Positions 1 through 64,000 of a DNA stretch of 64,000 bases are shown piece after piece. The stretch's first letter is position 1, and every line of letters begins with the position of its first letter. The position numbers were made by a program, and so were the translations under genes. The notes under the pieces are model-generated. The model had not been told where the DNA came from and did no database searches. It saw nothing but the letters and a program-made list of their open reading frames with translations. Origin of the DNA: a virus; IMG/VR virus record IMGVR_UViG_3300042314_000891, positions 1 through 64,000 of that record; one strand, given 5' to 3'.

Positions 1-1
1 G

Positions 2-1495
2 TTATGTGAAGAAGAAAACTATAAAGTAAAGTTTCATTTTGTAGGAAATCAAGCTGGTAACTTCCAATTCTATTGGGGACCGTTGATGGAAAACAAACCT
101 GATAATTGTATAATATGGGGAGAGCAAAGTGATACTGAAAAGTTCTACAAAGGGGCTGATTTATTTTATTTTCCATCAAAGTGGGAACTAAACCCATTAG
201 CAGTTAAAGAAGCATTATCATATAGATTACCCCTTTTTCTTAAAAAACTACACACTTACGAAAATTACTACGATAGTATAGCAACATATATAAGTGATAA
301 TCAAAAAGTAAATTTACAAAATATAGTAAAAGAATTAAAACCAGAAAAAGTGATTTACAATAATTTAATTAAAAGACCAAATTTATTAAAACCTACATTT
401 GAGGTAAATTTTGTAGATGGTCCTTATTTAGATGTAAAATCACCAACAACCGATGAATATGAAGTTAAATTTATAAACAAAGATACAAATGGTTTAGAAT
501 TTACTACTAAATTAAAAGATGGCCATTGGGCAAAAGCTGGTAAAAAGTATTTTGTAAATTGGAAAATTGAAGTATATAAGGATAATATATTAGTTTATGA
601 GCACGATTATGATGCAACTGGTAAGCGAGTTTATATTGCATTAGAGTCTAAATCATTGGGTGATACATTAGCTTGGTTTCCAATAGCAGAAGAGTTCCGT
701 AAGAAATGGAATTGTGATGTAGTTGTATCTACATTTAGTAATCAGTTTTTTAAAGAACAATACCCGCAATTACAATTTATAGAGCCAGGTGAAACTGCAC
801 CTAATTTATATGCTATGTATCGTATAGGTTGGTTCTATAAAGATGATACATCCGCAGAATATGATAATGCAAAAGTTCCAACCGATTTCAAACAACATCC
901 TTTACAAAAAACGGCAACCGATATATTGGGATTAGAATACAAAGAGGTAAGACCTTTACTAAAACTAAACACAGAAATCAAACGTGAAAAGCAAATAGCA
1001 ATTGCAATACACGGAACTGCTCAATCAAAGTATTGGAACAACGATGGTGGGTGGCAAAAGGTAGTAGATTGGTTAAATAATAAAGGATATAAAGTTGTTC
1101 TTTTAAGTAGAGAGGGTGATGGGTATATGGGAAATAATCATCCAACTGGAATTACTCAACTACCAAACGGACCGATAGATAATGTAATAGAAGAACTACA
1201 AAAGAGTGAGGCATTCATAGGAATTGGTAGTGGATTGAGTTGGGTAAGTTGGGCTACCAAAACACCAACCATACTAATATCAGGATTCTCCGAAGGATTT
1301 GCAGAAACTGGATTAGATACATATAGAATAACTGCACCACAAACTAAATGTAGTGGTTGTTTTAACCGCTATCGTTTGGACGCTGGGGATTGGAATTGGT
1401 GTCCAGACCACAAAGGTACTGAAAGACAATTTGAATGTTCTAAATCAATAGAATACACAGAGGTAATTAAAATGTTGAAAAAGGTATTAGACTGA
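2..1495 (+). CDS. Two-domain glycosyltransferase, GT4-like plus BAHT/GT9-like O-heptosyltransferase (5' partial)
   Basis: The reading frame is open from the first bases, so the gene begins upstream of the window. The visible N-terminal part looks like the C-terminal half of a GT4 glycosyltransferase, with an E-x7-E motif (ELNPLAVKE). The C-terminal ~270 residues resemble GT9/ADP-heptose transferases of the bacterial autotransporter heptosyltransferase (BAHT, TibC-like) type. They include four cysteines (C423, C426, C440, C452 counted from the ATG at 83) arranged like the iron-binding Cys finger of that family. BAHT enzymes O-glycosylate serines on beta-solenoid adhesins. It lies directly upstream of the fibre genes, so decoration of virion fibres is a reasonable inference; modification of host glycans is the alternative. 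Confidence 0.75.
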   Translation, partial: LCEEENYKVKFHFVGNQAGNFQFYWGPLMENKPDNCIIWGEQSDTEKFYKGADLFYFPSKWELNPLAVKEALSYRLPLFLKKLHTYENYYDSIATYISDNQKVNLQNIVKELKPEKVIYNNLIKRPNLLKPTFEVNFVDGPYLDVKSPTTDEYEVKFINKDTNGLEFTTKLKDGHWAKAGKKYFVNWKIEVYKDNILVYEHDYDATGKRVYIALESKSLGDTLAWFPIAEEFRKKWNCDVVVSTFSNQFFKEQYPQLQFIEPGETAPNLYAMYRIGWFYKDDTSAEYDNAKVPTDFKQHPLQKTATDILGLEYKEVRPLLKLNTEIKREKQIAIAIHGTAQSKYWNNDGGWQKVVDWLNNKGYKVVLLSREGDGYMGNNHPTGITQLPNGPIDNVIEELQKSEAFIGIGSGLSWVSWATKTPTILISGFSEGFAETGLDTYRITAPQTKCSGCFNRYRLDAGDWNWCPDHKGTERQFECSKSIEYTEVIKMLKKVLD

Positions 1496-1504
1496 TATTT
1501 ATAT
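1494..1504 (+). promoter_or_regulatory. Late-type promoter motif
   Basis: GATATTTATAT lies 22 bases before the ATG of the next gene. It is one of about ten copies of the same motif found upstream of virion genes, none with a host-type -33 box at the right distance. Confidence 0.55.
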
Positions 1505-1526
1505 TAGTTGAATAATACTTTTATAT

Positions 1527-2897
1527 ATGCCTTTACCATCATCAGGTTCAAAAATATCATTAGGGGACATACGGACAGAAATGTCATTGACAGCTAGTTC
1601 GTTTTCATTAACTGCAGCTCAAAATGATGTATATAAGAATGTCAATCTAACCGGAGCACCGGATATAAACGATACATATCCAGTAACTATTGGTGAGTTT
1701 GGTGGATACAATGATACATCCGCATCTGCAAATTGTGGTAGATTATATGATGGGTTAGTGTTGGGTTATTGGTCTGTATTAGGACCAAATGTACCATTCA
1801 AAGCAAGAAGATTTCACGAAAAATGGTGGATGGTCCAACAACAACAGGGTGTTGGATATGCATCCGTAGCAGCTGCTTACTCATCAAGTGTAGATGCATT
1901 CTTACCACGTGGTGCTGAAATGATAATAAATGGAAATTTAGTATTATATAGTGCATCTTATGGTGAATTGTGTTCTTGTTTTGCATTTGTTTCATCTGCG
2001 TATGGTGGATTGGCTGGTCCTGATAGAACAACATTTCCAATACCTGAAGCATATTATTATCACGAAGATGCTCCAAACGATTTTTATACATATACATCTC
2101 AATATAATTTACCAGCAACTGGTTCTCTAACTACATTGGCAGCAGATGTTGCGGAGGTTAAATATTTAGGTGGGGTAACTGGTTCGTATTCATATTCAGT
2201 AGATTTAGGAACAACATTTGGTGCAGTTACACTTACTTATGATTCGGGTGAATTACCTGATAGATTTATAGTTCAATACTCTGGTTCTAATGTAATTGAT
2301 ACTGGATTTAGAGGTAGTACTATTCATAACAGAGCTCTAAAAAGACGTGGTAAAATAAATGGAATATCAGGTTCGGCAGCTGGAAGTGCAAGTTTTAATA
2401 AATTATCAACGGTAACTGGTTCAATAGTAATTGTTGAATCACCATTGGGTAATACAAACTTTGGATTTACATTGAGTTCTCCTGTACAATCCGCACAACA
2501 AACCGTTACATTTTACGCAAGAGTTAGTGGTAGTGTATCACCTACTAATACAAATCCTAAAATATTTTGGAATACGAATAATGATATATTTGCAACTACT
2601 ACATCTGGATATTTATCTGGTTCGGCTGTATCTTCATCTACTTATGTAAATATGGGAGTTGTAACTTTAACAACTGGTTCAACCATATCATACTTTGCAA
2701 CAAATAATGCTGGTACTAACATATCAGCGTGTTATACGCAAAATTGTACGGGTTCATTTATATGTGGCGCAGCTAATTCAATTGTTGGTTCTAATATAGA
2801 TGTACATGTAACAATCCCAATAGATAGTAGTGGTGCTTATGTTTCTTGCACCGAAGTATTTGGGCCTGGTATATACTATACATTAACAGGAGTTTAA
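1527..2897 (+). CDS. Virion-associated structural protein with C-terminal beta module
   Basis: 456 residues. The N-terminus (PSSGSKISLGDIRTEM) has the short SG-I-L-DI pattern common at the start of T4-like phage virion proteins. No enzymatic motif is visible. The body is rich in Gly, Ser, Thr and Tyr, as in fibre and decoration proteins. Residues ~324-456 closely match the last ~130 residues of the 929-residue protein at 5414-8203 (shared blocks ARVSGSVSP and SSSTYVNMG), so this is a mobile C-terminal module. It is the first gene after a late motif and is followed 4 bases later by the paralogous fibre genes. Probably a fibre or baseplate decoration protein; its exact role is unknown. Confidence 0.6.
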   Translation: MPLPSSGSKISLGDIRTEMSLTASSFSLTAAQNDVYKNVNLTGAPDINDTYPVTIGEFGGYNDTSASANCGRLYDGLVLGYWSVLGPNVPFKARRFHEKWWMVQQQQGVGYASVAAAYSSSVDAFLPRGAEMIINGNLVLYSASYGELCSCFAFVSSAYGGLAGPDRTTFPIPEAYYYHEDAPNDFYTYTSQYNLPATGSLTTLAADVAEVKYLGGVTGSYSYSVDLGTTFGAVTLTYDSGELPDRFIVQYSGSNVIDTGFRGSTIHNRALKRRGKINGISGSAAGSASFNKLSTVTGSIVIVESPLGNTNFGFTLSSPVQSAQQTVTFYARVSGSVSPTNTNPKIFWNTNNDIFATTTSGYLSGSAVSSSTYVNMGVVTLTTGSTISYFATNNAGTNISACYTQNCTGSFICGAANSIVGSNIDVHVTIPIDSSGAYVSCTEVFGPGIYYTLTGV

Positions 2898-2901
2898 TAT
2901 T

Positions 2902-5412
2902 ATGGGGTATTCATCGTACATTCAAGCAAAAGACAGGATTACTAATCCTAGATTAGATAATAGTGGCTCTATACTTTATGCTAGTGATAATTTTTTTACA
3001 TTGGGTACAACATTTTATACAGATGCATCTAAATCTGTGTTAGCACCTGCTGGTAATTATGTAATCCCCACACACTTTAAAACATACTACGCAACGTTGG
3101 GTTCTAATGGGAGATTTACAACACAACCATTAGAGTTAATGACGGGTAGTTTTGATACAAACTGGACAGATTGTACGGGATATAGTGGTTCAGCTAAAAT
3201 GGATTTAACTTGTTCTCGTTCCGATGGTAATGGTGGTTATTTTCAATGGTGTGGGATGAAATTATCATTATCACAATCCGCACAAGGTAGAATTTATGTA
3301 ACGGATGATTATTGGGATACAACATATGTAAGACCGGATGCAAATGGTGCATTTAAATCATTTGTAATAGAAAATGGAAAATTACATTCAGCAGGTGGTT
3401 CTGGTAATAATGCATTTGTATCTCGTTCATTAAAATCCATAGATATTACAGATATGAAGGGATATGACCTTCGTGTAATAAATGGTGAATACCATACTGG
3501 TAGTAATAGAAACGAAAATTTAAGTGGTACTCCAGATACATCACCCGGATATACATTAAATAGTATAGTTCAAGGTGTAATTCATTTAGCAGATGACCCA
3601 TATAGAGTAGTAACAACTGGGAGTTTAACTTATACATTTAAACCAGATTACTGGTATGCAAATGAAAACTATGAGGCATCAACCATTATAAGAAGAATGC
3701 CAAAAGTAAATCATATAAAAGATAAGTTTGGAAAGCAAAAATTATTTAGTGATATGTCACTACCTCTTGCCGATATAACACCATTAAGTAATGGAACACC
3801 CCCATATTCAAAAAATGTAGATTGGAGAATACAGACTTGGAAAAATCAAGGAATAACTGAAAAGCAAAGAGTTTCAACAAAAAAGATTATGGATTTGGAA
3901 CTCAATTGGTACACCGAACCTGATTTTGATGAAGCTAGTAGTGGTGTTGGAAAAATGGTTTTTGGTGGAGATTTTCCAATTAGAAACGCAATGCAAAGAG
4001 CAGTTCCTGGTATTCCATCTTGGCCAAATGGTATGGAAATACCGGCTATGATGATTTCATTATTTGTAGATAATTTTACTTGGGAAAACGGTAGTTATTC
4101 AGGATTTAGATATAATTATGTAAATCCATACCATTGGACTACTGAAATAAACTCTGGAACTGCTTATCAAAGCGAAGGACCTGCAAATCAACTATGTACT
4201 TATTTGGGAAAACCTGGTGGTTACGATGCAACATCTGCAAATTTATATTTAGCAGACCACATACAAGAAGATTTTGAGGTATATAATGGAACTAACGATT
4301 ATTATGTTGGGTATGCATTAAAGAGATGTTATGATAGTGTAGTTGCATATGGAATTGCAACTGGTCAAATACCAAATAAAGAACGTTTCCCAAAATGGTC
4401 TTATTATGGTGGTGGAATAGATAATAGAGGCAAATACGGAGCCGTAGGTGATGGTTGGTTTTATTTTTCTACTGGTTCAAATGTAAATGAAAATTATAAA
4501 TTATTTGAACGCTATGATAAATTTGTTACAAATGGGACTTGGACAATAGACCAAGCAGTTGGGGATTATGGGTTATGGCAAGGTTTTGGTGAATATGTTA
4601 AATATTGCTTTGTAACAAATTACTTTAACGATGCGGCTCCACAATGGTTTACATATTCTTTAGTTTACAATTATGATGTAGCAAGGAAAGTAATAGATAC
4701 AACCTATAATGAGGCAACGGCCTCAACCATGCAATGTGCTGGATATTTATGGAGAAGACATGAACCGGTAGCTGGCGCCGATTTAACATATGTAAGGAAT
4801 GGTACAAATTATGGGGGATATTTACCTGGTACTGGTGGGAATGCGGGTTCTAGGGCATATATAGCTCCATCCGTTTTTCAATCATACGCAGTCTGGTGTA
4901 TGGCTTATGCAGATGGTTTATTTATGTGGGATGGTGGTTCAATAGGACAAGATGAAGATAAAGATGCATTTAAATATTGGGCAAATTATTATGGTTGGAA
5001 TGGATTGGAAGATAGTAGTGTAACTGGTAATATCAACGCTATGTACGGGGATACTGGTGACCATGCTAATAGTCCTATGGATTGGTTATACATTGGTTAT
5101 TTCCAAGTATTACAACATAAAGATATTATAGAAGCAAATACGCCTTGGGTAAAACCAGAAGTTTATTGGAATGGTGAATGGAAAACCGGAAAGTATAATA
5201 ATCCAGTATATCTATATAATAGAGATGCTCCAATATCCGCATATAAATTATCCGCAGATGGAACGGAAGCTCTTCTTATAACTCAAAACGCTTGTAATAT
5301 TGGATACACTAAAACTGATTTTAGTTTAAGATTACCAACTAAAGCAAACAAAGAAATATTAGTAAGTACTTGGGGTAATTATACTTCGGTAATAAGAATT
5401 AAAGATTTATAA
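2902..5412 (+). CDS. Large fibre/adhesin protein, paralog 1 of 3
   Basis: 836 residues, not assigned to a named family. It shares its whole architecture with the two following proteins: an N-terminal block with SILYASDNFFTLGT and LAPAGNYVIPTH, a middle region rich in Trp and Tyr with a D/E-F-E strand (EDFEVYN) and AVWCMAYADGLFMW, then W..GYFQVLQHKDII, and the end WGNYTSVIRIKDL. The repeated acidic strand and aromatic content are compatible with a carbohydrate-binding or glycoside hydrolase-like fold, but no catalytic pair can be assigned. Position after the late motif at 1494 and tight spacing to its paralogs indicate virion proteins, probably host-recognition fibres. Confidence 0.6.
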   Translation: MGYSSYIQAKDRITNPRLDNSGSILYASDNFFTLGTTFYTDASKSVLAPAGNYVIPTHFKTYYATLGSNGRFTTQPLELMTGSFDTNWTDCTGYSGSAKMDLTCSRSDGNGGYFQWCGMKLSLSQSAQGRIYVTDDYWDTTYVRPDANGAFKSFVIENGKLHSAGGSGNNAFVSRSLKSIDITDMKGYDLRVINGEYHTGSNRNENLSGTPDTSPGYTLNSIVQGVIHLADDPYRVVTTGSLTYTFKPDYWYANENYEASTIIRRMPKVNHIKDKFGKQKLFSDMSLPLADITPLSNGTPPYSKNVDWRIQTWKNQGITEKQRVSTKKIMDLELNWYTEPDFDEASSGVGKMVFGGDFPIRNAMQRAVPGIPSWPNGMEIPAMMISLFVDNFTWENGSYSGFRYNYVNPYHWTTEINSGTAYQSEGPANQLCTYLGKPGGYDATSANLYLADHIQEDFEVYNGTNDYYVGYALKRCYDSVVAYGIATGQIPNKERFPKWSYYGGGIDNRGKYGAVGDGWFYFSTGSNVNENYKLFERYDKFVTNGTWTIDQAVGDYGLWQGFGEYVKYCFVTNYFNDAAPQWFTYSLVYNYDVARKVIDTTYNEATASTMQCAGYLWRRHEPVAGADLTYVRNGTNYGGYLPGTGGNAGSRAYIAPSVFQSYAVWCMAYADGLFMWDGGSIGQDEDKDAFKYWANYYGWNGLEDSSVTGNINAMYGDTGDHANSPMDWLYIGYFQVLQHKDIIEANTPWVKPEVYWNGEWKTGKYNNPVYLYNRDAPISAYKLSADGTEALLITQNACNIGYTKTDFSLRLPTKANKEILVSTWGNYTSVIRIKDL

Positions 5413-5413
5413 A

Positions 5414-8203
5414 ATGGCATTCGCAAATATAACAGAAGCTAGAGCAAGATTGATAGACCCAACGCAAGAACATAGTTCATCCATATTATATGGTAGTGAT
5501 AATTTCTTTACGGTGGGAACTATCTTTTATACAAATGCATCCAAATCGGTTTTAGCACCAGCTGGGAATTATGTAATTCCAACTCATTACAAATCATATT
5601 ATGTAACATTAGGTTCAGATGGTAGAATGGTAACTCAACCATTGGAAGTAATGACCGGTAGTATGGATACAAGTTGGGTAGATGATACTATAAATAGTGG
5701 TGGTGTAAAGATAGCAAATTACCCTTGGAGTTATATAAATGGTGGTGGTACTGCAATGGTTTTAAATACCTCTAGTTTATTACTTACCGATACTATATGG
5801 CATACCCAACAACCAGAAGATGGTTCATATAAAGTATGGCAAGTTGATATGGGTATTTACAGGTCTTCTTCGTTAGAAAATATAAACCTTTCGGATATGA
5901 AAGGATACGAAGTAAAGATAACTTGTGGTAATTGGGTAACTAGTGGTAGAACTTGGAGAGGACAACCATCAGGTCCTGGTTTTAAAGACCGTACACAAAC
6001 AAGTGCAATTGTTCATTTAGCTGCTGACCCAAATCGTGTAGTAACAACTGGTAGTATAACTTATACATTTAGACCAGATTATTTTATACCATCTTACAAT
6101 TATGAGTATAGTTCATTTTTTAGAAGATTACCAGATACATTACCAATAATAGATAATTCAGGTTCAGTAAAAGAATTTATTGATATGGGTACTCCTTTGG
6201 GAGATTTAATATATAAAAGTCCTGGTTTGGGTTCTCAAAACAGAGTTAGACGTATATCGACTAGAAGAAAGAAATGTGTGACAACGCTAGTTCAAGCTGG
6301 ATTTGCACAATACCCATATGGAACGGAGTATGAAGAAACTTTTACAAACCCAGCCAATAGATTAGTATTTGATAATGATTTTTTTATTAGAGATTCCGTA
6401 GGATTTATCATAGGAAGAGCAATTGATTTACGAGAGGAAGATACTTGGAGATGTGCTGCAATGATGGAATCTTTGGTAGTTGATAATGCTACTTGGCAAG
6501 ATGGTTATAGTCCTCACGGTATTAAATATTCTACTATAAACCCATATCAATGGACTTGGGAAATTAATTCAGGTACAAACGGAGGAAACCATTCTCCCGC
6601 TAATAATTTATTGGGATTGTTTAACCAAAATGGTAATAGTTATATACGCGAATTTGATTTTGAATATTTTTCAGGAGCTGGTGCAGATAGTTATAATTGT
6701 GGATTGGCCTTTAAAAAATGTATAGATGCTTGTAAAGTTTACGCCCAAGCTAACAATTACTTTGCATATTCAGACCCAAATGGTTTTATTCCTAAATTAA
6801 GTAATTATGCCGGTGGCATATATGCACCCGGTTGGTACGGTGGTTGGGATGATGCAAATAACGCTAGTAACAACCAATCTCTTACTCAATTAAGAAATAA
6901 TACTCTATATTATGATTATAATAATTACTATACAAGTCAAAGTGTAGATTATACTGCGTTGGGAGCAAGGGTAACTGCATTTTATGCTGGCGCCGGAGAT
7001 GCTATAAATAGACATTATGTAACTAATTATCAAAATTTAGGAAAAGAAGCTTGGAGAGCATACGGATTGGTACATAGTTACGATGTTACTAAAAAACTGT
7101 TATTAGAGTTATTTGGTCCAACCGTTGCTGGTAATGCTAGAGCTATGGGTTATTTTTGGCAATTTCAAGAACCGATAGATGCTTCCGATTTTTATTTTGA
7201 AAGAATTTATACCGATTGGACTGGCGCTAATAATGGTTGGTATCGTCCTCAACCTGCACCATCTACTATACAATCGCAAGCGGTATGGTCTATGGCGTAC
7301 GCAGATGGAAGTTGGTGTTGGGAATCATATACACAAGGAGAAGAACCTGAATCTATAAATTATTGGCAAAACTATTTTGGATACGATGGTACTGAAAATC
7401 AAGTATTTTACAAAACAATTGGTGCATATGGTGAAACTCGTTCTCGTAGTAATGGGAGTTGGGATTGGTACTATATTGGATATTGGCAAGTATTACAACA
7501 TAAAGATATAATAGCGGCAAGTACGGTTTGGGAAAAAGCCGAAACTTATTGGAATAGTGAGTGGTTGACTGGTGAAAAGAATTATCCTGTATTTTTATAT
7601 TATTTAAGAGCACCAATAGTTAAATATAAATTATCAGATGATGGTTCGGAAGCATTGATGTTAGTTATAAGTCCGTATAATAATGGATATACAAAAGAAA
7701 CACATAGAGTAAGATTACCAACAGAGGATAATAAAGAATATTTAGTAGATACTTGGGGTAATTATACATCGGTAATACGAATTAGAAATATATCAGCTCC
7801 AAACCAACGAACTTTAACATTCTTTGCAAGAGTTAGTGGTAGTGTATCTCCGGAATATAATAATTCTAAAATATATTGGAGCTCAAATGATATTTACGCA
7901 GATATAACATCAAGTTATATGACCGGTTCATCTGTATCTAGCTCAACTTATGTAAATATGGGTTCAATGAAAATAACATCGGGCTCAACTATTTCATATT
8001 ATCCTACCGATGTAACGGGTAGTAATTTATCAGCAAGATATGGTGAAACTAATACTGGTTCATTTGGATGTAGTCCATATACACAATCTATAAGTGATAA
8101 TACAAACATATACGTTACGATTCAGTTGAATGCAAGTGGTAGTTATGTTAATTGCACAACGGGTATATATGGTTCGGGAGTTTATTATACACTAATTGGA
8201 TAA
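5414..8203 (+). CDS. Large fibre/adhesin protein, paralog 2 of 3, with extra C-terminal module
   Basis: 929 residues; starts one base after the stop of the previous paralog. Residues 1 to ~795 follow the same plan as its neighbours (SILYGSDNFFTVGT, DFDFEYF, AVWSMAYADGSW, GYWQVLQHKDII, WGNYTSVIRIRN). Unlike them it continues for ~130 residues with a module homologous to the C-terminus of the protein at 1527-2897. The underlying DNA is also similar, which suggests recent duplication or recombination. Likely a receptor-binding or depolymerase-like fibre; the function is inferred from context only. Confidence 0.6.
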   Translation: MAFANITEARARLIDPTQEHSSSILYGSDNFFTVGTIFYTNASKSVLAPAGNYVIPTHYKSYYVTLGSDGRMVTQPLEVMTGSMDTSWVDDTINSGGVKIANYPWSYINGGGTAMVLNTSSLLLTDTIWHTQQPEDGSYKVWQVDMGIYRSSSLENINLSDMKGYEVKITCGNWVTSGRTWRGQPSGPGFKDRTQTSAIVHLAADPNRVVTTGSITYTFRPDYFIPSYNYEYSSFFRRLPDTLPIIDNSGSVKEFIDMGTPLGDLIYKSPGLGSQNRVRRISTRRKKCVTTLVQAGFAQYPYGTEYEETFTNPANRLVFDNDFFIRDSVGFIIGRAIDLREEDTWRCAAMMESLVVDNATWQDGYSPHGIKYSTINPYQWTWEINSGTNGGNHSPANNLLGLFNQNGNSYIREFDFEYFSGAGADSYNCGLAFKKCIDACKVYAQANNYFAYSDPNGFIPKLSNYAGGIYAPGWYGGWDDANNASNNQSLTQLRNNTLYYDYNNYYTSQSVDYTALGARVTAFYAGAGDAINRHYVTNYQNLGKEAWRAYGLVHSYDVTKKLLLELFGPTVAGNARAMGYFWQFQEPIDASDFYFERIYTDWTGANNGWYRPQPAPSTIQSQAVWSMAYADGSWCWESYTQGEEPESINYWQNYFGYDGTENQVFYKTIGAYGETRSRSNGSWDWYYIGYWQVLQHKDIIAASTVWEKAETYWNSEWLTGEKNYPVFLYYLRAPIVKYKLSDDGSEALMLVISPYNNGYTKETHRVRLPTEDNKEYLVDTWGNYTSVIRIRNISAPNQRTLTFFARVSGSVSPEYNNSKIYWSSNDIYADITSSYMTGSSVSSSTYVNMGSMKITSGSTISYYPTDVTGSNLSARYGETNTGSFGCSPYTQSISDNTNIYVTIQLNASGSYVNCTTGIYGSGVYYTLIG

Positions 8204-8219
8204 TAATTAAAATAAAATT

Positions 8220-10511
8220 ATGGCATACTCATCATTAAGTGACGCAAGAGCAAAACTAATAAATCCAAGAGCAGAAAACGCATCTATTAAATTATATGCA
8301 AGTAATACATCTTTGGATTTAAATACAATATTCTATACAAACGAAGCAAAAACTACACTAGCCCCCGCCGGTAACTATGTGATACCTACCAACTATTTAA
8401 GTTATTATATTACAATCGGAAATGATGGTAAAATGACAGGTGAACCACAAGAACTAATGCAGGGTACAGATGCAAGTTGGGTAGAGGATAGATTAAAAGA
8501 TGGTGATAATTTAATAGCAAATACTTCAAGTGTAGGTGGAACATCTTTATCTTTAAGTGGCTCATTACTAACAGATGCAGTTTGGGAATCAAGACAATAC
8601 AACAATCCCAAAGCGTGGATTATAGATGTTGGTACAATTTATTCATCATCTATTACAAATATTGACTTATCCGCAATGAAAGGTTATGATTTACGTTTAG
8701 TTACTGGTCAGTATGCTAACAATGCATTTGTTGGGGGAGATGATGGTATAAATACTACAACTGCAATTATACATTTGGCACCAGATGTAGATAGACAAGA
8801 TATAGTTGGAAATAAAACTTATTTTTTTAGACCAGATTATTGGATACCCAACATAACACATAATGAACCGTCTTATTTTAGAAGAATGCCGGATATTACT
8901 CCTATACAAAATGAAAAGGGAGCAGATAAAAAATGGGTAGATATGGCCGTACCTTTGATGGATATATTATATACAGGTTCCCACGCGGTAAGAACATCCA
9001 CACGATTAAATAAAGGTATATCTGAATCAACAGATATAAATACGCAATGGGGATATAATCAACAAATTCCCAAAGATAAAAGATTACATTTTGATGGTGA
9101 TTTAATCTTTAGAGGTGCAGTAGCATACGCTTGGGGTGTTGACTTTGCTACTGTGGATTTAAGTGAAATGTGGCAACACAGAACAACTGCACTATTATTG
9201 GCACATGGTGTATCGGAGGCAAGTCGTAGTAGTTGGACCTATAATGGTGGAGGTTTTACTTATACATACGCACAAGCAAACCCATATCAATGGACAACTG
9301 CATGGGGGAGTGGAACAGAGGGTGAAGGTTTGACGGGTAGAATGTTAGGATATTTTGTGGAAAGTGTTCCATTTAACGCTATACATTTTGAGTACGATTT
9401 TGAACACCTATCACCCGCATTATTTATCGAAGAGGCGGGGGCTGTTTGGAATGAATGTTTTAATAATGCTTTAGCAAAGGCTCAAGCTTTAAAAAATGAT
9501 AATACACCTTTATATATTGATTGGGTAACTCCTCAATTTTCAAATTATGGAAATGGTATTTATCAATCACGTTACACAGGTGCTGCTGGTTTTGGTTGGG
9601 AATCAATGGAACCAGGTAATTCTATTACATCTACTAGATTATATTCGGATTATCACGACTATTATATAAATGATACAATTACATATTCCCAAACGGGTTT
9701 ATACTATCCTTGGTTTAAGGGTGCATTGGAAAATTATAAGTATCACTATGTTACTAATTACCAATTCAGAATGGAATCTGCATTTCACGTGTATTCAATC
9801 GTACATAATACCGATATTACTAAAAAAATGTTAGATGAAATATTGGGACCTAGTCATGATAGATTAGCAGTTTCTTATTTTTGGTATAAGCAAGAACCAA
9901 TAGAAGGTTCTGATTTTGGAATGGCAAGAAAAGAAGTAAATATAAATAAATCACTACGATTTACAGACCGTAACCGATTAGAAGCTTGCCCATCATTAAT
10001 GTATGCTATGGGAGTATGGTCTATGTGTTATGCGGATGGTTTATTTATGTGGTATCAATCCGTTGTTGGTGAAGAAATTGGTACTGCTCGTTTGGATAGA
10101 GAAAACTCATCATTAAGTGATGATACGTTTGATGCAAAGTGGGGTGATACCACTTGGTTGGGTAAGAGTTCTTTGGATTGGGCATATGTGGGATACTTAC
10201 ACGCTAAACAAAATGAAGATATTATATCTGCAAATACTGAATGGTTAGTTCCTGATTTATCTATTGGTGGTGGTTCTTGGACTAGCGGTACACAAAACTA
10301 CCCAGTATCACTTTACAATAACGCTAGACCAATATGTAGATACAAATTATCAACGGATGGTACTGAAGCATTAGTATTGATATTTAACGGATTTAATAAT
10401 GGATACACAAAGGATACGTTTACTTTCCGTTTACCAACTAAATCAAATTACGAATTTACGGCAGATGTTTGGGGAAATTATACATCGGTGATAAGAATTA
10501 AAAATCTATAA
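8220..10511 (+). CDS. Large fibre/adhesin protein, paralog 3 of 3
   Basis: 763 residues, the shortest and most diverged of the three tandem paralogs. It keeps the N-terminal NAS.KLYASN and LAPAGNYVIPT blocks, the acidic strand FEYDFEHL, GVWSMCYADGLFMW, and the C-terminal WGNYTSVIRIKNL. It lacks the extra C-terminal module of paralog 2. It is followed by two late-type motifs and then the collagen-like fibre. Three different copies kept side by side suggest alternative or hetero-oligomeric receptor-binding proteins. Confidence 0.6.
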   Translation: MAYSSLSDARAKLINPRAENASIKLYASNTSLDLNTIFYTNEAKTTLAPAGNYVIPTNYLSYYITIGNDGKMTGEPQELMQGTDASWVEDRLKDGDNLIANTSSVGGTSLSLSGSLLTDAVWESRQYNNPKAWIIDVGTIYSSSITNIDLSAMKGYDLRLVTGQYANNAFVGGDDGINTTTAIIHLAPDVDRQDIVGNKTYFFRPDYWIPNITHNEPSYFRRMPDITPIQNEKGADKKWVDMAVPLMDILYTGSHAVRTSTRLNKGISESTDINTQWGYNQQIPKDKRLHFDGDLIFRGAVAYAWGVDFATVDLSEMWQHRTTALLLAHGVSEASRSSWTYNGGGFTYTYAQANPYQWTTAWGSGTEGEGLTGRMLGYFVESVPFNAIHFEYDFEHLSPALFIEEAGAVWNECFNNALAKAQALKNDNTPLYIDWVTPQFSNYGNGIYQSRYTGAAGFGWESMEPGNSITSTRLYSDYHDYYINDTITYSQTGLYYPWFKGALENYKYHYVTNYQFRMESAFHVYSIVHNTDITKKMLDEILGPSHDRLAVSYFWYKQEPIEGSDFGMARKEVNINKSLRFTDRNRLEACPSLMYAMGVWSMCYADGLFMWYQSVVGEEIGTARLDRENSSLSDDTFDAKWGDTTWLGKSSLDWAYVGYLHAKQNEDIISANTEWLVPDLSIGGGSWTSGTQNYPVSLYNNARPICRYKLSTDGTEALVLIFNGFNNGYTKDTFTFRLPTKSNYEFTADVWGNYTSVIRIKNL

Positions 10512-10515
10512 ATGG

Positions 10516-10546
10516 TATATTTATAGGATGTATAGATATTTATATA
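10516..10546 (+). promoter_or_regulatory. Two tandem late-type promoter motifs
   Basis: TATATTTATA (from 10516) and GATATTTATATA (from 10535) stand in tandem 20-50 bases before the collagen-like fibre gene, the only doubled copy of this motif in the window. Confidence 0.55.
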
Positions 10547-10565
10547 AGAAAGAAATACAGATATA

Positions 10566-13500
10566 ATGGCAATTACAACTTTTCAGATAAGACGCGGTAG
10601 TCAAAGTGATAAAACAAATACATCACCTGGCTATTTAGCACAAGGTGAACCTTACTTAAATACTACAAAAAATACATTAGAAATCGGTACAGATGGTGCT
10701 GGTGGTGAAGCGGTATTTGTTGTATTGGGTACTAACACAGGTTCTTTAACTCTTACTGGAAACGTAACGGCATCAAATGCATCATTTTCAAACAATGTTA
10801 CTATTGGTGGTAGATTAACTGCAAACGAATACTATGTAACAACTATATCATCTTCAGTTTTACAAACATCAGGTTCAACTAGATTTGGTAATACATCGGA
10901 TGATAAGCATGAATTTACTGGTTCTGCTTGGCTAAATAACTATTTGTATTTAAAAGATTTATCAGCAGTAACATCTGATACTTTTTTAGTTATAGATGCA
11001 TCATCGGAAAATCGTGTTGGATATAAGACGGTTACAATGGGTGGAACTGGTCCACAAGGTGCTCAAGGAGCAACCGGTAATGCGGGTTCATCTGGAGTTA
11101 GTGGAACAAATGGTTCATCTGGTACATCAGGTTTACCTGGTACATCGGGTTTAAGTGGAACAAGTGGTTTAAGTGGTACAAGTGGGGATGAAGGTACAAG
11201 TGGATTAGATGGTACATCTGGTACGGATGGAGCACAAGGTAGACAAGGACCAACTGGTGTTCAAGGAGCACAAGGAAATCAAGGAGCAACAGGTCCACAA
11301 GGAAATCAAGGAGAAATCGGAGCACAGGGTGTACAAGGAATTGAAGGACCACAAGGAACGCAAGGTAATCAAGGTAATCAAGGAAATGTAGGACCGCAAG
11401 GAAATCAAGGAAATGTAGGACCACAAGGAACTCAAGGTACACAAGGTAATCAAGGAGAAACAGGTCAGCAAGGAGTACAAGGTAATCAAGGTATAACTGG
11501 TCCGCAAGGAACGCAAGGTACACAAGGAACTCAAGGAGAAACAGGTCAGCAAGGAGCACAGGGTAATCAAGGAAATGTAGGACCACAGGGTAATCAAGGA
11601 ATCGAAGGACCACAAGGTAATCAAGGAATTGAAGGGCCACAAGGAAATCAGGGTAACACAGGTCCGCAAGGAACGCAAGGTAATCAAGGTGTACAAGGAA
11701 TTGAAGGACCGCAAGGTAATCAAGGAAATGTAGGACCGCAAGGAACGCAAGGTACACAAGGAACGCAAGGTAATCAAGGAATTGAAGGACCGCAAGGAAC
11801 GCAGGGTACACAAGGTAATCAAGGAACACAAGGAACGCAAGGAACGCAGGGAATTGAAGGAGCACAGGGTAATCAAGGAGCAAGCGGTACAAGTGGAAAC
11901 GATGGTACATCAGGAACTACTGGTACAAGTGGAACGAGTGGTACAAATGGTACAAATGGTACTAATGGTACATCGGGAGCACAAGGTTCACAAGGACCGC
12001 AAGGTAATCAAGGAGCAAATGGTTCATCGGGTACGGATGGAACGGGTGGTACATCTGGTGTAAACGCACCAGTGGTTGCAAACTATTATGGTGAGTTCTT
12101 ATCATCAGGTTCCCAAACCGTAACTGCAGCAAATATAGCAACAACTGCATCATTTGATACCACAAATGAAAATCAAGGTATAATAAGACAAAACGCTACA
12201 CATATTCAATTCCAATATAGTGGTACATATGAGGTTGCATATACTGCAAATGTATCAAAAACTACACCTGGTTCTGATATAGTTGATATTTGGGCAAAAT
12301 TAAATGGAACAAACATTTCTGGTTCAAATTTAGAAAGAACGATACGTGATGCAAATTCAATAGGAGCAATTACTAATGTATTTTTAATACAAGCAAATGC
12401 TAATGATTTTATTGAGATTTGTTTTTCATCAGCTGATAACACAATTAAATTAATATCCACAGCAGCTCAAGTTTCACCTAATAGACCATTTGCACCATCT
12501 ATTTTGGTAAGTGCAAAGCAAGTTGATAGAGTATTTGGTTCTACATCAGGTACATCTGGAGCAAATGGTACATCGGGAACAACTGGTGTAGATGGTACAT
12601 CGGGTATAAATGGTACATCTGGTATAAATGGTTCGCAAGGAGCACAAGGACCAACTGGTCCACAAGGTAATCAAGGAATTGATGGAACACAGGGTAATCA
12701 AGGACCAACTGGAGCACAAGGAAATCAAGGTGTTCAAGGAACACAAGGAACGCAGGGTGTAAATGGAACACAAGGTACACAAGGACCACAAGGGGTACAA
12801 GGTATAGATGGTGTTCAAGGAACACAAGGAACGCAGGGAGTACAAGGAACTCAAGGAGTTGAAGGTACACAAGGTACGCAAGGAAATCAGGGACCAACTG
12901 GTCCACAAGGAAATCAGGGTATAACTGGACCTCAAGGTAATCAAGGAACAACTGGTCCGCAAGGAAATCAAGGAATTGATGGAACGCAGGGAAATCAAGG
13001 ACCAACTGGTACACAAGGAACGCAGGGAGTACAAGGAACACAAGGTAATCAAGGTACAATCGGCCCACAAGGAAATCAAGGTATTGATGGAACGCAAGGT
13101 AATCAAGGACCAACTGGTCCGCAGGGAAATCAAGGAAATACTGGACCTCAAGGTAATCAAGGAATTGAAGGGACGCAGGGAACACAAGGAGAAACCGGAG
13201 TACAAGGAAATATCGGACCGCAAGGTAATCAAGGACCAAATGGTACACAAGGTAATCAAGGGCCAAACGGACCACAAGGTGATATTGGTTCTCAAGGTAG
13301 ACAAGGACCAATTGGTCCACAAGGATACCAAGGAGAAACTGGCCCACAAGGAGTTCAAGGAGAAACTGGAGCAAATGGTACAAGTGGTGTAAACGGAACA
13401 TCTGGAAGTAGTGGAACACATGGTTTAAGTGGCTCATCGGGAACTTCGGGTGAAAATGGTACTAGTGGATTAAGTGGCTCATCGGGAAGTAGTGGAAACA

Positions 13501-15227
13501 ACGGAACATCGGGTTCTTCTGGTTTAGATGGTACAAATGGAACATCGGGTGTAAGTGGAACATCTGGAGCAAATGGTACAAATGGTACATCCGGAGTAAA
13601 CGGAGCAAATGGAACAAGTGGAGTAAATGGAGCACAAGGACCGCAAGGTACAATTGGTACATCTGGAATAAGTGGAGCAAGAAACTTTAGCGTTGTTAAT
13701 AGTGGAGCATCTGCATATACAATAGATGGTGCATCTAATCCAACTTTAAATTTAATACGTGGATTTACATATACATTTACAGTAAGTGCAACAGGTCATC
13801 CGTTTTGGATACAAACTACTGCTGGAGCATATAGTTCTGGTAATGTATATAATAGTGGTGTAACAAATAATGGAACTCAAAGCGGTACTATTACATTTGC
13901 AATACCATACAATGCTCCTAGTACATTATACTATGTTTGTCAGTTCCATTCTTCAATGCAAGGAACGATTAACATTTCCGATTTAGGACCAATTGGACCA
14001 CAAGGAAATCAAGGAGCAAGTGGAACATCGGGAACAACTGGAACATCGGGTACAACAAATGGTTCGGCATACACACATACACAAGTAGTAGAAGATACAA
14101 ATTGGGTAATAACCCATGCTTTAGGAAATGAATACCCATCAGTAACCGTATATGATGTTAATGGGTATGTAATGATACCACAATCAATTAAATCCGATTC
14201 TATAAACCAAACAACAATAACATTTAGTGTTCCATTCGCTGGTTATGCTATGTTTACATTTGGTGTAGGAACGGGGGTATCTGGTTCATCTGGTTCATCT
14301 GGTGTAAATGGTACTTTCTTTGGAACAAACGGTACAAGTGGAGCACAGGGTAATCAAGGACCAACTGGTCCACAAGGTAATCAGGGTGCAACTGGTCTAT
14401 TAGGACCTCAAGGTGCAGAAGGACCACAAGGAAATACTGGCTCAAATGGAGAAAACGGAACATCGGGAGCAAACGGAACATCTGGTACATCTGGCGTAAG
14501 TGGTACAAGTGGAGTTAATGGTACAAGTGGAGTTAATGGTACAAGTGGAATAAACGGAGCACAAGGAAATCAAGGAGCAACTGGTACATCGGGTGTAAGT
14601 GGAGCACAAGGAGCAACTGGACCACAAGGAGCAGCTGGCTCAACTGGACCAACCGGTCCACAAGGAAATCAAGGAGCAACTGGAGCAAGTGGAACATCGG
14701 GTACATCGGCAACTGGTGGTACGGTGAGTGTAAGTGGAACTACAAATAAAGTAGTTAAATTTGCAACCTCATCTACATTAGGAACTGCAACTCAAATTAC
14801 TGATAATGGTACTAATGTTTTAATTGGACCTGTTGCATCTGATAATACAACTGATAGATTACAAGTTTCTGGTTCAATAGTAGCAAGTGGTGATGTTGCA
14901 TCATTTGGTACTCCATCTGATATTCAGTTAAAAGATAATCTAACTCCAATCGCTGGGGCATTAGATAAGGTAATGGGATTAAACGGATACGAATACGAAT
15001 GGAATGGTAAAGCAATCCACGCAACCTTTATGGGTGTTACGAAAGATATAGGAGTTATAGCACAAGAAGTAGAAAAGGTATTCCCACAATTAGTAAGAAT
15101 GGGTGATAATGGATATTTAACGGTAAGAGAAAGAGGTTTAACTGCGGTACTTATAGAAGCAATTAAAGAACAACAATCTCAAATTGTAGAATTAAGAAAC
15201 GAAATACAAAAATTAAAAAATAGTTAA
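10566..15227 (+). CDS. Giant collagen-like tail fibre with C1q-like, cupredoxin-like and S74 chaperone domains
   Basis: 1553 residues. In order: an Mtd-N-like domain (FQIRRGSQSD, ~1-60); a G-x-y collagen-like tract (~162-497, mostly GPQGNQG and GTSG units); a C1q/jelly-roll-like domain (~500-655); a second collagen-like tract (~658-1038); a cupredoxin-like domain (~1038-1140) with H1078, C1125, H1128 and M1131 in copper-ligand spacing; a small beta domain starting YTHTQ (~1160-1238); a third collagen-like tract (~1238-1381); and a C-terminal peptidase S74 intramolecular chaperone (~1445-1553) with the S1451/K1456 dyad in SDIQLK, DIGVIAQEV and a coiled-coil end. S74 domains trimerise fibres and then self-cleave. 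It is a long trimeric fibre of the virion. Confidence 0.85.
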   Translation: MAITTFQIRRGSQSDKTNTSPGYLAQGEPYLNTTKNTLEIGTDGAGGEAVFVVLGTNTGSLTLTGNVTASNASFSNNVTIGGRLTANEYYVTTISSSVLQTSGSTRFGNTSDDKHEFTGSAWLNNYLYLKDLSAVTSDTFLVIDASSENRVGYKTVTMGGTGPQGAQGATGNAGSSGVSGTNGSSGTSGLPGTSGLSGTSGLSGTSGDEGTSGLDGTSGTDGAQGRQGPTGVQGAQGNQGATGPQGNQGEIGAQGVQGIEGPQGTQGNQGNQGNVGPQGNQGNVGPQGTQGTQGNQGETGQQGVQGNQGITGPQGTQGTQGTQGETGQQGAQGNQGNVGPQGNQGIEGPQGNQGIEGPQGNQGNTGPQGTQGNQGVQGIEGPQGNQGNVGPQGTQGTQGTQGNQGIEGPQGTQGTQGNQGTQGTQGTQGIEGAQGNQGASGTSGNDGTSGTTGTSGTSGTNGTNGTNGTSGAQGSQGPQGNQGANGSSGTDGTGGTSGVNAPVVANYYGEFLSSGSQTVTAANIATTASFDTTNENQGIIRQNATHIQFQYSGTYEVAYTANVSKTTPGSDIVDIWAKLNGTNISGSNLERTIRDANSIGAITNVFLIQANANDFIEICFSSADNTIKLISTAAQVSPNRPFAPSILVSAKQVDRVFGSTSGTSGANGTSGTTGVDGTSGINGTSGINGSQGAQGPTGPQGNQGIDGTQGNQGPTGAQGNQGVQGTQGTQGVNGTQGTQGPQGVQGIDGVQGTQGTQGVQGTQGVEGTQGTQGNQGPTGPQGNQGITGPQGNQGTTGPQGNQGIDGTQGNQGPTGTQGTQGVQGTQGNQGTIGPQGNQGIDGTQGNQGPTGPQGNQGNTGPQGNQGIEGTQGTQGETGVQGNIGPQGNQGPNGTQGNQGPNGPQGDIGSQGRQGPIGPQGYQGETGPQGVQGETGANGTSGVNGTSGSSGTHGLSGSSGTSGENGTSGLSGSSGSSGNNGTSGSSGLDGTNGTSGVSGTSGANGTNGTSGVNGANGTSGVNGAQGPQGTIGTSGISGARNFSVVNSGASAYTIDGASNPTLNLIRGFTYTFTVSATGHPFWIQTTAGAYSSGNVYNSGVTNNGTQSGTITFAIPYNAPSTLYYVCQFHSSMQGTINISDLGPIGPQGNQGASGTSGTTGTSGTTNGSAYTHTQVVEDTNWVITHALGNEYPSVTVYDVNGYVMIPQSIKSDSINQTTITFSVPFAGYAMFTFGVGTGVSGSSGSSGVNGTFFGTNGTSGAQGNQGPTGPQGNQGATGLLGPQGAEGPQGNTGSNGENGTSGANGTSGTSGVSGTSGVNGTSGVNGTSGINGAQGNQGATGTSGVSGAQGATGPQGAAGSTGPTGPQGNQGATGASGTSGTSATGGTVSVSGTTNKVVKFATSSTLGTATQITDNGTNVLIGPVASDNTTDRLQVSGSIVASGDVASFGTPSDIQLKDNLTPIAGALDKVMGLNGYEYEWNGKAIHATFMGVTKDIGVIAQEVEKVFPQLVRMGDNGYLTVRERGLTAVLIEAIKEQQSQIVELRNEIQKLKNS
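11050..14710 (+). repeat. Short tandem repeats encoding collagen-like G-x-y tracts
   Basis: Three blocks (about 11050-12058, 12540-13680, 14281-14710) are built of 9-base units such as GGACCACAAGGA and GGTACATCTGGA, encoding Gly-x-y triplets. The blocks are interrupted by globular domains. Such DNA is prone to slippage, so fibre length may vary between isolates. Confidence 0.9.
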
Positions 15228-15229
15228 TA

Positions 15230-16144
15230 ATGCAAATACATAGTAGTTCGATTACTGGCTCATTAAATGTAACAGGTAGTTTATCTGTAAAAGGAAATAT
15301 TACTGCCGAACAATATATCATATCAACATCTGTATATTATGTTACTCAATCATCCGTATCAGGTTCATTTAACTTTGGTAATTCGTTAGATGATGCACAT
15401 ACTATGACTGGTTCATTTGGTTTAACTGGTTCATTATCATTATTAGGACCATTAAGTATAAATGGTACATCATATACTGCGGCTACTTCTGGTACATCTG
15501 GAGTACAAGGACCACAAGGAAATCAAGGACCAAACGGAAACGATGGTTCAACAGGTCCACAGGGAAATCAGGGACCAAACGGAAACAATGGTTCAACCGG
15601 CCCACAAGGTAATCAGGGACCAACTGGTCCACAAGGAGCAGCGGGTTCTAATGGAGCACAAGGAGCAGCAGGTTCTAACGGTTCAACTGGTCCACAAGGT
15701 GTACAAGGAACTGCTGGTTCTAACGGCTCAACAGGTCCACAAGGACCAACAGGTCCGACGGGTAATCCATTTGGTGGTGGAACTTTTACAGGTGGTATAG
15801 CAGTACAAGGTTCAATTACTGCAACTGGTGATATTACTGCTTACGATACATCAGATAGAAGATTAAAAGAAAAAATTGAACCAATTGTAAATGCATTATC
15901 TAAAATAAACAAAATTAGTGGAAATACATTTGATTGGAAAGAAGGATTTGATGAAATACATTCTCATAAAGGCAAAGATGTTGGTATAATAGCACAAGAG
16001 ATACAAGAAATCTTACCTGAAATAGTAGTAGAAAGAAATAGTGGATACCTTGCAGTTCAATATGAAAAAATAATAGCTCTTTTAATCGAAGCAATCAAAG
16101 AACAGCAAAAACAAATCGAAGAAATTAAAGAAAAAATCGGTTAA
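15230..16144 (+). CDS. Short collagen-like fibre with S74 chaperone domain
   Basis: 304 residues, starting 3 bases after the giant fibre stop. An N-terminal beta region (SSSITGSLNVTGSLSV) is followed by a collagen-like tract (~90-180, GPQGNQGPNG units) and a C-terminal S74 domain with the S208/K213 dyad (SDRRLK), DVGIIAQEIQEILPE and a helical tail. It looks like a reduced version of the preceding protein and may form a companion fibre or tip. Confidence 0.8.
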   Translation: MQIHSSSITGSLNVTGSLSVKGNITAEQYIISTSVYYVTQSSVSGSFNFGNSLDDAHTMTGSFGLTGSLSLLGPLSINGTSYTAATSGTSGVQGPQGNQGPNGNDGSTGPQGNQGPNGNNGSTGPQGNQGPTGPQGAAGSNGAQGAAGSNGSTGPQGVQGTAGSNGSTGPQGPTGPTGNPFGGGTFTGGIAVQGSITATGDITAYDTSDRRLKEKIEPIVNALSKINKISGNTFDWKEGFDEIHSHKGKDVGIIAQEIQEILPEIVVERNSGYLAVQYEKIIALLIEAIKEQQKQIEEIKEKIG

Positions 16145-16168
16145 ATTTTAACGTTTGAGTAGAAAACC

Positions 16169-16182
16169 ATATATTTATATAT
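16169..16182 (+). promoter_or_regulatory. Late-type promoter motif
   Basis: ATATATTTATATAT lies 22 bases before the ATG at 16204. Confidence 0.55.
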
Positions 16183-16203
16183 ATAAAATAAACAATATAA
16201 GTT

Positions 16204-16446
16204 ATGCAAATTAAAGAAGAATACAAGAATAAAATTATCGAATTACGTGATAGTTTTAATGATATTGTTATTTCATTAGGTCAATTGGCAATTCAGAAAG
16301 CTACAATTGAAAGAGATGAAAAATTCTTACAAGAACAATATCAACAATTTGGTTTAGAAGAGAAAGAATTATTATCTAAAATCCAAACCGAATATGGTGA
16401 AGGAAATTTAGATATTGATACTGGGGAATTTACACCAAAACAATAA
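16204..16446 (+). CDS. Small helical phage protein
   Basis: 80 residues, almost entirely predicted helix with heptad-like spacing (LGQLAIQKATIERDEKFLQEQ) and many Glu, Gln and Lys; a coiled coil is likely. It has its own late-type motif, and the next gene, the tail sheath, has another, so it is expressed with the virion genes. No family recognised; a small structural or assembly protein is likely. Confidence 0.6.
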   Translation: MQIKEEYKNKIIELRDSFNDIVISLGQLAIQKATIERDEKFLQEQYQQFGLEEKELLSKIQTEYGEGNLDIDTGEFTPKQ

Positions 16447-16472
16447 ACAAATATATCTTTTCATCACAATCT

Positions 16473-16486
16473 TATATATTTATATT
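16473..16486 (+). promoter_or_regulatory. Late-type promoter motif for the tail sheath
   Basis: TATATATTTATATT lies 36 bases before the sheath ATG; a strong ribosome-binding site (AAAAGGAG) sits between motif and start. Confidence 0.55.
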
Positions 16487-16522
16487 AAGATAAAAAATTA
16501 TTATTAAAAGGAGAAATTAAAA

Positions 16523-18799
16523 ATGGCTGAAAAAATCGTATCACCTGGTGTTTTCACTAGAGAGAATGATTTATCTTTTATAGCACAGGGTGTTGGTGCA
16601 ATCGGTGGAGTTTTCATCGGACCTTTAAAGCAGGGACCAGCATTCAAACCTACAATTGTAAATACTCAATCTGAATTTGAAGATATTTTTGGTGTTGTTG
16701 ATAGCACTTACTATACTGAAAACGCAGTACAAAATTATTTAAGAGAAACTGGTGTAGCAACAATCGTAAGAGTTGCTGGATTAGGTGGATATAAAGAATT
16801 AGGACCAATCGGTGTTATAGCATCTGGTAGTGGATTTAAAAAATTAGTTTATACATTAAACAATACCGAAACGGCAAATACATCCGCATCATTTAGTGAT
16901 GTAGCTATTACCGCATCTACTTCACCTGCTCCACTTGCTGATTTATTAAGCATAAATGGAACTCACATTGGTACTTTTGGTGATTCTAACCAATTTTCAA
17001 TTTCACCAGCTGACCCATATGCAGTTACTAAAACTTTTGGAACATCTCCATTGGGAGCTAAAAACGCATATGCATATACTTATTTTGAAAATATTTTAGG
17101 AACTACGCATTATAGTGCATCTGCAGTAATTTTACCATTACAAAACTTTAGTGAGGGTGCAGTTGGAGCTTCAACTCCATACATTCAATCTCAATTAGTT
17201 GCAGGTACTAACTACGATTTATTTAAAGTTAAAACTATTGCAGATGGTAACGCTGAAAACACAAGATTTAAAATTGTAATTTCAGATGTTAAAGCAGCTG
17301 GTTCAGTTGCTGGTTCAGATTACGCAACATTTACATTACAAGTTAGAAAGTACAACGATACTGATAAGAGAAAATATGTATTAGAAACTTATTCTAACTT
17401 AAATTTAGACCCAACATCACCTAACTATATTGCAAGAGCAATTGGTGATAGATATATAACAACTGATGCAAGTGGAAAGATTACCGAATATGGTGATTAC
17501 TCTAACAAATCTCGTTACATCTATATTGAAATGGGTAACATAGATGCAATACCTGTAACGGCTGCACCATATGGTAACGCTGGTTACTCACACCCAATTG
17601 CAGCTGGTATTTATACTGGTTCATTGGTAGATGTTTCTTACAAATCTACTTCTGTATCTTCAACTACACCTGGTGGATTTGATTTTGAAGGAACATTATC
17701 AGCAGATAATACACAATTCTTAAAACCAATTCCACAAGGATTTACAACATCATCGGCATTTTCATTAGATGTAACCGCTGGTTTACCATTAACTGGTTCA
17801 GCAGCAGATGCGGTAGCTAAAAGAGCATTTGTAGTAGCATTACAAGGTGGTTTTGATGGTATGAGCCCGGCTAAATCAATTGCTAAAGGTTCATCTATTA
17901 CAAACACAAATTCACAAGGATTTGATTTATCATCTGCTAGTACAAGTGGTTCGATAGCATACCAAAGAGCATTAGACGCAATTTCTAATCAAGACGAATA
18001 TGATATTAACTTGGTAGTTATGCCGGGTGTTATTCAAACATTACATACATCGGTAGCACAAGCTGGTATTGATTTGTGTGAAGCTCGTACTGATTGTTTC
18101 TACATTATGGATTCAGTAGCACAAGATGGTACAATCGCTGGAGCAGTTGGAGTAGCAGAAGGTTTAGATACTAACTACGCAGCAACTTACTACCCTTGGA
18201 TTAAGACAATTGATTTGAATACTAACAAAATGGTAGCAGTTCCACCATCGGTATTAATGCCAGCGGTATTTGCAGCTAACGATAATTCAGCAGCTGAATG
18301 GTTTGCACCGGCAGGTTTGAATCGTGGTGGTATTACGGGAGCAATTGGTGTAGTAAATCGTCTAACTCATTCTGATAGAGATACATTGTACGAAGGAAAA
18401 GTAAACCCAATCGCACAATTCCCAGGACAAGGTATCGTAGCATTTGGACAAAAGACTTTACAATCTAGACCATCTGCATTAGATAGAATTAACGTAAGAA
18501 GATTGTTGATTACAGTTAAAAAGTATATCGCATCTACTTCGAGATATTTGGTATTTGAACAAAATAGTACAGAAACTAGAAACAGATTCTTAAACACAGT
18601 AAATCCATATTTAGAGGGTATCCAACAAAGACAAGGTTTATATTCGTTTAGAGTTGTAATGGATGATTCAAATAATACACCTGACGTAATTGATAGAAAC
18701 ATATTACAAGGAGCAATTTTCTTACAACCTACTAAAACTGCTGAATTTATCCAAATTGACTTCAACATTTTACCAACTGGTGCAACTTTTGGAGCATAA
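16523..18799 (+). CDS. 18: Contractile tail sheath protein, gp18-like
   Basis: 758 residues, close to the T4 gp18 size class. The N-terminus (SPGVFTRENDLSFI) and GVGAIGGVFIGPLKQGP are typical of myovirus sheath proteins. The C-terminal third (NRGGITGAIGVVNRLT, FGQKTLQSRPSALDRINVRRL) is the most conserved part and forms the contractile layer around the tube. It has a strong Shine-Dalgarno sequence and a dedicated late motif, as expected for one of the most abundant virion proteins. Next gene is the tail tube. Confidence 0.95.
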   Translation: MAEKIVSPGVFTRENDLSFIAQGVGAIGGVFIGPLKQGPAFKPTIVNTQSEFEDIFGVVDSTYYTENAVQNYLRETGVATIVRVAGLGGYKELGPIGVIASGSGFKKLVYTLNNTETANTSASFSDVAITASTSPAPLADLLSINGTHIGTFGDSNQFSISPADPYAVTKTFGTSPLGAKNAYAYTYFENILGTTHYSASAVILPLQNFSEGAVGASTPYIQSQLVAGTNYDLFKVKTIADGNAENTRFKIVISDVKAAGSVAGSDYATFTLQVRKYNDTDKRKYVLETYSNLNLDPTSPNYIARAIGDRYITTDASGKITEYGDYSNKSRYIYIEMGNIDAIPVTAAPYGNAGYSHPIAAGIYTGSLVDVSYKSTSVSSTTPGGFDFEGTLSADNTQFLKPIPQGFTTSSAFSLDVTAGLPLTGSAADAVAKRAFVVALQGGFDGMSPAKSIAKGSSITNTNSQGFDLSSASTSGSIAYQRALDAISNQDEYDINLVVMPGVIQTLHTSVAQAGIDLCEARTDCFYIMDSVAQDGTIAGAVGVAEGLDTNYAATYYPWIKTIDLNTNKMVAVPPSVLMPAVFAANDNSAAEWFAPAGLNRGGITGAIGVVNRLTHSDRDTLYEGKVNPIAQFPGQGIVAFGQKTLQSRPSALDRINVRRLLITVKKYIASTSRYLVFEQNSTETRNRFLNTVNPYLEGIQQRQGLYSFRVVMDDSNNTPDVIDRNILQGAIFLQPTKTAEFIQIDFNILPTGATFGA

Positions 18800-18813
18800 T
18801 AAATTTAAAAAAC

Positions 18814-18826
18814 ATATATTTATATA
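18814..18826 (+). promoter_or_regulatory. Late-type promoter motif for the tail tube
   Basis: ATATATTTATATA lies 24 bases before the tube ATG; ATAAGGAG follows as ribosome-binding site. Confidence 0.55.
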
Positions 18827-18850
18827 AAAGATATAAGGAGAATATAAAAA

Positions 18851-19339
18851 ATGGCAGACGTATTAGGGTATGATAAGATTTTTTATCAAAATTTTGAACC
18901 CAAATTAGCTAATAGATTTGTAATGGAAATCGGTGGTATCCCATCGTTTATGATAAAAGCGGCTAACAGACCAAAATATACAAGTGAAACAGTAATATTG
19001 GACCACATCAACGTAAAACGTAAGATTAAAGGAAAATCTGATTGGTCTGATTTAACAATCACTTTGTATGACCCAATTGTTCCATCTGGAGCACAGGCGG
19101 TAATGGAATGGATTAGAACTTCACATGAATCTATTACAGGTCGTGATGGTTATGCAGATTTCTACAAAAAAGATATTAGCATTTACGCATTAGGACCAGT
19201 TGGCGATAAAGTAGAAGAGTGGAAATTGATAGGAGCATTTATTTCAGCAGCCGAATTTGGTGATATGGATTGGAGTTCAAATGACCCTGTAAATATTACA
19301 GTAACTCTTTCAATGGATTATTGTGTATTAGAATACTAA
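18851..19339 (+). CDS. 19: Tail tube protein, gp19-like
   Basis: 162 residues, the T4 gp19 length. The sequence NRFVMEIGGIPSFMIKAANRP and the acidic-aromatic end are typical of the gp19 beta-barrel that stacks as hexameric rings inside the sheath. It follows the sheath, is preceded by a strong ribosome-binding site, and is followed by a clear terminator, consistent with a highly expressed monocistronic late gene. Confidence 0.95.
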   Translation: MADVLGYDKIFYQNFEPKLANRFVMEIGGIPSFMIKAANRPKYTSETVILDHINVKRKIKGKSDWSDLTITLYDPIVPSGAQAVMEWIRTSHESITGRDGYADFYKKDISIYALGPVGDKVEEWKLIGAFISAAEFGDMDWSSNDPVNITVTLSMDYCVLEY

Positions 19340-19364
19340 TATTAACAAAATTAAAAATTTAAGA

Positions 19365-19396
19365 AAAGTGTGTAATTTTTTACACACTTTTTTTGT
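19365..19396 (+). terminator. Rho-independent terminator after tail tube
   Basis: An 11-bp stem (AAAGTGTGTAA / TTACACACTTT) with a short T loop is followed by a run of T. Confidence 0.85.
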
Positions 19397-19401
19397 TTTG
19401 G

Positions 19402-19415
19402 TATATTTATATATA
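19402..19415 (+). promoter_or_regulatory. Late-type promoter motif
   Basis: TATATTTATATATA directly follows the terminator and precedes the ATG at 19429 by 13 bases. This argues that the ATG at 19429 is the true start of the next gene rather than an earlier in-frame codon inside the motif. Confidence 0.55.
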
Positions 19416-19428
19416 CAAAAATAATGTT

Positions 19429-19653
19429 ATGGAATTAGGACAATTTGCAATAATCAAATCTCTATTAACTGAAATTAGAGATTTACTCAAAGAGCAACAA
19501 CCTGCTCAAACTAAAGGATTACTTTTGGATAGTGTGCAAAAGTTTTCATCACATATAGATGAAAATAAATGTTCTTGTGGTAATCTACCAAATGAACTAT
19601 GTACAAGACCAGATTGTATTAGACAAATAGGAATAAAAAACAATTTATTATAA
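19429..19653 (+). CDS. Small protein with Cys-rich C-terminus
   Basis: 74 residues with an N-terminal helix (IIKSLLTEIRDLLKEQQ) and a C-terminal cluster of four cysteines (CSCGNLPNELCTRPDC), C-x-C plus C-x4-C, which could bind zinc. The start is placed after the late-type motif. It lies between the tube and the chaperone-like genes. No family recognised. Confidence 0.6.
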   Translation: MELGQFAIIKSLLTEIRDLLKEQQPAQTKGLLLDSVQKFSSHIDENKCSCGNLPNELCTRPDCIRQIGIKNNLL

Positions 19654-19658
19654 GTTAT

Positions 19659-20504
19659 ATGGAAGAGAATTTAAGTATTTCACGTGGTACGCAACCAATT
19701 CAGGCGAAACCACAAACGGAACAAACACCACAACCAACACCAGTAAAAACATTTGATTTTCCAACTCAAATAATTTCATTACCATCGGAAGGAAAGTGCT
19801 ATCCTGCATCAAATCCGTTAAGTAAGGGAACTTTGGAAATTAAATATATGACTGCAAAAGAAGAAGATATACTTTCTTCACAAAATTTAATCCGTAAAGG
19901 TATTGTATTAGATAAATTATTTGAATCGGTAATTGTTCAACCGGATGTGAATTGTGATGATATTGTAATTGGTGATAAGAATGCAGTATTTCTTGCAACT
20001 CGTGTGTTGGGTTATGGGCCTGATTATGAAGTAGAAGTTACTGACCCATTTAGTGGTGAAAGACAAAAAGTAACAATAGACCTTTCGGAAATACAAACAA
20101 AAGATATTGATTTCAGTATATTAAATGCAGAAAATCGTTATGAGTTTGAATTACCAACATCTAAAAAGAAAATAACATTTAAGTTATTAACTCACAAAGA
20201 TGAAAAGGATATAAACGCTGAAATCCAAGCATTAGAAAGATTATCTAAAAACAAAGATAATACTTCAGATGTATCTACTCGTTTAAAATATATGATTACA
20301 TCGGTGGATGGTGATACTGATAAGGGAAATATCAATAAGTTTGCTAAAAATATGTTAGCAAGAGATACAAGAGTAATTAGAGATTATATTAAATTAATCT
20401 CACCTGATTTGAACCTTAAATACGATTTCACATCTGAAATCACAGGCGAAACGGAGGCGCTAGACATCCCATTTGGGATTAGCTTTTTTTACCCTACCAA
20501 TTGA
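19659..20504 (+). CDS. T4_baseplate (gp26-like) family protein, probable tail assembly/hub chaperone
   Basis: 281 residues. The central block (MTAKEEDILSSQNLIRKGIV, LDKLFESVIV) matches the family of baseplate-hub proteins represented by T4 gp26 (PF12322). The first ~35 residues are a Pro/Gln-rich linker. Its position between tail tube and tape measure is where other tailed phages carry their tail assembly chaperones. The gene overlaps a second frame encoding a gp51-like segment (see next entry). Confidence 0.7.
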   Translation: MEENLSISRGTQPIQAKPQTEQTPQPTPVKTFDFPTQIISLPSEGKCYPASNPLSKGTLEIKYMTAKEEDILSSQNLIRKGIVLDKLFESVIVQPDVNCDDIVIGDKNAVFLATRVLGYGPDYEVEVTDPFSGERQKVTIDLSEIQTKDIDFSILNAENRYEFELPTSKKKITFKLLTHKDEKDINAEIQALERLSKNKDNTSDVSTRLKYMITSVDGDTDKGNINKFAKNMLARDTRVIRDYIKLISPDLNLKYDFTSEITGETEALDIPFGISFFYPTN

Positions 20505-20685
20505 TTATAGTTTAAAACTTCACGAAGAGATATTCTTTTTGATATTGGGTGGAGGAGGTGGTTTTACATTTGCGGATGTATATAATTTACCACTACATAT
20601 ACGCAGATTATATGTGAATCAATTGATTAAAGTTAAAAAAGAAGAAAAGGAACAAATTGAAAAAGCAAACAGAGTTAGGAGATAA
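20473..20685 (+). CDS. gp51-like ORF overlapping in the +1 frame, possible frameshift product
   Basis: About 70 residues (LHEEIFFLILGGGGGFTFAD, VYNLPLHIRRLYVNQL) resembling short gp51-like proteins that follow gp26 homologs in T4-like phages. No ATG is available: the only independent start is TTG at 20473, without a ribosome-binding site. The frame is open from 20464 and overlaps the end of the upstream gene, with a run of seven T (20484-20490) in the overlap. It may be made as a frameshifted extension of the upstream protein (+1 or -2), as in G/GT chaperones, or by re-initiation. Confidence 0.6.
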   Translation: MGLAFFTLPIDYSLKLHEEIFFLILGGGGGFTFADVYNLPLHIRRLYVNQLIKVKKEEKEQIEKANRVRR

Positions 20686-20703
20686 TAAATCCTAACTTTT
20701 TTT
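20674..20703 (+). terminator. Rho-independent terminator
   Basis: GTTAGGA / TCCTAAC stem with a 9-base loop followed by seven T; its 5' arm overlaps the end of the preceding coding region. Confidence 0.8.
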
Positions 20704-20710
20704 GTTTATG

Positions 20711-20722
20711 GATATTTATATA
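20711..20722 (+). promoter_or_regulatory. Late-type promoter motif
   Basis: GATATTTATATA directly follows the terminator, 18 bases before the ATG at 20740. Confidence 0.55.
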
Positions 20723-20739
20723 AGATAAATCACATCATT

Positions 20740-20952
20740 ATGAAACTAAAAGAAAATAAAGCCGTATTATCAGAAAGTCTATTAAATAAAATTGTTGATA
20801 ATTTCTTCAAAGCATTACAAAAAGGTGTATCGGATAACTATATAGCAGCAGCTGATAAAGCTGGTATGCACCCAACTGCAATAAAAGCAATGAAAAATAT
20901 TGAAGACCAATATGGCGATTTATTGAAGCAAATTAGACAAAGTAATAACTAA
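20740..20952 (+). CDS. Small hypothetical tail-region protein
   Basis: 70 residues, mainly helical and Lys-rich (LLNKIVDNFFKALQKGVSDN, KAMKNIEDQYGDLLKQI). It sits 5 bases before the tape measure gene behind a late-type motif, so a tail assembly role is likely. No family recognised. Confidence 0.55.
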   Translation: MKLKENKAVLSESLLNKIVDNFFKALQKGVSDNYIAAADKAGMHPTAIKAMKNIEDQYGDLLKQIRQSNN

Positions 20953-20957
20953 TAGTA

Positions 20958-23567
20958 ATGGCTGATAATACGCAAGAACAATCAAATGCTCGTTCACTAA
21001 ACGACCTTAATAAGTCTAACCTAGCCCTTCAAAAAGAAATTAATGCGGCAAAGGAGAGACAACTTGCTCTAATTAAAAAAGAAAATGAATTAAAAAAAAC
21101 AAGTGGAAAATTAGACGAAAAAGAAGCAAAGGAGTTAAAAGAAATAACCACAAATCTTGTAGTTTTAAATAAACAACGTGCACTCGGATTAACTCTTGCA
21201 AAAGAACAAAGAGATGAACTAAAAATACAAATGACCCAATATTCAAATATTGAGTCATCAATTGGTTCAATAAGTTCGGCAATGGGTGGTTTGCAAACTG
21301 ATTTAAGAAATGCAACAAAATTAGGTATTGATTTTGGAACTTCAATTGCAAATAGTACAGAGGCACAAAGCGATAAGTATAAATCGGCAAATTCAGCAGC
21401 TGCCAATGCTATTAGTGCAATTACATCTTTAGCTCAATTAAATAAAGAAGATGCAGCGCAGATAGCAGAATATACGCAAGAATATCAAAACCAATATACA
21501 ATAATGTTGCAACAATTGAAAGAGTTGCAGGATATGAAAGACGATGGCAGAACAAAGCAAGGTAAAGCAGCCAAAGAAGCACAGGCACAATTGATTGCTC
21601 AAATGAAATCATTGGATGAAGCGTATATAAAAGCATCTAAATTTGCTAATATGCAAAAAGATGTAAAAGAGTTATATGAGGAAATGAATGAGGAGTTAGG
21701 AGCTGGTAATAAATTTTTCCAAAAATTAATTAATTATGGAAAAGTATTTTTTAGTAGTTGGACTGGTGCAATGACAGTAATTGGATTTGCAGCAGGATAT
21801 GTGGCAGATGAGTTTGGTAAAATAAATGCTCAAATAGGTGGTGGTTTTGCTCAATTGGTTGGTTTTAAATCACAACTTACAGCAATATCTTTAATATTGG
21901 GTGAAGAAGCAGTTGGAGCAGTAACTGAATTTGGTGCTAGAATTGGTAATGTAAATAAAATATCAAATGAATTGGCATTTGATTTGGGATTACTACCAGC
22001 CCGTTTGGGTGTTAGTGGACAAGAAGCTGGTGTTTTAGTAAATGAATTTGGTAATTTATCAAATTTATCAAATGAAGTAGCTTTAAATTCATTAGAAGCA
22101 GCATCTCAATTAGCAGCTGCTAATGGTGCAATACCATCGCAGGTATTTAAAGATTTGGCTCAAAACACAGAGTTGTTTGCCGTATATTCAAAAAATGGTG
22201 GTAAAAATCTACAAGATGCAGCTATAAATGCGGCAAGGTTAGGAGTTGATTTATCAACTGCTGGTAAGATTTCAGATAATTTATTAGATTATCAAACATC
22301 GGTTGCTAATGAAATGGAAGCATCTGTAATACTTGGCAGAAATTTAAATTTACAAAGAGCAAGAGAGTTAGCTTATGCTGGTGATATAAATGGTGCAATG
22401 AACGAAACGTTAAAAGCAGCTGGTGGTATTGCAGCATATGATAAAATGTCTCCAATTGAAAAAAGAGCATTAGCAGCTGCAATTGGTGTATCAAACCAAG
22501 AGTTACTACAAATGATTGCTAATGAAAAAGAAGCACTAAAACCAGTTGGAGCAATGACGGCATCATTTAATACAATGAGTGCAATGGTTGACCAAATTGG
22601 AACAACCGGTTTTGGAAAATGGCTTGGTATATTACCAGGTGTATTTAGCTTATTAGGAAATATAGGATTTGCTTTCAATACATTTGGAACTAGTTTACCA
22701 CAAATATGGACAGGACTTAAAAAATGGGTTTCTGGATTATTTGCAGTAAAAGCTGCACAAGATTCCGTTAATGCATCAAGTGCAGGTTCTTCTTTAGCAG
22801 GTGGCGCGGGCTCTTTAACAAAAGCTAGAGATTCAGCAGGACGTTTTACATCAAATAAATCAATTGCACCAAAAATGGATACAAGCGGTGTTGATAAAAC
22901 AAGTAAATCAGTTGGTGGTGCAGGTAATAATGCTAGTGCAATGCTTAAAGGTGCAGCTGCATTATTAATAGCAGCAGCTGCTATATATGTATTGGGATTA
23001 GCGTTACAACAATTTACAAAGATTGGTGCTAATGAAATTATATCATTGGCAGGTGCATTGGTTGTAGTTGGTTTGGCATTAGCAGCATTCGGCGCATTTG
23101 CTGCACCAATTATGTTAGGAGCAGTTGCATTAGGTTTTGCATCAATTGCGTTGGGTATGTTTGGCGCGGCATTGATGGTAGTTGGTAATGGTTTATCGAG
23201 TATTAGTAGCCCATTTGGAATGATTACTGAAAATTTATCAGTATTATCTTCATTAAACATTACACCAATATACGGAATGGCAACTGCATTAACTGCATTG
23301 GCTACATCATTAGGATTAGTAGCGGCAAGTGGTGGTTTAGCATTGCCTATTTTAAGTGGATTAAATGAATTAGGTATAGCGGGTGTACCGGTAGGTGGAA
23401 CTGCAACCACTACAACTCAAACAACTACGGGTGGTAGTACCAATGTAGCTGGATTAATTGAAGAAGTTAAAAAATTAACAAATGCTATAATGGGTGAAGA
23501 GTTAGTGGTGAATATAGATGGTAGAGAAATTGCAAGAGGAATGCGTAAATTTTTGAAAAATAGTTAA
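20958..23567 (+). CDS. Tail tape measure protein
   Basis: 869 residues. Residues 1 to ~250 are coiled-coil rich (LQKEINAAKERQLALIKKEN). Hydrophobic segments follow near 265-285 (AMTVIGFAAGYVADEF), 550-580, 655-680 (AALLIAAAAIYVLGLAL) and 690-760, typical of tape measure proteins that line the tail tube and insert into the host membrane. The C-terminus (GREIARGMRKFL) resembles the conserved end of phage tape measures. The gene is the largest of the tail core and lies between the chaperone region and baseplate hub genes. Confidence 0.85.
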   Translation: MADNTQEQSNARSLNDLNKSNLALQKEINAAKERQLALIKKENELKKTSGKLDEKEAKELKEITTNLVVLNKQRALGLTLAKEQRDELKIQMTQYSNIESSIGSISSAMGGLQTDLRNATKLGIDFGTSIANSTEAQSDKYKSANSAAANAISAITSLAQLNKEDAAQIAEYTQEYQNQYTIMLQQLKELQDMKDDGRTKQGKAAKEAQAQLIAQMKSLDEAYIKASKFANMQKDVKELYEEMNEELGAGNKFFQKLINYGKVFFSSWTGAMTVIGFAAGYVADEFGKINAQIGGGFAQLVGFKSQLTAISLILGEEAVGAVTEFGARIGNVNKISNELAFDLGLLPARLGVSGQEAGVLVNEFGNLSNLSNEVALNSLEAASQLAAANGAIPSQVFKDLAQNTELFAVYSKNGGKNLQDAAINAARLGVDLSTAGKISDNLLDYQTSVANEMEASVILGRNLNLQRARELAYAGDINGAMNETLKAAGGIAAYDKMSPIEKRALAAAIGVSNQELLQMIANEKEALKPVGAMTASFNTMSAMVDQIGTTGFGKWLGILPGVFSLLGNIGFAFNTFGTSLPQIWTGLKKWVSGLFAVKAAQDSVNASSAGSSLAGGAGSLTKARDSAGRFTSNKSIAPKMDTSGVDKTSKSVGGAGNNASAMLKGAAALLIAAAAIYVLGLALQQFTKIGANEIISLAGALVVVGLALAAFGAFAAPIMLGAVALGFASIALGMFGAALMVVGNGLSSISSPFGMITENLSVLSSLNITPIYGMATALTALATSLGLVAASGGLALPILSGLNELGIAGVPVGGTATTTTQTTTGGSTNVAGLIEEVKKLTNAIMGEELVVNIDGREIARGMRKFLKNS

Positions 23568-23570
23568 AAG

Positions 23571-25760
23571 ATGGCAAAGCAATTAAAAGATTTATTGGGA
23601 GAATTTCAATTTAATAATTCTAACTTTGACCCAAATAAAGTTAAAGCTGATATGCTATCTTCCAAAGAAGTAGGACCAACAACTGGTAATATAAACATCC
23701 CCGCTATTGGTTTAAACGTTGAAGGTGTAAAATTACCATATGATAGGCAATATCAAAAATTAGCAGAAAACGTTATTGAAATATATGGTGTAGATTCTGC
23801 TAGAATTTTAACTCGTGGTGCAGTAGAACCAATGCAATTGGCAAAACGTGGAGTAGATAGACTTTCAAGAGGTTTATTGGCTGGTACATTTGGTAATAAT
23901 ACTTTGGTTGGTGGTTTTGTAAGAAACGCTTTAAATTCATTTACAAATCCACAATTTCCAAGTGATGAGGTAAATGATTTACCTTTCCTAGGTCTATCTA
24001 CAAAAAATGGTTTATATACTAGTTTATATAATGGTGGCGTAAATAACAACAAAAATGCAATAGGAAATCTATTAACATCATTTGCAACACCAAAACAAAT
24101 TTCACAAAATATAGGTTCACCTGGTCAGGGTGGTAGAGTTAGGATAGGTGGCGCGGCGATTGATTTGGCATTAAATGTTGGATTTTCTGCTTTACAGGGT
24201 ATTGGTAAAAAATTTGGATTAAGTTCTAAAAGAGGTGGTGGGAATGGTTCTTTACGTGAAATAAAAAATCCATTAAATAGTAAAGATAATGATTTACCAA
24301 TATATCCATCCGATTACGCAACAAAAAGTTTTGGAAAAAGTAATGGAACATTAACGGGTATTGCAACTGGTGAAGACCAATTGATGCGAGAAGGAGAGCG
24401 TTTTTATACAAAATATGAAGGTATAAATGCAGAAAAACAACTTAATACAATCAGATTAGATGGTAAAAAATATACATCATTAAAACCTGCTTTATCAAAC
24501 TTTATAGGTTCATCCGGATTTAAAGGGTATATTACATACGATGAAGGAGCCAAAGATAACATACAAGGAATTAAATATAAATTTATTGATGTTGAAGGTT
24601 TAACAAAAGAAGATTTAAAAGAAGTTTCATTTTCAAAAAATGTTTATAAAGAACAGGGAAAAGGTGAAAGTACTTTATATAATGGCAAAAATGCAATTAA
24701 TACAAAATTATTCGTAGGTGTAAAACGTCAAAAATCTGGAGCTAATATAACTCCAAGCGGTGCTACACCCGGTGGTGATTTGGAAGAAGTGGATGTACTA
24801 AATTCAAAAAGACACACATCATTATCATCTTTGACACTTGATGGAAATACAAAAAAAAATTCAGATTTAATATCAATATATTTAAAAGATGTTAATAGTA
24901 AAGACTATATAATGTTAATGTCAAATCTAACTGGTTTAACTGATACACCCACACCAACTTGGGGAGATGTTAAACCGATTGGTTCTCCAAACAAATTTTA
25001 TTTTTATGAATCATTTGAAAGGGAAATATCATTTAAAGGTCAATTGTATGCAAAAAATGAAAAACAATTAGTTCAACTTTGGCAAAAAGTAGAATTTTTA
25101 CAAAATCTTACATTGGCTAGTTGGGGAGGTACTAATGGTATTCAGGGGAAAATATGTGAATTAAAAATAGGAAACTTTGTTGATTCATCCTATGGATTTT
25201 TAACAAATTGTACAATAACAATACCTGATAATTCACCTTGGGAAATACAAGAAAATTCACAAGTCCCATTTATATGTGAATTTGATATTACATATAAAGT
25301 TATACCAAGTGCTATGAGTGGGTTTAATGAAATGTTTAAATCAAATGAACCAATTTATGACTATAATCAACCATCATTACCAGGATTAAATTTTGGCAAA
25401 AAATTACAACCTGGAAATACGGATATTAAAAAGTTACAAGGACTTGGACCATTTTTTGGAAAACAAGGTTCTGACGAAGCCGGTATGGAAGGAACTATAA
25501 ACCAAAATTCATTTACCGGTGGTGAAACATCAACGAGCGAAGTACCAAATATATTAGACCCGGAAAAATGGCAAACCGAAGGTTCGGGTGAAGCACCAAA
25601 TGGTAGTGGTATATTTAACACAATTGGCACAGATACTACGGACGAATTAATACCAACTTCTGAAAGAGGACGTGATTTAAATAGTAGTAATGAATTTAAA
25701 ATAAATCCAACAAGTACACCAAAATCATCAACTGGAATGTTAGGTGGAGCACCACAATAA
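23571..25760 (+). CDS. Baseplate tube-cap/initiator-like protein (gp48/gp54 type)
   Basis: 729 residues. The C-terminal ~250 residues contain a tail-tube-like beta domain (KFYFYESFEREISFKGQLYA, LTNCTITIPDNSPW, ICEFDITYKVIPSA) of the kind found in baseplate proteins that cap the hub and initiate tube polymerisation. The N-terminal half is Gly-rich and unassigned. The tail end is Pro/Gly/Ser-rich and probably flexible. It follows the tape measure by 3 bases and precedes a LysM-like wedge protein and the hub. T4 gp48 or gp54 equivalence is an inference from fold-like pattern and order. Confidence 0.6.
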   Translation: MAKQLKDLLGEFQFNNSNFDPNKVKADMLSSKEVGPTTGNINIPAIGLNVEGVKLPYDRQYQKLAENVIEIYGVDSARILTRGAVEPMQLAKRGVDRLSRGLLAGTFGNNTLVGGFVRNALNSFTNPQFPSDEVNDLPFLGLSTKNGLYTSLYNGGVNNNKNAIGNLLTSFATPKQISQNIGSPGQGGRVRIGGAAIDLALNVGFSALQGIGKKFGLSSKRGGGNGSLREIKNPLNSKDNDLPIYPSDYATKSFGKSNGTLTGIATGEDQLMREGERFYTKYEGINAEKQLNTIRLDGKKYTSLKPALSNFIGSSGFKGYITYDEGAKDNIQGIKYKFIDVEGLTKEDLKEVSFSKNVYKEQGKGESTLYNGKNAINTKLFVGVKRQKSGANITPSGATPGGDLEEVDVLNSKRHTSLSSLTLDGNTKKNSDLISIYLKDVNSKDYIMLMSNLTGLTDTPTPTWGDVKPIGSPNKFYFYESFEREISFKGQLYAKNEKQLVQLWQKVEFLQNLTLASWGGTNGIQGKICELKIGNFVDSSYGFLTNCTITIPDNSPWEIQENSQVPFICEFDITYKVIPSAMSGFNEMFKSNEPIYDYNQPSLPGLNFGKKLQPGNTDIKKLQGLGPFFGKQGSDEAGMEGTINQNSFTGGETSTSEVPNILDPEKWQTEGSGEAPNGSGIFNTIGTDTTDELIPTSERGRDLNSSNEFKINPTSTPKSSTGMLGGAPQ

Positions 25761-25770
25761 TTAAACTAAT

Positions 25771-26049
25771 ATGGGAAGATACGATAAACTCAATATACAG
25801 AAAAAAGCAAATGGTTTAGTATTTCATTCAAATCTTATGCCGTATTTTAAAGCAGTTGATTCCGATGTGTTAATAATAACGGAAGAAGATGATAGATTAG
25901 ATACGCTTGCATTTCAATTTTATAAAGATGCATCTTTATGGTGGGTTATTGCTGTATATAATAATATGACGGATGTTGATTTAAAATTGGAACCTGGATT
26001 ACAATTAAGAATACCGAATAATCCATCCAATGTTACAAATAAAATATAA
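25771..26049 (+). CDS. LysM-like baseplate wedge protein (gp53-like)
   Basis: 92 residues. The block DRLDTLAFQFYKDASLWWVI, followed by AVYNNM and ending LEPGLQLRIP, is the LysM-like pattern shared by T4 gp53 and gpX-type baseplate proteins, which join sheath/tube to wedge or hub. It is short for gp53, so it may correspond only to its LysM-like core. It lies between tube-cap and hub genes, 6 bases before the latter. Confidence 0.7.
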   Translation: MGRYDKLNIQKKANGLVFHSNLMPYFKAVDSDVLIITEEDDRLDTLAFQFYKDASLWWVIAVYNNMTDVDLKLEPGLQLRIPNNPSNVTNKI

Positions 26050-26055
26050 ATAGTT

Positions 26056-28185
26056 ATGAATCATTTTCCATTATTTGAACCTTTACCATCCTCTAAAACG
26101 GCTGCAATATCAGGTACATCTGCTTATTTTAAGCAAACGTTCTCTGGTGCAATGCCGTTTGTTAGGTTTATATCTTATCAAAAGGGTTCATTTGTTATAG
26201 GAAACGATTCAGATTATACATCATTTGTACCAGGACAAATGGGTTGGAGATTTCCACCAATGGTGGTTGGGCTTGAAGTAAAACCCGGTGGTAGTATGGG
26301 TGTATTGCGTGAGGGGCATATAACTATTAAATTCCCATCAATGGGAGCTATGGAATATCATAGCGAATTTTTTCGAATTGGTACTCCAAAGGCAATTAGA
26401 TGGGGCTGGACAAAGAAAAGAAGTAGTGGTGCAGATTATTCAGTACCACAGGGATTAGATGCTCCAACCGCTAAAACATTGGTAGATAATATAGATACGT
26501 GGGAAAAATTTTGTGGAGATGGTACGGAAGATGTAATGGTAGGACCACTTATTGATTTTAGTTATACCATAAATAATGATGCAAGTGTCGATGCTACATT
26601 TGTAGTTGGTACAAAAAATGAAATACCTGCTTATTTGGGTACTAATAGACAGGATAAAAAAAATACTAACTCATCAACCAAAGATTCGGTAGCAGACAAT
26701 CGTTTGGCACGTGTATTAGAATTAGAAAATGGTCAATTTTTAGGATTAAAAAATGATATAGCAAAAAAGCATACTATAAATTATAATTTTTCAAATCAAG
26801 GATTCTTTTCTGCATTATTATCTAGAATTGGTACTCTTTTTAATCCAGTAATAGAATATGACCACGATGCATATAGTGATGATGTGTTTATTAGTATGGA
26901 ATTTTTAGTAGATTATACTATAAACAAAGGAAAAGGAAAGCAACAAAATGATTATAAGTTAGATATATCAAATGCAGTAGCAGCTGCCCATCCAAATATA
27001 ATAAGTAATTCTGAAAATGTTATTTTTCCAAACGCAACAATGGCAAATCCAATAGTTGCACAGAATGTTGATGGCGCTACTTTGGTTTTGGATACTAAAA
27101 ATACTCAAAATTTAAAATTACAATCTGGTAAAGAATTTCCAGAACAAATTGCAAGTAAAGGTATTTTAAAAATTTACAATGGAGATAGAAATAATTATGA
27201 AAAAGGAAAATGGGGGTATATAAAAAATATATTTTTAAAGGTTGATTTTGTATTAGATGTTGCAAAAAGTATGGGTGAAAATGGTAAAATGGGTGATTTT
27301 ATACAAAAATTATGCGATGAAATAAATGTTGCAGGAGCCGGATTAATGGAACTAGCACCACAAGTTCAATCGGATAGTAATGGTACTATGATTTATACAA
27401 TTGTTGATTATGCATTAATACCATCGGTGGTAGCTATGCCATCAACTATACATTTATTTAACGATAATACTACCATAACAAACATAAATTTTTCAGCAGA
27501 TTTACCAAAGGAAATTATTGCAATGGCTATGCTTGGTAATCAAAAATCAAAAGAAATTGGAAAAAATTTATTTTTTAAATTTCAACAAGACCCAACGGAT
27601 ATATTAAATTTAAAATCATATATACCTGATGCATCATTTGCAAACACAGGTGGATTTATTCCTGGAACTGGATTTGGTAATATTCCTGGTATAAATGTAA
27701 ATGTCCCTACACAATTTCCAATGTCGGATGGAACTACTCCAAGAACACCAGCAGCTGCGGCTGGAGGCGCTGCAGCCGGAGGAACACCTCCTGCGGGAAA
27801 CATTATTACTGGATTTAATACAGCAGGACCAATTACACCCACAAATACTTTAATTGATGATAATTGTATTGTAATTCATTCAGATGATGATATAATGACA
27901 AACGGGTCACCAACAAAAGATGTTAGTGCTATATTAAAAGATACCGCATTGTGTAAAAATTTATACTTTGGCAATAGTGGATTAAATAAAAATAACCCAT
28001 TATTACCAATTGAATTGGAATTAACAGTATTAGGTATATCCGGAATTACTGTTGGAAAAGTTGTAAATATAGATAGAGTACCATTTGATAAAAGTGGAGT
28101 ATTTCAAGTAACGGAAGTAACACATAAAGTTTCTGATACTTGGGAAACAACGATTAAATTCAGATATAGACCTACTAACGTTTAA
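26056..28185 (+). CDS. Baseplate hub protein (gp27/gpD-like)
   Basis: 709 residues. The C-terminal block (ELELTVLGISGITVGKVVNI, FQVTEVTHKVSDTWETTIKF) is typical of hub proteins related to T4 gp27 and P2 gpD, whose beta domains form the trimeric centre of the baseplate. The N-terminal part carries beta-rich segments (GHITIKFPSMGAMEYHSEFF); a Pro/Ala/Gly linker lies near 575-595. No lysozyme motif is visible, so the cell-puncturing activity must be encoded elsewhere. Confidence 0.7.
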   Translation: MNHFPLFEPLPSSKTAAISGTSAYFKQTFSGAMPFVRFISYQKGSFVIGNDSDYTSFVPGQMGWRFPPMVVGLEVKPGGSMGVLREGHITIKFPSMGAMEYHSEFFRIGTPKAIRWGWTKKRSSGADYSVPQGLDAPTAKTLVDNIDTWEKFCGDGTEDVMVGPLIDFSYTINNDASVDATFVVGTKNEIPAYLGTNRQDKKNTNSSTKDSVADNRLARVLELENGQFLGLKNDIAKKHTINYNFSNQGFFSALLSRIGTLFNPVIEYDHDAYSDDVFISMEFLVDYTINKGKGKQQNDYKLDISNAVAAAHPNIISNSENVIFPNATMANPIVAQNVDGATLVLDTKNTQNLKLQSGKEFPEQIASKGILKIYNGDRNNYEKGKWGYIKNIFLKVDFVLDVAKSMGENGKMGDFIQKLCDEINVAGAGLMELAPQVQSDSNGTMIYTIVDYALIPSVVAMPSTIHLFNDNTTITNINFSADLPKEIIAMAMLGNQKSKEIGKNLFFKFQQDPTDILNLKSYIPDASFANTGGFIPGTGFGNIPGINVNVPTQFPMSDGTTPRTPAAAAGGAAAGGTPPAGNIITGFNTAGPITPTNTLIDDNCIVIHSDDDIMTNGSPTKDVSAILKDTALCKNLYFGNSGLNKNNPLLPIELELTVLGISGITVGKVVNIDRVPFDKSGVFQVTEVTHKVSDTWETTIKFRYRPTNV

Positions 28186-28189
28186 TACT

Positions 28190-28546
28190 ATGACTAATAT
28201 AGATATATATAAATCTTTACAGAGTAATGTGAAATTAGTTGAAACTGGTTTTCCAACATTTGAAGCTCAACCAAATGAGCAAGATTATAACATTGGTTTT
28301 ATTTATCGGTATTTTGTAAGAAAAAGAAACGAACCATTTGGTGTTATTTCTGAAATAAACAAAGAATTATACGATAAATTTACAAGTAGTCCTTTTTATT
28401 TACAATTAAAAATGCGTTGGAAAATAACTGGTACAAACAAATTTGAAGTAGAACAACTAAATCAGCGTTCAATCAACTACGCACAAGAAACTATGGGTAA
28501 CATAGATACTTATGTAAAAAATCTTACAAAATTTTATAGAGGATAA
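28190..28546 (+). CDS. Hypothetical protein at the end of the tail block
   Basis: 118 residues, no recognised family; charged and aromatic, with no signal peptide or membrane segment. It starts 4 bases after the hub gene and is the last gene before a host-type promoter. It therefore belongs to the late tail operon; a small baseplate or neck role is possible. Confidence 0.55.
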   Translation: MTNIDIYKSLQSNVKLVETGFPTFEAQPNEQDYNIGFIYRYFVRKRNEPFGVISEINKELYDKFTSSPFYLQLKMRWKITGTNKFEVEQLNQRSINYAQETMGNIDTYVKNLTKFYRG

Positions 28547-28580
28547 TTTGGATATACCAAATCTTTTTGTTATATTTGTA
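28547..28580 (+). promoter_or_regulatory. Host-type (Bacteroidota) promoter
   Basis: TTTGG at 28547 and TATATTTGTA at 28571, the same 24-base offset as in the other host-type promoters of the window; the ATG follows at 28583. Confidence 0.75.
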
Positions 28581-28582
28581 AG

Positions 28583-29926
28583 ATGGTTATATACATAGAG
28601 GATTCTAAATCGTTTAATGATTTCTTATTGGAGTTTAATACTCGTCCAAGTAGAATATACATTCAACTTTCGGATGTGGACAAGCATGCTCTAAACAATC
28701 GTATATCATTTATTGTAGTTTGCTGTATGCAAAAATTCTATGTAATCAATCTAAACCACACCGATGGTTTGAGTTTAAGAGAAGATGCGTTAAAACTATT
28801 AGAAGAATCGCCACGAAGTAAAGCACTAATAAATGGTAAGAGTGTGGGACATTTGATTGGATTAAAACAATCGGTTGACATAGATTTATACAGATTCATT
28901 ACAGATGTAAAAAACGAAGAAGAACCATTTAGAGAAATACAATCATTCTACAAACGAAGTACACCACTACAATATCAAAACAACTTAAACGATAGTATTC
29001 CATTATCAAAGCAAGTTGGTATAATAAAAAACATATTACAATATGAATTAGAAGATGGAGTTGGTGAATCTGTATTTAATTTTGTAAAAGATGCAACCAA
29101 AGTATTCCAATGGATAGAAAAATCAGGCATATTTGTAGATGAAAAATTAAGAGATTTACTACCACAAAAACATATCAATAAAGATGGGTTAGTATTCACC
29201 GAATACAACCTCCATACTTCCACACTACGTCCATCAAATAGACATGGTGGGATAAACTACTCGGCTATACCAAAAAAGAGTGATATGCGTAAAGCATTCG
29301 TTAGTAGATTCAAAGATGGTAAGTTAGTGAGTATAGATTATTCGGCATATCACCCACATTTACTTATTGATTTAATAAAAACACAAATTGGAACTAAAGA
29401 ATGGATGAGTAAATTCAATTCTCAATTAGATTTTTATGATTGGGTTGCTGCTATATGTGGTGTAGCTGATTTGGATGGTGCAAGAGATGGGGCTAAACAA
29501 TTAGTATTCCAATCCATATATGGTGGTGTAAGTTCTGAAATGCAAGAGTTACCATTTTTTAATGAGGTAAATTTATTAGCATTAAAATACAAAGCAGATT
29601 TAGATAGATATGGGTTCGTAATGACTCCGCACTATAACATACAAATCAAAAAGGAAAAGTTTGGTGAAGATAATCCACCACCGGCAAAAGTATTAAACTA
29701 TGTAATTCAAGCATATGAAACGGAACGAAACATTCAAATCCTAAAACAAATAAAAGAAAAGTATAAAGGATTGGGAAAACTGATAATGTATAACTATGAT
29801 GCATTTGTTTTTGATGTTCCTAATTACGAAATTACATATTTATATGAACAGATATATGAAAAAATAATAGACTCAAAAGAGTTTCCAGCAACAATAGTAA
29901 CGGGTGAAAATTATGATTTTAGATAA
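28583..29926 (+). CDS. Compact family-A-like DNA polymerase
   Basis: 447 residues. The C-terminal half carries the family A palm and fingers motifs in order: TSTLRPS and INYSAIP (residues ~212-230, cf. TGRLSS..NLQNIP of Pol I), motif A IDYSAYHPHL (D252), motif B R301-x3-K305-x3-F309-x3-Y313-G, and a motif C variant NYDAFVFDVP (D406), where Pol I has HDE. The N-terminal ~170 residues show no clear 3'-5' or 5'-3' exonuclease motifs. It is about half the length of Pol I. The phage also encodes a complete family B polymerase at 59788-62316, so this is a second polymerase of unknown task. The host-type promoter suggests expression before the late genes around it. Confidence 0.8.
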   Translation: MVIYIEDSKSFNDFLLEFNTRPSRIYIQLSDVDKHALNNRISFIVVCCMQKFYVINLNHTDGLSLREDALKLLEESPRSKALINGKSVGHLIGLKQSVDIDLYRFITDVKNEEEPFREIQSFYKRSTPLQYQNNLNDSIPLSKQVGIIKNILQYELEDGVGESVFNFVKDATKVFQWIEKSGIFVDEKLRDLLPQKHINKDGLVFTEYNLHTSTLRPSNRHGGINYSAIPKKSDMRKAFVSRFKDGKLVSIDYSAYHPHLLIDLIKTQIGTKEWMSKFNSQLDFYDWVAAICGVADLDGARDGAKQLVFQSIYGGVSSEMQELPFFNEVNLLALKYKADLDRYGFVMTPHYNIQIKKEKFGEDNPPPAKVLNYVIQAYETERNIQILKQIKEKYKGLGKLIMYNYDAFVFDVPNYEITYLYEQIYEKIIDSKEFPATIVTGENYDFR

Positions 29927-31505
29927 TTTAGATGAGATTTATCAAGAAGTTTTAGAAGAACTTTCTTATAGAGTAGGTATAGTAAATTTACGAAATAAAA
30001 ATCACGTAGATATTTTAAGTGAAATATTAGATACTACCGAACTTGCGGAGTACAAATCCGATATTTTGGGTGAGTTGTATAAAAATGTAATAGCTGAACT
30101 TGATTTTCCAGATAAAGATGCACTTGCTGATTATAAATCTCAACACAAAATGCGTTCAGATACACCCGTAACAATTGCGGGTAAGGAAACAACGGTAGGT
30201 GCAGTAAGTGATACATCTAAAGAAAAACAAAATAAACAAAAAGAAGATTCTAAAAATTCTCAAAAACAACCACCTAAAAGCGATAATTTAAAAAAATTCT
30301 CAAAACCAATGGTTGTGGATAGAACTAATAGATTAGTAAAACTTGCCGAAAAAGTTAAAAATAGCGATAAAGATACACAAAAAAGAGCAGCAATTCTTAT
30401 TAAAAATTGGAATAAATTTATGAATGCTACAACTGAAAAAGAAAAAGTTGAAGCAATGCGTGAAATGGCTGAATATAATCTAATACAAGGACACGCTGGT
30501 GGTAAAAAAGTATATGTTAGTAATTCATTGCCGGTAGATGAAAAATATCTTACAGGTGATAGTGGGGATGAAATAACCAAAGAGATGAATAGGGTTATGA
30601 AAGAAAATGATATTTACATTCCAATGCGTGGTTCTACTCTAGATAGACAAAAAGCTGATTTAAGTGGAAAACATAACGAAGCTGGTGTAGTTGCTGAATT
30701 AGATGCATCAAATGAAAATATAAAAAATAGAGATGAAGTTGCAAAAAAATATTCAGAAGTAGGTGGAGATGTAAAAAAATCAGATGAAGATAATAAAAAA
30801 GCTGCAAATGCTGTAAAAGAAAGTATATTACAAAATTTTCCAAATTCAAAAATTATAAAAGCAACTCAAGTTGGTGGTAGAGGTTCAACTGCTTTAAATA
30901 AACTTGGTATAGACCCAAAAACAGACCCAACTGATATAATGGTTGAAATACAAACGGAATCTGGAGAAACTGTATTTGTAAAATATTCTCTTAAAGTTTA
31001 CGATGACCCAAGAAATATAACCATGAAAAATTCGGGTGTAAATAACGCCGGTGAAGTATATCTTGGTGGAGATGCGGGAAATCAAATTGATACATTTAAG
31101 CGTGAATTGGATAAAAAGTATAGTTGGACAAACGAAATGAGTTCAGCTGAACAAAATAAAAATAAAACAGCATACAGACAAGAGTATTTGAAAAAATATG
31201 CAGAAGAATTGGAAAAAATATCAAAAACACCAGAGGGACAATCTCAATTATTAAAAATGTGGCAATCGGTACATGGGTGTGGTAAAGGTGTAAGTACATT
31301 GATTACAAACAAAAGAACAGGTGAATCTGTGGTACACTCGCCAGAATACTATTGTAACCCAAAACAACCATTTAAAATAGAATATGATGGGGTAAAAATT
31401 GTTGTAAATATGAGTGGTAAAGATGATTCTACATATCTACAATTAGACTTGAAAACTGAAAAGAATAATTCTAAAAAATTATTATTCAGACATAGAATAA
31501 AATAG
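29913..31505 (+). CDS. Unknown large phage protein, possible nuclease-like core
   Basis: About 530 residues from the ATG at 29913, overlapping the end of the polymerase-like gene by 14 bases; a GTG nine bases earlier is an alternative start. Residues ~90-120 are a Lys/Gln/Ser-rich linker. The C-terminal half contains DPTDIMVEIQTESGETVFVK then YSLKVYDDP and later GVNNAGEVYLGGDAG. The D, E and S-x-K spacing is weakly reminiscent of a PD-(D/E)xK nuclease core, but this is not secure. Coupled to the polymerase, it may act with it. No family assigned. Confidence 0.5.
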   Translation: MILDNLDEIYQEVLEELSYRVGIVNLRNKNHVDILSEILDTTELAEYKSDILGELYKNVIAELDFPDKDALADYKSQHKMRSDTPVTIAGKETTVGAVSDTSKEKQNKQKEDSKNSQKQPPKSDNLKKFSKPMVVDRTNRLVKLAEKVKNSDKDTQKRAAILIKNWNKFMNATTEKEKVEAMREMAEYNLIQGHAGGKKVYVSNSLPVDEKYLTGDSGDEITKEMNRVMKENDIYIPMRGSTLDRQKADLSGKHNEAGVVAELDASNENIKNRDEVAKKYSEVGGDVKKSDEDNKKAANAVKESILQNFPNSKIIKATQVGGRGSTALNKLGIDPKTDPTDIMVEIQTESGETVFVKYSLKVYDDPRNITMKNSGVNNAGEVYLGGDAGNQIDTFKRELDKKYSWTNEMSSAEQNKNKTAYRQEYLKKYAEELEKISKTPEGQSQLLKMWQSVHGCGKGVSTLITNKRTGESVVHSPEYYCNPKQPFKIEYDGVKIVVNMSGKDDSTYLQLDLKTEKNNSKKLLFRHRIK

Positions 31506-31531
31506 TATTTATACCATTTTCTTATACTTAT

Positions 31532-31555
31532 AAGGAGTATAAAATGAAGATATGA
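31532..31555 (+). promoter_or_regulatory. Ribosome-binding site with three-codon mini-cistron
   Basis: AAGGAG at 31532-31537 is spaced 6 bases from an ATG at 31544 that encodes only Met-Lys-Ile-stop. The stop overlaps the ATG of the next gene (ATGA at 31552). The arrangement suggests translational coupling through a mini-cistron. Confidence 0.45.
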
Positions 31556-31965
31556 TAAAGACGCAGTTACTATGTACGTTCTCAACAAAAAAAGATATTG
31601 AGAATAATTTGGATTTTATAAAAAAAAGTTATAAATTAGCATATAATTACATTTATGTTTTACAAAATAAAAACGTCCCTAACGATTTGTTTGTAACTTA
31701 TAATGTGGTGGTGGAAGGACAACATCCAGAAAGCGAGTTAAAGACTATTTTAGTACATAGAAAAAAACAAACTAATACCTTATATACAATCAACGCTCTA
31801 AACCAATTAATAATGGAAAAGACGGGTGGTATGTTGGATGAAAAGTATGAGGTAGATTGGGAAGAGTACAGAAATTGTATATTACTTACAAATGCAGAAG
31901 GAGTTAGAAAAATAACAACAAGAGTATTTGATGTGATTGAGATTGAAGGATTGCAAATTAATTAA
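31552..31965 (+). CDS. Conserved T4-like phage hypothetical protein
   Basis: 137 residues. The pattern MIKTQLLCTFSTKKDIE, TILVHRKKQTNTLYTINALN and NCILLTNAEG is familiar from a short protein of unknown function widespread in T4-like phages, especially marine ones. No catalytic motif is evident. Translation may be coupled to the mini-cistron described just upstream. The position before Nmad1-like and halogenase genes does not reveal its role. Confidence 0.65.
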   Translation: MIKTQLLCTFSTKKDIENNLDFIKKSYKLAYNYIYVLQNKNVPNDLFVTYNVVVEGQHPESELKTILVHRKKQTNTLYTINALNQLIMEKTGGMLDEKYEVDWEEYRNCILLTNAEGVRKITTRVFDVIEIEGLQIN

Positions 31966-31978
31966 AACCAAAATAAAT

Positions 31979-32338
31979 ATGTTACAGAACGATTACACAG
32001 ACCCACAAATAGTGGCTCAAGCGGAAAAAGATTATCCAGAAACTACTGCGGAATACAAACGCATTATGGTAGAACAATACGAACTATTCTGCCGAAAACA
32101 ATCAAACTATGGACCAGGTAACATTTCAGTAGGAACTGAATGTAGAACTGATGCAGATATTAAACTATCTCTTACTGGATTATGGTTTCGTATCAACGAT
32201 AAAATCAACCGCTTAAAACAAATGATTATTATTGGTGCACAAGATAATGTAGGCGAATCACTTACGGATACATATCAGGACTTATCAGTCTATGGAATCA
32301 TAGCACAAATCGTACAAAACAAAAAATGGGGTAAATAA
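31979..32338 (+). CDS. Nmad1/DUF1599-like nucleotide modification-associated protein
   Basis: 119 residues from the ATG at 31979. FCRKQSNYGPGNISVG, LWFRINDKINRLKQM and ESLTDTYQDLSVYGIIAQIV match the pattern of DUF1599 (nucleotide modification associated domain 1), an all-helical family frequent in phages with modified DNA or nucleotide-salvage genes. Its biochemical activity is not established. The stop codon overlaps the start of the halogenase, so the two are co-translated. Confidence 0.7.
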   Translation: MLQNDYTDPQIVAQAEKDYPETTAEYKRIMVEQYELFCRKQSNYGPGNISVGTECRTDADIKLSLTGLWFRINDKINRLKQMIIIGAQDNVGESLTDTYQDLSVYGIIAQIVQNKKWGK

Positions 32339-33873
32339 TGGAAATAGTAATAGCTGGTGGTGGAACTGCAGGATGGTTGACTGCTTTATATGCACAACAC
32401 ATATGTCCAAAAGATAATATAACACTTATAGAAAGCGAAGATATTGGTATATTGGGCGCGGGAGAAGGTTCTACCCCACAACTACCTTGGATATTATTTG
32501 CATTGGGCATTAGTGAAAATGAGCTTATAAAGTATGCAAACGCAACTTTAAAAATGGGTATTAGTTTTGAAAATTGGAGGGGTGATGGTAAAAAGTATAT
32601 GCATAGTTTTGGAATTTCCGATTCAAATTTAAGTCCTTATAATTTTACAAAAACAAAAAATACATTAGTAAGTGGTTTACCCGATAATGGACAGCAATAT
32701 GCGTATATAAATGCTATTGCGAATGGTGAAACGATGGATGATATTAGTTTGGTTTCTAAACTTGCTTACAATAATAAATCACCATTTATCAATGAAAACG
32801 GAAAAGTAAGTTTTGTTTCAAATTATAGTTACCATTTTGATGCAAGTTTATTGGCTAAATTTTTAAGAATGAAAGCCGAAGAGCGTGGTGTAAAAAGAAT
32901 TGAAGCCAAAATAACCGATATTATATCAAATGAAAATGGTGGAATTGGTTCAATAAAATGTGGTGATGTTGAAATAAAATCAGATTTTGTTTTTGATTGT
33001 ACCGGATTTGCAAGATTATTTATTGGAAAACATTTTGGTGTAGAATGGAAATCGCATCAGGATAAATTAAAAGTAAATACTGCTATACCATTCTTTTTAC
33101 CAAAATCAGATACTCTACCACCATACACTAAAGCGGTAGCAATGAAATATGGTTGGATGTGGCAAATACCTTTACAGAATAGATGGGGTTGTGGATATGT
33201 ATTTGATGACAAATATATTAACGTAGAAGAAGCAAAGAAAGAGGTTGAAGAAATGGTAGGACAGGAAATAAAAATCAATAAAGTTATACCATTCGATGCT
33301 GGAAGATATGTTACATCTTGGGTTAAAAATTGTATAGCGGTTGGTTTAAGTTCAACATTTACCGAACCAATTGAAGCAACATCCATTTGGTTGATAATAA
33401 CACAATTGAGAAATCTAACATCTGATAATATACATAATATAGATGAAGATGAGATTGATGATTACAACAAACTAATAGGAGATACTTGCGAAACAATAAT
33501 TGATTTTTTACAATTCCATTATATTACGGATAGAAATGATACTGATTTTTGGAGAGATTACCAAAAAAGAACCACATTAAGTCCAAAAATGAAAAGACGT
33601 TTAAATAGTTGGAAAAAAAGAACTGTAAACATTAATGATAGCGATTTTTTATTTACTCAATTTGAAGAACATAGTTGGTTTGCAGTTGCATATGGTAATG
33701 GTGTAATTGATAAATCGGTGTATGAACGTGAAAATGAAGAATACGATTTAGATAATAAATTAGGAAATTGGTTTATAAAATATGATAATGATATAAATTA
33801 TGCAGAATCTCTAGCATATACACATGAAGAGTTAATTGAGTTAGTTAAATCAAATGATATTATCCTCAATTAA
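32338..33873 (+). CDS. Flavin-dependent (tryptophan-type) halogenase
   Basis: 511 residues, the usual length of the family. The FAD-binding GGGTAGW lies at residues 7-13. The catalytic lysine region TLKMGISFENW gives K72 (equivalent to K79 of PrnA). The halogenase signature W-x-W-x-I-P is at 273-278 (WMWQIP). The glutamate in TEPIEATSIW is E346. All hallmark residues are present, so the enzyme is probably active and would halogenate an indole or other electron-rich substrate using FADH2, O2 and halide. No flavin reductase is seen in the window; the host must supply FADH2. Viral halogenases of this family are known in cyanophages. The substrate is unknown. Confidence 0.9.
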   Translation: MEIVIAGGGTAGWLTALYAQHICPKDNITLIESEDIGILGAGEGSTPQLPWILFALGISENELIKYANATLKMGISFENWRGDGKKYMHSFGISDSNLSPYNFTKTKNTLVSGLPDNGQQYAYINAIANGETMDDISLVSKLAYNNKSPFINENGKVSFVSNYSYHFDASLLAKFLRMKAEERGVKRIEAKITDIISNENGGIGSIKCGDVEIKSDFVFDCTGFARLFIGKHFGVEWKSHQDKLKVNTAIPFFLPKSDTLPPYTKAVAMKYGWMWQIPLQNRWGCGYVFDDKYINVEEAKKEVEEMVGQEIKINKVIPFDAGRYVTSWVKNCIAVGLSSTFTEPIEATSIWLIITQLRNLTSDNIHNIDEDEIDDYNKLIGDTCETIIDFLQFHYITDRNDTDFWRDYQKRTTLSPKMKRRLNSWKKRTVNINDSDFLFTQFEEHSWFAVAYGNGVIDKSVYERENEEYDLDNKLGNWFIKYDNDINYAESLAYTHEELIELVKSNDIILN

Positions 33874-33874
33874 A

Positions 33875-33938
33875 TTTGGAGATACGAAAAAATATTCGTA
33901 TCTTTGTTTCAACATTTTAAGAATCCGATATTTATATG
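33875..33938 (+). promoter_or_regulatory. Host-type promoter plus late-type motif
   Basis: TTTGG at 33875 with GTATCTTTG at 33898 is a host-type promoter; GATATTTATATG at 33927 is a late-type motif. The two in series before gene 32 suggest expression throughout infection. Confidence 0.65.
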
Positions 33939-34004
33939 TGTAAGATTTATCGCGATAATCTTAAAATCTAAAATAAATAAAACTTAAAAACAAAAACGTA
34001 CATT

Positions 34005-34865
34005 ATGGACATTAGTGCAATCAAGCAGCGTCTCAATTCGTTGCAAAACACATCCAAAAAGACAGATGCTTTATGGAAACCAAAACCAGGAAAATATGTA
34101 TTACGCATAGTTCCTTATAAGTTCAACAAACAAAATCCTTTTATTGAACTTTTATTTCATTACAACATTAACAACAAAACTTATTTATCACCAGCTTCTT
34201 TTGGAAGACCTGACCCGATTTTAGAGTTTGCCGAAAAGTTAAAACGATTAGGTGATACTGAAAATTGGAAAGCAGGTAAGAAGATGGAGCCGAAATTGCG
34301 TACATTCGCACCTGTGGTTATTCGTGGACAAGAAAGCGAAGGAGTTAAGTTTTGGGGATTTGGTAAAACTGTATATCAAGAGATTCTTGCAATCATTGCA
34401 GACCCTGATTATGGTGATATTACCGATGAGAACGAAGGTCGTGATGTGGTAATCGAAATCGTAGAAGAAGCTGGTAAAACATATCCAGAGACTCGTATCA
34501 GAGTAAAACCAAATGTAACAAAACTAACTGAAAACCCAGAGTTAGAAAACAAATTACTAAATGAGCAGACGGAAATTACTGACATTTATAGTGAGTTATC
34601 TTACGCTGAATTGAAAGGTGTTTTAGAAAATTGGTTAAACCCAACTGCACAACATGAGGATGAAGAATCACCTGCACCATCGGTTGCATCTGAAACATTA
34701 GCACCTAAACCACAATCGGTTCAGGAGCAAGTAGCACCTCAACCTGTTTCAGTACCTAAATCAACAGAGCCAATTACAGAGTTACCTTGGGATGTAGCAG
34801 AAGAAAAACCTGCTTCTACAAAGGTTGATGTAGCATCGGCATTTGAAGATTTATTCAATTCATAA
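34005..34865 (+). CDS. 32: Single-stranded DNA-binding protein, gp32-like
   Basis: 286 residues, similar to T4 gp32 (301). The N-terminal basic segment (IKQRLNSLQNTSKKT) corresponds to the cooperativity domain; the OB-fold core contains PKPGKYVLRIVPYKFNKQNP, LLFHYN and FWGFGKTVYQEIL. The C-terminal ~70 residues are Pro/Glu/Asp-rich, as in the acidic protein-interaction tail. The Cys/His zinc site of T4 gp32 is absent (no cysteines). It heads the replication-recombination cluster and lies 17 bases before UvsX. Confidence 0.9.
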   Translation: MDISAIKQRLNSLQNTSKKTDALWKPKPGKYVLRIVPYKFNKQNPFIELLFHYNINNKTYLSPASFGRPDPILEFAEKLKRLGDTENWKAGKKMEPKLRTFAPVVIRGQESEGVKFWGFGKTVYQEILAIIADPDYGDITDENEGRDVVIEIVEEAGKTYPETRIRVKPNVTKLTENPELENKLLNEQTEITDIYSELSYAELKGVLENWLNPTAQHEDEESPAPSVASETLAPKPQSVQEQVAPQPVSVPKSTEPITELPWDVAEEKPASTKVDVASAFEDLFNS

Positions 34866-34882
34866 AATAAAAAGGAGTTATA

Positions 34883-36010
34883 ATGGCAAAAGTTCAAGCA
34901 GATTTAGCACAACAAATTGCCGATAATCTAAATAAGAAATACAAAGACCAAAAGGTTGCTTTCTTTTTAGATGATGACTCGGAGGATGCACCCACCAATA
35001 TAACGGGGTGGGTGTCCTCTGGGGCAACTATGTTGGATGTTGCAGTTTCCAATAGACCATTTGGAGGTTTTCCAATTGGTAGAATTACGGAAATTACGGG
35101 ATTAGAGCAGAGTGGTAAATCATTACTATCAGCACACGTGTTAGCGGAAACGCAAAAGCAAGGTGGTGTTGCAGTGTTGATTGATACCGAAACTGCGGTA
35201 AGTAGAGAGTTCTTTGATGCGATTGGTGTAGATGTATCTAAACTATTATATATTACGGCAGATACCGTAGAGGATATATTTGAAACAATTGATACAATCA
35301 TTGAGCAAGTAAGAAAAGGTGATAAAGATAAGTTAGTAACTATCGTAGTTGATTCAGTAGCAGCAGCATCTACAAAGAGAGAGCTGGAAGCTGATTACGA
35401 TAAGGATGGATACGCAACTGATAAGGCAATCATTATTTCAAAGGCAATGCGTAAAATCACAAATGTGATTGGTAGACAAAAGATTACATTAGTATTCACA
35501 AACCAATTACGCCAAAAGATGAACGCAATGGCATTTTCAGACCCTTGGACTACATCGGGTGGTAAAGCAATTGCTTTCCACGCTTCGGTTCGGTTGCGAT
35601 TAGCATCAACCGGTAAAATCAAAGCAAAGGATGAAAAAGGTAATGAGAGAATTGTTGGTATCAAAGTAAGAGCCAACGTTATTAAGAATAGATTAGGACC
35701 ACCATTACGTTCAGCAGATTTTGATATTTTCTTTGATAGAGGTATTGACAACTATGGAGCATGGTTGGGAGCAATGAAAGATTATAACTTTGTTAAGCAA
35801 GGTGGAGCGTGGTACACATATGTTGATACTGAAACTGGTGAAGAATTTAAGTTCCAAGCCAAAGAGTTACAAGAAATATTGGAAAACAACCCATCTGTAA
35901 AAGAACAAATCTATAAACGAATTTGTGAATTTACTATTCTACAATACAAAAAGGATTCATTAGATACTGATAATCTGGTAGTAGATGCGAGTGTATTAAG
36001 TGATGAATAA
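34883..36010 (+). CDS. uvsX: UvsX/RecA-like recombinase
   Basis: 375 residues. Walker A GLEQSGKS at 73-80, a Walker B-like strand (LVTIVVDSVAAAS) and the L2-region segment (FTNQLRQKMNAMAFSDPWTT) identify a RecA-superfamily strand-exchange protein of the T4 UvsX group. It promotes recombination-dependent replication together with gp32. A strong ribosome-binding site (AAAAAGGAG) precedes the ATG. Confidence 0.93.
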   Translation: MAKVQADLAQQIADNLNKKYKDQKVAFFLDDDSEDAPTNITGWVSSGATMLDVAVSNRPFGGFPIGRITEITGLEQSGKSLLSAHVLAETQKQGGVAVLIDTETAVSREFFDAIGVDVSKLLYITADTVEDIFETIDTIIEQVRKGDKDKLVTIVVDSVAAASTKRELEADYDKDGYATDKAIIISKAMRKITNVIGRQKITLVFTNQLRQKMNAMAFSDPWTTSGGKAIAFHASVRLRLASTGKIKAKDEKGNERIVGIKVRANVIKNRLGPPLRSADFDIFFDRGIDNYGAWLGAMKDYNFVKQGGAWYTYVDTETGEEFKFQAKELQEILENNPSVKEQIYKRICEFTILQYKKDSLDTDNLVVDASVLSDE

Positions 36011-36018
36011 ACAAACAT

Positions 36019-37074
36019 ATGAACGAGTTATATAAAAGGTTATTAGATGAGGTTAGCGATGAGCATACAAAAGTAAAAAAACAATCCTTAAACTCAAAAG
36101 TTCTATTAGTAGATGGATTAAATACTTTTATCAGAGCATGGACGGTAAATCCCACAATGGATGATAATGGTGACCACATCGGTGGTATCACTGGATTCCT
36201 AAAGAGTATAGGTTACGCAATCAGAGAATACAAAGCAACTCGTTGTATCATTGTATTTGATGGTAAAGGTGGTTCGGATAGCCGTAAAAAGATATTTAGT
36301 GGATACAAAGCTGATAGAGGTAAAAGCCGTTTTAGAGTAAATCGTCAATATGAAGATATGATGTCCAAGGAAGATGAGAGTGTTTCTATGAAACGCCAGA
36401 TGATTGGCTTAATAGAACTGCTTGAATATCTTCCTGTGGATATTATGTTGTTTGATAATATAGAAGCAGATGATGTGATTGGATATATTGCATCACAATT
36501 AGTTACAGAAGATGAAGGAGCGATAGTAATGTCATCCGATAAAGATTTTTTACAATTAGTTAAATCAAATGTTGAAGTTTACTCGCCAAGCAAAAAGAAA
36601 TTATATACGGAGCAAAAGGTTGTTGAGGAGTTTGGCATCCATCCCAACAATTTTATGGTATATCGCTGTCTTGATGGTGACACCTCTGATAATATCAATG
36701 GTATTAGTGGGTGTGGTCTTAAAACAATTATTAAGAGATTTCCGGAAGTGGTGGAATCGGAAAGAGTAGAGTTTGATAAACTATACGAATTATGCGAAGA
36801 ACGTGGAGCCGGAAAAGGACCTAAAATCTACAAAGATATTTTAGACGGAAAACCAATTGTAGAAAGAAATTTCAGATTGATGCAATTAGAAAACCCTGAA
36901 ATATCATCTAATACAAGAATGAAGATTAACGCCAAATATAAGGAAAATGTATCTAAATTAGATAAATTATCTTTTATTAAAAAGGCAATGAGTATAAAAG
37001 TTATTGATGCACTTGGAGATGTGAATAGCTGGGTGGTAAAAACTTTTGCAACAATAAACAAATATAGTAAATAA
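36019..37074 (+). CDS. rnh: 5'-3' exonuclease / RNase H of the T4 Rnh (FEN) family
   Basis: 351 residues. KVLLVDGLNTFIRAW, CIIVFDGKGGSDSRKKIFSG, NIEADDVIGYIASQL and MSSDKDFLQLV supply the conserved acidic metal ligands of the FEN/5'-nuclease fold, and the later helix-hairpin-helix-like segment (LDGDTSDNINGISGCGLKTI) fits. T4 Rnh removes RNA primers from lagging-strand fragments. It lies between uvsX and the replicative helicase. Confidence 0.88.
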   Translation: MNELYKRLLDEVSDEHTKVKKQSLNSKVLLVDGLNTFIRAWTVNPTMDDNGDHIGGITGFLKSIGYAIREYKATRCIIVFDGKGGSDSRKKIFSGYKADRGKSRFRVNRQYEDMMSKEDESVSMKRQMIGLIELLEYLPVDIMLFDNIEADDVIGYIASQLVTEDEGAIVMSSDKDFLQLVKSNVEVYSPSKKKLYTEQKVVEEFGIHPNNFMVYRCLDGDTSDNINGISGCGLKTIIKRFPEVVESERVEFDKLYELCEERGAGKGPKIYKDILDGKPIVERNFRLMQLENPEISSNTRMKINAKYKENVSKLDKLSFIKKAMSIKVIDALGDVNSWVVKTFATINKYSK

Positions 37075-37098
37075 CAATTAAACACGGAGATAAAATCT

Positions 37099-37311
37099 AT
37101 GAAGTGCATTAAAAGTAAAGAAGGAGAAATCCGAAGAGTAGTAGAAACGGAAGCTGACCAAAAGGTAGCAAATTACGGATGGGTGTTCGTTCCCAAATCA
37201 GAGTGGAAAGCCCTACGTCCAAAGAAAGAGGACAAACCAAAAGTTGAAGTAGACGCAAATTTATCAATTGAAGAAAAAAGATTAGCTAGAAAGAAGAAGG
37301 ATAAAAAATAA
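37099..37311 (+). CDS. Small basic hypothetical protein
   Basis: 70 residues, Lys-rich with a Trp-containing middle (VANYGWVFVPKSEWKALRPK) and a highly charged C-terminus. Its stop overlaps the start of the helicase gene, indicating translational coupling. A nucleic-acid-binding or helicase accessory role is possible. No family recognised. Confidence 0.6.
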   Translation: MKCIKSKEGEIRRVVETEADQKVANYGWVFVPKSEWKALRPKKEDKPKVEVDANLSIEEKRLARKKKDKK

Positions 37312-38678
37312 TGGAAGCAATAGATAATCTACAAAAGTTCGGACAATCGTACCAAGCTAAAGTAGTTGCATCATTATTGGAATCCCAACCTTTCTTAAAT
37401 CAAGTTTCAGATATAACCAAAAAAGATTTTTTTGAAACAGAAGCAGATAGATGGATAGTTGGAGAAATTGTATCCTATAATCAAACAAGTAATGCTGCAC
37501 CTACATTGGATGTATTCAAAGTTAAATTGAGTACAATAGAAACAGATGCGCAGAAGAAAATGATTGTAGATAGATTACAACAAATCTACGATTTATTTGG
37601 TTCACCTGATGCTGATTTTGTTAAGAAAGAATATCTACAATTTTGTAAAAGACAAAAACTTAAATCTGCAATTTTCCAATCCGTAGACTTATTACAAAGT
37701 GGTAAGTACGATGAAGTAGGAACAATCATTCAGGATGCATTAAGAGCTGGTTTAGAAAACAATTTAGGACACGATTACTTTTTAGATATTCTATATCGTT
37801 TAGAAGATGTAAAGAGAAATTCCGTACCTACCGGTTGGAAACCAATCAATGAGTTAATGGATGGTGGTTTAGGACCTGGTGAGTTAGGTGTTGTAGTAGC
37901 ACCATCGGGTATTGGTAAAACTTGGTTGTTATGTAAGTTGGGTGCAGATGCAGTAGCAATGGGTTTTAATGTTTTGCATTATAGTTTGGAGTTAAGTGAG
38001 AACTATGTGGGGTGTAGATACGATACAATCTATACAGGTATTCCTTTAGCTGATTTAAAGAACAACAAAGAGGAAATCCAACGTAAGTTGAAAAACTATA
38101 CATCTCGTTTGATGATTAAAAATTATCCAAACAGAGGTGCGAGTGTTAAAACTATGAAGGCACATATAGATAAGTTGAGAGCAACTGGTTTTATCCCACA
38201 TCTTATCATTGTTGATTATGCGGATTTACTTAAACCTGTAAACAAACGTGATGGTTTATATGCAGAATTAGGTGGAGTGTATGAGGAACTGCGTGGTATG
38301 GGTGGTGAAGTTGGTGTTCCAATTTGGACAGCATCACAAACCAATAGAGGTGCATTAGAAGATGAAGTAATCCACGCAGATTCAATTGCAGATAGTTACG
38401 CTAAAGTAATGACAGCCGATTTTATTATGAGTGTATCTCGTAAGGATAAAGATAAGTTGGCAAATACTGCAAGGGTTCACGTGATGAAAAACAGATTTGG
38501 ACCAGATGGTTTAACGTTCCCAACAAAGATGGATACGATGAAAGGTGAGATAGAAATATACGATGCTCAATCATCAAATGGTATTATGGCAACCAAAGAA
38601 AGTAATAACGGAGTTCAGATTGAAAAGAAATTATTACACAAAAAGTACTTGGAAACGATGCCAACTGATATGGGATAA
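37311..38678 (+). CDS. 41: Replicative DNA helicase, gp41/DnaB-like
   Basis: 455 residues, near T4 gp41 (475). An N-terminal helical domain is followed by a RecA-like core with Walker A APSGIGKT (197-204), LHYSLELSENYVGCRYD, a Walker B strand HLIIVDYADLL and the sensor region TASQTNRGALEDEV. It unwinds DNA at the fork as a hexamer. No primase gene is seen in the window. Confidence 0.93.
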   Translation: MEAIDNLQKFGQSYQAKVVASLLESQPFLNQVSDITKKDFFETEADRWIVGEIVSYNQTSNAAPTLDVFKVKLSTIETDAQKKMIVDRLQQIYDLFGSPDADFVKKEYLQFCKRQKLKSAIFQSVDLLQSGKYDEVGTIIQDALRAGLENNLGHDYFLDILYRLEDVKRNSVPTGWKPINELMDGGLGPGELGVVVAPSGIGKTWLLCKLGADAVAMGFNVLHYSLELSENYVGCRYDTIYTGIPLADLKNNKEEIQRKLKNYTSRLMIKNYPNRGASVKTMKAHIDKLRATGFIPHLIIVDYADLLKPVNKRDGLYAELGGVYEELRGMGGEVGVPIWTASQTNRGALEDEVIHADSIADSYAKVMTADFIMSVSRKDKDKLANTARVHVMKNRFGPDGLTFPTKMDTMKGEIEIYDAQSSNGIMATKESNNGVQIEKKLLHKKYLETMPTDMG

Positions 38679-38789
38679 TATCCTAAAATACTACCACACT
38701 TACATAGAAAAATCCTATGAAAAGTTGGGTTGAAAAGGGGATATATACAATACTTATCTATACCTAAAATTAAAATTGGATAAAAAACT

Positions 38790-39803
38790 ATGAGCAAATT
38801 ATTTACAGAAAGGGTAGCATATAAACCATTTGAATACCCTGTTTATTATACGGAAGGTTGGTTACTACAAGCTCAAGCGTTTTGGTTACATACGGAAATA
38901 CCGATGCAAGGTGATGTTAAAGATTGGAACGAAAATCTATCACCTGCTGAAAAGAATTTAGTTGGAAATATTCTTTTGGGCTTTGCTCAAACAGAATGTG
39001 CGGTTTCCGATTATTGGACAGGGATGGTTACTAAATGGTTTCCAAAGCATGAAATAAGACAAATGGCTATGTTGTTTGGTTCACAAGAAACAATCCACGC
39101 AGTAGCATATTCTTACTTAAATGAAACATTGGGGTTAGATGATTTTGAAGGATTCTTACACGATGATGCAATGAGAGCAAGATTTGAGATGCTAACACAA
39201 ACTACGGCAGATTGGACACCAGAAGACATAAGAACAAACTCAATTGCAAGAAAAGAGGTAGCACGTTCATTAGCAATCTTTTCAGCATTTGCAGAAGGTG
39301 TAGCACTATACTCTTCATTTGCAGTTCTATATTCTTTCCAAATGAGAAATCTATTGAAAGGAATTGGACAACAAATGAAGTGGAGTGTAAGAGATGAATC
39401 ACTACATTCTAAAATGGGTTGTCAATTATTCAGACATATGTGTGATGAGTATCCTGAATTGTTAGAAGAAGCAAAATCTTCTATATATGAAGCAGCACAT
39501 ATAATGCAAGGTTTGGAACATAAGTATATTGATAAGATATTTGAAAGAGGTGATTTAGAAAATCTTAAAAAAGATGATTTAAAACACTTCATTACAAAAC
39601 GAATCAATGAAAAGTTAGGAGAATTAGGTTACAATCCATTCGTAGGTGGAGATGATTATTTTCAATACAATGAAAAGAAAGCAAGTGAATTAGATTGGTT
39701 CTACCATCTTACAGGTGGAGTAACACATACTGATTTCTTTGCAATGAGACCAACGGATTATTCAAAAGCAGGTGAAGGGGAAGATTGGGGAGATATATTT
39801 TAA
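38790..39803 (+). CDS. nrdB: Class I ribonucleotide reductase beta subunit
   Basis: 337 residues. LSPAEKNLVGNILLGFAQTE, FGSQETIHAVAYSYL and WSVRDESLHSKMGCQLFRH provide the Glu/His metal ligands of the di-metal-tyrosyl subunit. The end (GEGEDWGDIF) is the acidic, Phe-terminated peptide that docks to the alpha subunit. It forms a two-gene operon with nrdA, 7 bases downstream. A weak host-type promoter (TTG near 38730, TTATCTAT near 38753) lies upstream. Confidence 0.93.
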   Translation: MSKLFTERVAYKPFEYPVYYTEGWLLQAQAFWLHTEIPMQGDVKDWNENLSPAEKNLVGNILLGFAQTECAVSDYWTGMVTKWFPKHEIRQMAMLFGSQETIHAVAYSYLNETLGLDDFEGFLHDDAMRARFEMLTQTTADWTPEDIRTNSIARKEVARSLAIFSAFAEGVALYSSFAVLYSFQMRNLLKGIGQQMKWSVRDESLHSKMGCQLFRHMCDEYPELLEEAKSSIYEAAHIMQGLEHKYIDKIFERGDLENLKKDDLKHFITKRINEKLGELGYNPFVGGDDYFQYNEKKASELDWFYHLTGGVTHTDFFAMRPTDYSKAGEGEDWGDIF

Positions 39804-39810
39804 TTAAATT

Positions 39811-41592
39811 ATGAGAAATTACGGAGAAGAATTTGGTTGGGAAGTTGATGTAGACTTCCCACAATGGGGAAATAATGAGATATATGTAAAGACTATATCT
39901 AAAGGTTACTTACAAGATGGTGAAAAACCAAAGGATGCGTATTGGCGTGTATCTACAAAGGTAGCACAACGATTGGGTAAACCTCAATTGGCTACAAAGT
40001 TTTTTGATTACATTTGGAAAGGGTGGTTATGTTTAGCAACACCCGTATTATCGAACACGGGTACAGATAGGGGATTACCAATTTCATGCTTTGGTATTGA
40101 TGTAGGTGATAGTATCTATGAGATTGGTTCAAAGAATTTAGAACTAATGTTGTTAGCAAAGCATGGTGGTGGTGTTGGTATTGGTATAAACCAAATCAGA
40201 CCAGCTGGTGCAAAGATTACTGGTAATGGTACATCGGATGGTGTAGTTCCATTCTGTAAAATTTATGATTCAACTATACTTGCTACAAATCAAGGTTCAG
40301 TTCGTAGAGGCGCAGCTTCGGTAAATATGAACATTGAGCATAAAGATTTTGAGGATTGGTTGGAGATTAGAGAACCAAAGGGCGATGTGAATCGTCAATC
40401 ATTAAATATGCACCAATGTGCAGTAGTGGGTGATAAGTTTATGCGTAAGTTGCAGGATGGTGAAACCGAAGCTCGTAGAAAATGGGGTAAGTTATTACAA
40501 AAAAGAAAAGCAACGGGTGAACCATATATTATGTATAAGGGTAATGTAAACAAACAAAACCCAGAAGCATATAAAAAGAATGGTTTGAAGGTGTATATGA
40601 CAAACATTTGTAGTGAGATTGTATTACATACTGACGAATCCCATTCATTCGTATGTTGCCTTTCATCACTCAATCTTGCTAAATACGATGAGTGGAAAAA
40701 TACTGATTTAGTATATACTGCTACTATGTTTTTAGATGGTGTATTAGAAGAGTTTATACAAAGAGCTAAAGGTTTAGTTGGATTTGATAATTCAGTTCGT
40801 TCAGCAGTAAAAGGAAGAGCATTAGGGTTGGGTGTATTAGGGTGGCATACATACCTACAACAAAAGGGTATTCCATTTGAAGGTTTGCCAGCACAATTTG
40901 AAACTCGTAAGATTTTCTCTCAAATGAAAATTGAGAGTGAAAGAGCAAGTAGAGATATGGGAGCAGAGTATGGTGAGCCATTGTGGTGTAGAGATACTGG
41001 TTTCCGTAATACACATTTGAGAGCAGTGGCACCAACAGTATCAAACTCTAAATTGAGTGGTAATGTTAGTAGTGGTATTGAACCTTGGGCAGCAAATGTA
41101 TTTACAGAGCAGACATCAAAAGGAACATTCATTCGTAAGAACCCAGAGTTAGAAAGAGTGTTAAGAAAGATGACCAAAAACACCAAAGAGGTATGGGATA
41201 AAATCCTTGCAGATGGTGGCTCTGTACAAGATTTAGATTTCTTGGATGAGTGGTGTTTCTTTGAAGGTAAATTAGTTCAATGTAACGAAGTAACTACTGA
41301 AGACCATATGCATAAATGTAGTTCAGTTAAAGATGTATTTAAAACATTTAAGGAAATAAACCAATTAGATTTAGTAAAGCAAGCTGGTGTTAGACAACAA
41401 TATATAGACCAGGCTGTTTCTCTTAATTTAGCATTCCCTGCAACCGCAGAACCAAAGTGGATTAATCAGGTTACTATGGAAGCATGGAAAGAGGGTGTAA
41501 AAACTCTATACTATATGAGAACAGAATCAGTATTAAGAGGAGATATTGCGGCAAGAGCAATGGACCCTGATTGTGTTTCGTGTGAAGGATAA
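39811..41592 (+). CDS. nrdA: Class I ribonucleotide reductase alpha subunit (compact)
   Basis: 593 residues, shorter than the E. coli enzyme (~760). The N-terminal ATP-cone is missing, so overall dATP feedback inhibition is probably lost. Core motifs TPVLSNTGTDRGLPISCFG, GGGVGIGINQIRPAG and PTVSNSKLSGNVSSGIEP are present. The C-terminus ends CVSCEG, retaining the C-x2-C pair that shuttles electrons from thioredoxin or glutaredoxin. A thioredoxin-like gene lies just downstream at 42340. Confidence 0.92.
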   Translation: MRNYGEEFGWEVDVDFPQWGNNEIYVKTISKGYLQDGEKPKDAYWRVSTKVAQRLGKPQLATKFFDYIWKGWLCLATPVLSNTGTDRGLPISCFGIDVGDSIYEIGSKNLELMLLAKHGGGVGIGINQIRPAGAKITGNGTSDGVVPFCKIYDSTILATNQGSVRRGAASVNMNIEHKDFEDWLEIREPKGDVNRQSLNMHQCAVVGDKFMRKLQDGETEARRKWGKLLQKRKATGEPYIMYKGNVNKQNPEAYKKNGLKVYMTNICSEIVLHTDESHSFVCCLSSLNLAKYDEWKNTDLVYTATMFLDGVLEEFIQRAKGLVGFDNSVRSAVKGRALGLGVLGWHTYLQQKGIPFEGLPAQFETRKIFSQMKIESERASRDMGAEYGEPLWCRDTGFRNTHLRAVAPTVSNSKLSGNVSSGIEPWAANVFTEQTSKGTFIRKNPELERVLRKMTKNTKEVWDKILADGGSVQDLDFLDEWCFFEGKLVQCNEVTTEDHMHKCSSVKDVFKTFKEINQLDLVKQAGVRQQYIDQAVSLNLAFPATAEPKWINQVTMEAWKEGVKTLYYMRTESVLRGDIAARAMDPDCVSCEG

Positions 41593-41608
41593 ACTAAACA
41601 ATAATGTT

Positions 41609-42337
41609 ATGGGTGAGAATGTATCAAATAAAAACAAAGAATTGACCGAAAAGATAAAAGAAGAAATTATTGAGAAGCCGAAAGGACCAATTAAATTTCA
41701 AATTCAACTTAACGAAGAACAAAAAGAAGCAAAGGAAAAAATCCTAAATAACGCAATTACAATATTAAGTGGTAAAGCAGGTAGTGGTAAAACACTACTT
41801 GCCTGCCAAGTAGCATTGGATATGTTATTTAAAAAGACGGTTCACAAAATCATCATCACTCGCCCAACGGTAAGTAAAGAAGAGATTGGTTTCTTACCTG
41901 GTGATTTGAGAGAGAAAATGGAACCTTGGATGCAACCTGTTTATTCTAATTTTTATCAACTATATAATAAAGAAAAGATTGATAAGATTTTAGAAAACGG
42001 ACAAGTGGAAATTGTACCTTTGGCATTTATGAGAGGTAGAACATTTTTGGATTCATTTATTATTGTAGATGAAGCACAGAATTGTACAAACGACCAGATG
42101 GAAATGATTACATCTCGTTTGGGATTAAGAAGTAAAATGGTTGTTTGTGGTGATTCACAACAAGTAGATTTAAAGTATAAAGGAGAAAGTGGATTTAAGT
42201 TTTTAGTAACTGCAGCAAAAAAGATTAAAGATATGGATTCACAAACTCTATTAACAAATCACAGACATCCAGTAGTAGATGCATTATTGGATGCATATGA
42301 TGAATTTAAAGAAAAACAAAATAAAGAAGGAAGATAA
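41609..42337 (+). CDS. phoH: PhoH-like ATPase
   Basis: 242 residues from the ATG at 41609. Walker A GKAGSGKT lies at 55-62, Walker B SFIIVDEAQN follows, and TRLGLRSKMVVCGDSQQVD is a typical PhoH block. PhoH proteins are RecD2-like ATPases common in large phages; some host homologs are RNA helicases/RNases. The first ~30 residues are a charged extension. It is placed between nrdA and thioredoxin, so it belongs to the metabolic operon. Confidence 0.88.
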   Translation: MGENVSNKNKELTEKIKEEIIEKPKGPIKFQIQLNEEQKEAKEKILNNAITILSGKAGSGKTLLACQVALDMLFKKTVHKIIITRPTVSKEEIGFLPGDLREKMEPWMQPVYSNFYQLYNKEKIDKILENGQVEIVPLAFMRGRTFLDSFIIVDEAQNCTNDQMEMITSRLGLRSKMVVCGDSQQVDLKYKGESGFKFLVTAAKKIKDMDSQTLLTNHRHPVVDALLDAYDEFKEKQNKEGR

Positions 42338-42339
42338 AA

Positions 42340-42600
42340 ATGATTAGTGTAAAGAAATTTTCAGCTAGCTGGTGTGGACCATGCAAAACTCTAAAACCAA
42401 TTTTTGAAGAAGTTAAACAATCCGTTAGTGGTGTTAAGTTTGAAGAATATGATGTAGATGAAGCATTTGAATTAGCAACTAAATATAATATCCGTTCAGT
42501 TCCTACTGTAATTATTGAAAAAGATGGTAAGGAAGTACAAAGATTCGCTGGTGTATCTTCAAAAGTTGCATATGTAAACGCTATAAACGAAAGTTTGTAG
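42340..42600 (+). CDS. Thioredoxin-like protein
   Basis: 86 residues, a short thioredoxin fold with the active site SASWCGPCK near residue 10 and the cis-proline segment RSVPTVIIEKDGKEV. It probably reduces the phage ribonucleotide reductase, whose C-terminal cysteine pair is encoded 750 bases upstream. Confidence 0.9.
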   Translation: MISVKKFSASWCGPCKTLKPIFEEVKQSVSGVKFEEYDVDEAFELATKYNIRSVPTVIIEKDGKEVQRFAGVSSKVAYVNAINESL

Positions 42601-42607
42601 TAAAAAA

Positions 42608-42641
42608 TTAGGTTATATAAAAAAGTTTTATTATCTTTGTA
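42608..42641 (+). promoter_or_regulatory. Host-type promoter before the Mom-like pair
   Basis: TTAGG at 42608 and TATCTTTGTA at 42632 (24-base offset); the ATG follows at 42645, so the leader is very short. Confidence 0.65.
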
Positions 42642-42644
42642 ACT

Positions 42645-43409
42645 ATGAAAGTAGAAGGTAAGGAGTATTGTAATACATCCAAACTCATAGTTAGACCTGT
42701 GAACAAATCCGTTGCAAAGGATATTATTGTAAATAACCATTATAGTGGTATATGGACAAAGGTATCCTATGCATTGGGTTTGTTTTATCAATCAGAGGAT
42801 GAGCATCAATTTTTTAGTGGAGTAAATGAAAAGCTAATAGGTGTAGCTTGTTATGGTGACCCTATTGGTAGAAATACCGGAGCATCTATTTCCGATATGT
42901 TGGATAGAGATACAGTATTAGAATTGACTCGTTTATTTGTATTTGATGGATATGGTTCTAATATAGAGAGTTGGTTTGTAGCACAAACATTTCAATGGTT
43001 ACGAGATAATACACCAAAGATTAGAGCACTAATTTCATATTCAGACCCAAAGGTTGGACACAAAGGAACTATTTACCAAGCTACTAATTGGATTTATCAA
43101 GGTAACAAAATTAGGTGGAGTGATAGTTGGAGTTTTAAGTGGAGTGAAATAGATGAGTGGCAACATGGTAGAACTATATTTCCATATTATGGTACTAATG
43201 ACCCAAAGAAAATACAAACAATGGTAACATCGCCATTTTGGATTAAACGAGAACCGCAAAAACATCGTTATGTGTATTTCCTAACTAAAGATAAAAAGGT
43301 TAGAAAGCAATTAATTAAATCCTTAAAGCATGAAACTTTCCCATATCCAAAAGAAAGTGAAGAGCATGTTGATGAAATATATAAATTAGAACCAATTGAA
43401 AGAAGCTAA
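42645..43409 (+). CDS. Mom-like DNA modification protein, copy 1
   Basis: 254 residues. VNNHYSGIWT, YALGLFYQ, ELTRLFVFDGYGSNIESWFV, ALISYSDPKVGHKGTIYQAT and NWIYQG reproduce the conserved core of the Mu Mom family. These are GNAT-fold enzymes that convert adenine to a carbamoylmethyl derivative and protect phage DNA from restriction. An N-terminal CNTSKL motif is shared with copy 2. It has its own host-type promoter. The exact modification here is unknown. Confidence 0.8.
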   Translation: MKVEGKEYCNTSKLIVRPVNKSVAKDIIVNNHYSGIWTKVSYALGLFYQSEDEHQFFSGVNEKLIGVACYGDPIGRNTGASISDMLDRDTVLELTRLFVFDGYGSNIESWFVAQTFQWLRDNTPKIRALISYSDPKVGHKGTIYQATNWIYQGNKIRWSDSWSFKWSEIDEWQHGRTIFPYYGTNDPKKIQTMVTSPFWIKREPQKHRYVYFLTKDKKVRKQLIKSLKHETFPYPKESEEHVDEIYKLEPIERS

Positions 43410-44199
43410 CAAAAATTATTGTGATACAACCAAAGTATCCGTTAGGGAGATTAGTACATCTATTGCAAAAGAAATTATTGTAAAGAAACACTATACTCAC
43501 GCTTGGACTGCTTGTAGATATTCGTTGGGTATATTCTATAAAACGGATACTGAAAATGCTTTGGGTGATGCAGAAAAACTGATAGGTTGTTTAATCTATG
43601 GGTTTCCAGTTGGAGCTAAAGCACCTACATCTGTATGCGATGGTTTGACTAAAGATAATATTTTAGAATTGACTCGTTTATATTGCGATGATGGGTATGG
43701 TTCTAACATTGAGAGTTTTGCTTTAGGGCAATCTTTTAAGTGGTTGAAGGAAAATGATAAGGCAATCAAAGTTTTGCTCTCATACGCTGATAATGGACAG
43801 GAACATTTGGGTGGAATATACCAAGCAACCAATTGGATTTATCAAGGATTAAATACTGATATTGCACTAATGCCAAATTATGGTATCTCAATCCAAAAAG
43901 ACCCATACAAATGGATACATAGTAGAAGTGTATTTACTAAATGGGGAAGTGGTAATTTGGAACATCTTCGTAGAGAAATTGGTAAAGATGGATATACTGA
44001 ATTTTGGAGAAGAGAAGAACCACCAAAACATAGATACATTCAGTTGATACCACAAGATAAACGTGAGAAGAAAGATTTGATGAAACGATTAAAACATCCA
44101 ATCAGAGAGTATCCAAAAAATGCAAGAGAGTATAATAAGGGAATTGAACACCATACTACAATAGAACCAAGTACGGAAATAGCTAAAAACTTTTGGTAA
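43396..44199 (+). CDS. Mom-like DNA modification protein, copy 2
   Basis: 267 residues, a diverged paralog of the preceding protein (VKKHYTHAWTACRYSLGIFY, ELTRLYCDDGYGSNIESFAL, GIYQATNWIYQG). It starts at a TTG inside copy 1 (14-base overlap, different frame) with no nearby ATG, so translation is probably coupled. It has a ~30-residue insertion after the conserved core. Its stop overlaps the start of the AAA+ gene (TAATG). Two Mom-like enzymes may recognise different sequence contexts or make successive modifications. Confidence 0.78.
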   Translation: MKEANKNYCDTTKVSVREISTSIAKEIIVKKHYTHAWTACRYSLGIFYKTDTENALGDAEKLIGCLIYGFPVGAKAPTSVCDGLTKDNILELTRLYCDDGYGSNIESFALGQSFKWLKENDKAIKVLLSYADNGQEHLGGIYQATNWIYQGLNTDIALMPNYGISIQKDPYKWIHSRSVFTKWGSGNLEHLRREIGKDGYTEFWRREEPPKHRYIQLIPQDKREKKDLMKRLKHPIREYPKNAREYNKGIEHHTTIEPSTEIAKNFW

Positions 44200-45323
44200 T
44201 GAACACAGAATTAGAGAAATTATATACGGCAGGACATGGTGATGACTTTTCTATGGGCAAATACATTGCCTTAAAGACTGGTAAATTGTATAACACCACA
44301 AAGTTTTCAAATGATATAAAATTTGATAAGAAGGTTTTAGCATTAATAGAAAATGCAGGATTTAATCAAATTCAGCAATCGGAGTATTTTATATCAACAA
44401 AGGATTCAAAACGTAATTCAACTTACGAAAAGAGGCTTGATGGTATGGATTTAATTTTAATAAATGTATCGGAGATTTCAGGTGATTTCTTTGAGGAACC
44501 TGATTATATAGAACCAGAGGCAAAATCAATAAAGAAAAATCAATATAGATTATCATTTGCATACACTTGTTCAAACGATGTATTAAAGAACATTATATTA
44601 AATGATGTTACAAAACTATCCAAACAAAATAAAGAGGGTAAGATACATTTATTGAAAGCAACATCCTATGGGTTTGAAACGGAAGAGTTTAAATTACCAA
44701 AACCAAAGATTGATTTAGAATTAAACTATGGTAAGGATTTTGTTAAGATAAACGATTCAATTGTAACCGCACTTACATCCAAAAAGGAACAACGAGGTAG
44801 ATTAGTTCTACTACACGGATTACCAGGTACGGGTAAAACTACATACATCAAATGGTTGGCAAATCATATGAAGAGAAAGGTATTATTTTTACCACCAATT
44901 TTGGCAGAGAGTATTGTGAATCCTGATTTTGTTCCATTCTTAATGGATAATAAAGATTGTATTTTGGTGATTGAGGATGCTGAAAAGATTATTGGTGATA
45001 GGAATAATTCACACTCATCTACTGGTGTATCCAACATTCTTAATTTAACCGATGGTATATTGGGTGATATTCTAAACATTAGTATTATTGCAACATTCAA
45101 TATGGATAAGGAGAAGATTGATTCTGCTCTATTAAGAAAAGGTAGATTGATTGCGGAACATAAGTTTGATAAACTAAATGTAGATGATACTAATATTCTT
45201 ATTAAACATTTGGGTATGGATAATGTAGTAACGGAAGGAATGACATTAGCTGACATCTACAACATCAACACAGAACAATTCAAAACAGAAATCCAAAAGG
45301 GTAAAATCGGTTTTGGTAGGTAA
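44199..45323 (+). CDS. AAA+ ATPase, BCS1-like
   Basis: 374 residues from the ATG at 44199. Walker A GLPGTGKTT lies at 207-215, Walker B CILVIEDAEKI, a sensor-1-like IIATFNMDKEKID and an arginine segment SALLRKGRLIAEHKFDKLN follow, as in BCS1-type AAA+ ATPases. The N-terminal ~190 residues are unassigned. It is translationally coupled to the Mom-like pair, so an assisting role in modification or DNA remodelling is possible. Its substrate is unknown. Confidence 0.82.
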   Translation: MNTELEKLYTAGHGDDFSMGKYIALKTGKLYNTTKFSNDIKFDKKVLALIENAGFNQIQQSEYFISTKDSKRNSTYEKRLDGMDLILINVSEISGDFFEEPDYIEPEAKSIKKNQYRLSFAYTCSNDVLKNIILNDVTKLSKQNKEGKIHLLKATSYGFETEEFKLPKPKIDLELNYGKDFVKINDSIVTALTSKKEQRGRLVLLHGLPGTGKTTYIKWLANHMKRKVLFLPPILAESIVNPDFVPFLMDNKDCILVIEDAEKIIGDRNNSHSSTGVSNILNLTDGILGDILNISIIATFNMDKEKIDSALLRKGRLIAEHKFDKLNVDDTNILIKHLGMDNVVTEGMTLADIYNINTEQFKTEIQKGKIGFGR

Positions 45324-45335
45324 AATAATAATTTA

Positions 45336-45347
45336 TTATATTTATTA
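45336..45347 (+). promoter_or_regulatory. Possible late-type motif
   Basis: TTATATTTATTA, slightly diverged from the late motif, 16 bases before the ATG at 45363. Confidence 0.35.
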
Positions 45348-45362
45348 GTATAATAATATAGA

Positions 45363-46070
45363 ATGGAAAAATTTCATAAATTAGACGAAGCATCATTAGC
45401 ACGGGCATATCAACACGTGGTAGATAAAAAAGTTCCTAGTTGGGGAATGGCAAGTGCATATCGTTACGCCAATACACCTGCTGAAAATAAAAAATTAAAT
45501 AAACAATTAGAAGCGGATTGCAGAAAAAGGGGTTTAGGGTTTTTTAAAGTAAGTGGACATTGGAGAGAGTGTCAAGATTCAGCCATACCATATGCAAAGT
45601 GCCCATCTGATAAATTGGTAGACGCAGTAGAAGAAACTTTGTTTATACCAGGTGCACCAAAAGAATTTATGGAACATATTGTAAAAAAGTATAACCAAGA
45701 TTCTGTTATATATGGTGGTAAGGATACAAAAGGAAATGCACATTTAATTTTTAGAGAAGGTGGTGAGGAAAACATAGGTAAGTTTCACCCAAATCAAATA
45801 GGCCAAGCGTACTCTAATTTTAGAGATAAAGAAAAAACGATGATGTTTAAGACTGGAAAAAAAGCACAAAGTGGAACAAAAGCCGGTGCAGAAAAACAAC
45901 AAGCCAATATTAAAAAATTATCATCTATGATACCGGTAGGTGCATTAGATAAGAGAATAAAGAATCCAGAAACAGGTAGAAACATTAAAGTTAAAACTGC
46001 ATTGGGTTACGATAAAACATCACCCGCATATAAGACGGCATTTGCAGCAATAAAAAAACCTAAAAAATAA
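45363..46070 (+). CDS. Phage protein with DUF3293-like N-terminus
   Basis: 235 residues. WGMASAYRY, KKLNKQLEADCRKRGLGFFK and VSGHWREC resemble the start of DUF3293 proteins, a family of unknown function. The C-terminal ~90 residues are very Lys-rich and probably disordered. No catalytic motif is evident. A weak late-type motif precedes it. Confidence 0.55.
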   Translation: MEKFHKLDEASLARAYQHVVDKKVPSWGMASAYRYANTPAENKKLNKQLEADCRKRGLGFFKVSGHWRECQDSAIPYAKCPSDKLVDAVEETLFIPGAPKEFMEHIVKKYNQDSVIYGGKDTKGNAHLIFREGGEENIGKFHPNQIGQAYSNFRDKEKTMMFKTGKKAQSGTKAGAEKQQANIKKLSSMIPVGALDKRIKNPETGRNIKVKTALGYDKTSPAYKTAFAAIKKPKK

Positions 46071-46082
46071 TTTACAAAACGC

Positions 46083-46114
46083 TTGACTTTTTAATTTATT
46101 TTACTTATCTTTAC
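46083..46114 (+). promoter_or_regulatory. Host-type promoter
   Basis: TTGAC at 46083 and TTATCTTTAC at 46105; an AT-rich leader leads to the ATG at 46137. Confidence 0.6.
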
Positions 46115-46136
46115 TATATAACAAAACGATAAAGAT

Positions 46137-46502
46137 ATGGAAAATTTAATAGGTCAAATGGTTCACGTAGTAGTTTCCAAAGATGGTAAAAAGGGAACTA
46201 AATTCCTTAAAGTTTGTAAGGTCAAAGCTCGTTCAGTTCTATTCATCGAAGTAGATAAAGAAAATCGTAAGAATATCTTCCGTAAGGTTGCTAAAAAGGA
46301 TATTAACCCTATGGGAATTATTGGTGATTCTCAATCTTTTTATATAACAGAGGGTGTATTGCCTGATAAATGGGAATCAGATTGGGATGCGATTGGTAAT
46401 ACCTCTCGAATGGCAGCAGGTTCATTTGCTTACACCCCCCGTCCAACATATAGTAATCACTCCAAAGGATGGGCATCAAACGGAGCACACTTTAGAACAT
46501 AA
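46137..46502 (+). CDS. Small hypothetical accessory protein
   Basis: 121 residues, with a basic N-terminal half (VVSKDGKKGTKFLKVCKVKA) of probable beta strands and a Ser/Gly/Tyr-rich C-terminus. No family recognised. It has its own host-type promoter and is followed by a small membrane protein. This section (46100-47500) consists of short, separately promoted genes, typical of early host-takeover genes. Confidence 0.6.
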   Translation: MENLIGQMVHVVVSKDGKKGTKFLKVCKVKARSVLFIEVDKENRKNIFRKVAKKDINPMGIIGDSQSFYITEGVLPDKWESDWDAIGNTSRMAAGSFAYTPRPTYSNHSKGWASNGAHFRT

Positions 46503-46506
46503 TAAT

Positions 46507-46623
46507 ATGTATAGAATAGCAAAAGATATTTGGATGGTTTCAATCATCATTGTATTTTCAGTAGTGTGTTTAGCTGAATTTATTTTTTTAGAAACTTATG
46601 AAAAGTTTTTTAGAAAAGACTAG
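46507..46623 (+). CDS. Small single-span membrane protein
   Basis: 38 residues from the ATG at 46507. One hydrophobic segment (MVSIIIVFSVVCLAEFIFL) is followed by a charged tail (ETYEKFFRKD), the plan of a small inner-membrane protein. It follows the previous stop by 4 bases. Function unknown; membrane-acting early phage peptides include superinfection or lysis modulators. Confidence 0.5.
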   Translation: MYRIAKDIWMVSIIIVFSVVCLAEFIFLETYEKFFRKD

Positions 46624-46653
46624 GAAATGTGAAAACTTTTACCTATCTTTATA
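46621..46653 (+). promoter_or_regulatory. Host-type promoter, copy 1 of a repeated unit
   Basis: TAGGAAATGTGAAAACTTTT then CCTATCTTTATAGAGTA and GAGTTAAAC; almost the same sequence recurs at 47025-47075. Confidence 0.6.
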
Positions 46654-46687
46654 GAGTAATAAGAGTTAAACATAAAACAACAAAGAT

Positions 46688-47008
46688 ATGAAAAACTACA
46701 ATAACCCAATCGTTGACGCATTTATTGCCAAAGTTAATTTAGAAATTGCAGAATACTACGCAACTAGTTTATCAAACTTAACTGTGCCAGTATTAGAGAT
46801 GCGAGTTGGTACTAAATTTATTAAATTGATTAAGGATGGCTCGGTGTGGGGTTTTATCTCTCGTTACGAAGGTGAATACAAAGGAGTACCAATTAAGAAA
46901 GGTGATTTAATGAAAGCCGCTTCTCGTGACTCTCCTGCCAAACATAGTAGAGGAAACATCATTGATGGAACTGCAGCATACGGCGTATGGGGTGTAAATT
47001 ATTTGTAA
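46688..47008 (+). CDS. Small hypothetical accessory protein
   Basis: 106 residues. The sequence MRVGTKFIKLIKDGSVWGFI followed by KGVPIKKGDLMKAA and GNIIDGTAAYGVWGVNYL suggests a small beta-rich domain. No family recognised. It is expressed from a host-type promoter that is duplicated before the next gene. Confidence 0.6.
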   Translation: MKNYNNPIVDAFIAKVNLEIAEYYATSLSNLTVPVLEMRVGTKFIKLIKDGSVWGFISRYEGEYKGVPIKKGDLMKAASRDSPAKHSRGNIIDGTAAYGVWGVNYL

Positions 47009-47024
47009 AATAAATGGTTAAAAA

Positions 47025-47060
47025 TTAGGAAATGTGAATTTTTTTGCTTACCTTTATAGA
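47025..47060 (+). promoter_or_regulatory. Host-type promoter, copy 2 of a repeated unit
   Basis: TTAGGAAATGTGAA then CTTACCTTTATAGAGTA and GAGTTAAAC, matching the unit at 46621. Confidence 0.6.
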
Positions 47061-47087
47061 GTAGTGAGAGTTAAACATTAAAAAGAT

Positions 47088-47468
47088 ATGAAAAGAGAAC
47101 AAAATTACAAAACAATTTTTAGTGATATAGATGGGACTTTGATTGAGCAAGTTCGTTTTGAAGATTTAAATCCAAATGTGGTAAATGTTTTACCAGGTGT
47201 TGCGGAGAAAATGAATGAATGGTATGAAGCCGGACATCACATTGTATTAACTACTGCTAGGCCGTGGAACTTGGAACTAATCACTAAACAACAAATGGAA
47301 ACCGCAGGTATTCGTTATCACCAAATCGTAATGGGTATCGGACGAGAAGAAAGAATTTTAATCAACAACAATTCAAAGGGTGAGCCCGAAAACGCACGTG
47401 CTATGGCAGTTGCCGTTGGTAGGGATGCTGGGTTCATCAATTCGAATTGGGAAAATGTAGGACTTTAA
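47088..47468 (+). CDS. HAD-superfamily phosphatase-like protein
   Basis: 126 residues. Motif I FSDIDGTLIEQ near residue 12 has both catalytic aspartates; motif II VLTTARP follows; motif III and the C-terminal acidic motif are less clear. It is short, with only a minimal cap, resembling small HAD enzymes or the phosphatase part of polynucleotide kinase. Substrate unknown: nucleotide, sugar phosphate or nucleic acid 3' phosphate. Confidence 0.75.
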   Translation: MKREQNYKTIFSDIDGTLIEQVRFEDLNPNVVNVLPGVAEKMNEWYEAGHHIVLTTARPWNLELITKQQMETAGIRYHQIVMGIGREERILINNNSKGEPENARAMAVAVGRDAGFINSNWENVGL

Positions 47469-47471
47469 TAA

Positions 47472-47645
47472 ATGTTAAAAGGCGAACAACATCCAAACCA
47501 CAAACTAACGGATGTACAGGTTATATCTATCAGACACCTATGGGAAATAGGACATCGTAATTTGAAAGTAATTGCAAGAAACAATGGAGTATCAACTACC
47601 AATGTTCGTAAGATAGTTAAAAGGCAAATTTGGACACATATTTAA
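47472..47645 (+). CDS. Free-standing HTH domain of homing-endonuclease type
   Basis: 57 residues. GEQHPNHKLTDVQVISIRHL, VIARNNGVSTTNVRKIV and the end W-T-H-I match the C-terminal DNA-binding helix-turn-helix common in HNH homing endonucleases (GE-x-N-x-KLT start, W-x-H end). No HNH nuclease domain is encoded upstream. It is either a degraded homing endonuclease or a domesticated DNA-binding regulator. Confidence 0.65.
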   Translation: MLKGEQHPNHKLTDVQVISIRHLWEIGHRNLKVIARNNGVSTTNVRKIVKRQIWTHI

Positions 47646-47650
47646 AAAAA

Positions 47651-47664
47651 ATATATATTTATAC
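47651..47664 (+). promoter_or_regulatory. Late-type promoter motif
   Basis: ATATATATTTATAC precedes the ATG at 47683 by 18 bases. Confidence 0.5.
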
Positions 47665-47682
47665 TATATAAACAATTAAACT

Positions 47683-48483
47683 ATGTCTAAACATTTATTG
47701 AACGAAGCGGTAGATGAACTATCTACGTTAAGTATATACTTACAAAGAACAAAGCAAAAGTTGCAAGAGCAAATGATTGCAGAGGGTGTTGATGACCCTG
47801 GTATCTTTAAGTGTGTATTTTTAGCAGGTGGAGCCGGTAGTGGTAAGGGTTATATGGCAAAAGAAATATTTGGTGTATCTGATTATACAAAATTCGCACC
47901 GGCTGGTTTAAAAGTAGTTAATTCAGATGCTGCATTTGAAGCTGAATTAAAAAAGAATGGCATCAGTCCAAAAGATTTATCAAAAATTGAGAAGGAAGAC
48001 CCTCAATTGTGGGATAAGATACAAGGAAACGCACCAGATTCGATGCGTAATGTGGCTAAAGGTATAACAAAACAATTAAAAGATTTCTATGAGGCTGGTA
48101 GATTGGGAATGATTATTGATGGAACTGGACATGATTATAGTAAAATAGCTAAACAAAAAGGACACGCAGAAGAGTTGGGGTATGATTGTTATATGGTATT
48201 TGTAAATACATCTTTGGAAGTAGCAAAAGAAAATAATAGAAAAAGAGCAAGAACATTATCGGATGAACTAGTTTCAAAGACTTGGAAAGATGTTCAAGAA
48301 AATCTTGGTAAGTTCCAACAATTATTTGGTGGATATAAATTTTCAATTGTTGATAATTCAGTAAAGGGCGTTAAGCATGGTGATGTAACAAAAGCAGCAT
48401 CTAGATTTTTAGCACAACCAATAACAAATCCAATTGCTAAAAAATGGATAGCAACTGCAAGAGCATTAAAAAGTATGAAATAG
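47683..48483 (+). CDS. P-loop kinase / zeta-toxin-like protein
   Basis: 266 residues. Walker A GGAGSGKG lies at 49-56; the strand MIIDGTGHDY and the Arg-rich lid ENNRKRARTLSDELV are as in zeta-toxin and polynucleotide-kinase-like P-loop kinases. Similar proteins occur in T4-like phages under a late motif. It may phosphorylate a nucleotide, nucleic acid or protein; no substrate motif is decisive. Confidence 0.72.
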   Translation: MSKHLLNEAVDELSTLSIYLQRTKQKLQEQMIAEGVDDPGIFKCVFLAGGAGSGKGYMAKEIFGVSDYTKFAPAGLKVVNSDAAFEAELKKNGISPKDLSKIEKEDPQLWDKIQGNAPDSMRNVAKGITKQLKDFYEAGRLGMIIDGTGHDYSKIAKQKGHAEELGYDCYMVFVNTSLEVAKENNRKRARTLSDELVSKTWKDVQENLGKFQQLFGGYKFSIVDNSVKGVKHGDVTKAASRFLAQPITNPIAKKWIATARALKSMK

Positions 48484-48497
48484 GAGAATAATAAGTT

Positions 48498-49100
48498 ATG
48501 ATTAGTTACGAAGAAATTGGTTTTTTAAATCATAAAATTTACAAAATACCTATAAGTGGTATTGATAATAAAAAGGTTATTACTGAAGTCCAAATTGATA
48601 GGGATTTGTGGATGCCAGATAAGAGATTCAATGATACTCGTATGAGAGCACCTGGTTTACAAATGGATGGCCAAACTCTATGTGGTGATGAGACACGTAA
48701 TATGTTTTCATTGTGTTATAATAAAGTAAGAGATTTTTTTACGGAGTTAAATAATGAAAAGTATTTAAGTGGATACCAAAGAACTTGGATATACATAGCA
48801 GTACCCGAATTAAAGGAAGCACATTATCACAATCATTTAAAATTTCATCCAGATTTCGATACATTTACAGATTGGACTTGGGTATATTATGTACAAGTTC
48901 CTAATAATTGTAAAGGACCAGAAGGTAAATTGTTTTTTAGAGATGATAAAGACCATAGTATAACACATACATTTTTTCCAGAAGAAGGATACATCTATGC
49001 ATTTGATGCAAATTTGGAACATCTACCATCTCTAGCACCTACATCTACAAAAGAAAGAATAGTAGCAGCTGGAAATGTTATTTTAAATTTTGAAAATTAA
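48498..49100 (+). CDS. Cupin/2OG-Fe(II) oxygenase-like protein 1
   Basis: 200 residues. A double-stranded beta-helix pattern is visible: a His cluster (AHYHNHLKFH), WTWVYYVQVPNN, LFFRDDKDHS and a distal segment FDANLEHLPSLAPTSTKERI giving a second His and an Arg. This is the arrangement of 2-oxoglutarate/Fe(II) dioxygenases, although the H-x-D/E pair is not textbook. It is first of three consecutive genes of this kind. Substrate unknown. Confidence 0.6.
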   Translation: MISYEEIGFLNHKIYKIPISGIDNKKVITEVQIDRDLWMPDKRFNDTRMRAPGLQMDGQTLCGDETRNMFSLCYNKVRDFFTELNNEKYLSGYQRTWIYIAVPELKEAHYHNHLKFHPDFDTFTDWTWVYYVQVPNNCKGPEGKLFFRDDKDHSITHTFFPEEGYIYAFDANLEHLPSLAPTSTKERIVAAGNVILNFEN

Positions 49101-49103
49101 ATT

Positions 49104-49664
49104 ATGATTAAAGGGATTGAATGTCCATATATCATTTCCAAACTATCGGAGCATGATTTAATAAAGGAAGATGTTTTAGATTTAATTAATGATGCTGAAT
49201 CAAATCGTTATACATACGCAGAAGATTATACTGATATAACGAGAACTGATTGGAATATTAGTAGAGATATTGAAAGAGAATACACAAAAATTGCAATGCC
49301 TCCTATTGTGGCATTAATGCAAAACAGATTTTTAGAATTGGGTTATAATGAAATGAACATACATAATGTATGGTTTCAACAATACAAAAAAGGTTCAGAG
49401 CATGGTTGGCATGTTCACTTAAATTGCCAATTTACCAATGTTTATTATTTAGATTTACCAGAAGGGGCCCCTAAAACGCAACTTTTAAATCCAATGAACC
49501 AAAAAGAGATTATAGAGTTAGATGTAAATGAAGGTGATGTTTTAACATTCCCAAGTTTCATTTTACATAGAGCACCAAATGTGGAAAGTAATATAGTAAA
49601 AACTATTATATCATTTAATTCAGATTGTAATATTAAATCAGTTGCTGGTTTATACGATTTTTAA
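49104..49664 (+). CDS. 2OG-Fe(II) oxygenase-like protein 2
   Basis: 186 residues. GSEHGWHVHLNCQFTNVYYL, a basic turn, then EGDVLTFPSFILHRAPNV match small phage oxygenases of the TIGR02466 type: proximal H-x-H, distal His in F-I-L-H-R-A-P, and a basic residue for 2-oxoglutarate. It starts 4 bases after oxygenase 1. Such enzymes hydroxylate amino acids, proteins or bases; the substrate here is unknown. Confidence 0.7.
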   Translation: MIKGIECPYIISKLSEHDLIKEDVLDLINDAESNRYTYAEDYTDITRTDWNISRDIEREYTKIAMPPIVALMQNRFLELGYNEMNIHNVWFQQYKKGSEHGWHVHLNCQFTNVYYLDLPEGAPKTQLLNPMNQKEIIELDVNEGDVLTFPSFILHRAPNVESNIVKTIISFNSDCNIKSVAGLYDF

Positions 49665-49694
49665 AAAAGTTATAATAAACTTAAAAGATTAGAT

Positions 49695-50231
49695 ATGCAA
49701 AGTATTGATATTTTTCCAATAAGAATATTTGAAAATTATATAGAAGTTCCAGATTCTTTAACCGATGGTATTAGGGAAGATATAAAAGATGATACCAAAT
49801 ACGATACTCCAATTGATTGGGATGGCGGTGTGTATTCATCTTTTAATTATGAAAGCAAACTATTATATGGTACTAAAGAGCATAATCAAATAATAGATAA
49901 TGTTATAGAAATAGTTAAAACTACACCACCTTACAATGGATTTGGTGATAATTTTATTTATGAATATAATATGTGGTGGAATTATTATACGGCGGGAAAG
50001 TATCAAGAATACCATAGCCATGCTAACAATATACTTTCTGGAGTTTGGTATTTGAATGATTCAAATGCACATACCGTATTTTGTGATAGGGGTCTTAAAC
50101 ACAAAGTTTTACCAACGAAAGGTAAAATAGTTTTCTTCCCATCGTACCTACCACACTATGTAGAACCATCCGATGATGAAAGAATGACAGTAGCATTCAA
50201 TTTTCAATTATCAAAGCGGAACGTAAAATAA
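49695..50231 (+). CDS. 2OG-Fe(II) oxygenase-like protein 3
   Basis: 178 residues. MWWNYYTAGKYQEYHSHANN, LSGVWYLND, TKGKIVFFPSYLPHYVEPSD and RMTVAFNFQLS are a clear TIGR02466-type pattern, with H-x-H proximal ligands, a distal His in LPHYV and the 2OG-binding Arg. The best match of the three to a canonical dioxygenase. It ends the protein-coding block; the tmRNA promoter follows within 20 bases. Confidence 0.78.
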   Translation: MQSIDIFPIRIFENYIEVPDSLTDGIREDIKDDTKYDTPIDWDGGVYSSFNYESKLLYGTKEHNQIIDNVIEIVKTTPPYNGFGDNFIYEYNMWWNYYTAGKYQEYHSHANNILSGVWYLNDSNAHTVFCDRGLKHKVLPTKGKIVFFPSYLPHYVEPSDDERMTVAFNFQLSKRNVK

Positions 50232-50249
50232 AAAAAAAGATATATATAA

Positions 50250-50283
50250 TTTGGAATTACGAAAAAAGTTTCGTATATTTGTA
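50250..50283 (+). promoter_or_regulatory. Host-type promoter for tmRNA
   Basis: TTTGG at 50250 and GTATATTTGTA at 50273, 18 bases before the tmRNA 5' end. Confidence 0.8.
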
Positions 50284-50300
50284 AACGTTATTTGAAATAT

Positions 50301-50686
50301 GGGGATGACCGGCTTTTGACAGGTATGAAGACTGGTTGTATTGATGCAAGTAAGGTTAGATGGAAACCTTTGAAGACCTATCAAACAATAAGTGCAAACG
50401 TAGAATTATCTACAATGACGTTCGAAGATGCTATGGCATGGATGAACTCATTCGATTACGCAGTAGCTGCCTAATCAATCCCGCATCACTCGTGGGACTT
50501 AAAAAGAAGTGAACAATTTAAGGTCTCGTTTGAGGTTCTACCTATTAAAGTGAATCTTCCACATTTGAGAGTGGCAATGGCAAAATAGAAACTCTATATT
50601 TTTTCAGTTTAGAAAAATTGAATAAACTTGTGAACGATTTACATTAGAAACTTATTTGGACTTGGGTTCGAATCCCAACATCTCCA
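50301..50686 (+). ncRNA. ssrA: Transfer-messenger RNA (tmRNA) with long tag
   Basis: The 5' GGGGATG pairs with 3' CATCTCC (one G-U) to form the acceptor stem; the D-like segment GACCGGCTTTTGACAGG and the T-arm CTTGGGTTCGAATCCCAA are canonical tmRNA features. The resume context GTGCAAACG (GCA at 50394) matches bacterial tmRNAs. The tag frame runs 50394-50474: about 26 codons, beginning A-N-V-E-L and ending D-Y-A-V-A-A then TAA, a hydrophobic AA-type degradation tag but much longer than the usual ~10 residues. A hairpin CCCGC/GTGGG follows the tag. CCA is not encoded. A protein frame across this RNA is explained by the tag and is not a gene. Confidence 0.93.
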
Positions 50687-50707
50687 CAAAAAATAAATGA
50701 GAAATCA

Positions 50708-50741
50708 TTTGGATATATGAAAAAAGTTTCGTATATTTGTA
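50708..50741 (+). promoter_or_regulatory. Host-type promoter for initiator-like tRNA
   Basis: TTTGG at 50708 and GTATATTTGTA at 50731; it is part of a ~54-base sequence repeated identically before 50880. Confidence 0.8.
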
Positions 50742-50752
50742 TCATAATAAAT

Positions 50753-50827
50753 CGCGGGGAGGATGTTGGTTTCCCACCGGTCTCATAAGCCAGGTCTACG
50801 ATAGTTCGATTCTGTCTCCCGCAACCA
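50753..50827 (+). tRNA. Initiator-like tRNA-fMet (CAT)
   Basis: The acceptor CGCGGGG pairs with TCCCGCA except for a C1-A72 mismatch, the hallmark of bacterial initiator tRNA; the 5' heptamer equals that of E. coli tRNA-fMet. Loop CTCATAA gives anticodon CAT. The anticodon stem has two of the three conserved G-C pairs (G29-C41, G30-C40; T31-G39). CCA is encoded. Confidence 0.85.
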
Positions 50828-50845
50828 AAAATAAATGAGAAATCA

Positions 50846-50879
50846 TTTGGATATATGAAAAAAGTTTCGTATATTTGTA
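50846..50879 (+). promoter_or_regulatory. Host-type promoter for small tRNA-like RNA
   Basis: TTTGG at 50846 and GTATATTTGTA at 50869, second copy of the repeated promoter unit. Confidence 0.8.
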
Positions 50880-50889
50880 TTATAGAAAA

Positions 50890-50968
50890 TGAGGTTAGTA
50901 TGCCGGTGTGGAGAAGTCCGGTGTTAAGAGGACCCGAGAGGTAGAAATACCATCCCACTACTCATCCA
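50890..50968 (+). ncRNA. Small tRNA-like RNA of unknown identity
   Basis: A 79-nt segment has its own promoter. TGAG (50890) pairs with CTCA (50961), then after a 2-base bulge TAGT pairs with ACTA; T and CCA follow, as in a tRNA 3' end. Inside, GTCC/GGAC closes a 10-base loop and GGTA-GAAA-TACC replaces a normal T-arm. It is not a standard tRNA: no 7-base anticodon loop and no TTCGA loop can be formed. Confidence 0.5.
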
Positions 50969-50990
50969 ACAAAAAAAAAGTAAAAATAAT

Positions 50991-51023
50991 TTTGATATAT
51001 GGAAAAAGTTTCGTATATTTGTA
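50991..51023 (+). promoter_or_regulatory. Host-type promoter for the giant ncRNA
   Basis: TTTGA at 50991 and GTATATTTGTA at 51013; a third, diverged copy of the repeated promoter unit. Confidence 0.75.
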
Positions 51024-51941
51024 TTATAGATTTGAGACCAATAGGTGATGAAAGATACTCGGTTAATCAAATTAAAAATGTTCTTTAAAATATAAGCACA
51101 TAGTAGACTAGTTCTACATAGTGTACATCGGCCGCCTATGGTCGTGAAATAAACTACGAAAGTAGGATAAAGTGAATCATTTGGTTTAAGTGATTTGCGG
51201 CTTCGAAAGGAGCTTGAGTAGGCAAGTGGAATATCATTTCACCTTTAGTATTGAGGGTAACACTGTAAAGAGGGTGGTGAAATGACTGGGCTAAAGTAGA
51301 TAGTTCAGTTGAGGTGGGAACACCAATAAGAATAATCCATAGAGTTATTGCGAGAAACTGAAACTTAATCCCTTTCAACAATTGCGTGATTCAATATTAG
51401 AGTTTGCTTAAAACCGAAAGGTAAGATAAAGTACGAGTGGTGTCGTTATTATCCTTACTCTTCACCTACCAAGGTAGGAGTTATGAAGCAAACTTAAAGT
51501 ATGGTGTTAGGGATAACACATCGAGTAGTTCAGTATTCTGTTGTTCAAAAGATAACGGAGCAGGTTGGCGAACCACTACTTGAAACCATCTACAAACCAA
51601 ACTCAATTTGCCGGTTAGTGCAAACTATAAACAAAAAGAGCAAAAGTGTTCGTCAGTTGCAAACGAAAGGTGCGTACATAGTAGGGAGTTGTTCCTTGCC
51701 ACGATACCTCCGCAAGAGGTCTGTGATTCTTTCGAAAAACTTCTAACACCGCAAGTGTGAATCTGTTCGGCAGAGTAGAAGAAGCGGAGTAAAGAGAGAG
51801 TAGTTTGTAACTTTATGAGTGGTTGGCTTAACTAACCCGCATTGAATCGGTACTATCCAAAAGATAGTGGAAAAGTTGGGAAACAATAATCCAACGAAAG
51901 CTGGTTCTTTTACGTGAGTATTCTCATCCGTAATAATATAA
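51024..51941 (+). ncRNA. Giant structured non-coding RNA candidate (~920 nt)
   Basis: There is no plausible gene: frames on both strands are short, lack ribosome-binding sites and look random. Base composition is richer in G than the flanking coding DNA. Many tight hairpins are visible, several with GNRA loops: GTAGA/TCTAC 51103-51117, CTAC-GAAA-GTAG 51154-51165, ATTTCACC/GGTGAAAT 51236-51283, ACC-GAAA-GGT 51413-51422, CCTAC-CAAG-GTAGG 51465-51478, GTGTTA-GGGA-TAACAC 51504-51519, ACCTC/GAGGT 51706-51720, ACAC/GTGT 51746-51758, ACTATC/GATAGT 51852-51868, GTTGG/CCAAC 51875-51895, TGAG/CTCA 51915-51926. It has its own promoter and ends at a tRNA 5' end, where RNase P would cut. Size and phage tRNA setting resemble GOLLD and ROOL ornate RNAs, but identity is not established. 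Confidence 0.7.
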
Positions 51942-52015
51942 GCGAGATTGGTGTAATGGTAGCACATCGGCCGTCCAGGTCGGAGGAGGGGGTTCAATTC
52001 CTTTGTTTCGCTCCA
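51942..52015 (+). tRNA. Atypical tRNA-Gly (TCC)-like
   Basis: Acceptor GCGAGAT/GTTTCGC, discriminator T and CCA are present, and D-, anticodon and T-stems fold. The anticodon loop is CGTCCAG: TCC at 34-36 but G instead of U at 33. The T-stem has three G-U pairs. The gene abuts the giant RNA. Confidence 0.6.
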
Positions 52016-52018
52016 TAA

Positions 52019-52091
52019 GCGGAGAAAGTGTTCCGGTAGCATGTGTACATTCCTGTACAATGAGGTGGTTCGATTCCATCTCTCCGCTCCA
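52019..52091 (+). tRNA. Atypical tRNA (Gly-like) with 6-base anticodon loop
   Basis: Acceptor GCGGAGA/TCTCCGC, discriminator T, CCA and a good T-arm. The anticodon stem TGTAC/GTACA leaves only six bases (ATTCCT), so the anticodon (TCC or TTC) is ambiguous. Confidence 0.55.
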
Positions 52092-52176
52092 AAATTTAAA
52101 TTATAAAATAATAACCAATATTACTATTTTTAACTTAAAATAAAAAAAAGTTATATATATTAAAAGAAAAAAGAAA

Positions 52177-52320
52177 ATGAAAACTCTTAACCTACATACG
52201 ATAGCTTATCAACCGACATCAAATTTGATGTGGGCAGGCAATCGCGTGTGTGATTTTAGTTCGAAAGGAATTAAAAATCAGTTAGGGGCAACAATATTAA
52301 ACGATGTAGACTTGGGATAA
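52177..52320 (+). CDS. Possible small protein (47 residues) in the RNA region
   Basis: An ATG at 52177, preceded by an A/G-rich stretch (AAAAGAAAAAAGAAA), opens a 47-residue frame that begins MKTLNLHTIAYQPTSN and ends DVDLG. No family is recognised, and a perfect palindrome (ACATCAAATTTGATGT) lies inside it, so the segment could instead be a structured RNA. The stretch 52092-52390 otherwise holds only this frame and the terminator that follows. Confidence 0.35.
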   Translation: MKTLNLHTIAYQPTSNLMWAGNRVCDFSSKGIKNQLGATILNDVDLG

Positions 52321-52347
52321 AACCAAACTACATACTTAAATTAAAAC

Positions 52348-52379
52348 AACCCCTGACTCAAAAAGTTAGGGGTTTTTTT
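52348..52379 (+). terminator. Rho-independent terminator
   Basis: An 11-bp stem AACCCCTGACT / AGTTAGGGGTT, 5-base loop, then seven T. Confidence 0.9.
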
Positions 52380-52393
52380 ATGTTTAAAAATAA

Positions 52394-52465
52394 GTTGATG
52401 TGGCGCAGTGGTAGCGCAGTAGACTGTTAATCTATTGGTCGTAGGTTCGAATCCTACCATCAACG
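52394..52465 (+). tRNA. tRNA-Asn (GTT)
   Basis: Acceptor GTTGATG/CATCAAC, anticodon loop CTGTTAA, T-arm GTAGG-TTCGAAT-CCTAC, discriminator G, CCA not encoded. Confidence 0.93.
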
Positions 52466-52497
52466 CAAGAATAAGTTCTTTGACATAATGGTGAAAT

Positions 52498-52570
52498 AGT
52501 GGGTTAGCTCAATTGGTAGAGCGCCGTCTTTACATGGCGGATGTTGGGGGTTCAAGTCCCTCACTCACTA
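52498..52570 (+). tRNA. tRNA-Val (TAC)
   Basis: Acceptor AGTGGGT/ACTCACT, stem CCGTC/GGCGG, loop TTTACAT; discriminator A. Confidence 0.92.
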
Positions 52571-52578
52571 CAATAGAT

Positions 52579-52652
52579 GTCCGTATGACGTAATTGGCAA
52601 CCGTGCTGGTTTTAGAAACCAGATTGTGTAGGTTCGAATCCTACTATGGACA
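52579..52652 (+). tRNA. tRNA with TAG anticodon (Leu codon CUA), short variable loop
   Basis: Acceptor GTCCGTA/TATGGAC, anticodon stem CTGGT/ACCAG, loop TTTAGAA (TAG at 34-36), T-arm GTAGG/CCTAC. The variable region is only ~5 bases, unlike the long arm of normal tRNA-Leu. Confidence 0.85.
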
Positions 52653-52691
52653 CAGGTAGTTCCCGATGCTACATATCAAAATCGGACTTGG

Positions 52692-52768
52692 GGAGTAGTG
52701 GCAGATGAGGTTCATTGCGCTGGACTGAAAATCCAGAGGAACAGGTTCGATACCTGTCTGCTCCACCA
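52692..52768 (+). tRNA. tRNA-Phe (GAA)
   Basis: Acceptor GGAGTAG/CTGCTCC, stem CTGGA/TCCAG, loop CTGAAAA, T-arm ACAGG/CCTGT, CCA encoded. Confidence 0.92.
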
Positions 52769-52770
52769 AT

Positions 52771-52843
52771 GAACTCGTAGCTCAATTGGTAGAGCACTAC
52801 ACTTTTAATGTAGGGGTTTTGGGTTCGATTCCCAACGGGTTCA
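52771..52843 (+). tRNA. tRNA-Lys (TTT)
   Basis: Acceptor GAACTCG/CGGGTTC, stem CTACA/TGTAG, loop CTTTTAA, T-arm TTGGG/CCCAA. Confidence 0.93.
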
Positions 52844-52849
52844 CAATAT

Positions 52850-52922
52850 AGGGTGGTATATCAATGGTTAGATTACTTGCTTTGGGAGCAAGAGGCTGTG
52901 AGTTCGAGTCTCGCTCACCCTA
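52850..52922 (+). tRNA. tRNA-Pro (TGG)
   Basis: Acceptor AGGGTGG/TCACCCT, stem CTTGC/GCAAG, loop TTTGGGA. Confidence 0.92.
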
Positions 52923-52925
52923 CAC

Positions 52926-52999
52926 AGAGATATAGCTCAATTGGTTAGAGCACCGACCTGATACGTCGGGGGTTATAGGTTCGAGTCCTATTTTCTCTA
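52926..52999 (+). tRNA. tRNA-Ile (GAT)
   Basis: Acceptor AGAGATA/TTTCTCT (one mismatch), stem CCGAC/GTCGG, loop CTGATAC, T-arm ATAGG/CCTAT. Confidence 0.92.
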
Positions 53000-53005
53000 C
53001 ACTTT

Positions 53006-53038
53006 TTCAACTTTTAGATAAAGGTTGGAAAATTTTTT
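53006..53038 (+). terminator. Rho-independent terminator inside the tRNA array
   Basis: TTCAACTTTT pairs with AAAGGTTGGA (10 bp including G-U), followed by AAAATTTTTT. Confidence 0.7.
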
Positions 53039-53069
53039 GAAGGTAATTTTTTACTTTGGAAATAAATAC

Positions 53070-53140
53070 ATGTCTTTGGTGCAATGGTAGCATATCGGTC
53101 TCCAAAACCGCAGATGAAAGTTCGAATCTTTCAGGACGTG
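53070..53140 (+). tRNA. tRNA-Trp (CCA)
   Basis: Acceptor ATGTCTT/AGGACGT, anticodon loop CTCCAAA, T-arm GAAAG/CTTTC, discriminator G. Confidence 0.9.
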
Positions 53141-53144
53141 CAAT

Positions 53145-53216
53145 GGTTCTATGGTGTAATGGATAGCACCTGACACTACGGATGTCAAAGTTGGAGTTCG
53201 AGTCTCTATGGAACTA
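53145..53216 (+). tRNA. tRNA-Arg (ACG)
   Basis: Acceptor GGTTCTA/TGGAACT, stem TGACA/TGTCA, loop CTACGGA. A34 would need deamination to inosine by a TadA-type enzyme to read the CGN box. Confidence 0.9.
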
Positions 53217-53222
53217 CATTAT

Positions 53223-53293
53223 GGTGAATTGTCCGAGTGGTTAGGGAGTGCTCTGCAAAAGCATTTACATTGGTTCGAATCCAATATTCACCT
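53223..53293 (+). tRNA. tRNA-Cys (GCA)
   Basis: Acceptor GGTGAAT/ATTCACC, loop CTGCAAA, discriminator T as expected for Cys. Confidence 0.92.
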
Positions 53294-53294
53294 C

Positions 53295-53368
53295 GTTGTT
53301 TATAGTGTTAATGGTCAGCACGTCAGTTTGTGGTACTGATAGTATGGGTTCGAATCCCATTAAACACC
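53295..53368 (+). tRNA. tRNA-His (GTG)
   Basis: Stem TCAGT/ACTGA, loop TTGTGGT, T-arm ATGGG/CCCAT. G at -1 can pair with discriminator C73, the His identity element; base pair 1-72 is a mismatch (T-C). Confidence 0.9.
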
Positions 53369-53374
53369 CCATAT

Positions 53375-53447
53375 TGCGTGGCTTGGTGGAAAAGAGCTAT
53401 CTCTCATAAGGAAAGCCAAGTGGGTTCGAACCCCACACACGCAACCA
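53375..53447 (+). tRNA. tRNA with CAT anticodon (Met or Ile2)
   Basis: Acceptor TGCGTGG/ACACGCA (last pair mismatched), loop CTCATAA, T-arm GTGGG/CCCAC, CCA encoded. An alternative pairing CTTGG/CCAAG spans the anticodon arm. Whether it is elongator Met or lysidine-modified Ile2 cannot be told. Confidence 0.78.
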
Positions 53448-53469
53448 TAAAATAAAAAAGTAAAAAATG

Positions 53470-53503
53470 TTAGGAAATATAAAATAAATGTTGTATATTT
53501 GTT
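53470..53503 (+). promoter_or_regulatory. Host-type promoter for the lipoprotein gene
   Basis: TTAGG at 53470 and GTATATTTGTT at 53493, 23 bases before the ATG. Confidence 0.75.
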
Positions 53504-53525
53504 AAATAAAATCTAAAAGTTAAAT

Positions 53526-55715
53526 ATGAAAAAGTTACAAATCACTCTAATAGGTATTTTCCTATTATTAGGTTGTGCAAAGGAAGAAGCACTACAACCA
53601 ACAATAATTGATACTCCACCATCTGTATTCACAGAGGATGCAATCAATGTTACACTAAAATCTGCATTTGTTGTAGGTAAAGTACAAGATGTTGCATATT
53701 CACCTACAATTGAACGTGGGTTTATTTATGCAAGTAATGCAGATGTGAATGGATATGGTAATACCATTAAATTAGATACGAATATTACAATATTCAAATC
53801 ACAACTAACCAAACTAACCCCCAATAAAACTTATTACTATAAAGCATACGCCAAAAACAAATATGGTACTGCTTATGGTGAATTGAAGAATTTTACAACG
53901 GGAGATTATCTTTTACCAACTTTAACTACCGATAGTTTAGGCAATATAACTCTTACATCGGTAAAACTATATGGTAATATCACAGATGATGGCGAAACGC
54001 CCATATTAAAGCGTGGATTCTGTATTAGTACTAACCCAACACCAACAACTACCGATAGCACATTCAATACGGGTAATGGGATGGGTTTATTTGATTTAGT
54101 TGTAATCAAACTAAAAGCAGGTACAAAGTACAATGTTCGTGCCTTTGCTACAAATGCTATGGGTACATCCTATGGTAAAGAAATCAGTTTTTCAACATTA
54201 GATTATAAACTACCTACAATCCAAACAAATTCAGTAACGGATATTGGATTAAATGTAGCAACATTAAGTGGGAATGTAAAAGATTTAGGTAGAGGTGAGT
54301 TAAAGGAACGTGGGATAGTTTTATCCAAATCACAAAACCCAACTATTGATGATATGAAATTCAAATCATCGGTTACGGATTTGGGAGAGTATAAGATTGT
54401 AGTTACTAAATTAGAAGTAAATACTAAATACTACGCAAGAGCATATACGCAGAATGAAGCAGGTATTGTATATGGTGATGAAGTAAATTTCTCAACATTA
54501 GATTATACATTTGCAAAAATATCTACCAACGATATTGGGAATATCTCATTTAGGAGTGCAAGAATTGGTGGTGAGGTTACAAACGAAGGTAATACACCCG
54601 TAACTGAAAGAGGTGTAGTAATTAGTAGAGAGAAAACACCTACAATTTCAGATAGAAAACTTACAGTAGGAAATGGTTTGGGTGGATATATGGTAGATGT
54701 AAATGAACTGATACCTAATTCAACATACTATATTAGAGCATATTGTATAAACTCAAAGGGTATAGTTTATGGTAATGAACGAAATTTCAGAACTTTGGAT
54801 GATACACCTCCACCAGCTCCAATAGTATCTATACCTACTATACCATCATCGCCTACAACACCACCACCAACAACATTTGTACCTGGACCTGTTGTAACAA
54901 CACCACCACCAACACTATCGGCATTGCCGGAGTATGTGAGTGTACCTGATAGTAGATTTGAACAGGCACTAATAGATAGAGGATACGATTTTGTATTGGA
55001 TGGTAGAATAAGAACTGCACCAATCGCAAATGTAACTACAATTGAGATATTAGATAATATGAATATCAGTAATATCAGAGGTATAGAAGCATTCCCTAAT
55101 CTACAACGATTGCGTATTATTCACAATCAAATTAGTAGTGTAGATTTATCTAAAAATCCTAACTTAACTTGGGTTTCCTTTTGGGATAATAAATTGACAA
55201 GTATTGATGTGAGTTCATTGTATAAGTTAGAGTATTTTGGAGCAGGTGATAATGATATTGTAACATTTGATGTTTCCAGAAATTACAATCTAAATGAATT
55301 GGATTTTGGTAATACGGAAGGTAGAGCTGGATATGGAACAACTCGAGGTGTAACATCTATTGATATTTCACACAATCCAAAAATGCGCAGATTATATATG
55401 CAAAACAATAGATTGACAAGTTTGAATATTAGTAGAAATAAATTGATTGAAGATGTTTGGGCGCATGATAATAAAATTGAATCTTTGGATTGTAGTAATA
55501 ACCCGAATTTATCATTTATAATAATGTGGAATAATAATTTAAGATACTTAAATATAAAAGGAACATATCAGGGTGGAGTGCCAGCACGTTTATATACAAA
55601 AAATAACCCTAATTTAGCAGAAATTAAAGTTACAAATGCAAGTAATATTTTAGCAAGAAGACAATTTTGTGAATATTGTTTCGTAATAGATAGTTGGACA
55701 AAATATGTAGAATAA
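53526..55715 (+). CDS. Surface lipoprotein with FN3-like repeats and leucine-rich repeats
   Basis: 729 residues. A lipoprotein signal peptide ends LLLGC near residue 17. The mature N-terminus C-A-K-E-E fits the Bacteroidota lipoprotein export signal (K then two acidic residues just after Cys), predicting display on the outer face of the outer membrane. Residues ~30-430 hold four or five beta repeats of ~95 residues (YYKAYAKNKYGTAYGE, YNVRAFATNAMGTSYGKE, YYARAYTQNEAGIVYGDE), as in Bacteroidota FN3-like domains. A Pro/Thr-rich linker (~432-470) leads to C-terminal leucine-rich repeats (VDLSKNPNLTWVSFWDNKLT). It stands alone among tRNA genes with its own promoter, like a cargo (moron) gene; it may alter the infected cell surface, for example to block superinfection. 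Confidence 0.85.
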   Translation: MKKLQITLIGIFLLLGCAKEEALQPTIIDTPPSVFTEDAINVTLKSAFVVGKVQDVAYSPTIERGFIYASNADVNGYGNTIKLDTNITIFKSQLTKLTPNKTYYYKAYAKNKYGTAYGELKNFTTGDYLLPTLTTDSLGNITLTSVKLYGNITDDGETPILKRGFCISTNPTPTTTDSTFNTGNGMGLFDLVVIKLKAGTKYNVRAFATNAMGTSYGKEISFSTLDYKLPTIQTNSVTDIGLNVATLSGNVKDLGRGELKERGIVLSKSQNPTIDDMKFKSSVTDLGEYKIVVTKLEVNTKYYARAYTQNEAGIVYGDEVNFSTLDYTFAKISTNDIGNISFRSARIGGEVTNEGNTPVTERGVVISREKTPTISDRKLTVGNGLGGYMVDVNELIPNSTYYIRAYCINSKGIVYGNERNFRTLDDTPPPAPIVSIPTIPSSPTTPPPTTFVPGPVVTTPPPTLSALPEYVSVPDSRFEQALIDRGYDFVLDGRIRTAPIANVTTIEILDNMNISNIRGIEAFPNLQRLRIIHNQISSVDLSKNPNLTWVSFWDNKLTSIDVSSLYKLEYFGAGDNDIVTFDVSRNYNLNELDFGNTEGRAGYGTTRGVTSIDISHNPKMRRLYMQNNRLTSLNISRNKLIEDVWAHDNKIESLDCSNNPNLSFIIMWNNNLRYLNIKGTYQGGVPARLYTKNNPNLAEIKVTNASNILARRQFCEYCFVIDSWTKYVE

Positions 55716-55749
55716 TTTGGATATATGAAAAAAGTTTTGTATATTTGTA
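55716..55749 (+). promoter_or_regulatory. Host-type promoter for the second tRNA block
   Basis: TTTGG at 55716 overlaps the lipoprotein stop; GTATATTTGTA at 55739; the tRNA begins at 55755. Confidence 0.8.
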
Positions 55750-55754
55750 GAGTT

Positions 55755-55837
55755 GCTCGAATGTTGGAATGGTAGACAAGACAGACTTAAAATCTGTTGT
55801 CCGTATGGGCGTGTGGGTTCAAGTCCCTCTTCGAGTA
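55755..55837 (+). tRNA. tRNA-Leu (TAA)
   Basis: Acceptor GCTCGAA/TTCGAGT, stem ACAGA/TCTGT, loop CTTAAAA, long variable arm (TGTCCGTATGGGCGT), T-arm present. Confidence 0.92.
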
Positions 55838-55843
55838 CATAAT

Positions 55844-55920
55844 GGGGATTTAGTTCAGTTGGCTAGAACGCTTGATTTGCATTCAAGAGGTCGTGGGTTC
55901 GAATCCCACTTTCTCCACCA
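55844..55920 (+). tRNA. tRNA-Ala (TGC)
   Basis: Stem CTTGA/TCAAG, loop TTTGCAT, T-arm GTGGG/CCCAC, CCA encoded; acceptor GGGGATT/TTTCTCC with two mismatches at its base. Confidence 0.9.
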
Positions 55921-55930
55921 AAAGAAATAT

Positions 55931-56039
55931 GCCGGAGTGGCGGAACAAATGGGAAGTACAACCATTAGACGTGCCTGATTCGAAGTGGTGCAGTAACCGA
56001 AAAGGACTGCGTGTGGGTAGCCAATCCCTCCTCCGGTAC
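55931..56039 (+). ncRNA. tRNA-like RNA with D-loop hairpin insertion and long variable arm
   Basis: Acceptor GCCGGAG/CTCCGGT and a Leu-type TGGCGG D-arm start are clear. A hairpin AATGG/CCATT is inserted in the D-loop, a long arm GCAGT/ACTGC occurs before the T-arm, and the T-loop is TAGCCAAT instead of TTCGAAT. No proper anticodon arm forms. It is a degenerate tRNA-Leu or a tRNA-shaped RNA with another job. Confidence 0.5.
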
Positions 56040-56045
56040 CTTATT

Positions 56046-56093
56046 TATCGTTGAAAGAAACGATATTAGATTTTATCGTTAGATTAAACGATA
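56046..56093 (+). repeat. Twin hairpins
   Basis: Two consecutive hairpins with the same arms, TATCGTT ... AAACGATA (56046-56065 and 56074-56093), lie immediately before the next tRNA. Confidence 0.7.
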
Positions 56094-56094
56094 T

Positions 56095-56168
56095 GGACTT
56101 GTAGCTCACTCGGTTAGAGCAGTTGACTCATAATCAAAAGGTAGTAGGTTCGATTCCTACCTGGTCCA
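56095..56168 (+). tRNA. tRNA with CAT anticodon (Met or Ile2)
   Basis: Acceptor GGACTTG/CTGGTCC (one mismatch), loop CTCATAA, T-arm GTAGG/CCTAC, discriminator A, CCA not encoded. Confidence 0.88.
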
Positions 56169-56172
56169 CAAC

Positions 56173-56388
56173 GAGTAAGAGATACTCGGTAGTCTTTAAT
56201 CCAAGACTCATTTAACAATGGATAGGGTATTGGACCGGACATCCTTAAACGCCGGTGTCGTGGGAATAAAGGAGAACGACACATCTCCTCCCCGTAGTGT
56301 TGACTTTTTAAGCAGTAAGATGCATTGGGTTTTTGAAAGGAAAAACTATAAATAACTACTCACAAGTAATCTCAATGTGGGGAAATTT
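56173..56388 (+). ncRNA. Structured spacer RNA between tRNAs
   Basis: 216 nt without a gene. Hairpins GAGTA/TACTC (56173-56187), AGTCTT/AAGACT (56191-56208) and GTGTCGT/ACGACAC (56255-56282) are visible. RNase P and tRNA 3' processing at the flanking tRNAs would release it as a discrete RNA. Confidence 0.4.
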
Positions 56389-56463
56389 GCAGGTATAGCA
56401 CAGTGGTTAGTGCTCTGGTCTTCCAAACCGGAGACGTCAGTTCGAATCTGACTACCTGCTCCA
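56389..56463 (+). tRNA. tRNA-Gly (TCC)
   Basis: Acceptor GCAGGTA/TACCTGC, loop CTTCCAA, T-arm GTCAG/CTGAC, discriminator T, CCA encoded; a canonical Gly tRNA. Confidence 0.93.
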
Positions 56464-56578
56464 TAAGGAGCTCCCGCTTTAAGGTGAAGGACACGCGGGC
56501 GAATAACTTTCAGAGTAAGTTGTAAAAGAACTCGAAACCTTAAGTCTAGTGTGGGATGAGACTCCTACCCACACATTT
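56464..56578 (+). ncRNA. Structured spacer RNA between tRNAs
   Basis: CCCGC/GCGGG (56473-56499), AACTT/AAGTT and GTGTGGG/CCCACAC (56549-56574) hairpins fill this 115-nt spacer; TAAGGT can also pair with ACCTTA across it. Confidence 0.4.
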
Positions 56579-56662
56579 GGGAGTATCGCATAGTGGCAAT
56601 TGCGGGTGACTGTAAATCACTTCTCTACGAGTTCGGAGGTTCGAGTCCTTCTACTCCCACCA
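56579..56662 (+). tRNA. tRNA-Tyr (GTA)
   Basis: Acceptor GGGAGTA/TACTCCC, stem GTGA/TCAC, loop CTGTAAA, long variable arm, T-arm GGAGG/CCTTC, CCA encoded. Confidence 0.92.
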
Positions 56663-56678
56663 AATAATCCCAATAAAG

Positions 56679-56712
56679 TTTGGAATTATAAAAGAAAATA
56701 CTTATATTTGTA
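56679..56712 (+). promoter_or_regulatory. Host-type promoter inside the tRNA array
   Basis: TTTGG at 56679 and TTATATTTGTA at 56702; tRNA-Glu starts at 56716. Confidence 0.75.
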
Positions 56713-56715
56713 AAT

Positions 56716-56789
56716 GCTCCGTTCGTCTAATTGGTTAGGACATCCGCCTTTCACGTGGAAGCTTACGGGTTCGATTCCCGTACGGAGTA
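56716..56789 (+). tRNA. tRNA-Glu (TTC)
   Basis: Acceptor GCTCCGT/ACGGAGT, stem TCCGC/GTGGA, loop CTTTCAC, T-arm ACGGG/CCCGT. Confidence 0.92.
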
Positions 56790-56793
56790 CAAA

Positions 56794-56881
56794 AGATTAA
56801 CGTAAGTCGCCTATGTGGGTGAAACTAATTCCTCATTTGGGGAAGAGAAGATGTGATTTCTTTAATAGGTGTAGTTAATCT
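56794..56881 (+). ncRNA. Structured small RNA closed by nested stems
   Basis: AGATTAAC (56794) pairs with GTTAATCT (56874) over 8 bp, and inside it CGCCTAT (56808) pairs with ATAGGTG (56865). TTCC/GGAA hairpins lie within. The fold spans nearly the whole spacer between two tRNAs, which suggests a small RNA rather than random spacer. Confidence 0.55.
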
Positions 56882-56887
56882 TTAATT

Positions 56888-56960
56888 GCTTCCGTAGCTC
56901 ATATGGTAGAGCAGCTGACTTGTAATCAGCAGGTGGTTGGTTCGAGCCCGACCGGAAGCT
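56888..56960 (+). tRNA. tRNA-Thr (TGT)
   Basis: Acceptor GCTTCCG/CGGAAGC, stem GCTGA/TCAGC, loop CTTGTAA, T-arm GTTGG/CCGAC. Confidence 0.93.
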
Positions 56961-57051
56961 CCGATTGATGTTTCGTTTGATGGTATGTTTTTAAGTTGCC
57001 AAAGTGCCGAAAGGATTACTTGATAAGTAAAAAGGATAAACCATCGTATTT
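56961..57051 (+). ncRNA. Structured spacer RNA
   Basis: GATGGT (56979) pairs with ACCATC (57040), enclosing the hairpin TTACTT/AAGTAA (57016-57030). No gene. Confidence 0.35.
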
Positions 57052-57201
57052 GGCTCTATAATTGTTGAGGTAGCACCAAAGACAATGAGTGGGTGAATGA
57101 TGATTAAATGTAGGTGACACTCCTTAATACTAGGATTGGAGAGAAGAGTTGGTGCATTTAGTAAGTAGTTCATAAGATGGGTTCGATTCCCATTAGAGCT
57201 A
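57052..57201 (+). ncRNA. tRNA-like RNA (150 nt) with large internal insertion
   Basis: Acceptor GGCTCTA/TAGAGCT and a perfect T-arm ATGGG-TTCGATT-CCCAT mark a tRNA-like end, but ~120 nt separate them instead of ~45. The interior shows ATTGT/ACAAT and GCACCAA/TTGGTGC stems, and no standard anticodon arm. The plan (acceptor plus T-arm plus large loop) recalls tmRNA, but no tag frame is evident and a real tmRNA lies at 50301. A tRNA with a small intron is the alternative. Confidence 0.6.
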
Positions 57202-57392
57202 CAAAACAAACGAAGACTATGGTGTAACCCCATGGTATATAAAATCCAAAATGGTCCTGTTGAAGCCGGAATAGTCATACAGGTCAGGAGAGAGTTACTA
57301 TAAGTGGGGAGTAATTAACCCAATACGAAATGTAACCACCAATGAAAATTGGTTATGATGTGTAGAAGGACACAAAAAGTTTGTTTTAATTT
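57202..57392 (+). ncRNA. Structured spacer RNA
   Basis: Hairpins CCTGT/ACAGG (57256-57283), ACCAAT/ATTGGT (57338-57353) and TGTGT/ACACA (57359-57374) are present in 191 nt with no gene. Confidence 0.4.
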
Positions 57393-57466
57393 AGTTCGTT
57401 GGTGTAGAGGCCCAACATGCTTCCCTGTCACGGAAGAGACCACGGGTTCGAATCCCGTACGAACTG
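57393..57466 (+). tRNA. tRNA-Asp (GTC)
   Basis: Acceptor AGTTCGT/ACGAACT, stem CTTCC/GGAAG, loop CTGTCAC, T-arm ACGGG/CCCGT, discriminator G as expected for Asp. Confidence 0.93.
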
Positions 57467-57471
57467 CGAAT

Positions 57472-57542
57472 TGCTCGATGGTGTAGCGGTAGCACAACTG
57501 TTTTTGGTGCAGTTAGGGTTGGTTCGAATCCAGCTCGGGTAA
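57472..57542 (+). tRNA. tRNA-Gln (TTG)
   Basis: Acceptor TGCTCGA/TCGGGTA (two G-U pairs), stem ACTGT/GCAGT, loop TTTTGGT, T-arm GTTGG/CCAGC. Confidence 0.9.
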
Positions 57543-57559
57543 CATTAAATAATATTATT

Positions 57560-57901
57560 ATGAAAGAATTAGGAATGTCTATTATGCTTTTATTCAACAC
57601 ATTGGGTGGTTCAATTGACCCAAAGTTTAGTGATGAAGCACCTTTGGTTGAAACTATAAAAATTGAAATCAGAGAATTACAAAGAAAAATCCAATGGGTT
57701 GATGCAACCGATGAGGATTATGCAAGTAAGTATGTTCGTATAGAAAAATTATCGAAAGATATTATAAAGAAAAAAGAACAACTTAAAAATATGGAGAAAC
57801 GTGCCAAACTTAAACAAAAGTGGGCATTGGAAGATTCATTGGAAATCCGTAAGAAATATCCACCAATTGTTTTGGATACTTTAAAGTCAGAACAAATTTA
57901 G
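57560..57901 (+). CDS. Small coiled-coil protein within the tRNA array
   Basis: 113 residues. The central part (IKIEIRELQRKIQWVD, RIEKLSKDIIKKKEQLKNME) is a charged coiled coil. No family recognised. It is embedded between tRNA-Gln and tRNA-Ser with only 17 and 5 base gaps, so its message is cut from the polycistronic tRNA transcript. Confidence 0.65.
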   Translation: MKELGMSIMLLFNTLGGSIDPKFSDEAPLVETIKIEIRELQRKIQWVDATDEDYASKYVRIEKLSKDIIKKKEQLKNMEKRAKLKQKWALEDSLEIRKKYPPIVLDTLKSEQI

Positions 57902-57906
57902 TAAAA

Positions 57907-57992
57907 GGAGGGTTGGCAGAGTTGGTCTATTGCACCGGTCTTGAAAACCGGAGTCTGTAACAGGACCGTGAGTTCGAATCTCACACCCTCCT
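57907..57992 (+). tRNA. tRNA-Ser (TGA)
   Basis: Acceptor GGAGGGT/ACCCTCC, stem CCGGT/ACCGG, loop CTTGAAA, long variable arm, T-arm GTGAG/CTCAC. Discriminator is T, not the usual G. Confidence 0.92.
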
Positions 57993-57997
57993 CATCT

Positions 57998-58069
57998 GGC
58001 TCCATAGGTAAACGGATATACCGTCGCTCTTCTAAAGCGAATTTCCAAGTTCGATTCTTGGTGGGGCTA
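57998..58069 (+). tRNA. tRNA-Arg (TCT)
   Basis: Acceptor GGCTCCA/TGGGGCT, stem TCGCT/AGCGA, loop CTTCTAA, T-arm CCAAG/CTTGG. Confidence 0.92.
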
Positions 58070-58075
58070 CAATAT

Positions 58076-58164
58076 AGAGGGTTGGGTGAGTGGCTTAAAC
58101 CAGCAGTTTGCTAAACTGTCGTGGGGGTAATTCTCCACCAGCGGTTCGAATCCGCTATCCTCTA
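58076..58164 (+). tRNA. tRNA-Ser (GCT)
   Basis: Acceptor AGAGGGT/ATCCTCT, stem GCAGT/ACTGT, loop TTGCTAA, long variable arm, T-arm AGCGG/CCGCT. Confidence 0.92.
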
Positions 58165-58178
58165 CATTTGTTATAAGT

Positions 58179-58190
58179 TAATATTTATAG
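58179..58190 (+). promoter_or_regulatory. Late-type promoter motif
   Basis: TAATATTTATAG lies directly before the ATG at 58193, so either the leader is extremely short or the motif is inactive. Confidence 0.35.
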
Positions 58191-58192
58191 GT

Positions 58193-58519
58193 ATGATAAA
58201 GTTAAAACACATATTGAAAGAAGAATTGGTAAAAGATACTGATTTTTTAGATTTTGCAGATAACAGATTGGGTGGAGCTACAAAAATAGCACAAACTGCT
58301 AAAGAAAAAGGTGGAGATGCATTACTAACATACCATCACTTTGCTGTTAAGCTACCTTATTATGAGAAAGCAAAAAATGGTGAACTAGATATTGATACCG
58401 CTAAAAAAGAGTTTATAGAAACATTGGGTAAAATATCATTAGATATGGACCAAACTACATTTCAAATTGAAGTAGGTAGATTGGAAGTATTGGGTGAACT
58501 ATTCATAAAAAATAAATAA
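58193..58519 (+). CDS. Small hypothetical protein
   Basis: 108 residues from the ATG at 58193, after the tRNA-Ser gene; longer in-frame extensions would run through the tRNA and are rejected. Helical and charged (IKLKHILKEELVKDTDFLDF, LDIDTAKKEFIETLGKISLD). Its start resembles that of the 2H phosphoesterase at 58730 (MKLRKILKE). No family recognised. Confidence 0.6.
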   Translation: MIKLKHILKEELVKDTDFLDFADNRLGGATKIAQTAKEKGGDALLTYHHFAVKLPYYEKAKNGELDIDTAKKEFIETLGKISLDMDQTTFQIEVGRLEVLGELFIKNK

Positions 58520-58551
58520 TAAAAATATAAGGTTACACAAACCTTAAAAAT

Positions 58552-58712
58552 TGTGATGTGGCGAAATTGGCAGACGCACCCTCCTGTCTCGGGGGCGGGG
58601 ATAAATAAATAAAGTAAGAATAATAAAGGGGTTGACCACCTAGCTTCCGGAAGCGCCAAAAATTGTTCTTTACCTAATTACCTTATGGATGGTTCGAATC
58701 CTCCCATTACAG
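58552..58712 (+). ncRNA. tRNA-Leu-like RNA interrupted by ~85-nt insertion
   Basis: Acceptor TGTGATG/CATTACA, a normal D-arm GCG-AAATTGGCAGA-CGC and an anticodon-like arm CCCTC-CTGTCTC-GGGGG are followed by an AT-rich stretch, a GCTTCCGGAAGC palindrome and only then a weak T-arm with TTCGAAT. The loop would read GTC, odd for a Leu-type D-arm. Either an intron-containing or disrupted tRNA, or a tRNA-like RNA. Confidence 0.5.
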
Positions 58713-58729
58713 CAATTAAACCAAACAAA

Positions 58730-59260
58730 ATGAAACTGCGTAAGATATTAAAAGAAATACAAAAGACACCATATCAGTATGGGTGTGCAATGTTATACAT
58801 AGATTTTGATGAATCTATATTGACAAGTACAATTAGTAATGTTGATGTATATGATGATGAGAATGGTCACTATGGTTTAGAAACAGAACCACACGTTACA
58901 TTACTATATGGTTTACATACAAATGTACCAGATGGTGTAGTTTCTCAAATTATCAACCAAGTTCCGTTTGGTGATATTAAACTAACAAACCCATCTATTT
59001 TCGAAGGTAACCCAGATTACGATGTATTAAAGTTTGATGCAAGTGGTGAGGGATTACAAAGAGCAAATGAGTTATTAAAAAAGCTACCACATTCAAACGA
59101 TTACCCAGAATACAATCCACATATGACTGTGGCTTACTTAAAGAAAGGTAAGTGGCAACAATATACAAATAAGTTTATGCAGATGCAATTTGAAGTTTCA
59201 CCATTATATGTCATTTATAGTAAAAGCGATGGTAGTAAACACAAATTTAAAATAAGGTAA
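58730..59260 (+). CDS. 2H phosphoesterase (LigT / 2'-5' RNA ligase-like)
   Basis: 176 residues from the ATG at 58730; an upstream in-frame ATG lies inside the tRNA-like RNA and is rejected. Two H-x-T motifs are present: EPHVTLLYGLH and NPHMTVAYLKKG, the active-site pair of the 2H superfamily, which opens or joins 2'-5' or cyclic phosphodiester bonds in RNA. Its place at the end of the tRNA array fits a role in RNA end repair; phage 2H enzymes that cleave cyclic or 2'-5' oligonucleotide signals of defence systems are another possibility. Confidence 0.8.
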   Translation: MKLRKILKEIQKTPYQYGCAMLYIDFDESILTSTISNVDVYDDENGHYGLETEPHVTLLYGLHTNVPDGVVSQIINQVPFGDIKLTNPSIFEGNPDYDVLKFDASGEGLQRANELLKKLPHSNDYPEYNPHMTVAYLKKGKWQQYTNKFMQMQFEVSPLYVIYSKSDGSKHKFKIR

Positions 59261-59264
59261 GGAT

Positions 59265-59729
59265 ATGGAAAAGGTATTCAGAAGATTAATTGACAGAAAA
59301 AAAGTAGAATTAGTAACATATATATCTGAATACCTATCTAATAACGATGGTATTGAAATACTCATTGGATGTGATTCACAAGTATTCAAAACAAAAACAA
59401 TCTATGCAATTGTAATTGCACTTTACACTCCCGGCAAAGGAGCTCACTTACTTTTCACTCGTTGGAACACTAATAGAGAGAACTATTCAGGTAATCGTTT
59501 GATACATGAAGTATGGTCTTCTATTGAGGTAGCAGAGTATTTAAGAGAAGCGGGATTACCAAAGGCAACATATATTGACGTAGATTTAAACCCAGACCCA
59601 CAATTCAAATCAAATGAAGTGTTCCGTCAAGCAGTAGGAATGGTAGAAGGAATGGGTTACAAATGTAGACACAAAGGAACAAATGCAGCAGTAACATATG
59701 CGGCAGATAGTTTAGTAAAAATGTACTAA
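59265..59729 (+). CDS. RNase H-like protein of the YkuK/DUF458 family
   Basis: 154 residues. ILIGCDSQVFKTKTIYAIVI, LFTRWNTNRENYSGNRLIHE and TYIDVDLNPDPQFKSNEVF carry the acidic residues of an RNase H-like fold, in the pattern of YkuK (DUF458). The C-terminal CRHKGTNAAVTYAADSLVK completes the family pattern. It lies between the 2H enzyme and the DNA polymerase; probably a nuclease acting on RNA or hybrid. Confidence 0.75.
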   Translation: MEKVFRRLIDRKKVELVTYISEYLSNNDGIEILIGCDSQVFKTKTIYAIVIALYTPGKGAHLLFTRWNTNRENYSGNRLIHEVWSSIEVAEYLREAGLPKATYIDVDLNPDPQFKSNEVFRQAVGMVEGMGYKCRHKGTNAAVTYAADSLVKMY

Positions 59730-59733
59730 ACTA

Positions 59734-59767
59734 TTTGTTCTTTTGGTTTATATTTCGTATCTTTGTA
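59734..59767 (+). promoter_or_regulatory. Host-type promoter for DNA polymerase
   Basis: TTTG at 59734 and GTATCTTTGTA at 59758 keep the usual offset; the TTG start is at 59788. Confidence 0.65.
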
Positions 59768-59787
59768 AAAATTAAACCAATAATAAG

Positions 59788-62316
59788 TTGTATCAAAATA
59801 TATTTTATCAAAAGGGCAAAAACAAAGTACATTTGTGGGATGACCTTACGGGCTATCACGTTTTAGATTTCAAACCATATGCTTGGAGAGCTGACCCATT
59901 TGGGGATGCAACATCGTTGAGTGGGGTTAAAGTTTCCAAAACGTATGAGTTTACAAAGGATGACCCAAATCTATTCGAATCGGATGTACCCGAAACAACT
60001 CGTATATTGGTAGATTTATATAATTCAAGCGATATTCCATCGGTTGGACACGTTATAATGACATTCGATATTGAGGTAGAAATGTTATCAGGACTACCGG
60101 ATACTCAAAAAGCAAAGAATGAAATTACAGCAATTGCACTACATGATAGTGCAACGGATGTATATTATGCTTTGGTTTTGGATAAGGATGATAAAGTTAA
60201 AAACACTACAACTGGAAACAGAATTGTTAAATCTTATAGTAATGAAAGAGATTTGTTGAGAGCATTCTTAACAATCTACGAAGAAATACACCCATCAATT
60301 ATCACAGGTTGGAACATTGACTCATTTGACGTTCCGTATTTATTCAATCGTATTACAAACGTATTGGGTAGAAGTAACGCAACTCGTCTTTCACCAATTG
60401 GTGAGTGTTTCTATTCACCATACAGAAATCGTTGGAGTTTTGCTGGGGTAAGTGCATTGGATTATATTCACTTATATAAGACATACACATATACATTAGA
60501 ACCATCTTATACCTTAAACTATATTGCAACCAAAGAGTTGGGTAAAGGTAAGTTAGAATACAAAGGTAATTTGGATGATTTATTCAGAGAAGATATAAAC
60601 AAATACATTGATTACAACATAGTAGACGTTGAGTTAGTGGTTGGTTTAGAAAAGAAACTACAATTCATTGAACTATGTAGAGCAATCTGCCATGCGGGAC
60701 ACGTTCCGTATGAGGATTTTGTGTATTCATCAAAGTATTTGGAAGGTGCTTGTTTGAACTACCTTAAACAAAAGAATTTAGTAGCACCTAACAAACCTGC
60801 GGATAGAAGAGAAAGGATGCAGGAAATCAATGATAATAATCAAGAGAAGTTCATTGGAGCATATGTAAAAGAACCTATCGTTGGTAAGTATGATTGGATT
60901 TATGACTTGGACTTAACATCTCTATATCCATCAATCATTATGACCCTAAACATCTCACCTGAAACAAAAATGGGTAAGATTGAAAATTGGGATGCAGAAG
61001 AGTGGATTAGAGGTACGGATAAAACATACGATGTAACATCAGCTGGAAGTACTGAAACTTATAGTAAGAATGAAGTACAACAAATGATTAAAGAGCACGG
61101 ATTGGGTGTAGCCGCCAATGGGGTTCTGTATGACCAGAGTAAACCTGGACTTATTGCAGATATTTTAGATTTATGGTTTTCACAAAGGGTTGAATTTAGA
61201 AAATTAGAAAAACAATATGGTGAAGCGGGTGATACGGAGAAATATGAATTTTATGCTAAAAGGCAGTTGGTTCAGAAGATTCTTCTTAACTCTATGTATG
61301 GTGTTCTTGGTCTTCCTGCCTTTCGGTTTTACGATATTGATAATGCAGAGGCAGTTACGATTACGGGTCAAACTGTTATTAAGAAAACGGCAGAGATGGC
61401 AAACATTAAGTACCAAAAGGAATTAGGTACTAAAGAAGATTACAACGTGTATATAGATACAGACTCAATCTATATGCTGGCAGAACCTTTGGTAAAACAT
61501 AGGTTTCCGGAGTATAAAACATTTGATGAGAAACGAATGGCTTCGGTAGTAAACGATATTGCAGAAGAAACACAACTATTTCTTAATAAGTTCTATGATA
61601 TATTAGCCGAAAGGTTCTTCTTTATATCAAAGGATAAGCACAGATTTGAAATTAAAAAGGAATACATTTCTAAAGCAGGATTTTGGGTAGCAAAGAAACG
61701 ATATGCACAATGGATGATTTTAAAGAATGGTATTCCATGTGATAAACTTGATGTAAAGGGGTTAGATGTAGTTCGTTCATCATTCCCAAAAGCATTTCAA
61801 GACTTTATGAGTGGTATTCTTCGTGATATTCTTACGGGTAAAACGAATGAAGATGTTGATAAAGAATTAAGAGAGTTTAAATTAAGTTTATCTGGATTGG
61901 ATGTATCAGTTATAGCAAAGGGTGGAGCAGTAAAAGAGATTAGTAAATATGATACCAAAACTTTAGATAAACGTATTGGTTCATTTGAAAAAGGAACACC
62001 TGCACACGTTAAAGCAGCAATCACATATAATCGATTACTCAAACACTACAATTGTGCATTTATGTATGAACCAATTAGAGATGGTGATAAGATTAAGTGG
62101 GTATATTTAAAACAAAATCCATTTGGATTAGATACGGTAGCATTTAAGAACTATAATGACCCGGATGAAATTATGGATTTTGTTAAAAAATACATTGATG
62201 TAGATAGAATTTTCGAAGCAGAGTTGGAGAATAAGATGAATGACTTTTATAGAGCATTGAAATGGGAGAAGGTAAACCACGCAGAAAAAAAACTCTCACA
62301 ATTTTTTGGATTCTAA
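59788..62316 (+). CDS. 43: Family B DNA polymerase, gp43-like
   Basis: 842 residues; T4 gp43 has 898. Exonuclease motifs FDIEVE and NIDSFDVPYL lie in the N-terminal half; polymerase motif A DLTSLYPSIIMTLNISPE, motif B KILLNSMYGVLGL and motif C YIDTDSIYM follow. All catalytic acidic residues are present. The reading frame starts with TTG (59788); no ATG occurs near it, so the weak start may limit translation. A host-type promoter precedes, and the sliding clamp gene follows with its own promoter. Confidence 0.95.
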   Translation: MYQNIFYQKGKNKVHLWDDLTGYHVLDFKPYAWRADPFGDATSLSGVKVSKTYEFTKDDPNLFESDVPETTRILVDLYNSSDIPSVGHVIMTFDIEVEMLSGLPDTQKAKNEITAIALHDSATDVYYALVLDKDDKVKNTTTGNRIVKSYSNERDLLRAFLTIYEEIHPSIITGWNIDSFDVPYLFNRITNVLGRSNATRLSPIGECFYSPYRNRWSFAGVSALDYIHLYKTYTYTLEPSYTLNYIATKELGKGKLEYKGNLDDLFREDINKYIDYNIVDVELVVGLEKKLQFIELCRAICHAGHVPYEDFVYSSKYLEGACLNYLKQKNLVAPNKPADRRERMQEINDNNQEKFIGAYVKEPIVGKYDWIYDLDLTSLYPSIIMTLNISPETKMGKIENWDAEEWIRGTDKTYDVTSAGSTETYSKNEVQQMIKEHGLGVAANGVLYDQSKPGLIADILDLWFSQRVEFRKLEKQYGEAGDTEKYEFYAKRQLVQKILLNSMYGVLGLPAFRFYDIDNAEAVTITGQTVIKKTAEMANIKYQKELGTKEDYNVYIDTDSIYMLAEPLVKHRFPEYKTFDEKRMASVVNDIAEETQLFLNKFYDILAERFFFISKDKHRFEIKKEYISKAGFWVAKKRYAQWMILKNGIPCDKLDVKGLDVVRSSFPKAFQDFMSGILRDILTGKTNEDVDKELREFKLSLSGLDVSVIAKGGAVKEISKYDTKTLDKRIGSFEKGTPAHVKAAITYNRLLKHYNCAFMYEPIRDGDKIKWVYLKQNPFGLDTVAFKNYNDPDEIMDFVKKYIDVDRIFEAELENKMNDFYRALKWEKVNHAEKKLSQFFGF

Positions 62317-62338
62317 ATTAAATTTCCGTATATTTGTA
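62305..62338 (+). promoter_or_regulatory. Host-type promoter for sliding clamp
   Basis: TTTGG at 62305 (inside the end of gene 43) and GTATATTTGTA at 62328. Confidence 0.75.
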
Positions 62339-62357
62339 AAAATTAAAACAATAAATT

Positions 62358-63077
62358 ATGAACAAAGTAAGATTAAATCGTTTCATTCAAAAGTACAACT
62401 TGGCTGGACTTATTGAAAGTGTTGCTTGGAAAACAGATGGTAGTACATTAACTACAAAGTTTATTTCCGATGATAAAACTTTATTAGGTGAGGTTGAATT
62501 AGCAAATTTCACATTTGATACCGCAGAGTTGGGTGTTTACACTACATCAAATCTAAATCGTATGTTATCTGTAATGGGTGATGATATTGAATTGGAGGTT
62601 GGTAAGATGGAAGAAAAGAGTATTTCATTAAACATCAAAAGTGACAAGACAAAGGTAAACTATCAGTTGGCTGAATTAGCAGTTATTCCAGCGGTACCTG
62701 ATTTGAAATCATTGCCTGATTTTGATATTCAAATTGAATTAGATAATGCATTCATTGACCGTTTTATCAAAGGTAAAAACGCATTATCGGATGTAGATAC
62801 ATTTACAATTCTTACAGAGAAGGGTGATTTAAATTTGGTGTTGGGTTACTCAAATGTAAACTCTAACCGAATTACATACACTGTACATTCATCGTATGGT
62901 GCAGAAGTTAAAGCAATTTCATTTTCCGCTAAATATCTTAAAGAGGTATTGGTAGCAAACAAAGATGCAAATTCAGCTAAATTACAAATTTCAACACAAG
63001 GATTAGCACACGTTGCATTCCAAATTGATGACTTTACATCAAAATACTATTTAGTTGAAGTTCAAGCTGGAGCATAA
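62358..63077 (+). CDS. 45: DNA polymerase sliding clamp, gp45-like
   Basis: 239 residues, near T4 gp45 (228). The sequence has the repeated beta-alpha plan of clamp subunits, with SVAWKTDGSTLTTKFISDDK, TTSNLNRMLSVMGDDIELEV and the C-terminal YYLVEVQAGA. It tethers the polymerase and, in T4, also activates late transcription through gp33/gp55. Clamp loader genes are not in the window. Confidence 0.88.
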   Translation: MNKVRLNRFIQKYNLAGLIESVAWKTDGSTLTTKFISDDKTLLGEVELANFTFDTAELGVYTTSNLNRMLSVMGDDIELEVGKMEEKSISLNIKSDKTKVNYQLAELAVIPAVPDLKSLPDFDIQIELDNAFIDRFIKGKNALSDVDTFTILTEKGDLNLVLGYSNVNSNRITYTVHSSYGAEVKAISFSAKYLKEVLVANKDANSAKLQISTQGLAHVAFQIDDFTSKYYLVEVQAGA

Positions 63078-63089
63078 TAAATTACATAT

Positions 63090-64000
63090 ATGAAATTTTG
63101 GGATACCGAAGAACCAAAGGAGGTTTTTAATTACGATGAGATGAAACGTAAGTTCATTGAGAACTTGGATTATCTTAAAGAAATGTCCGTTGAAGAACAA
63201 ACACTATACAAAAAGTGGATGGAATGGAATGCGGACTTAAAGACAACGTTTCCTAAAAAATCATATTTAGGTCAATACTACGATGTGTTGTGGAGACCAA
63301 CTGATATATACAATAAGGAGCTAACTCTGAAAGAATTAGATGAGTTAGACCCTTATGTGGAAATTGTTGAAGATGACCCAAAGCAATCAACTCGATGGAC
63401 GGATATTCGTAGACTTATCCATACGATGGAGTTTTCAGCTAACCCAGGTCGTAATGTTAAGATTTACGCCAAAGATAGAACGAGTGGTAAGATATTAGGG
63501 CAGATTTGTTTAGGTTCTGATATTACATCTTTGGGAGTTAGAGATGCATATATCGGTTGGAGTAAAGATGATAAGTTTAAGAAGGGTAAATTGAATTGTA
63601 CTGCTATTGCAACTACCATCGTATCAACACAACCATTTGGTTACAATTTTTTGGGTGGTAAACTAATCGCAGCATTAGCAACCGCACCGGAGATACGGGA
63701 TTATTGGAAACGCAAGTATAGTAATCCATTAGTTGGTATAGGTACAACATCCCTGTATGGTATTCACTCACAATATAATGGTATCCCACATTTCAAAACA
63801 TTAGGCGAATCTAAAGGTAAAATTTCTACAAAGCCAGATGATTCGGTTTATGACCCTTGGCATCAATGGATTAAAGAAAATCGTTCAGAATGGTATAGTA
63901 AAAATATCACACAAGAACGTGAAAGGAATGGTGCTAGTATGGGTTATGAAAAGAATGGACCTGTAAGTGGTATTAAGCAAAAGATTATTCAATCAATCTA
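63090..64000 (+). CDS. DUF4338/DruA-like protein (3' partial)
   Basis: About 303 codons are visible from the ATG at 63090; the gene continues beyond the window. GKILGQICLGSDITSLGVRD, AYIGWSKDDKFKKGKLNCTA and WKRKYSNPLVGIGTTSLYG resemble the DUF4338 core (G-x-L-G then RD-x-x-IGW, later a conserved T) found in the Druantia protein DruA and in phage homologs. Function unknown. It starts 12 bases after the clamp gene, so it is probably expressed with it. Confidence 0.6.
   Translation, partial: MKFWDTEEPKEVFNYDEMKRKFIENLDYLKEMSVEEQTLYKKWMEWNADLKTTFPKKSYLGQYYDVLWRPTDIYNKELTLKELDELDPYVEIVEDDPKQSTRWTDIRRLIHTMEFSANPGRNVKIYAKDRTSGKILGQICLGSDITSLGVRDAYIGWSKDDKFKKGKLNCTAIATTIVSTQPFGYNFLGGKLIAALATAPEIRDYWKRKYSNPLVGIGTTSLYGIHSQYNGIPHFKTLGESKGKISTKPDDSVYDPWHQWIKENRSEWYSKNITQERERNGASMGYEKNGPVSGIKQKIIQSI

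Follow-up and report, generated by a model that had tools for sequence, protein, structure and literature searches.

A putative structured small RNA family encoded between the tRNA genes of a phage

The tRNA-Glu/tRNA-Thr spacer and its predicted fold

The stretch of DNA analysed here (the window, 64,000 nt in length) lies in an 85.8-kb virus record. At 50.3-58.2 kb of the window, ARAGORN and Rfam identify a tmRNA, a GOLLD RNA and 25 tRNA genes, one of the tRNAs being without clear identity. Within this stretch, the spacer between tRNA-Glu and tRNA-Thr is 97 nt long and is predicted to fold over almost its entire length (Table 1). The closing stem, P1, starts 1-2 nt 3' of tRNA-Glu and ends 4 nt 5' of tRNA-Thr; nested within it is a second stem, P2, which in the predicted fold encloses the three hairpins P3, P4 and P5.

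Table 1. Features at the tRNA-Glu/tRNA-Thr locus (window coordinates)
Feature	Position	Strand	Basis and remarks
Bacteroidota-type promoter match, TTTG-N20-TATATTTG	56679-56710	+	Pattern; ends 5 nt before tRNA-Glu
tRNA-Glu (ttc)	56716-56790	+	ARAGORN; Rfam 56716-56789
97-nt small RNA (whole tRNA-Glu/tRNA-Thr spacer), putative	56791-56887	+	Fold, covariance model R1
Closing stem P1, 10 bp	56792-56801 (5' strand) with 56874-56883 (3' strand)	+	Fold, alignment
Nested stem P2, 7 bp	56808-56814 (5' strand) with 56865-56871 (3' strand)	+	Fold, alignment
Hairpin P3, 3 bp, loop GUGAAA	56816-56827	+	Fold, alignment
Hairpin P4, UUCCUC-NNUU-GGGGAA	56829-56844	+	Alignment
Hairpin P5, 5 bp, 7-nt loop	56847-56863	+	Alignment
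tRNA-Thr (tgt)	56888-56962	+	ARAGORN; Rfam 56888-56960

A sequence-only reading of this DNA had proposed a small RNA at 56794-56881, closed by two nested stems of 8 and 7 bp whose joint occurrence by chance was judged to be small. Both stems are present at that position and the inner one has the proposed 7 bp; the outer stem actually comprises 10 bp, of which 56794-56881 covers the inner 8. Nested stems of at least 8 and 7 bp arose in 46 of 20,000 dinucleotide shuffles of the spacer. With the threshold for the outer stem, near both ends, raised to 10 bp and that for the inner one kept at 7 bp, the count fell to 8 of 20,000. Nine window spacers of 45-600 nt were fold-tested, so that stems of the sizes first proposed would be expected about 0.02 times among them. 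The 121-nt stretch 56780-56900 has a minimum free energy of -35.2 kcal/mol (z -3.70), equalled by none of 200 shuffles. Folded without flanks, the spacer has a z of -3.16, and those of its two homologues, L082 and L090, have -4.32 and -2.36, respectively (100 shuffles each). The three internal hairpins go beyond the sequence-only reading, as do the conserved core and the exchangeable slot described below.

Homologues and compensatory changes

Six exact-pattern scans of viral_contigs matched many other contigs and yielded two homologues only, L082 and L090; because the scans require exact core letters, the three members are a lower bound. The other contigs matched by the patterns were inspected individually, except L146-L175, for which model R1 (see below) alone was used. 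One pattern applied to genome_contigs returned five stretches and no homologue. Two blastn searches against 50,697 phage records, with the spacer and with the L090 spacer, returned in one case two records of one phage sharing the same 19-nt match, and in the other none. The L082 spacer is identical to that of the window at 93 of 97 bases and is likewise located between tRNA-Glu and tRNA-Thr; the tRNA upstream of this pair is tRNA-Leu in L082 and tRNA-Tyr in the window. The L090 homologue, 78% identical over 91 bases, sits between tRNA-Arg and tRNA-Leu. All three copies thus lie directly between two tRNA genes (Glu-Thr, Glu-Thr and Arg-Leu).

In the three-row alignment of the window, L082 and L090, 97.8% of 93 cells are paired, and 5 of the 31 pairs show changes on both sides with pairing kept (one in P1, three in P2, one in P5). 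When partners were slid by 1-3 columns, no two-sided pairs appeared and at most 57% of cells were paired; column shuffles reached the observed values in 2 of 500 cases, with the exception of the count of further pair types (108 of 500). RNAalifold returned the same structure from the alignment. P2 carries its three two-sided compensatory pairs in L090 and has 100% of its cells paired. P1 shows one A-U to G-C change in L090 and one C-G to U-G change in L082, and two of its pairs are unformed in L090. In L090, one P5 pair is altered on both sides, from A-U to G-C, and another on one side only. P3 is invariant in all three members, as are all six pairs of P4, where variation falls at two loop positions only; since neither hairpin varies in its pairs, covariation gives no test of either. 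All five two-sided changes come from L090, and L082 contributes a single one-sided change.

Covariation in homologues had been named as the check on the original proposal, with homologues devoid of compensatory changes counting against it. Such changes are found, the two-sided ones coming from one divergent sequence, L090. A structured small RNA in this spacer, as first proposed, therefore gains support from two homologues that keep the fold, L090 by way of compensatory changes. For the predicted stems we regard the homologues as stronger evidence than the shuffle statistics, and the 97-nt folded RNA is very likely to be a real small RNA.

Covariance model R1 was built from the window RNA, L082 and L090, so these members match it by construction; the window RNA scores 116.6 bits. 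The model was run over the window, L001-L175, L178-L179 and L180-L194. Besides the members and L081, which is the window's own copy, it gave weak matches in L026 (20.9 bits, E 0.34), L027 (18.0 bits, E 1.4), L099 (19.9 bits, E 0.46, and 15.9 bits, E 4.6) and L178 (12.3 bits, E 2). These were taken as chance matches and rejected as homologues; L026, L027 and L099 are without a tRNA gene according to ARAGORN.

A 30-nt stretch, GUGGGUGAAACUAAUUCCUCNNUUGGGGAA, chosen after inspection of the alignment, is the same in all three copies at 28 positions, i.e., everywhere except the two N. From P2 to P2, the comparison with L090 finds 18 of 22 unpaired and 33 of 42 paired positions conserved. Because unpaired positions are hardly better kept than paired ones, it is on the 30-nt stretch that any argument for a conserved binding surface depends. 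It is possible, and we suggest it with low confidence, that this stretch binds in trans to a protein or an RNA, of either host or phage, and that the small RNA acts as a decoy or regulator.

Alternative inserts in the Glu-Thr slot

Relatives of the window were drawn from the best 80 of 261 polymerase matches, and tRNA genes occur in only five of these 80 loci (L003, L004, L005, L006 and L008), so the comparison of slots rests on few records. A tRNA-Glu followed by a tRNA-Thr is found in 11 of 194 loci. Four of these are repeats (L176 is the contig of L082, L188 is L006, L193 is L005 and L081 is the window), which, with the window included, leaves eight distinct records. The slot holds the 97-nt RNA in the window and L082, a 67-nt RNA in L006, an RNA of 189-196 nt in L003, L189 and L191, a 107-nt two-hairpin insert in L190, and an HNH gene in L005 (Pfam HNH_3, E 2.7e-8). 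Phages of this group can do without the 97-nt RNA, since six of the eight Glu-Thr records lack it.

In the window and L006, the Tyr-Glu spacer (53/53) and tRNA-Thr (75/75) are identical, while the RNA between differs and model R1 finds no match in L006; with flanks that match around a differing RNA, the insert has been exchanged. The two tRNA-Glu genes have 9 differences over 75 positions, none of them before position 26, and one exchange edge possibly lies inside tRNA-Glu. L003 and L006 also have HNH genes in spacers between tRNAs, but a role of these genes in driving the exchange of inserts is a guess. More broadly, the tRNA arrays of this phage group may conceivably serve as expression islands whose single slots hold alternative closed-stem RNAs swapped by recombination, perhaps HNH-driven; such RNAs would act as decoys that counter the defences of the host or would regulate its translation apparatus. 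This is a speculative picture that we consider unlikely.

The other inserts differ in how well their structures are supported. In the ~190-nt RNA, 2 of 52 pairs are changed on both sides among three sequences, yet its spacer in L003 is no more stable when folded than shuffled sequences are (z -0.60). A UAAUUCC-loop-GGGGAA hairpin is shared by this RNA and the 97-nt RNA of the same slot and could be the mark of a partner that both bind. Its chance figure of 0.04 per window overstates the weight of the motif because it was chosen after both RNAs had been seen; L003, a member of the 190-nt group, misses the pattern, and L133 and L147, which are without tRNA genes, match it. For the 67-nt RNA of L006, none of 19 pairs is changed on both sides in an alignment whose L192 row seems to be out of register, which leaves folding and conservation as the support for the structure of this RNA. 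The 67-nt RNA around GATACGAGCCCCGAAAGTTCG occurs in eight contigs (e.g., L189 11208-11276, L190 11856-11924 and L192 9888-9957), this core being the letters searched for and hence identical across loci by construction. Six of these contigs have it between tRNA-Thr and tRNA-Asp; in L004 it immediately precedes tRNA-Thr, and in L006 it occupies the Glu-Thr slot.

Several further elements were seen in the array. An element at 57052-57200 resembles a tRNA in having a T-arm and 7 bp of acceptor-like pairing, GGCTCTA/TAGAGCT (by eye); its long middle part differs between the window and L006, and ARAGORN calls no tRNA there. For another closed-stem spacer element, at 57203-57387 (AAAACAAAC/GTTTGTTTT), the matching stretch has 94% identity in L003 and 90% in L005, and L006 carries it too. 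The Ala-Met spacer (55921-56094), 98.9% identical in L006, contains an element that starts GCCGGAGTGGCGGAAC and closes CTCCGG, like the start of tRNA-Leu (by eye). Between tRNA-His and tRNA-Leu there is a 729-aa reading frame (53526-55715) with a lipoprotein-like start (by eye); the same gap in L005 measures only 135 nt.

Expression, identity and relation to known RNAs

A Bacteroidota-type promoter match precedes tRNA-Glu (Table 1). The pattern TTTG-N18-21-TAnnTTTG has 16 matches on both strands of the window against 3.28 expected, about five times the expectation, and none of 100 shuffles reaches 16; other matches precede the tmRNA and the tRNA-Leu at 55755. A full promoter match also precedes tRNA-Arg in L090; in L082 there is only a -7-type box, whose first base lies 46 nt upstream of tRNA-Glu. 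TAnnTTTG at -7 with TTTG near -33 is given as the consensus deduced for Bacteroides fragilis (PMC7366714), and the same source mentions that no -33 motif was detected in Flavobacterium johnsoniae. The promoter matches, which are our whole basis for a host assignment, point to the phylum Bacteroidota. Against this stands the best polymerase match to a named phage, 49.6% identical, in Microcystis phage Mel-JY01, recorded from a cyanobacterium.

Transcription would start at the promoter just 5' of tRNA-Glu, and the RNA would be co-transcribed with the tRNAs. RNase P cleavage at the 5' end of tRNA-Thr, together with 3' processing of tRNA-Glu, would then release a linear RNA of ~97 nt with both ends shielded by the closing stem. 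The position of the RNA and the promoter match before tRNA-Glu make such release, through processing of the flanking tRNAs, plausible. For comparison, 3'ETS-leuZ of E. coli is cut out of a tRNA precursor and then functions in trans, as a sponge for the small RNAs RyhB and RybB (PMC8166272). The 97-nt RNA is likened to it as a tRNA-precursor piece with presumed excision, although 3'ETS-leuZ is bacterial and has 53 nt.

In searches against Rfam 15, no family was found in the spacer when the whole window was scanned at the gathering score, and none of 21 matches at permissive thresholds in 56000-58300 overlaps it. The spacer alone, scanned up to E 10, gave only Plastid-psbN on the other strand (12.4 bits versus the 50 required, E 6.9). 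The GOLLD model (RF02032) has no match in the spacer. Among the matches listed in the literature, where coverage of subscription journals is poor, no title or abstract describes the 97-nt RNA.

The closing stem might merely prevent pre-tRNA misfolding and aid cleavage, the excised piece being degraded. This would agree with the slots of L003, L006, L189 and L191, which hold other inserts with closing stems of their own, as if any closed structure sufficed; however, such a role would not need 28 of 30 core positions to be kept between contigs with different flanking tRNAs. Moreover, 12 of the 25 gaps between neighbouring tRNA/tmRNA genes in the window are no longer than 8 nt, so that tRNAs in the window need no such spacer, and we think this explanation improbable. 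A cloverleaf-like look (by eye) is lent to the RNA by its inner four-way junction, its 7-bp outer arm and its last arm of 5 bp with a 7-nt loop. Nevertheless, a decayed tRNA or tRNA-like remnant is very unlikely, as the loop of the middle arm has 4 nt, neither the tRNA model (RF00005), up to E 10, nor ARAGORN finds a tRNA in the 97 nt, and conservation across three contigs argues against decay.

The spacer also contains a 21-codon frame (56813-56878) that could encode a small basic peptide and is open across the stretch in all three members, with ATG as the start in the window and L082 and TTG in L090. The window and L082 differ in it by one non-synonymous and one synonymous change, which is uninformative. 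Between the window and L090, however, 9 of 22 codons (start and stop included) differ non-synonymously and one synonymously, the stop is lost in L090 so that the frame continues through tRNA-Leu, and it is the stems that covary instead; we give a peptide hardly any credence. We consider it probable, with good confidence, that the spacer encodes a structured phage small RNA, expressed within a tRNA operon and belonging to a new family outside Rfam 15.

Small stable RNAs in the tRNA cluster of phage T4 have long been known. T4 rnaC (species 1) and rnaD (species 2) are likewise small RNAs inside a phage tRNA cluster, beside tRNA-Arg, and the 97-nt RNA resembles them, in all three members, in being a non-tRNA within such a cluster. 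They differ from it in size (139 and 119 nt), in predicted fold, and in lying at one end of the cluster rather than between two tRNAs; rnaC also carries a T-arm-like stretch (by eye). In the T4 cluster, tRNA-Arg separates rnaC and rnaD from segB, a homing endonuclease gene. The two T4 RNAs are termed RNAs of yet unknown functions and classed as late in PMC9697503, which cites its own Northern blot. Rfam at the gathering score lists neither, and R1, searched up to E 10, has no match in the T4 cluster (L179), although a three-sequence model could miss a distant relative. The 97-nt RNA is therefore grouped with rnaC and rnaD by kind and not by family. GOLLD, a structured RNA of phages and prophages often found near tRNA islands, forms a 14-mer cage (PMC12286853); its Rfam match here spans 410 nt, compared with 97 nt for the spacer RNA. 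This GOLLD RNA (51521-51930; RF02032, 292.6 bits) lies just upstream of the tRNA array, and GOLLD is also present in L003, L005 and L006.

The best reading is thus that the spacer encodes a new small-RNA family of a known kind, that of phage tRNA-cluster RNAs. The function of the T4 tRNA-cluster small RNAs is still described as unknown (PMC9697503), and a compact 97-nt family with covariation support, placed between different tRNA pairs, would be a clean object for sequencing and deletion tests. The exchangeable slot suggests that the spacers of phage tRNA arrays can be occupied by cargo under selection instead of filler.
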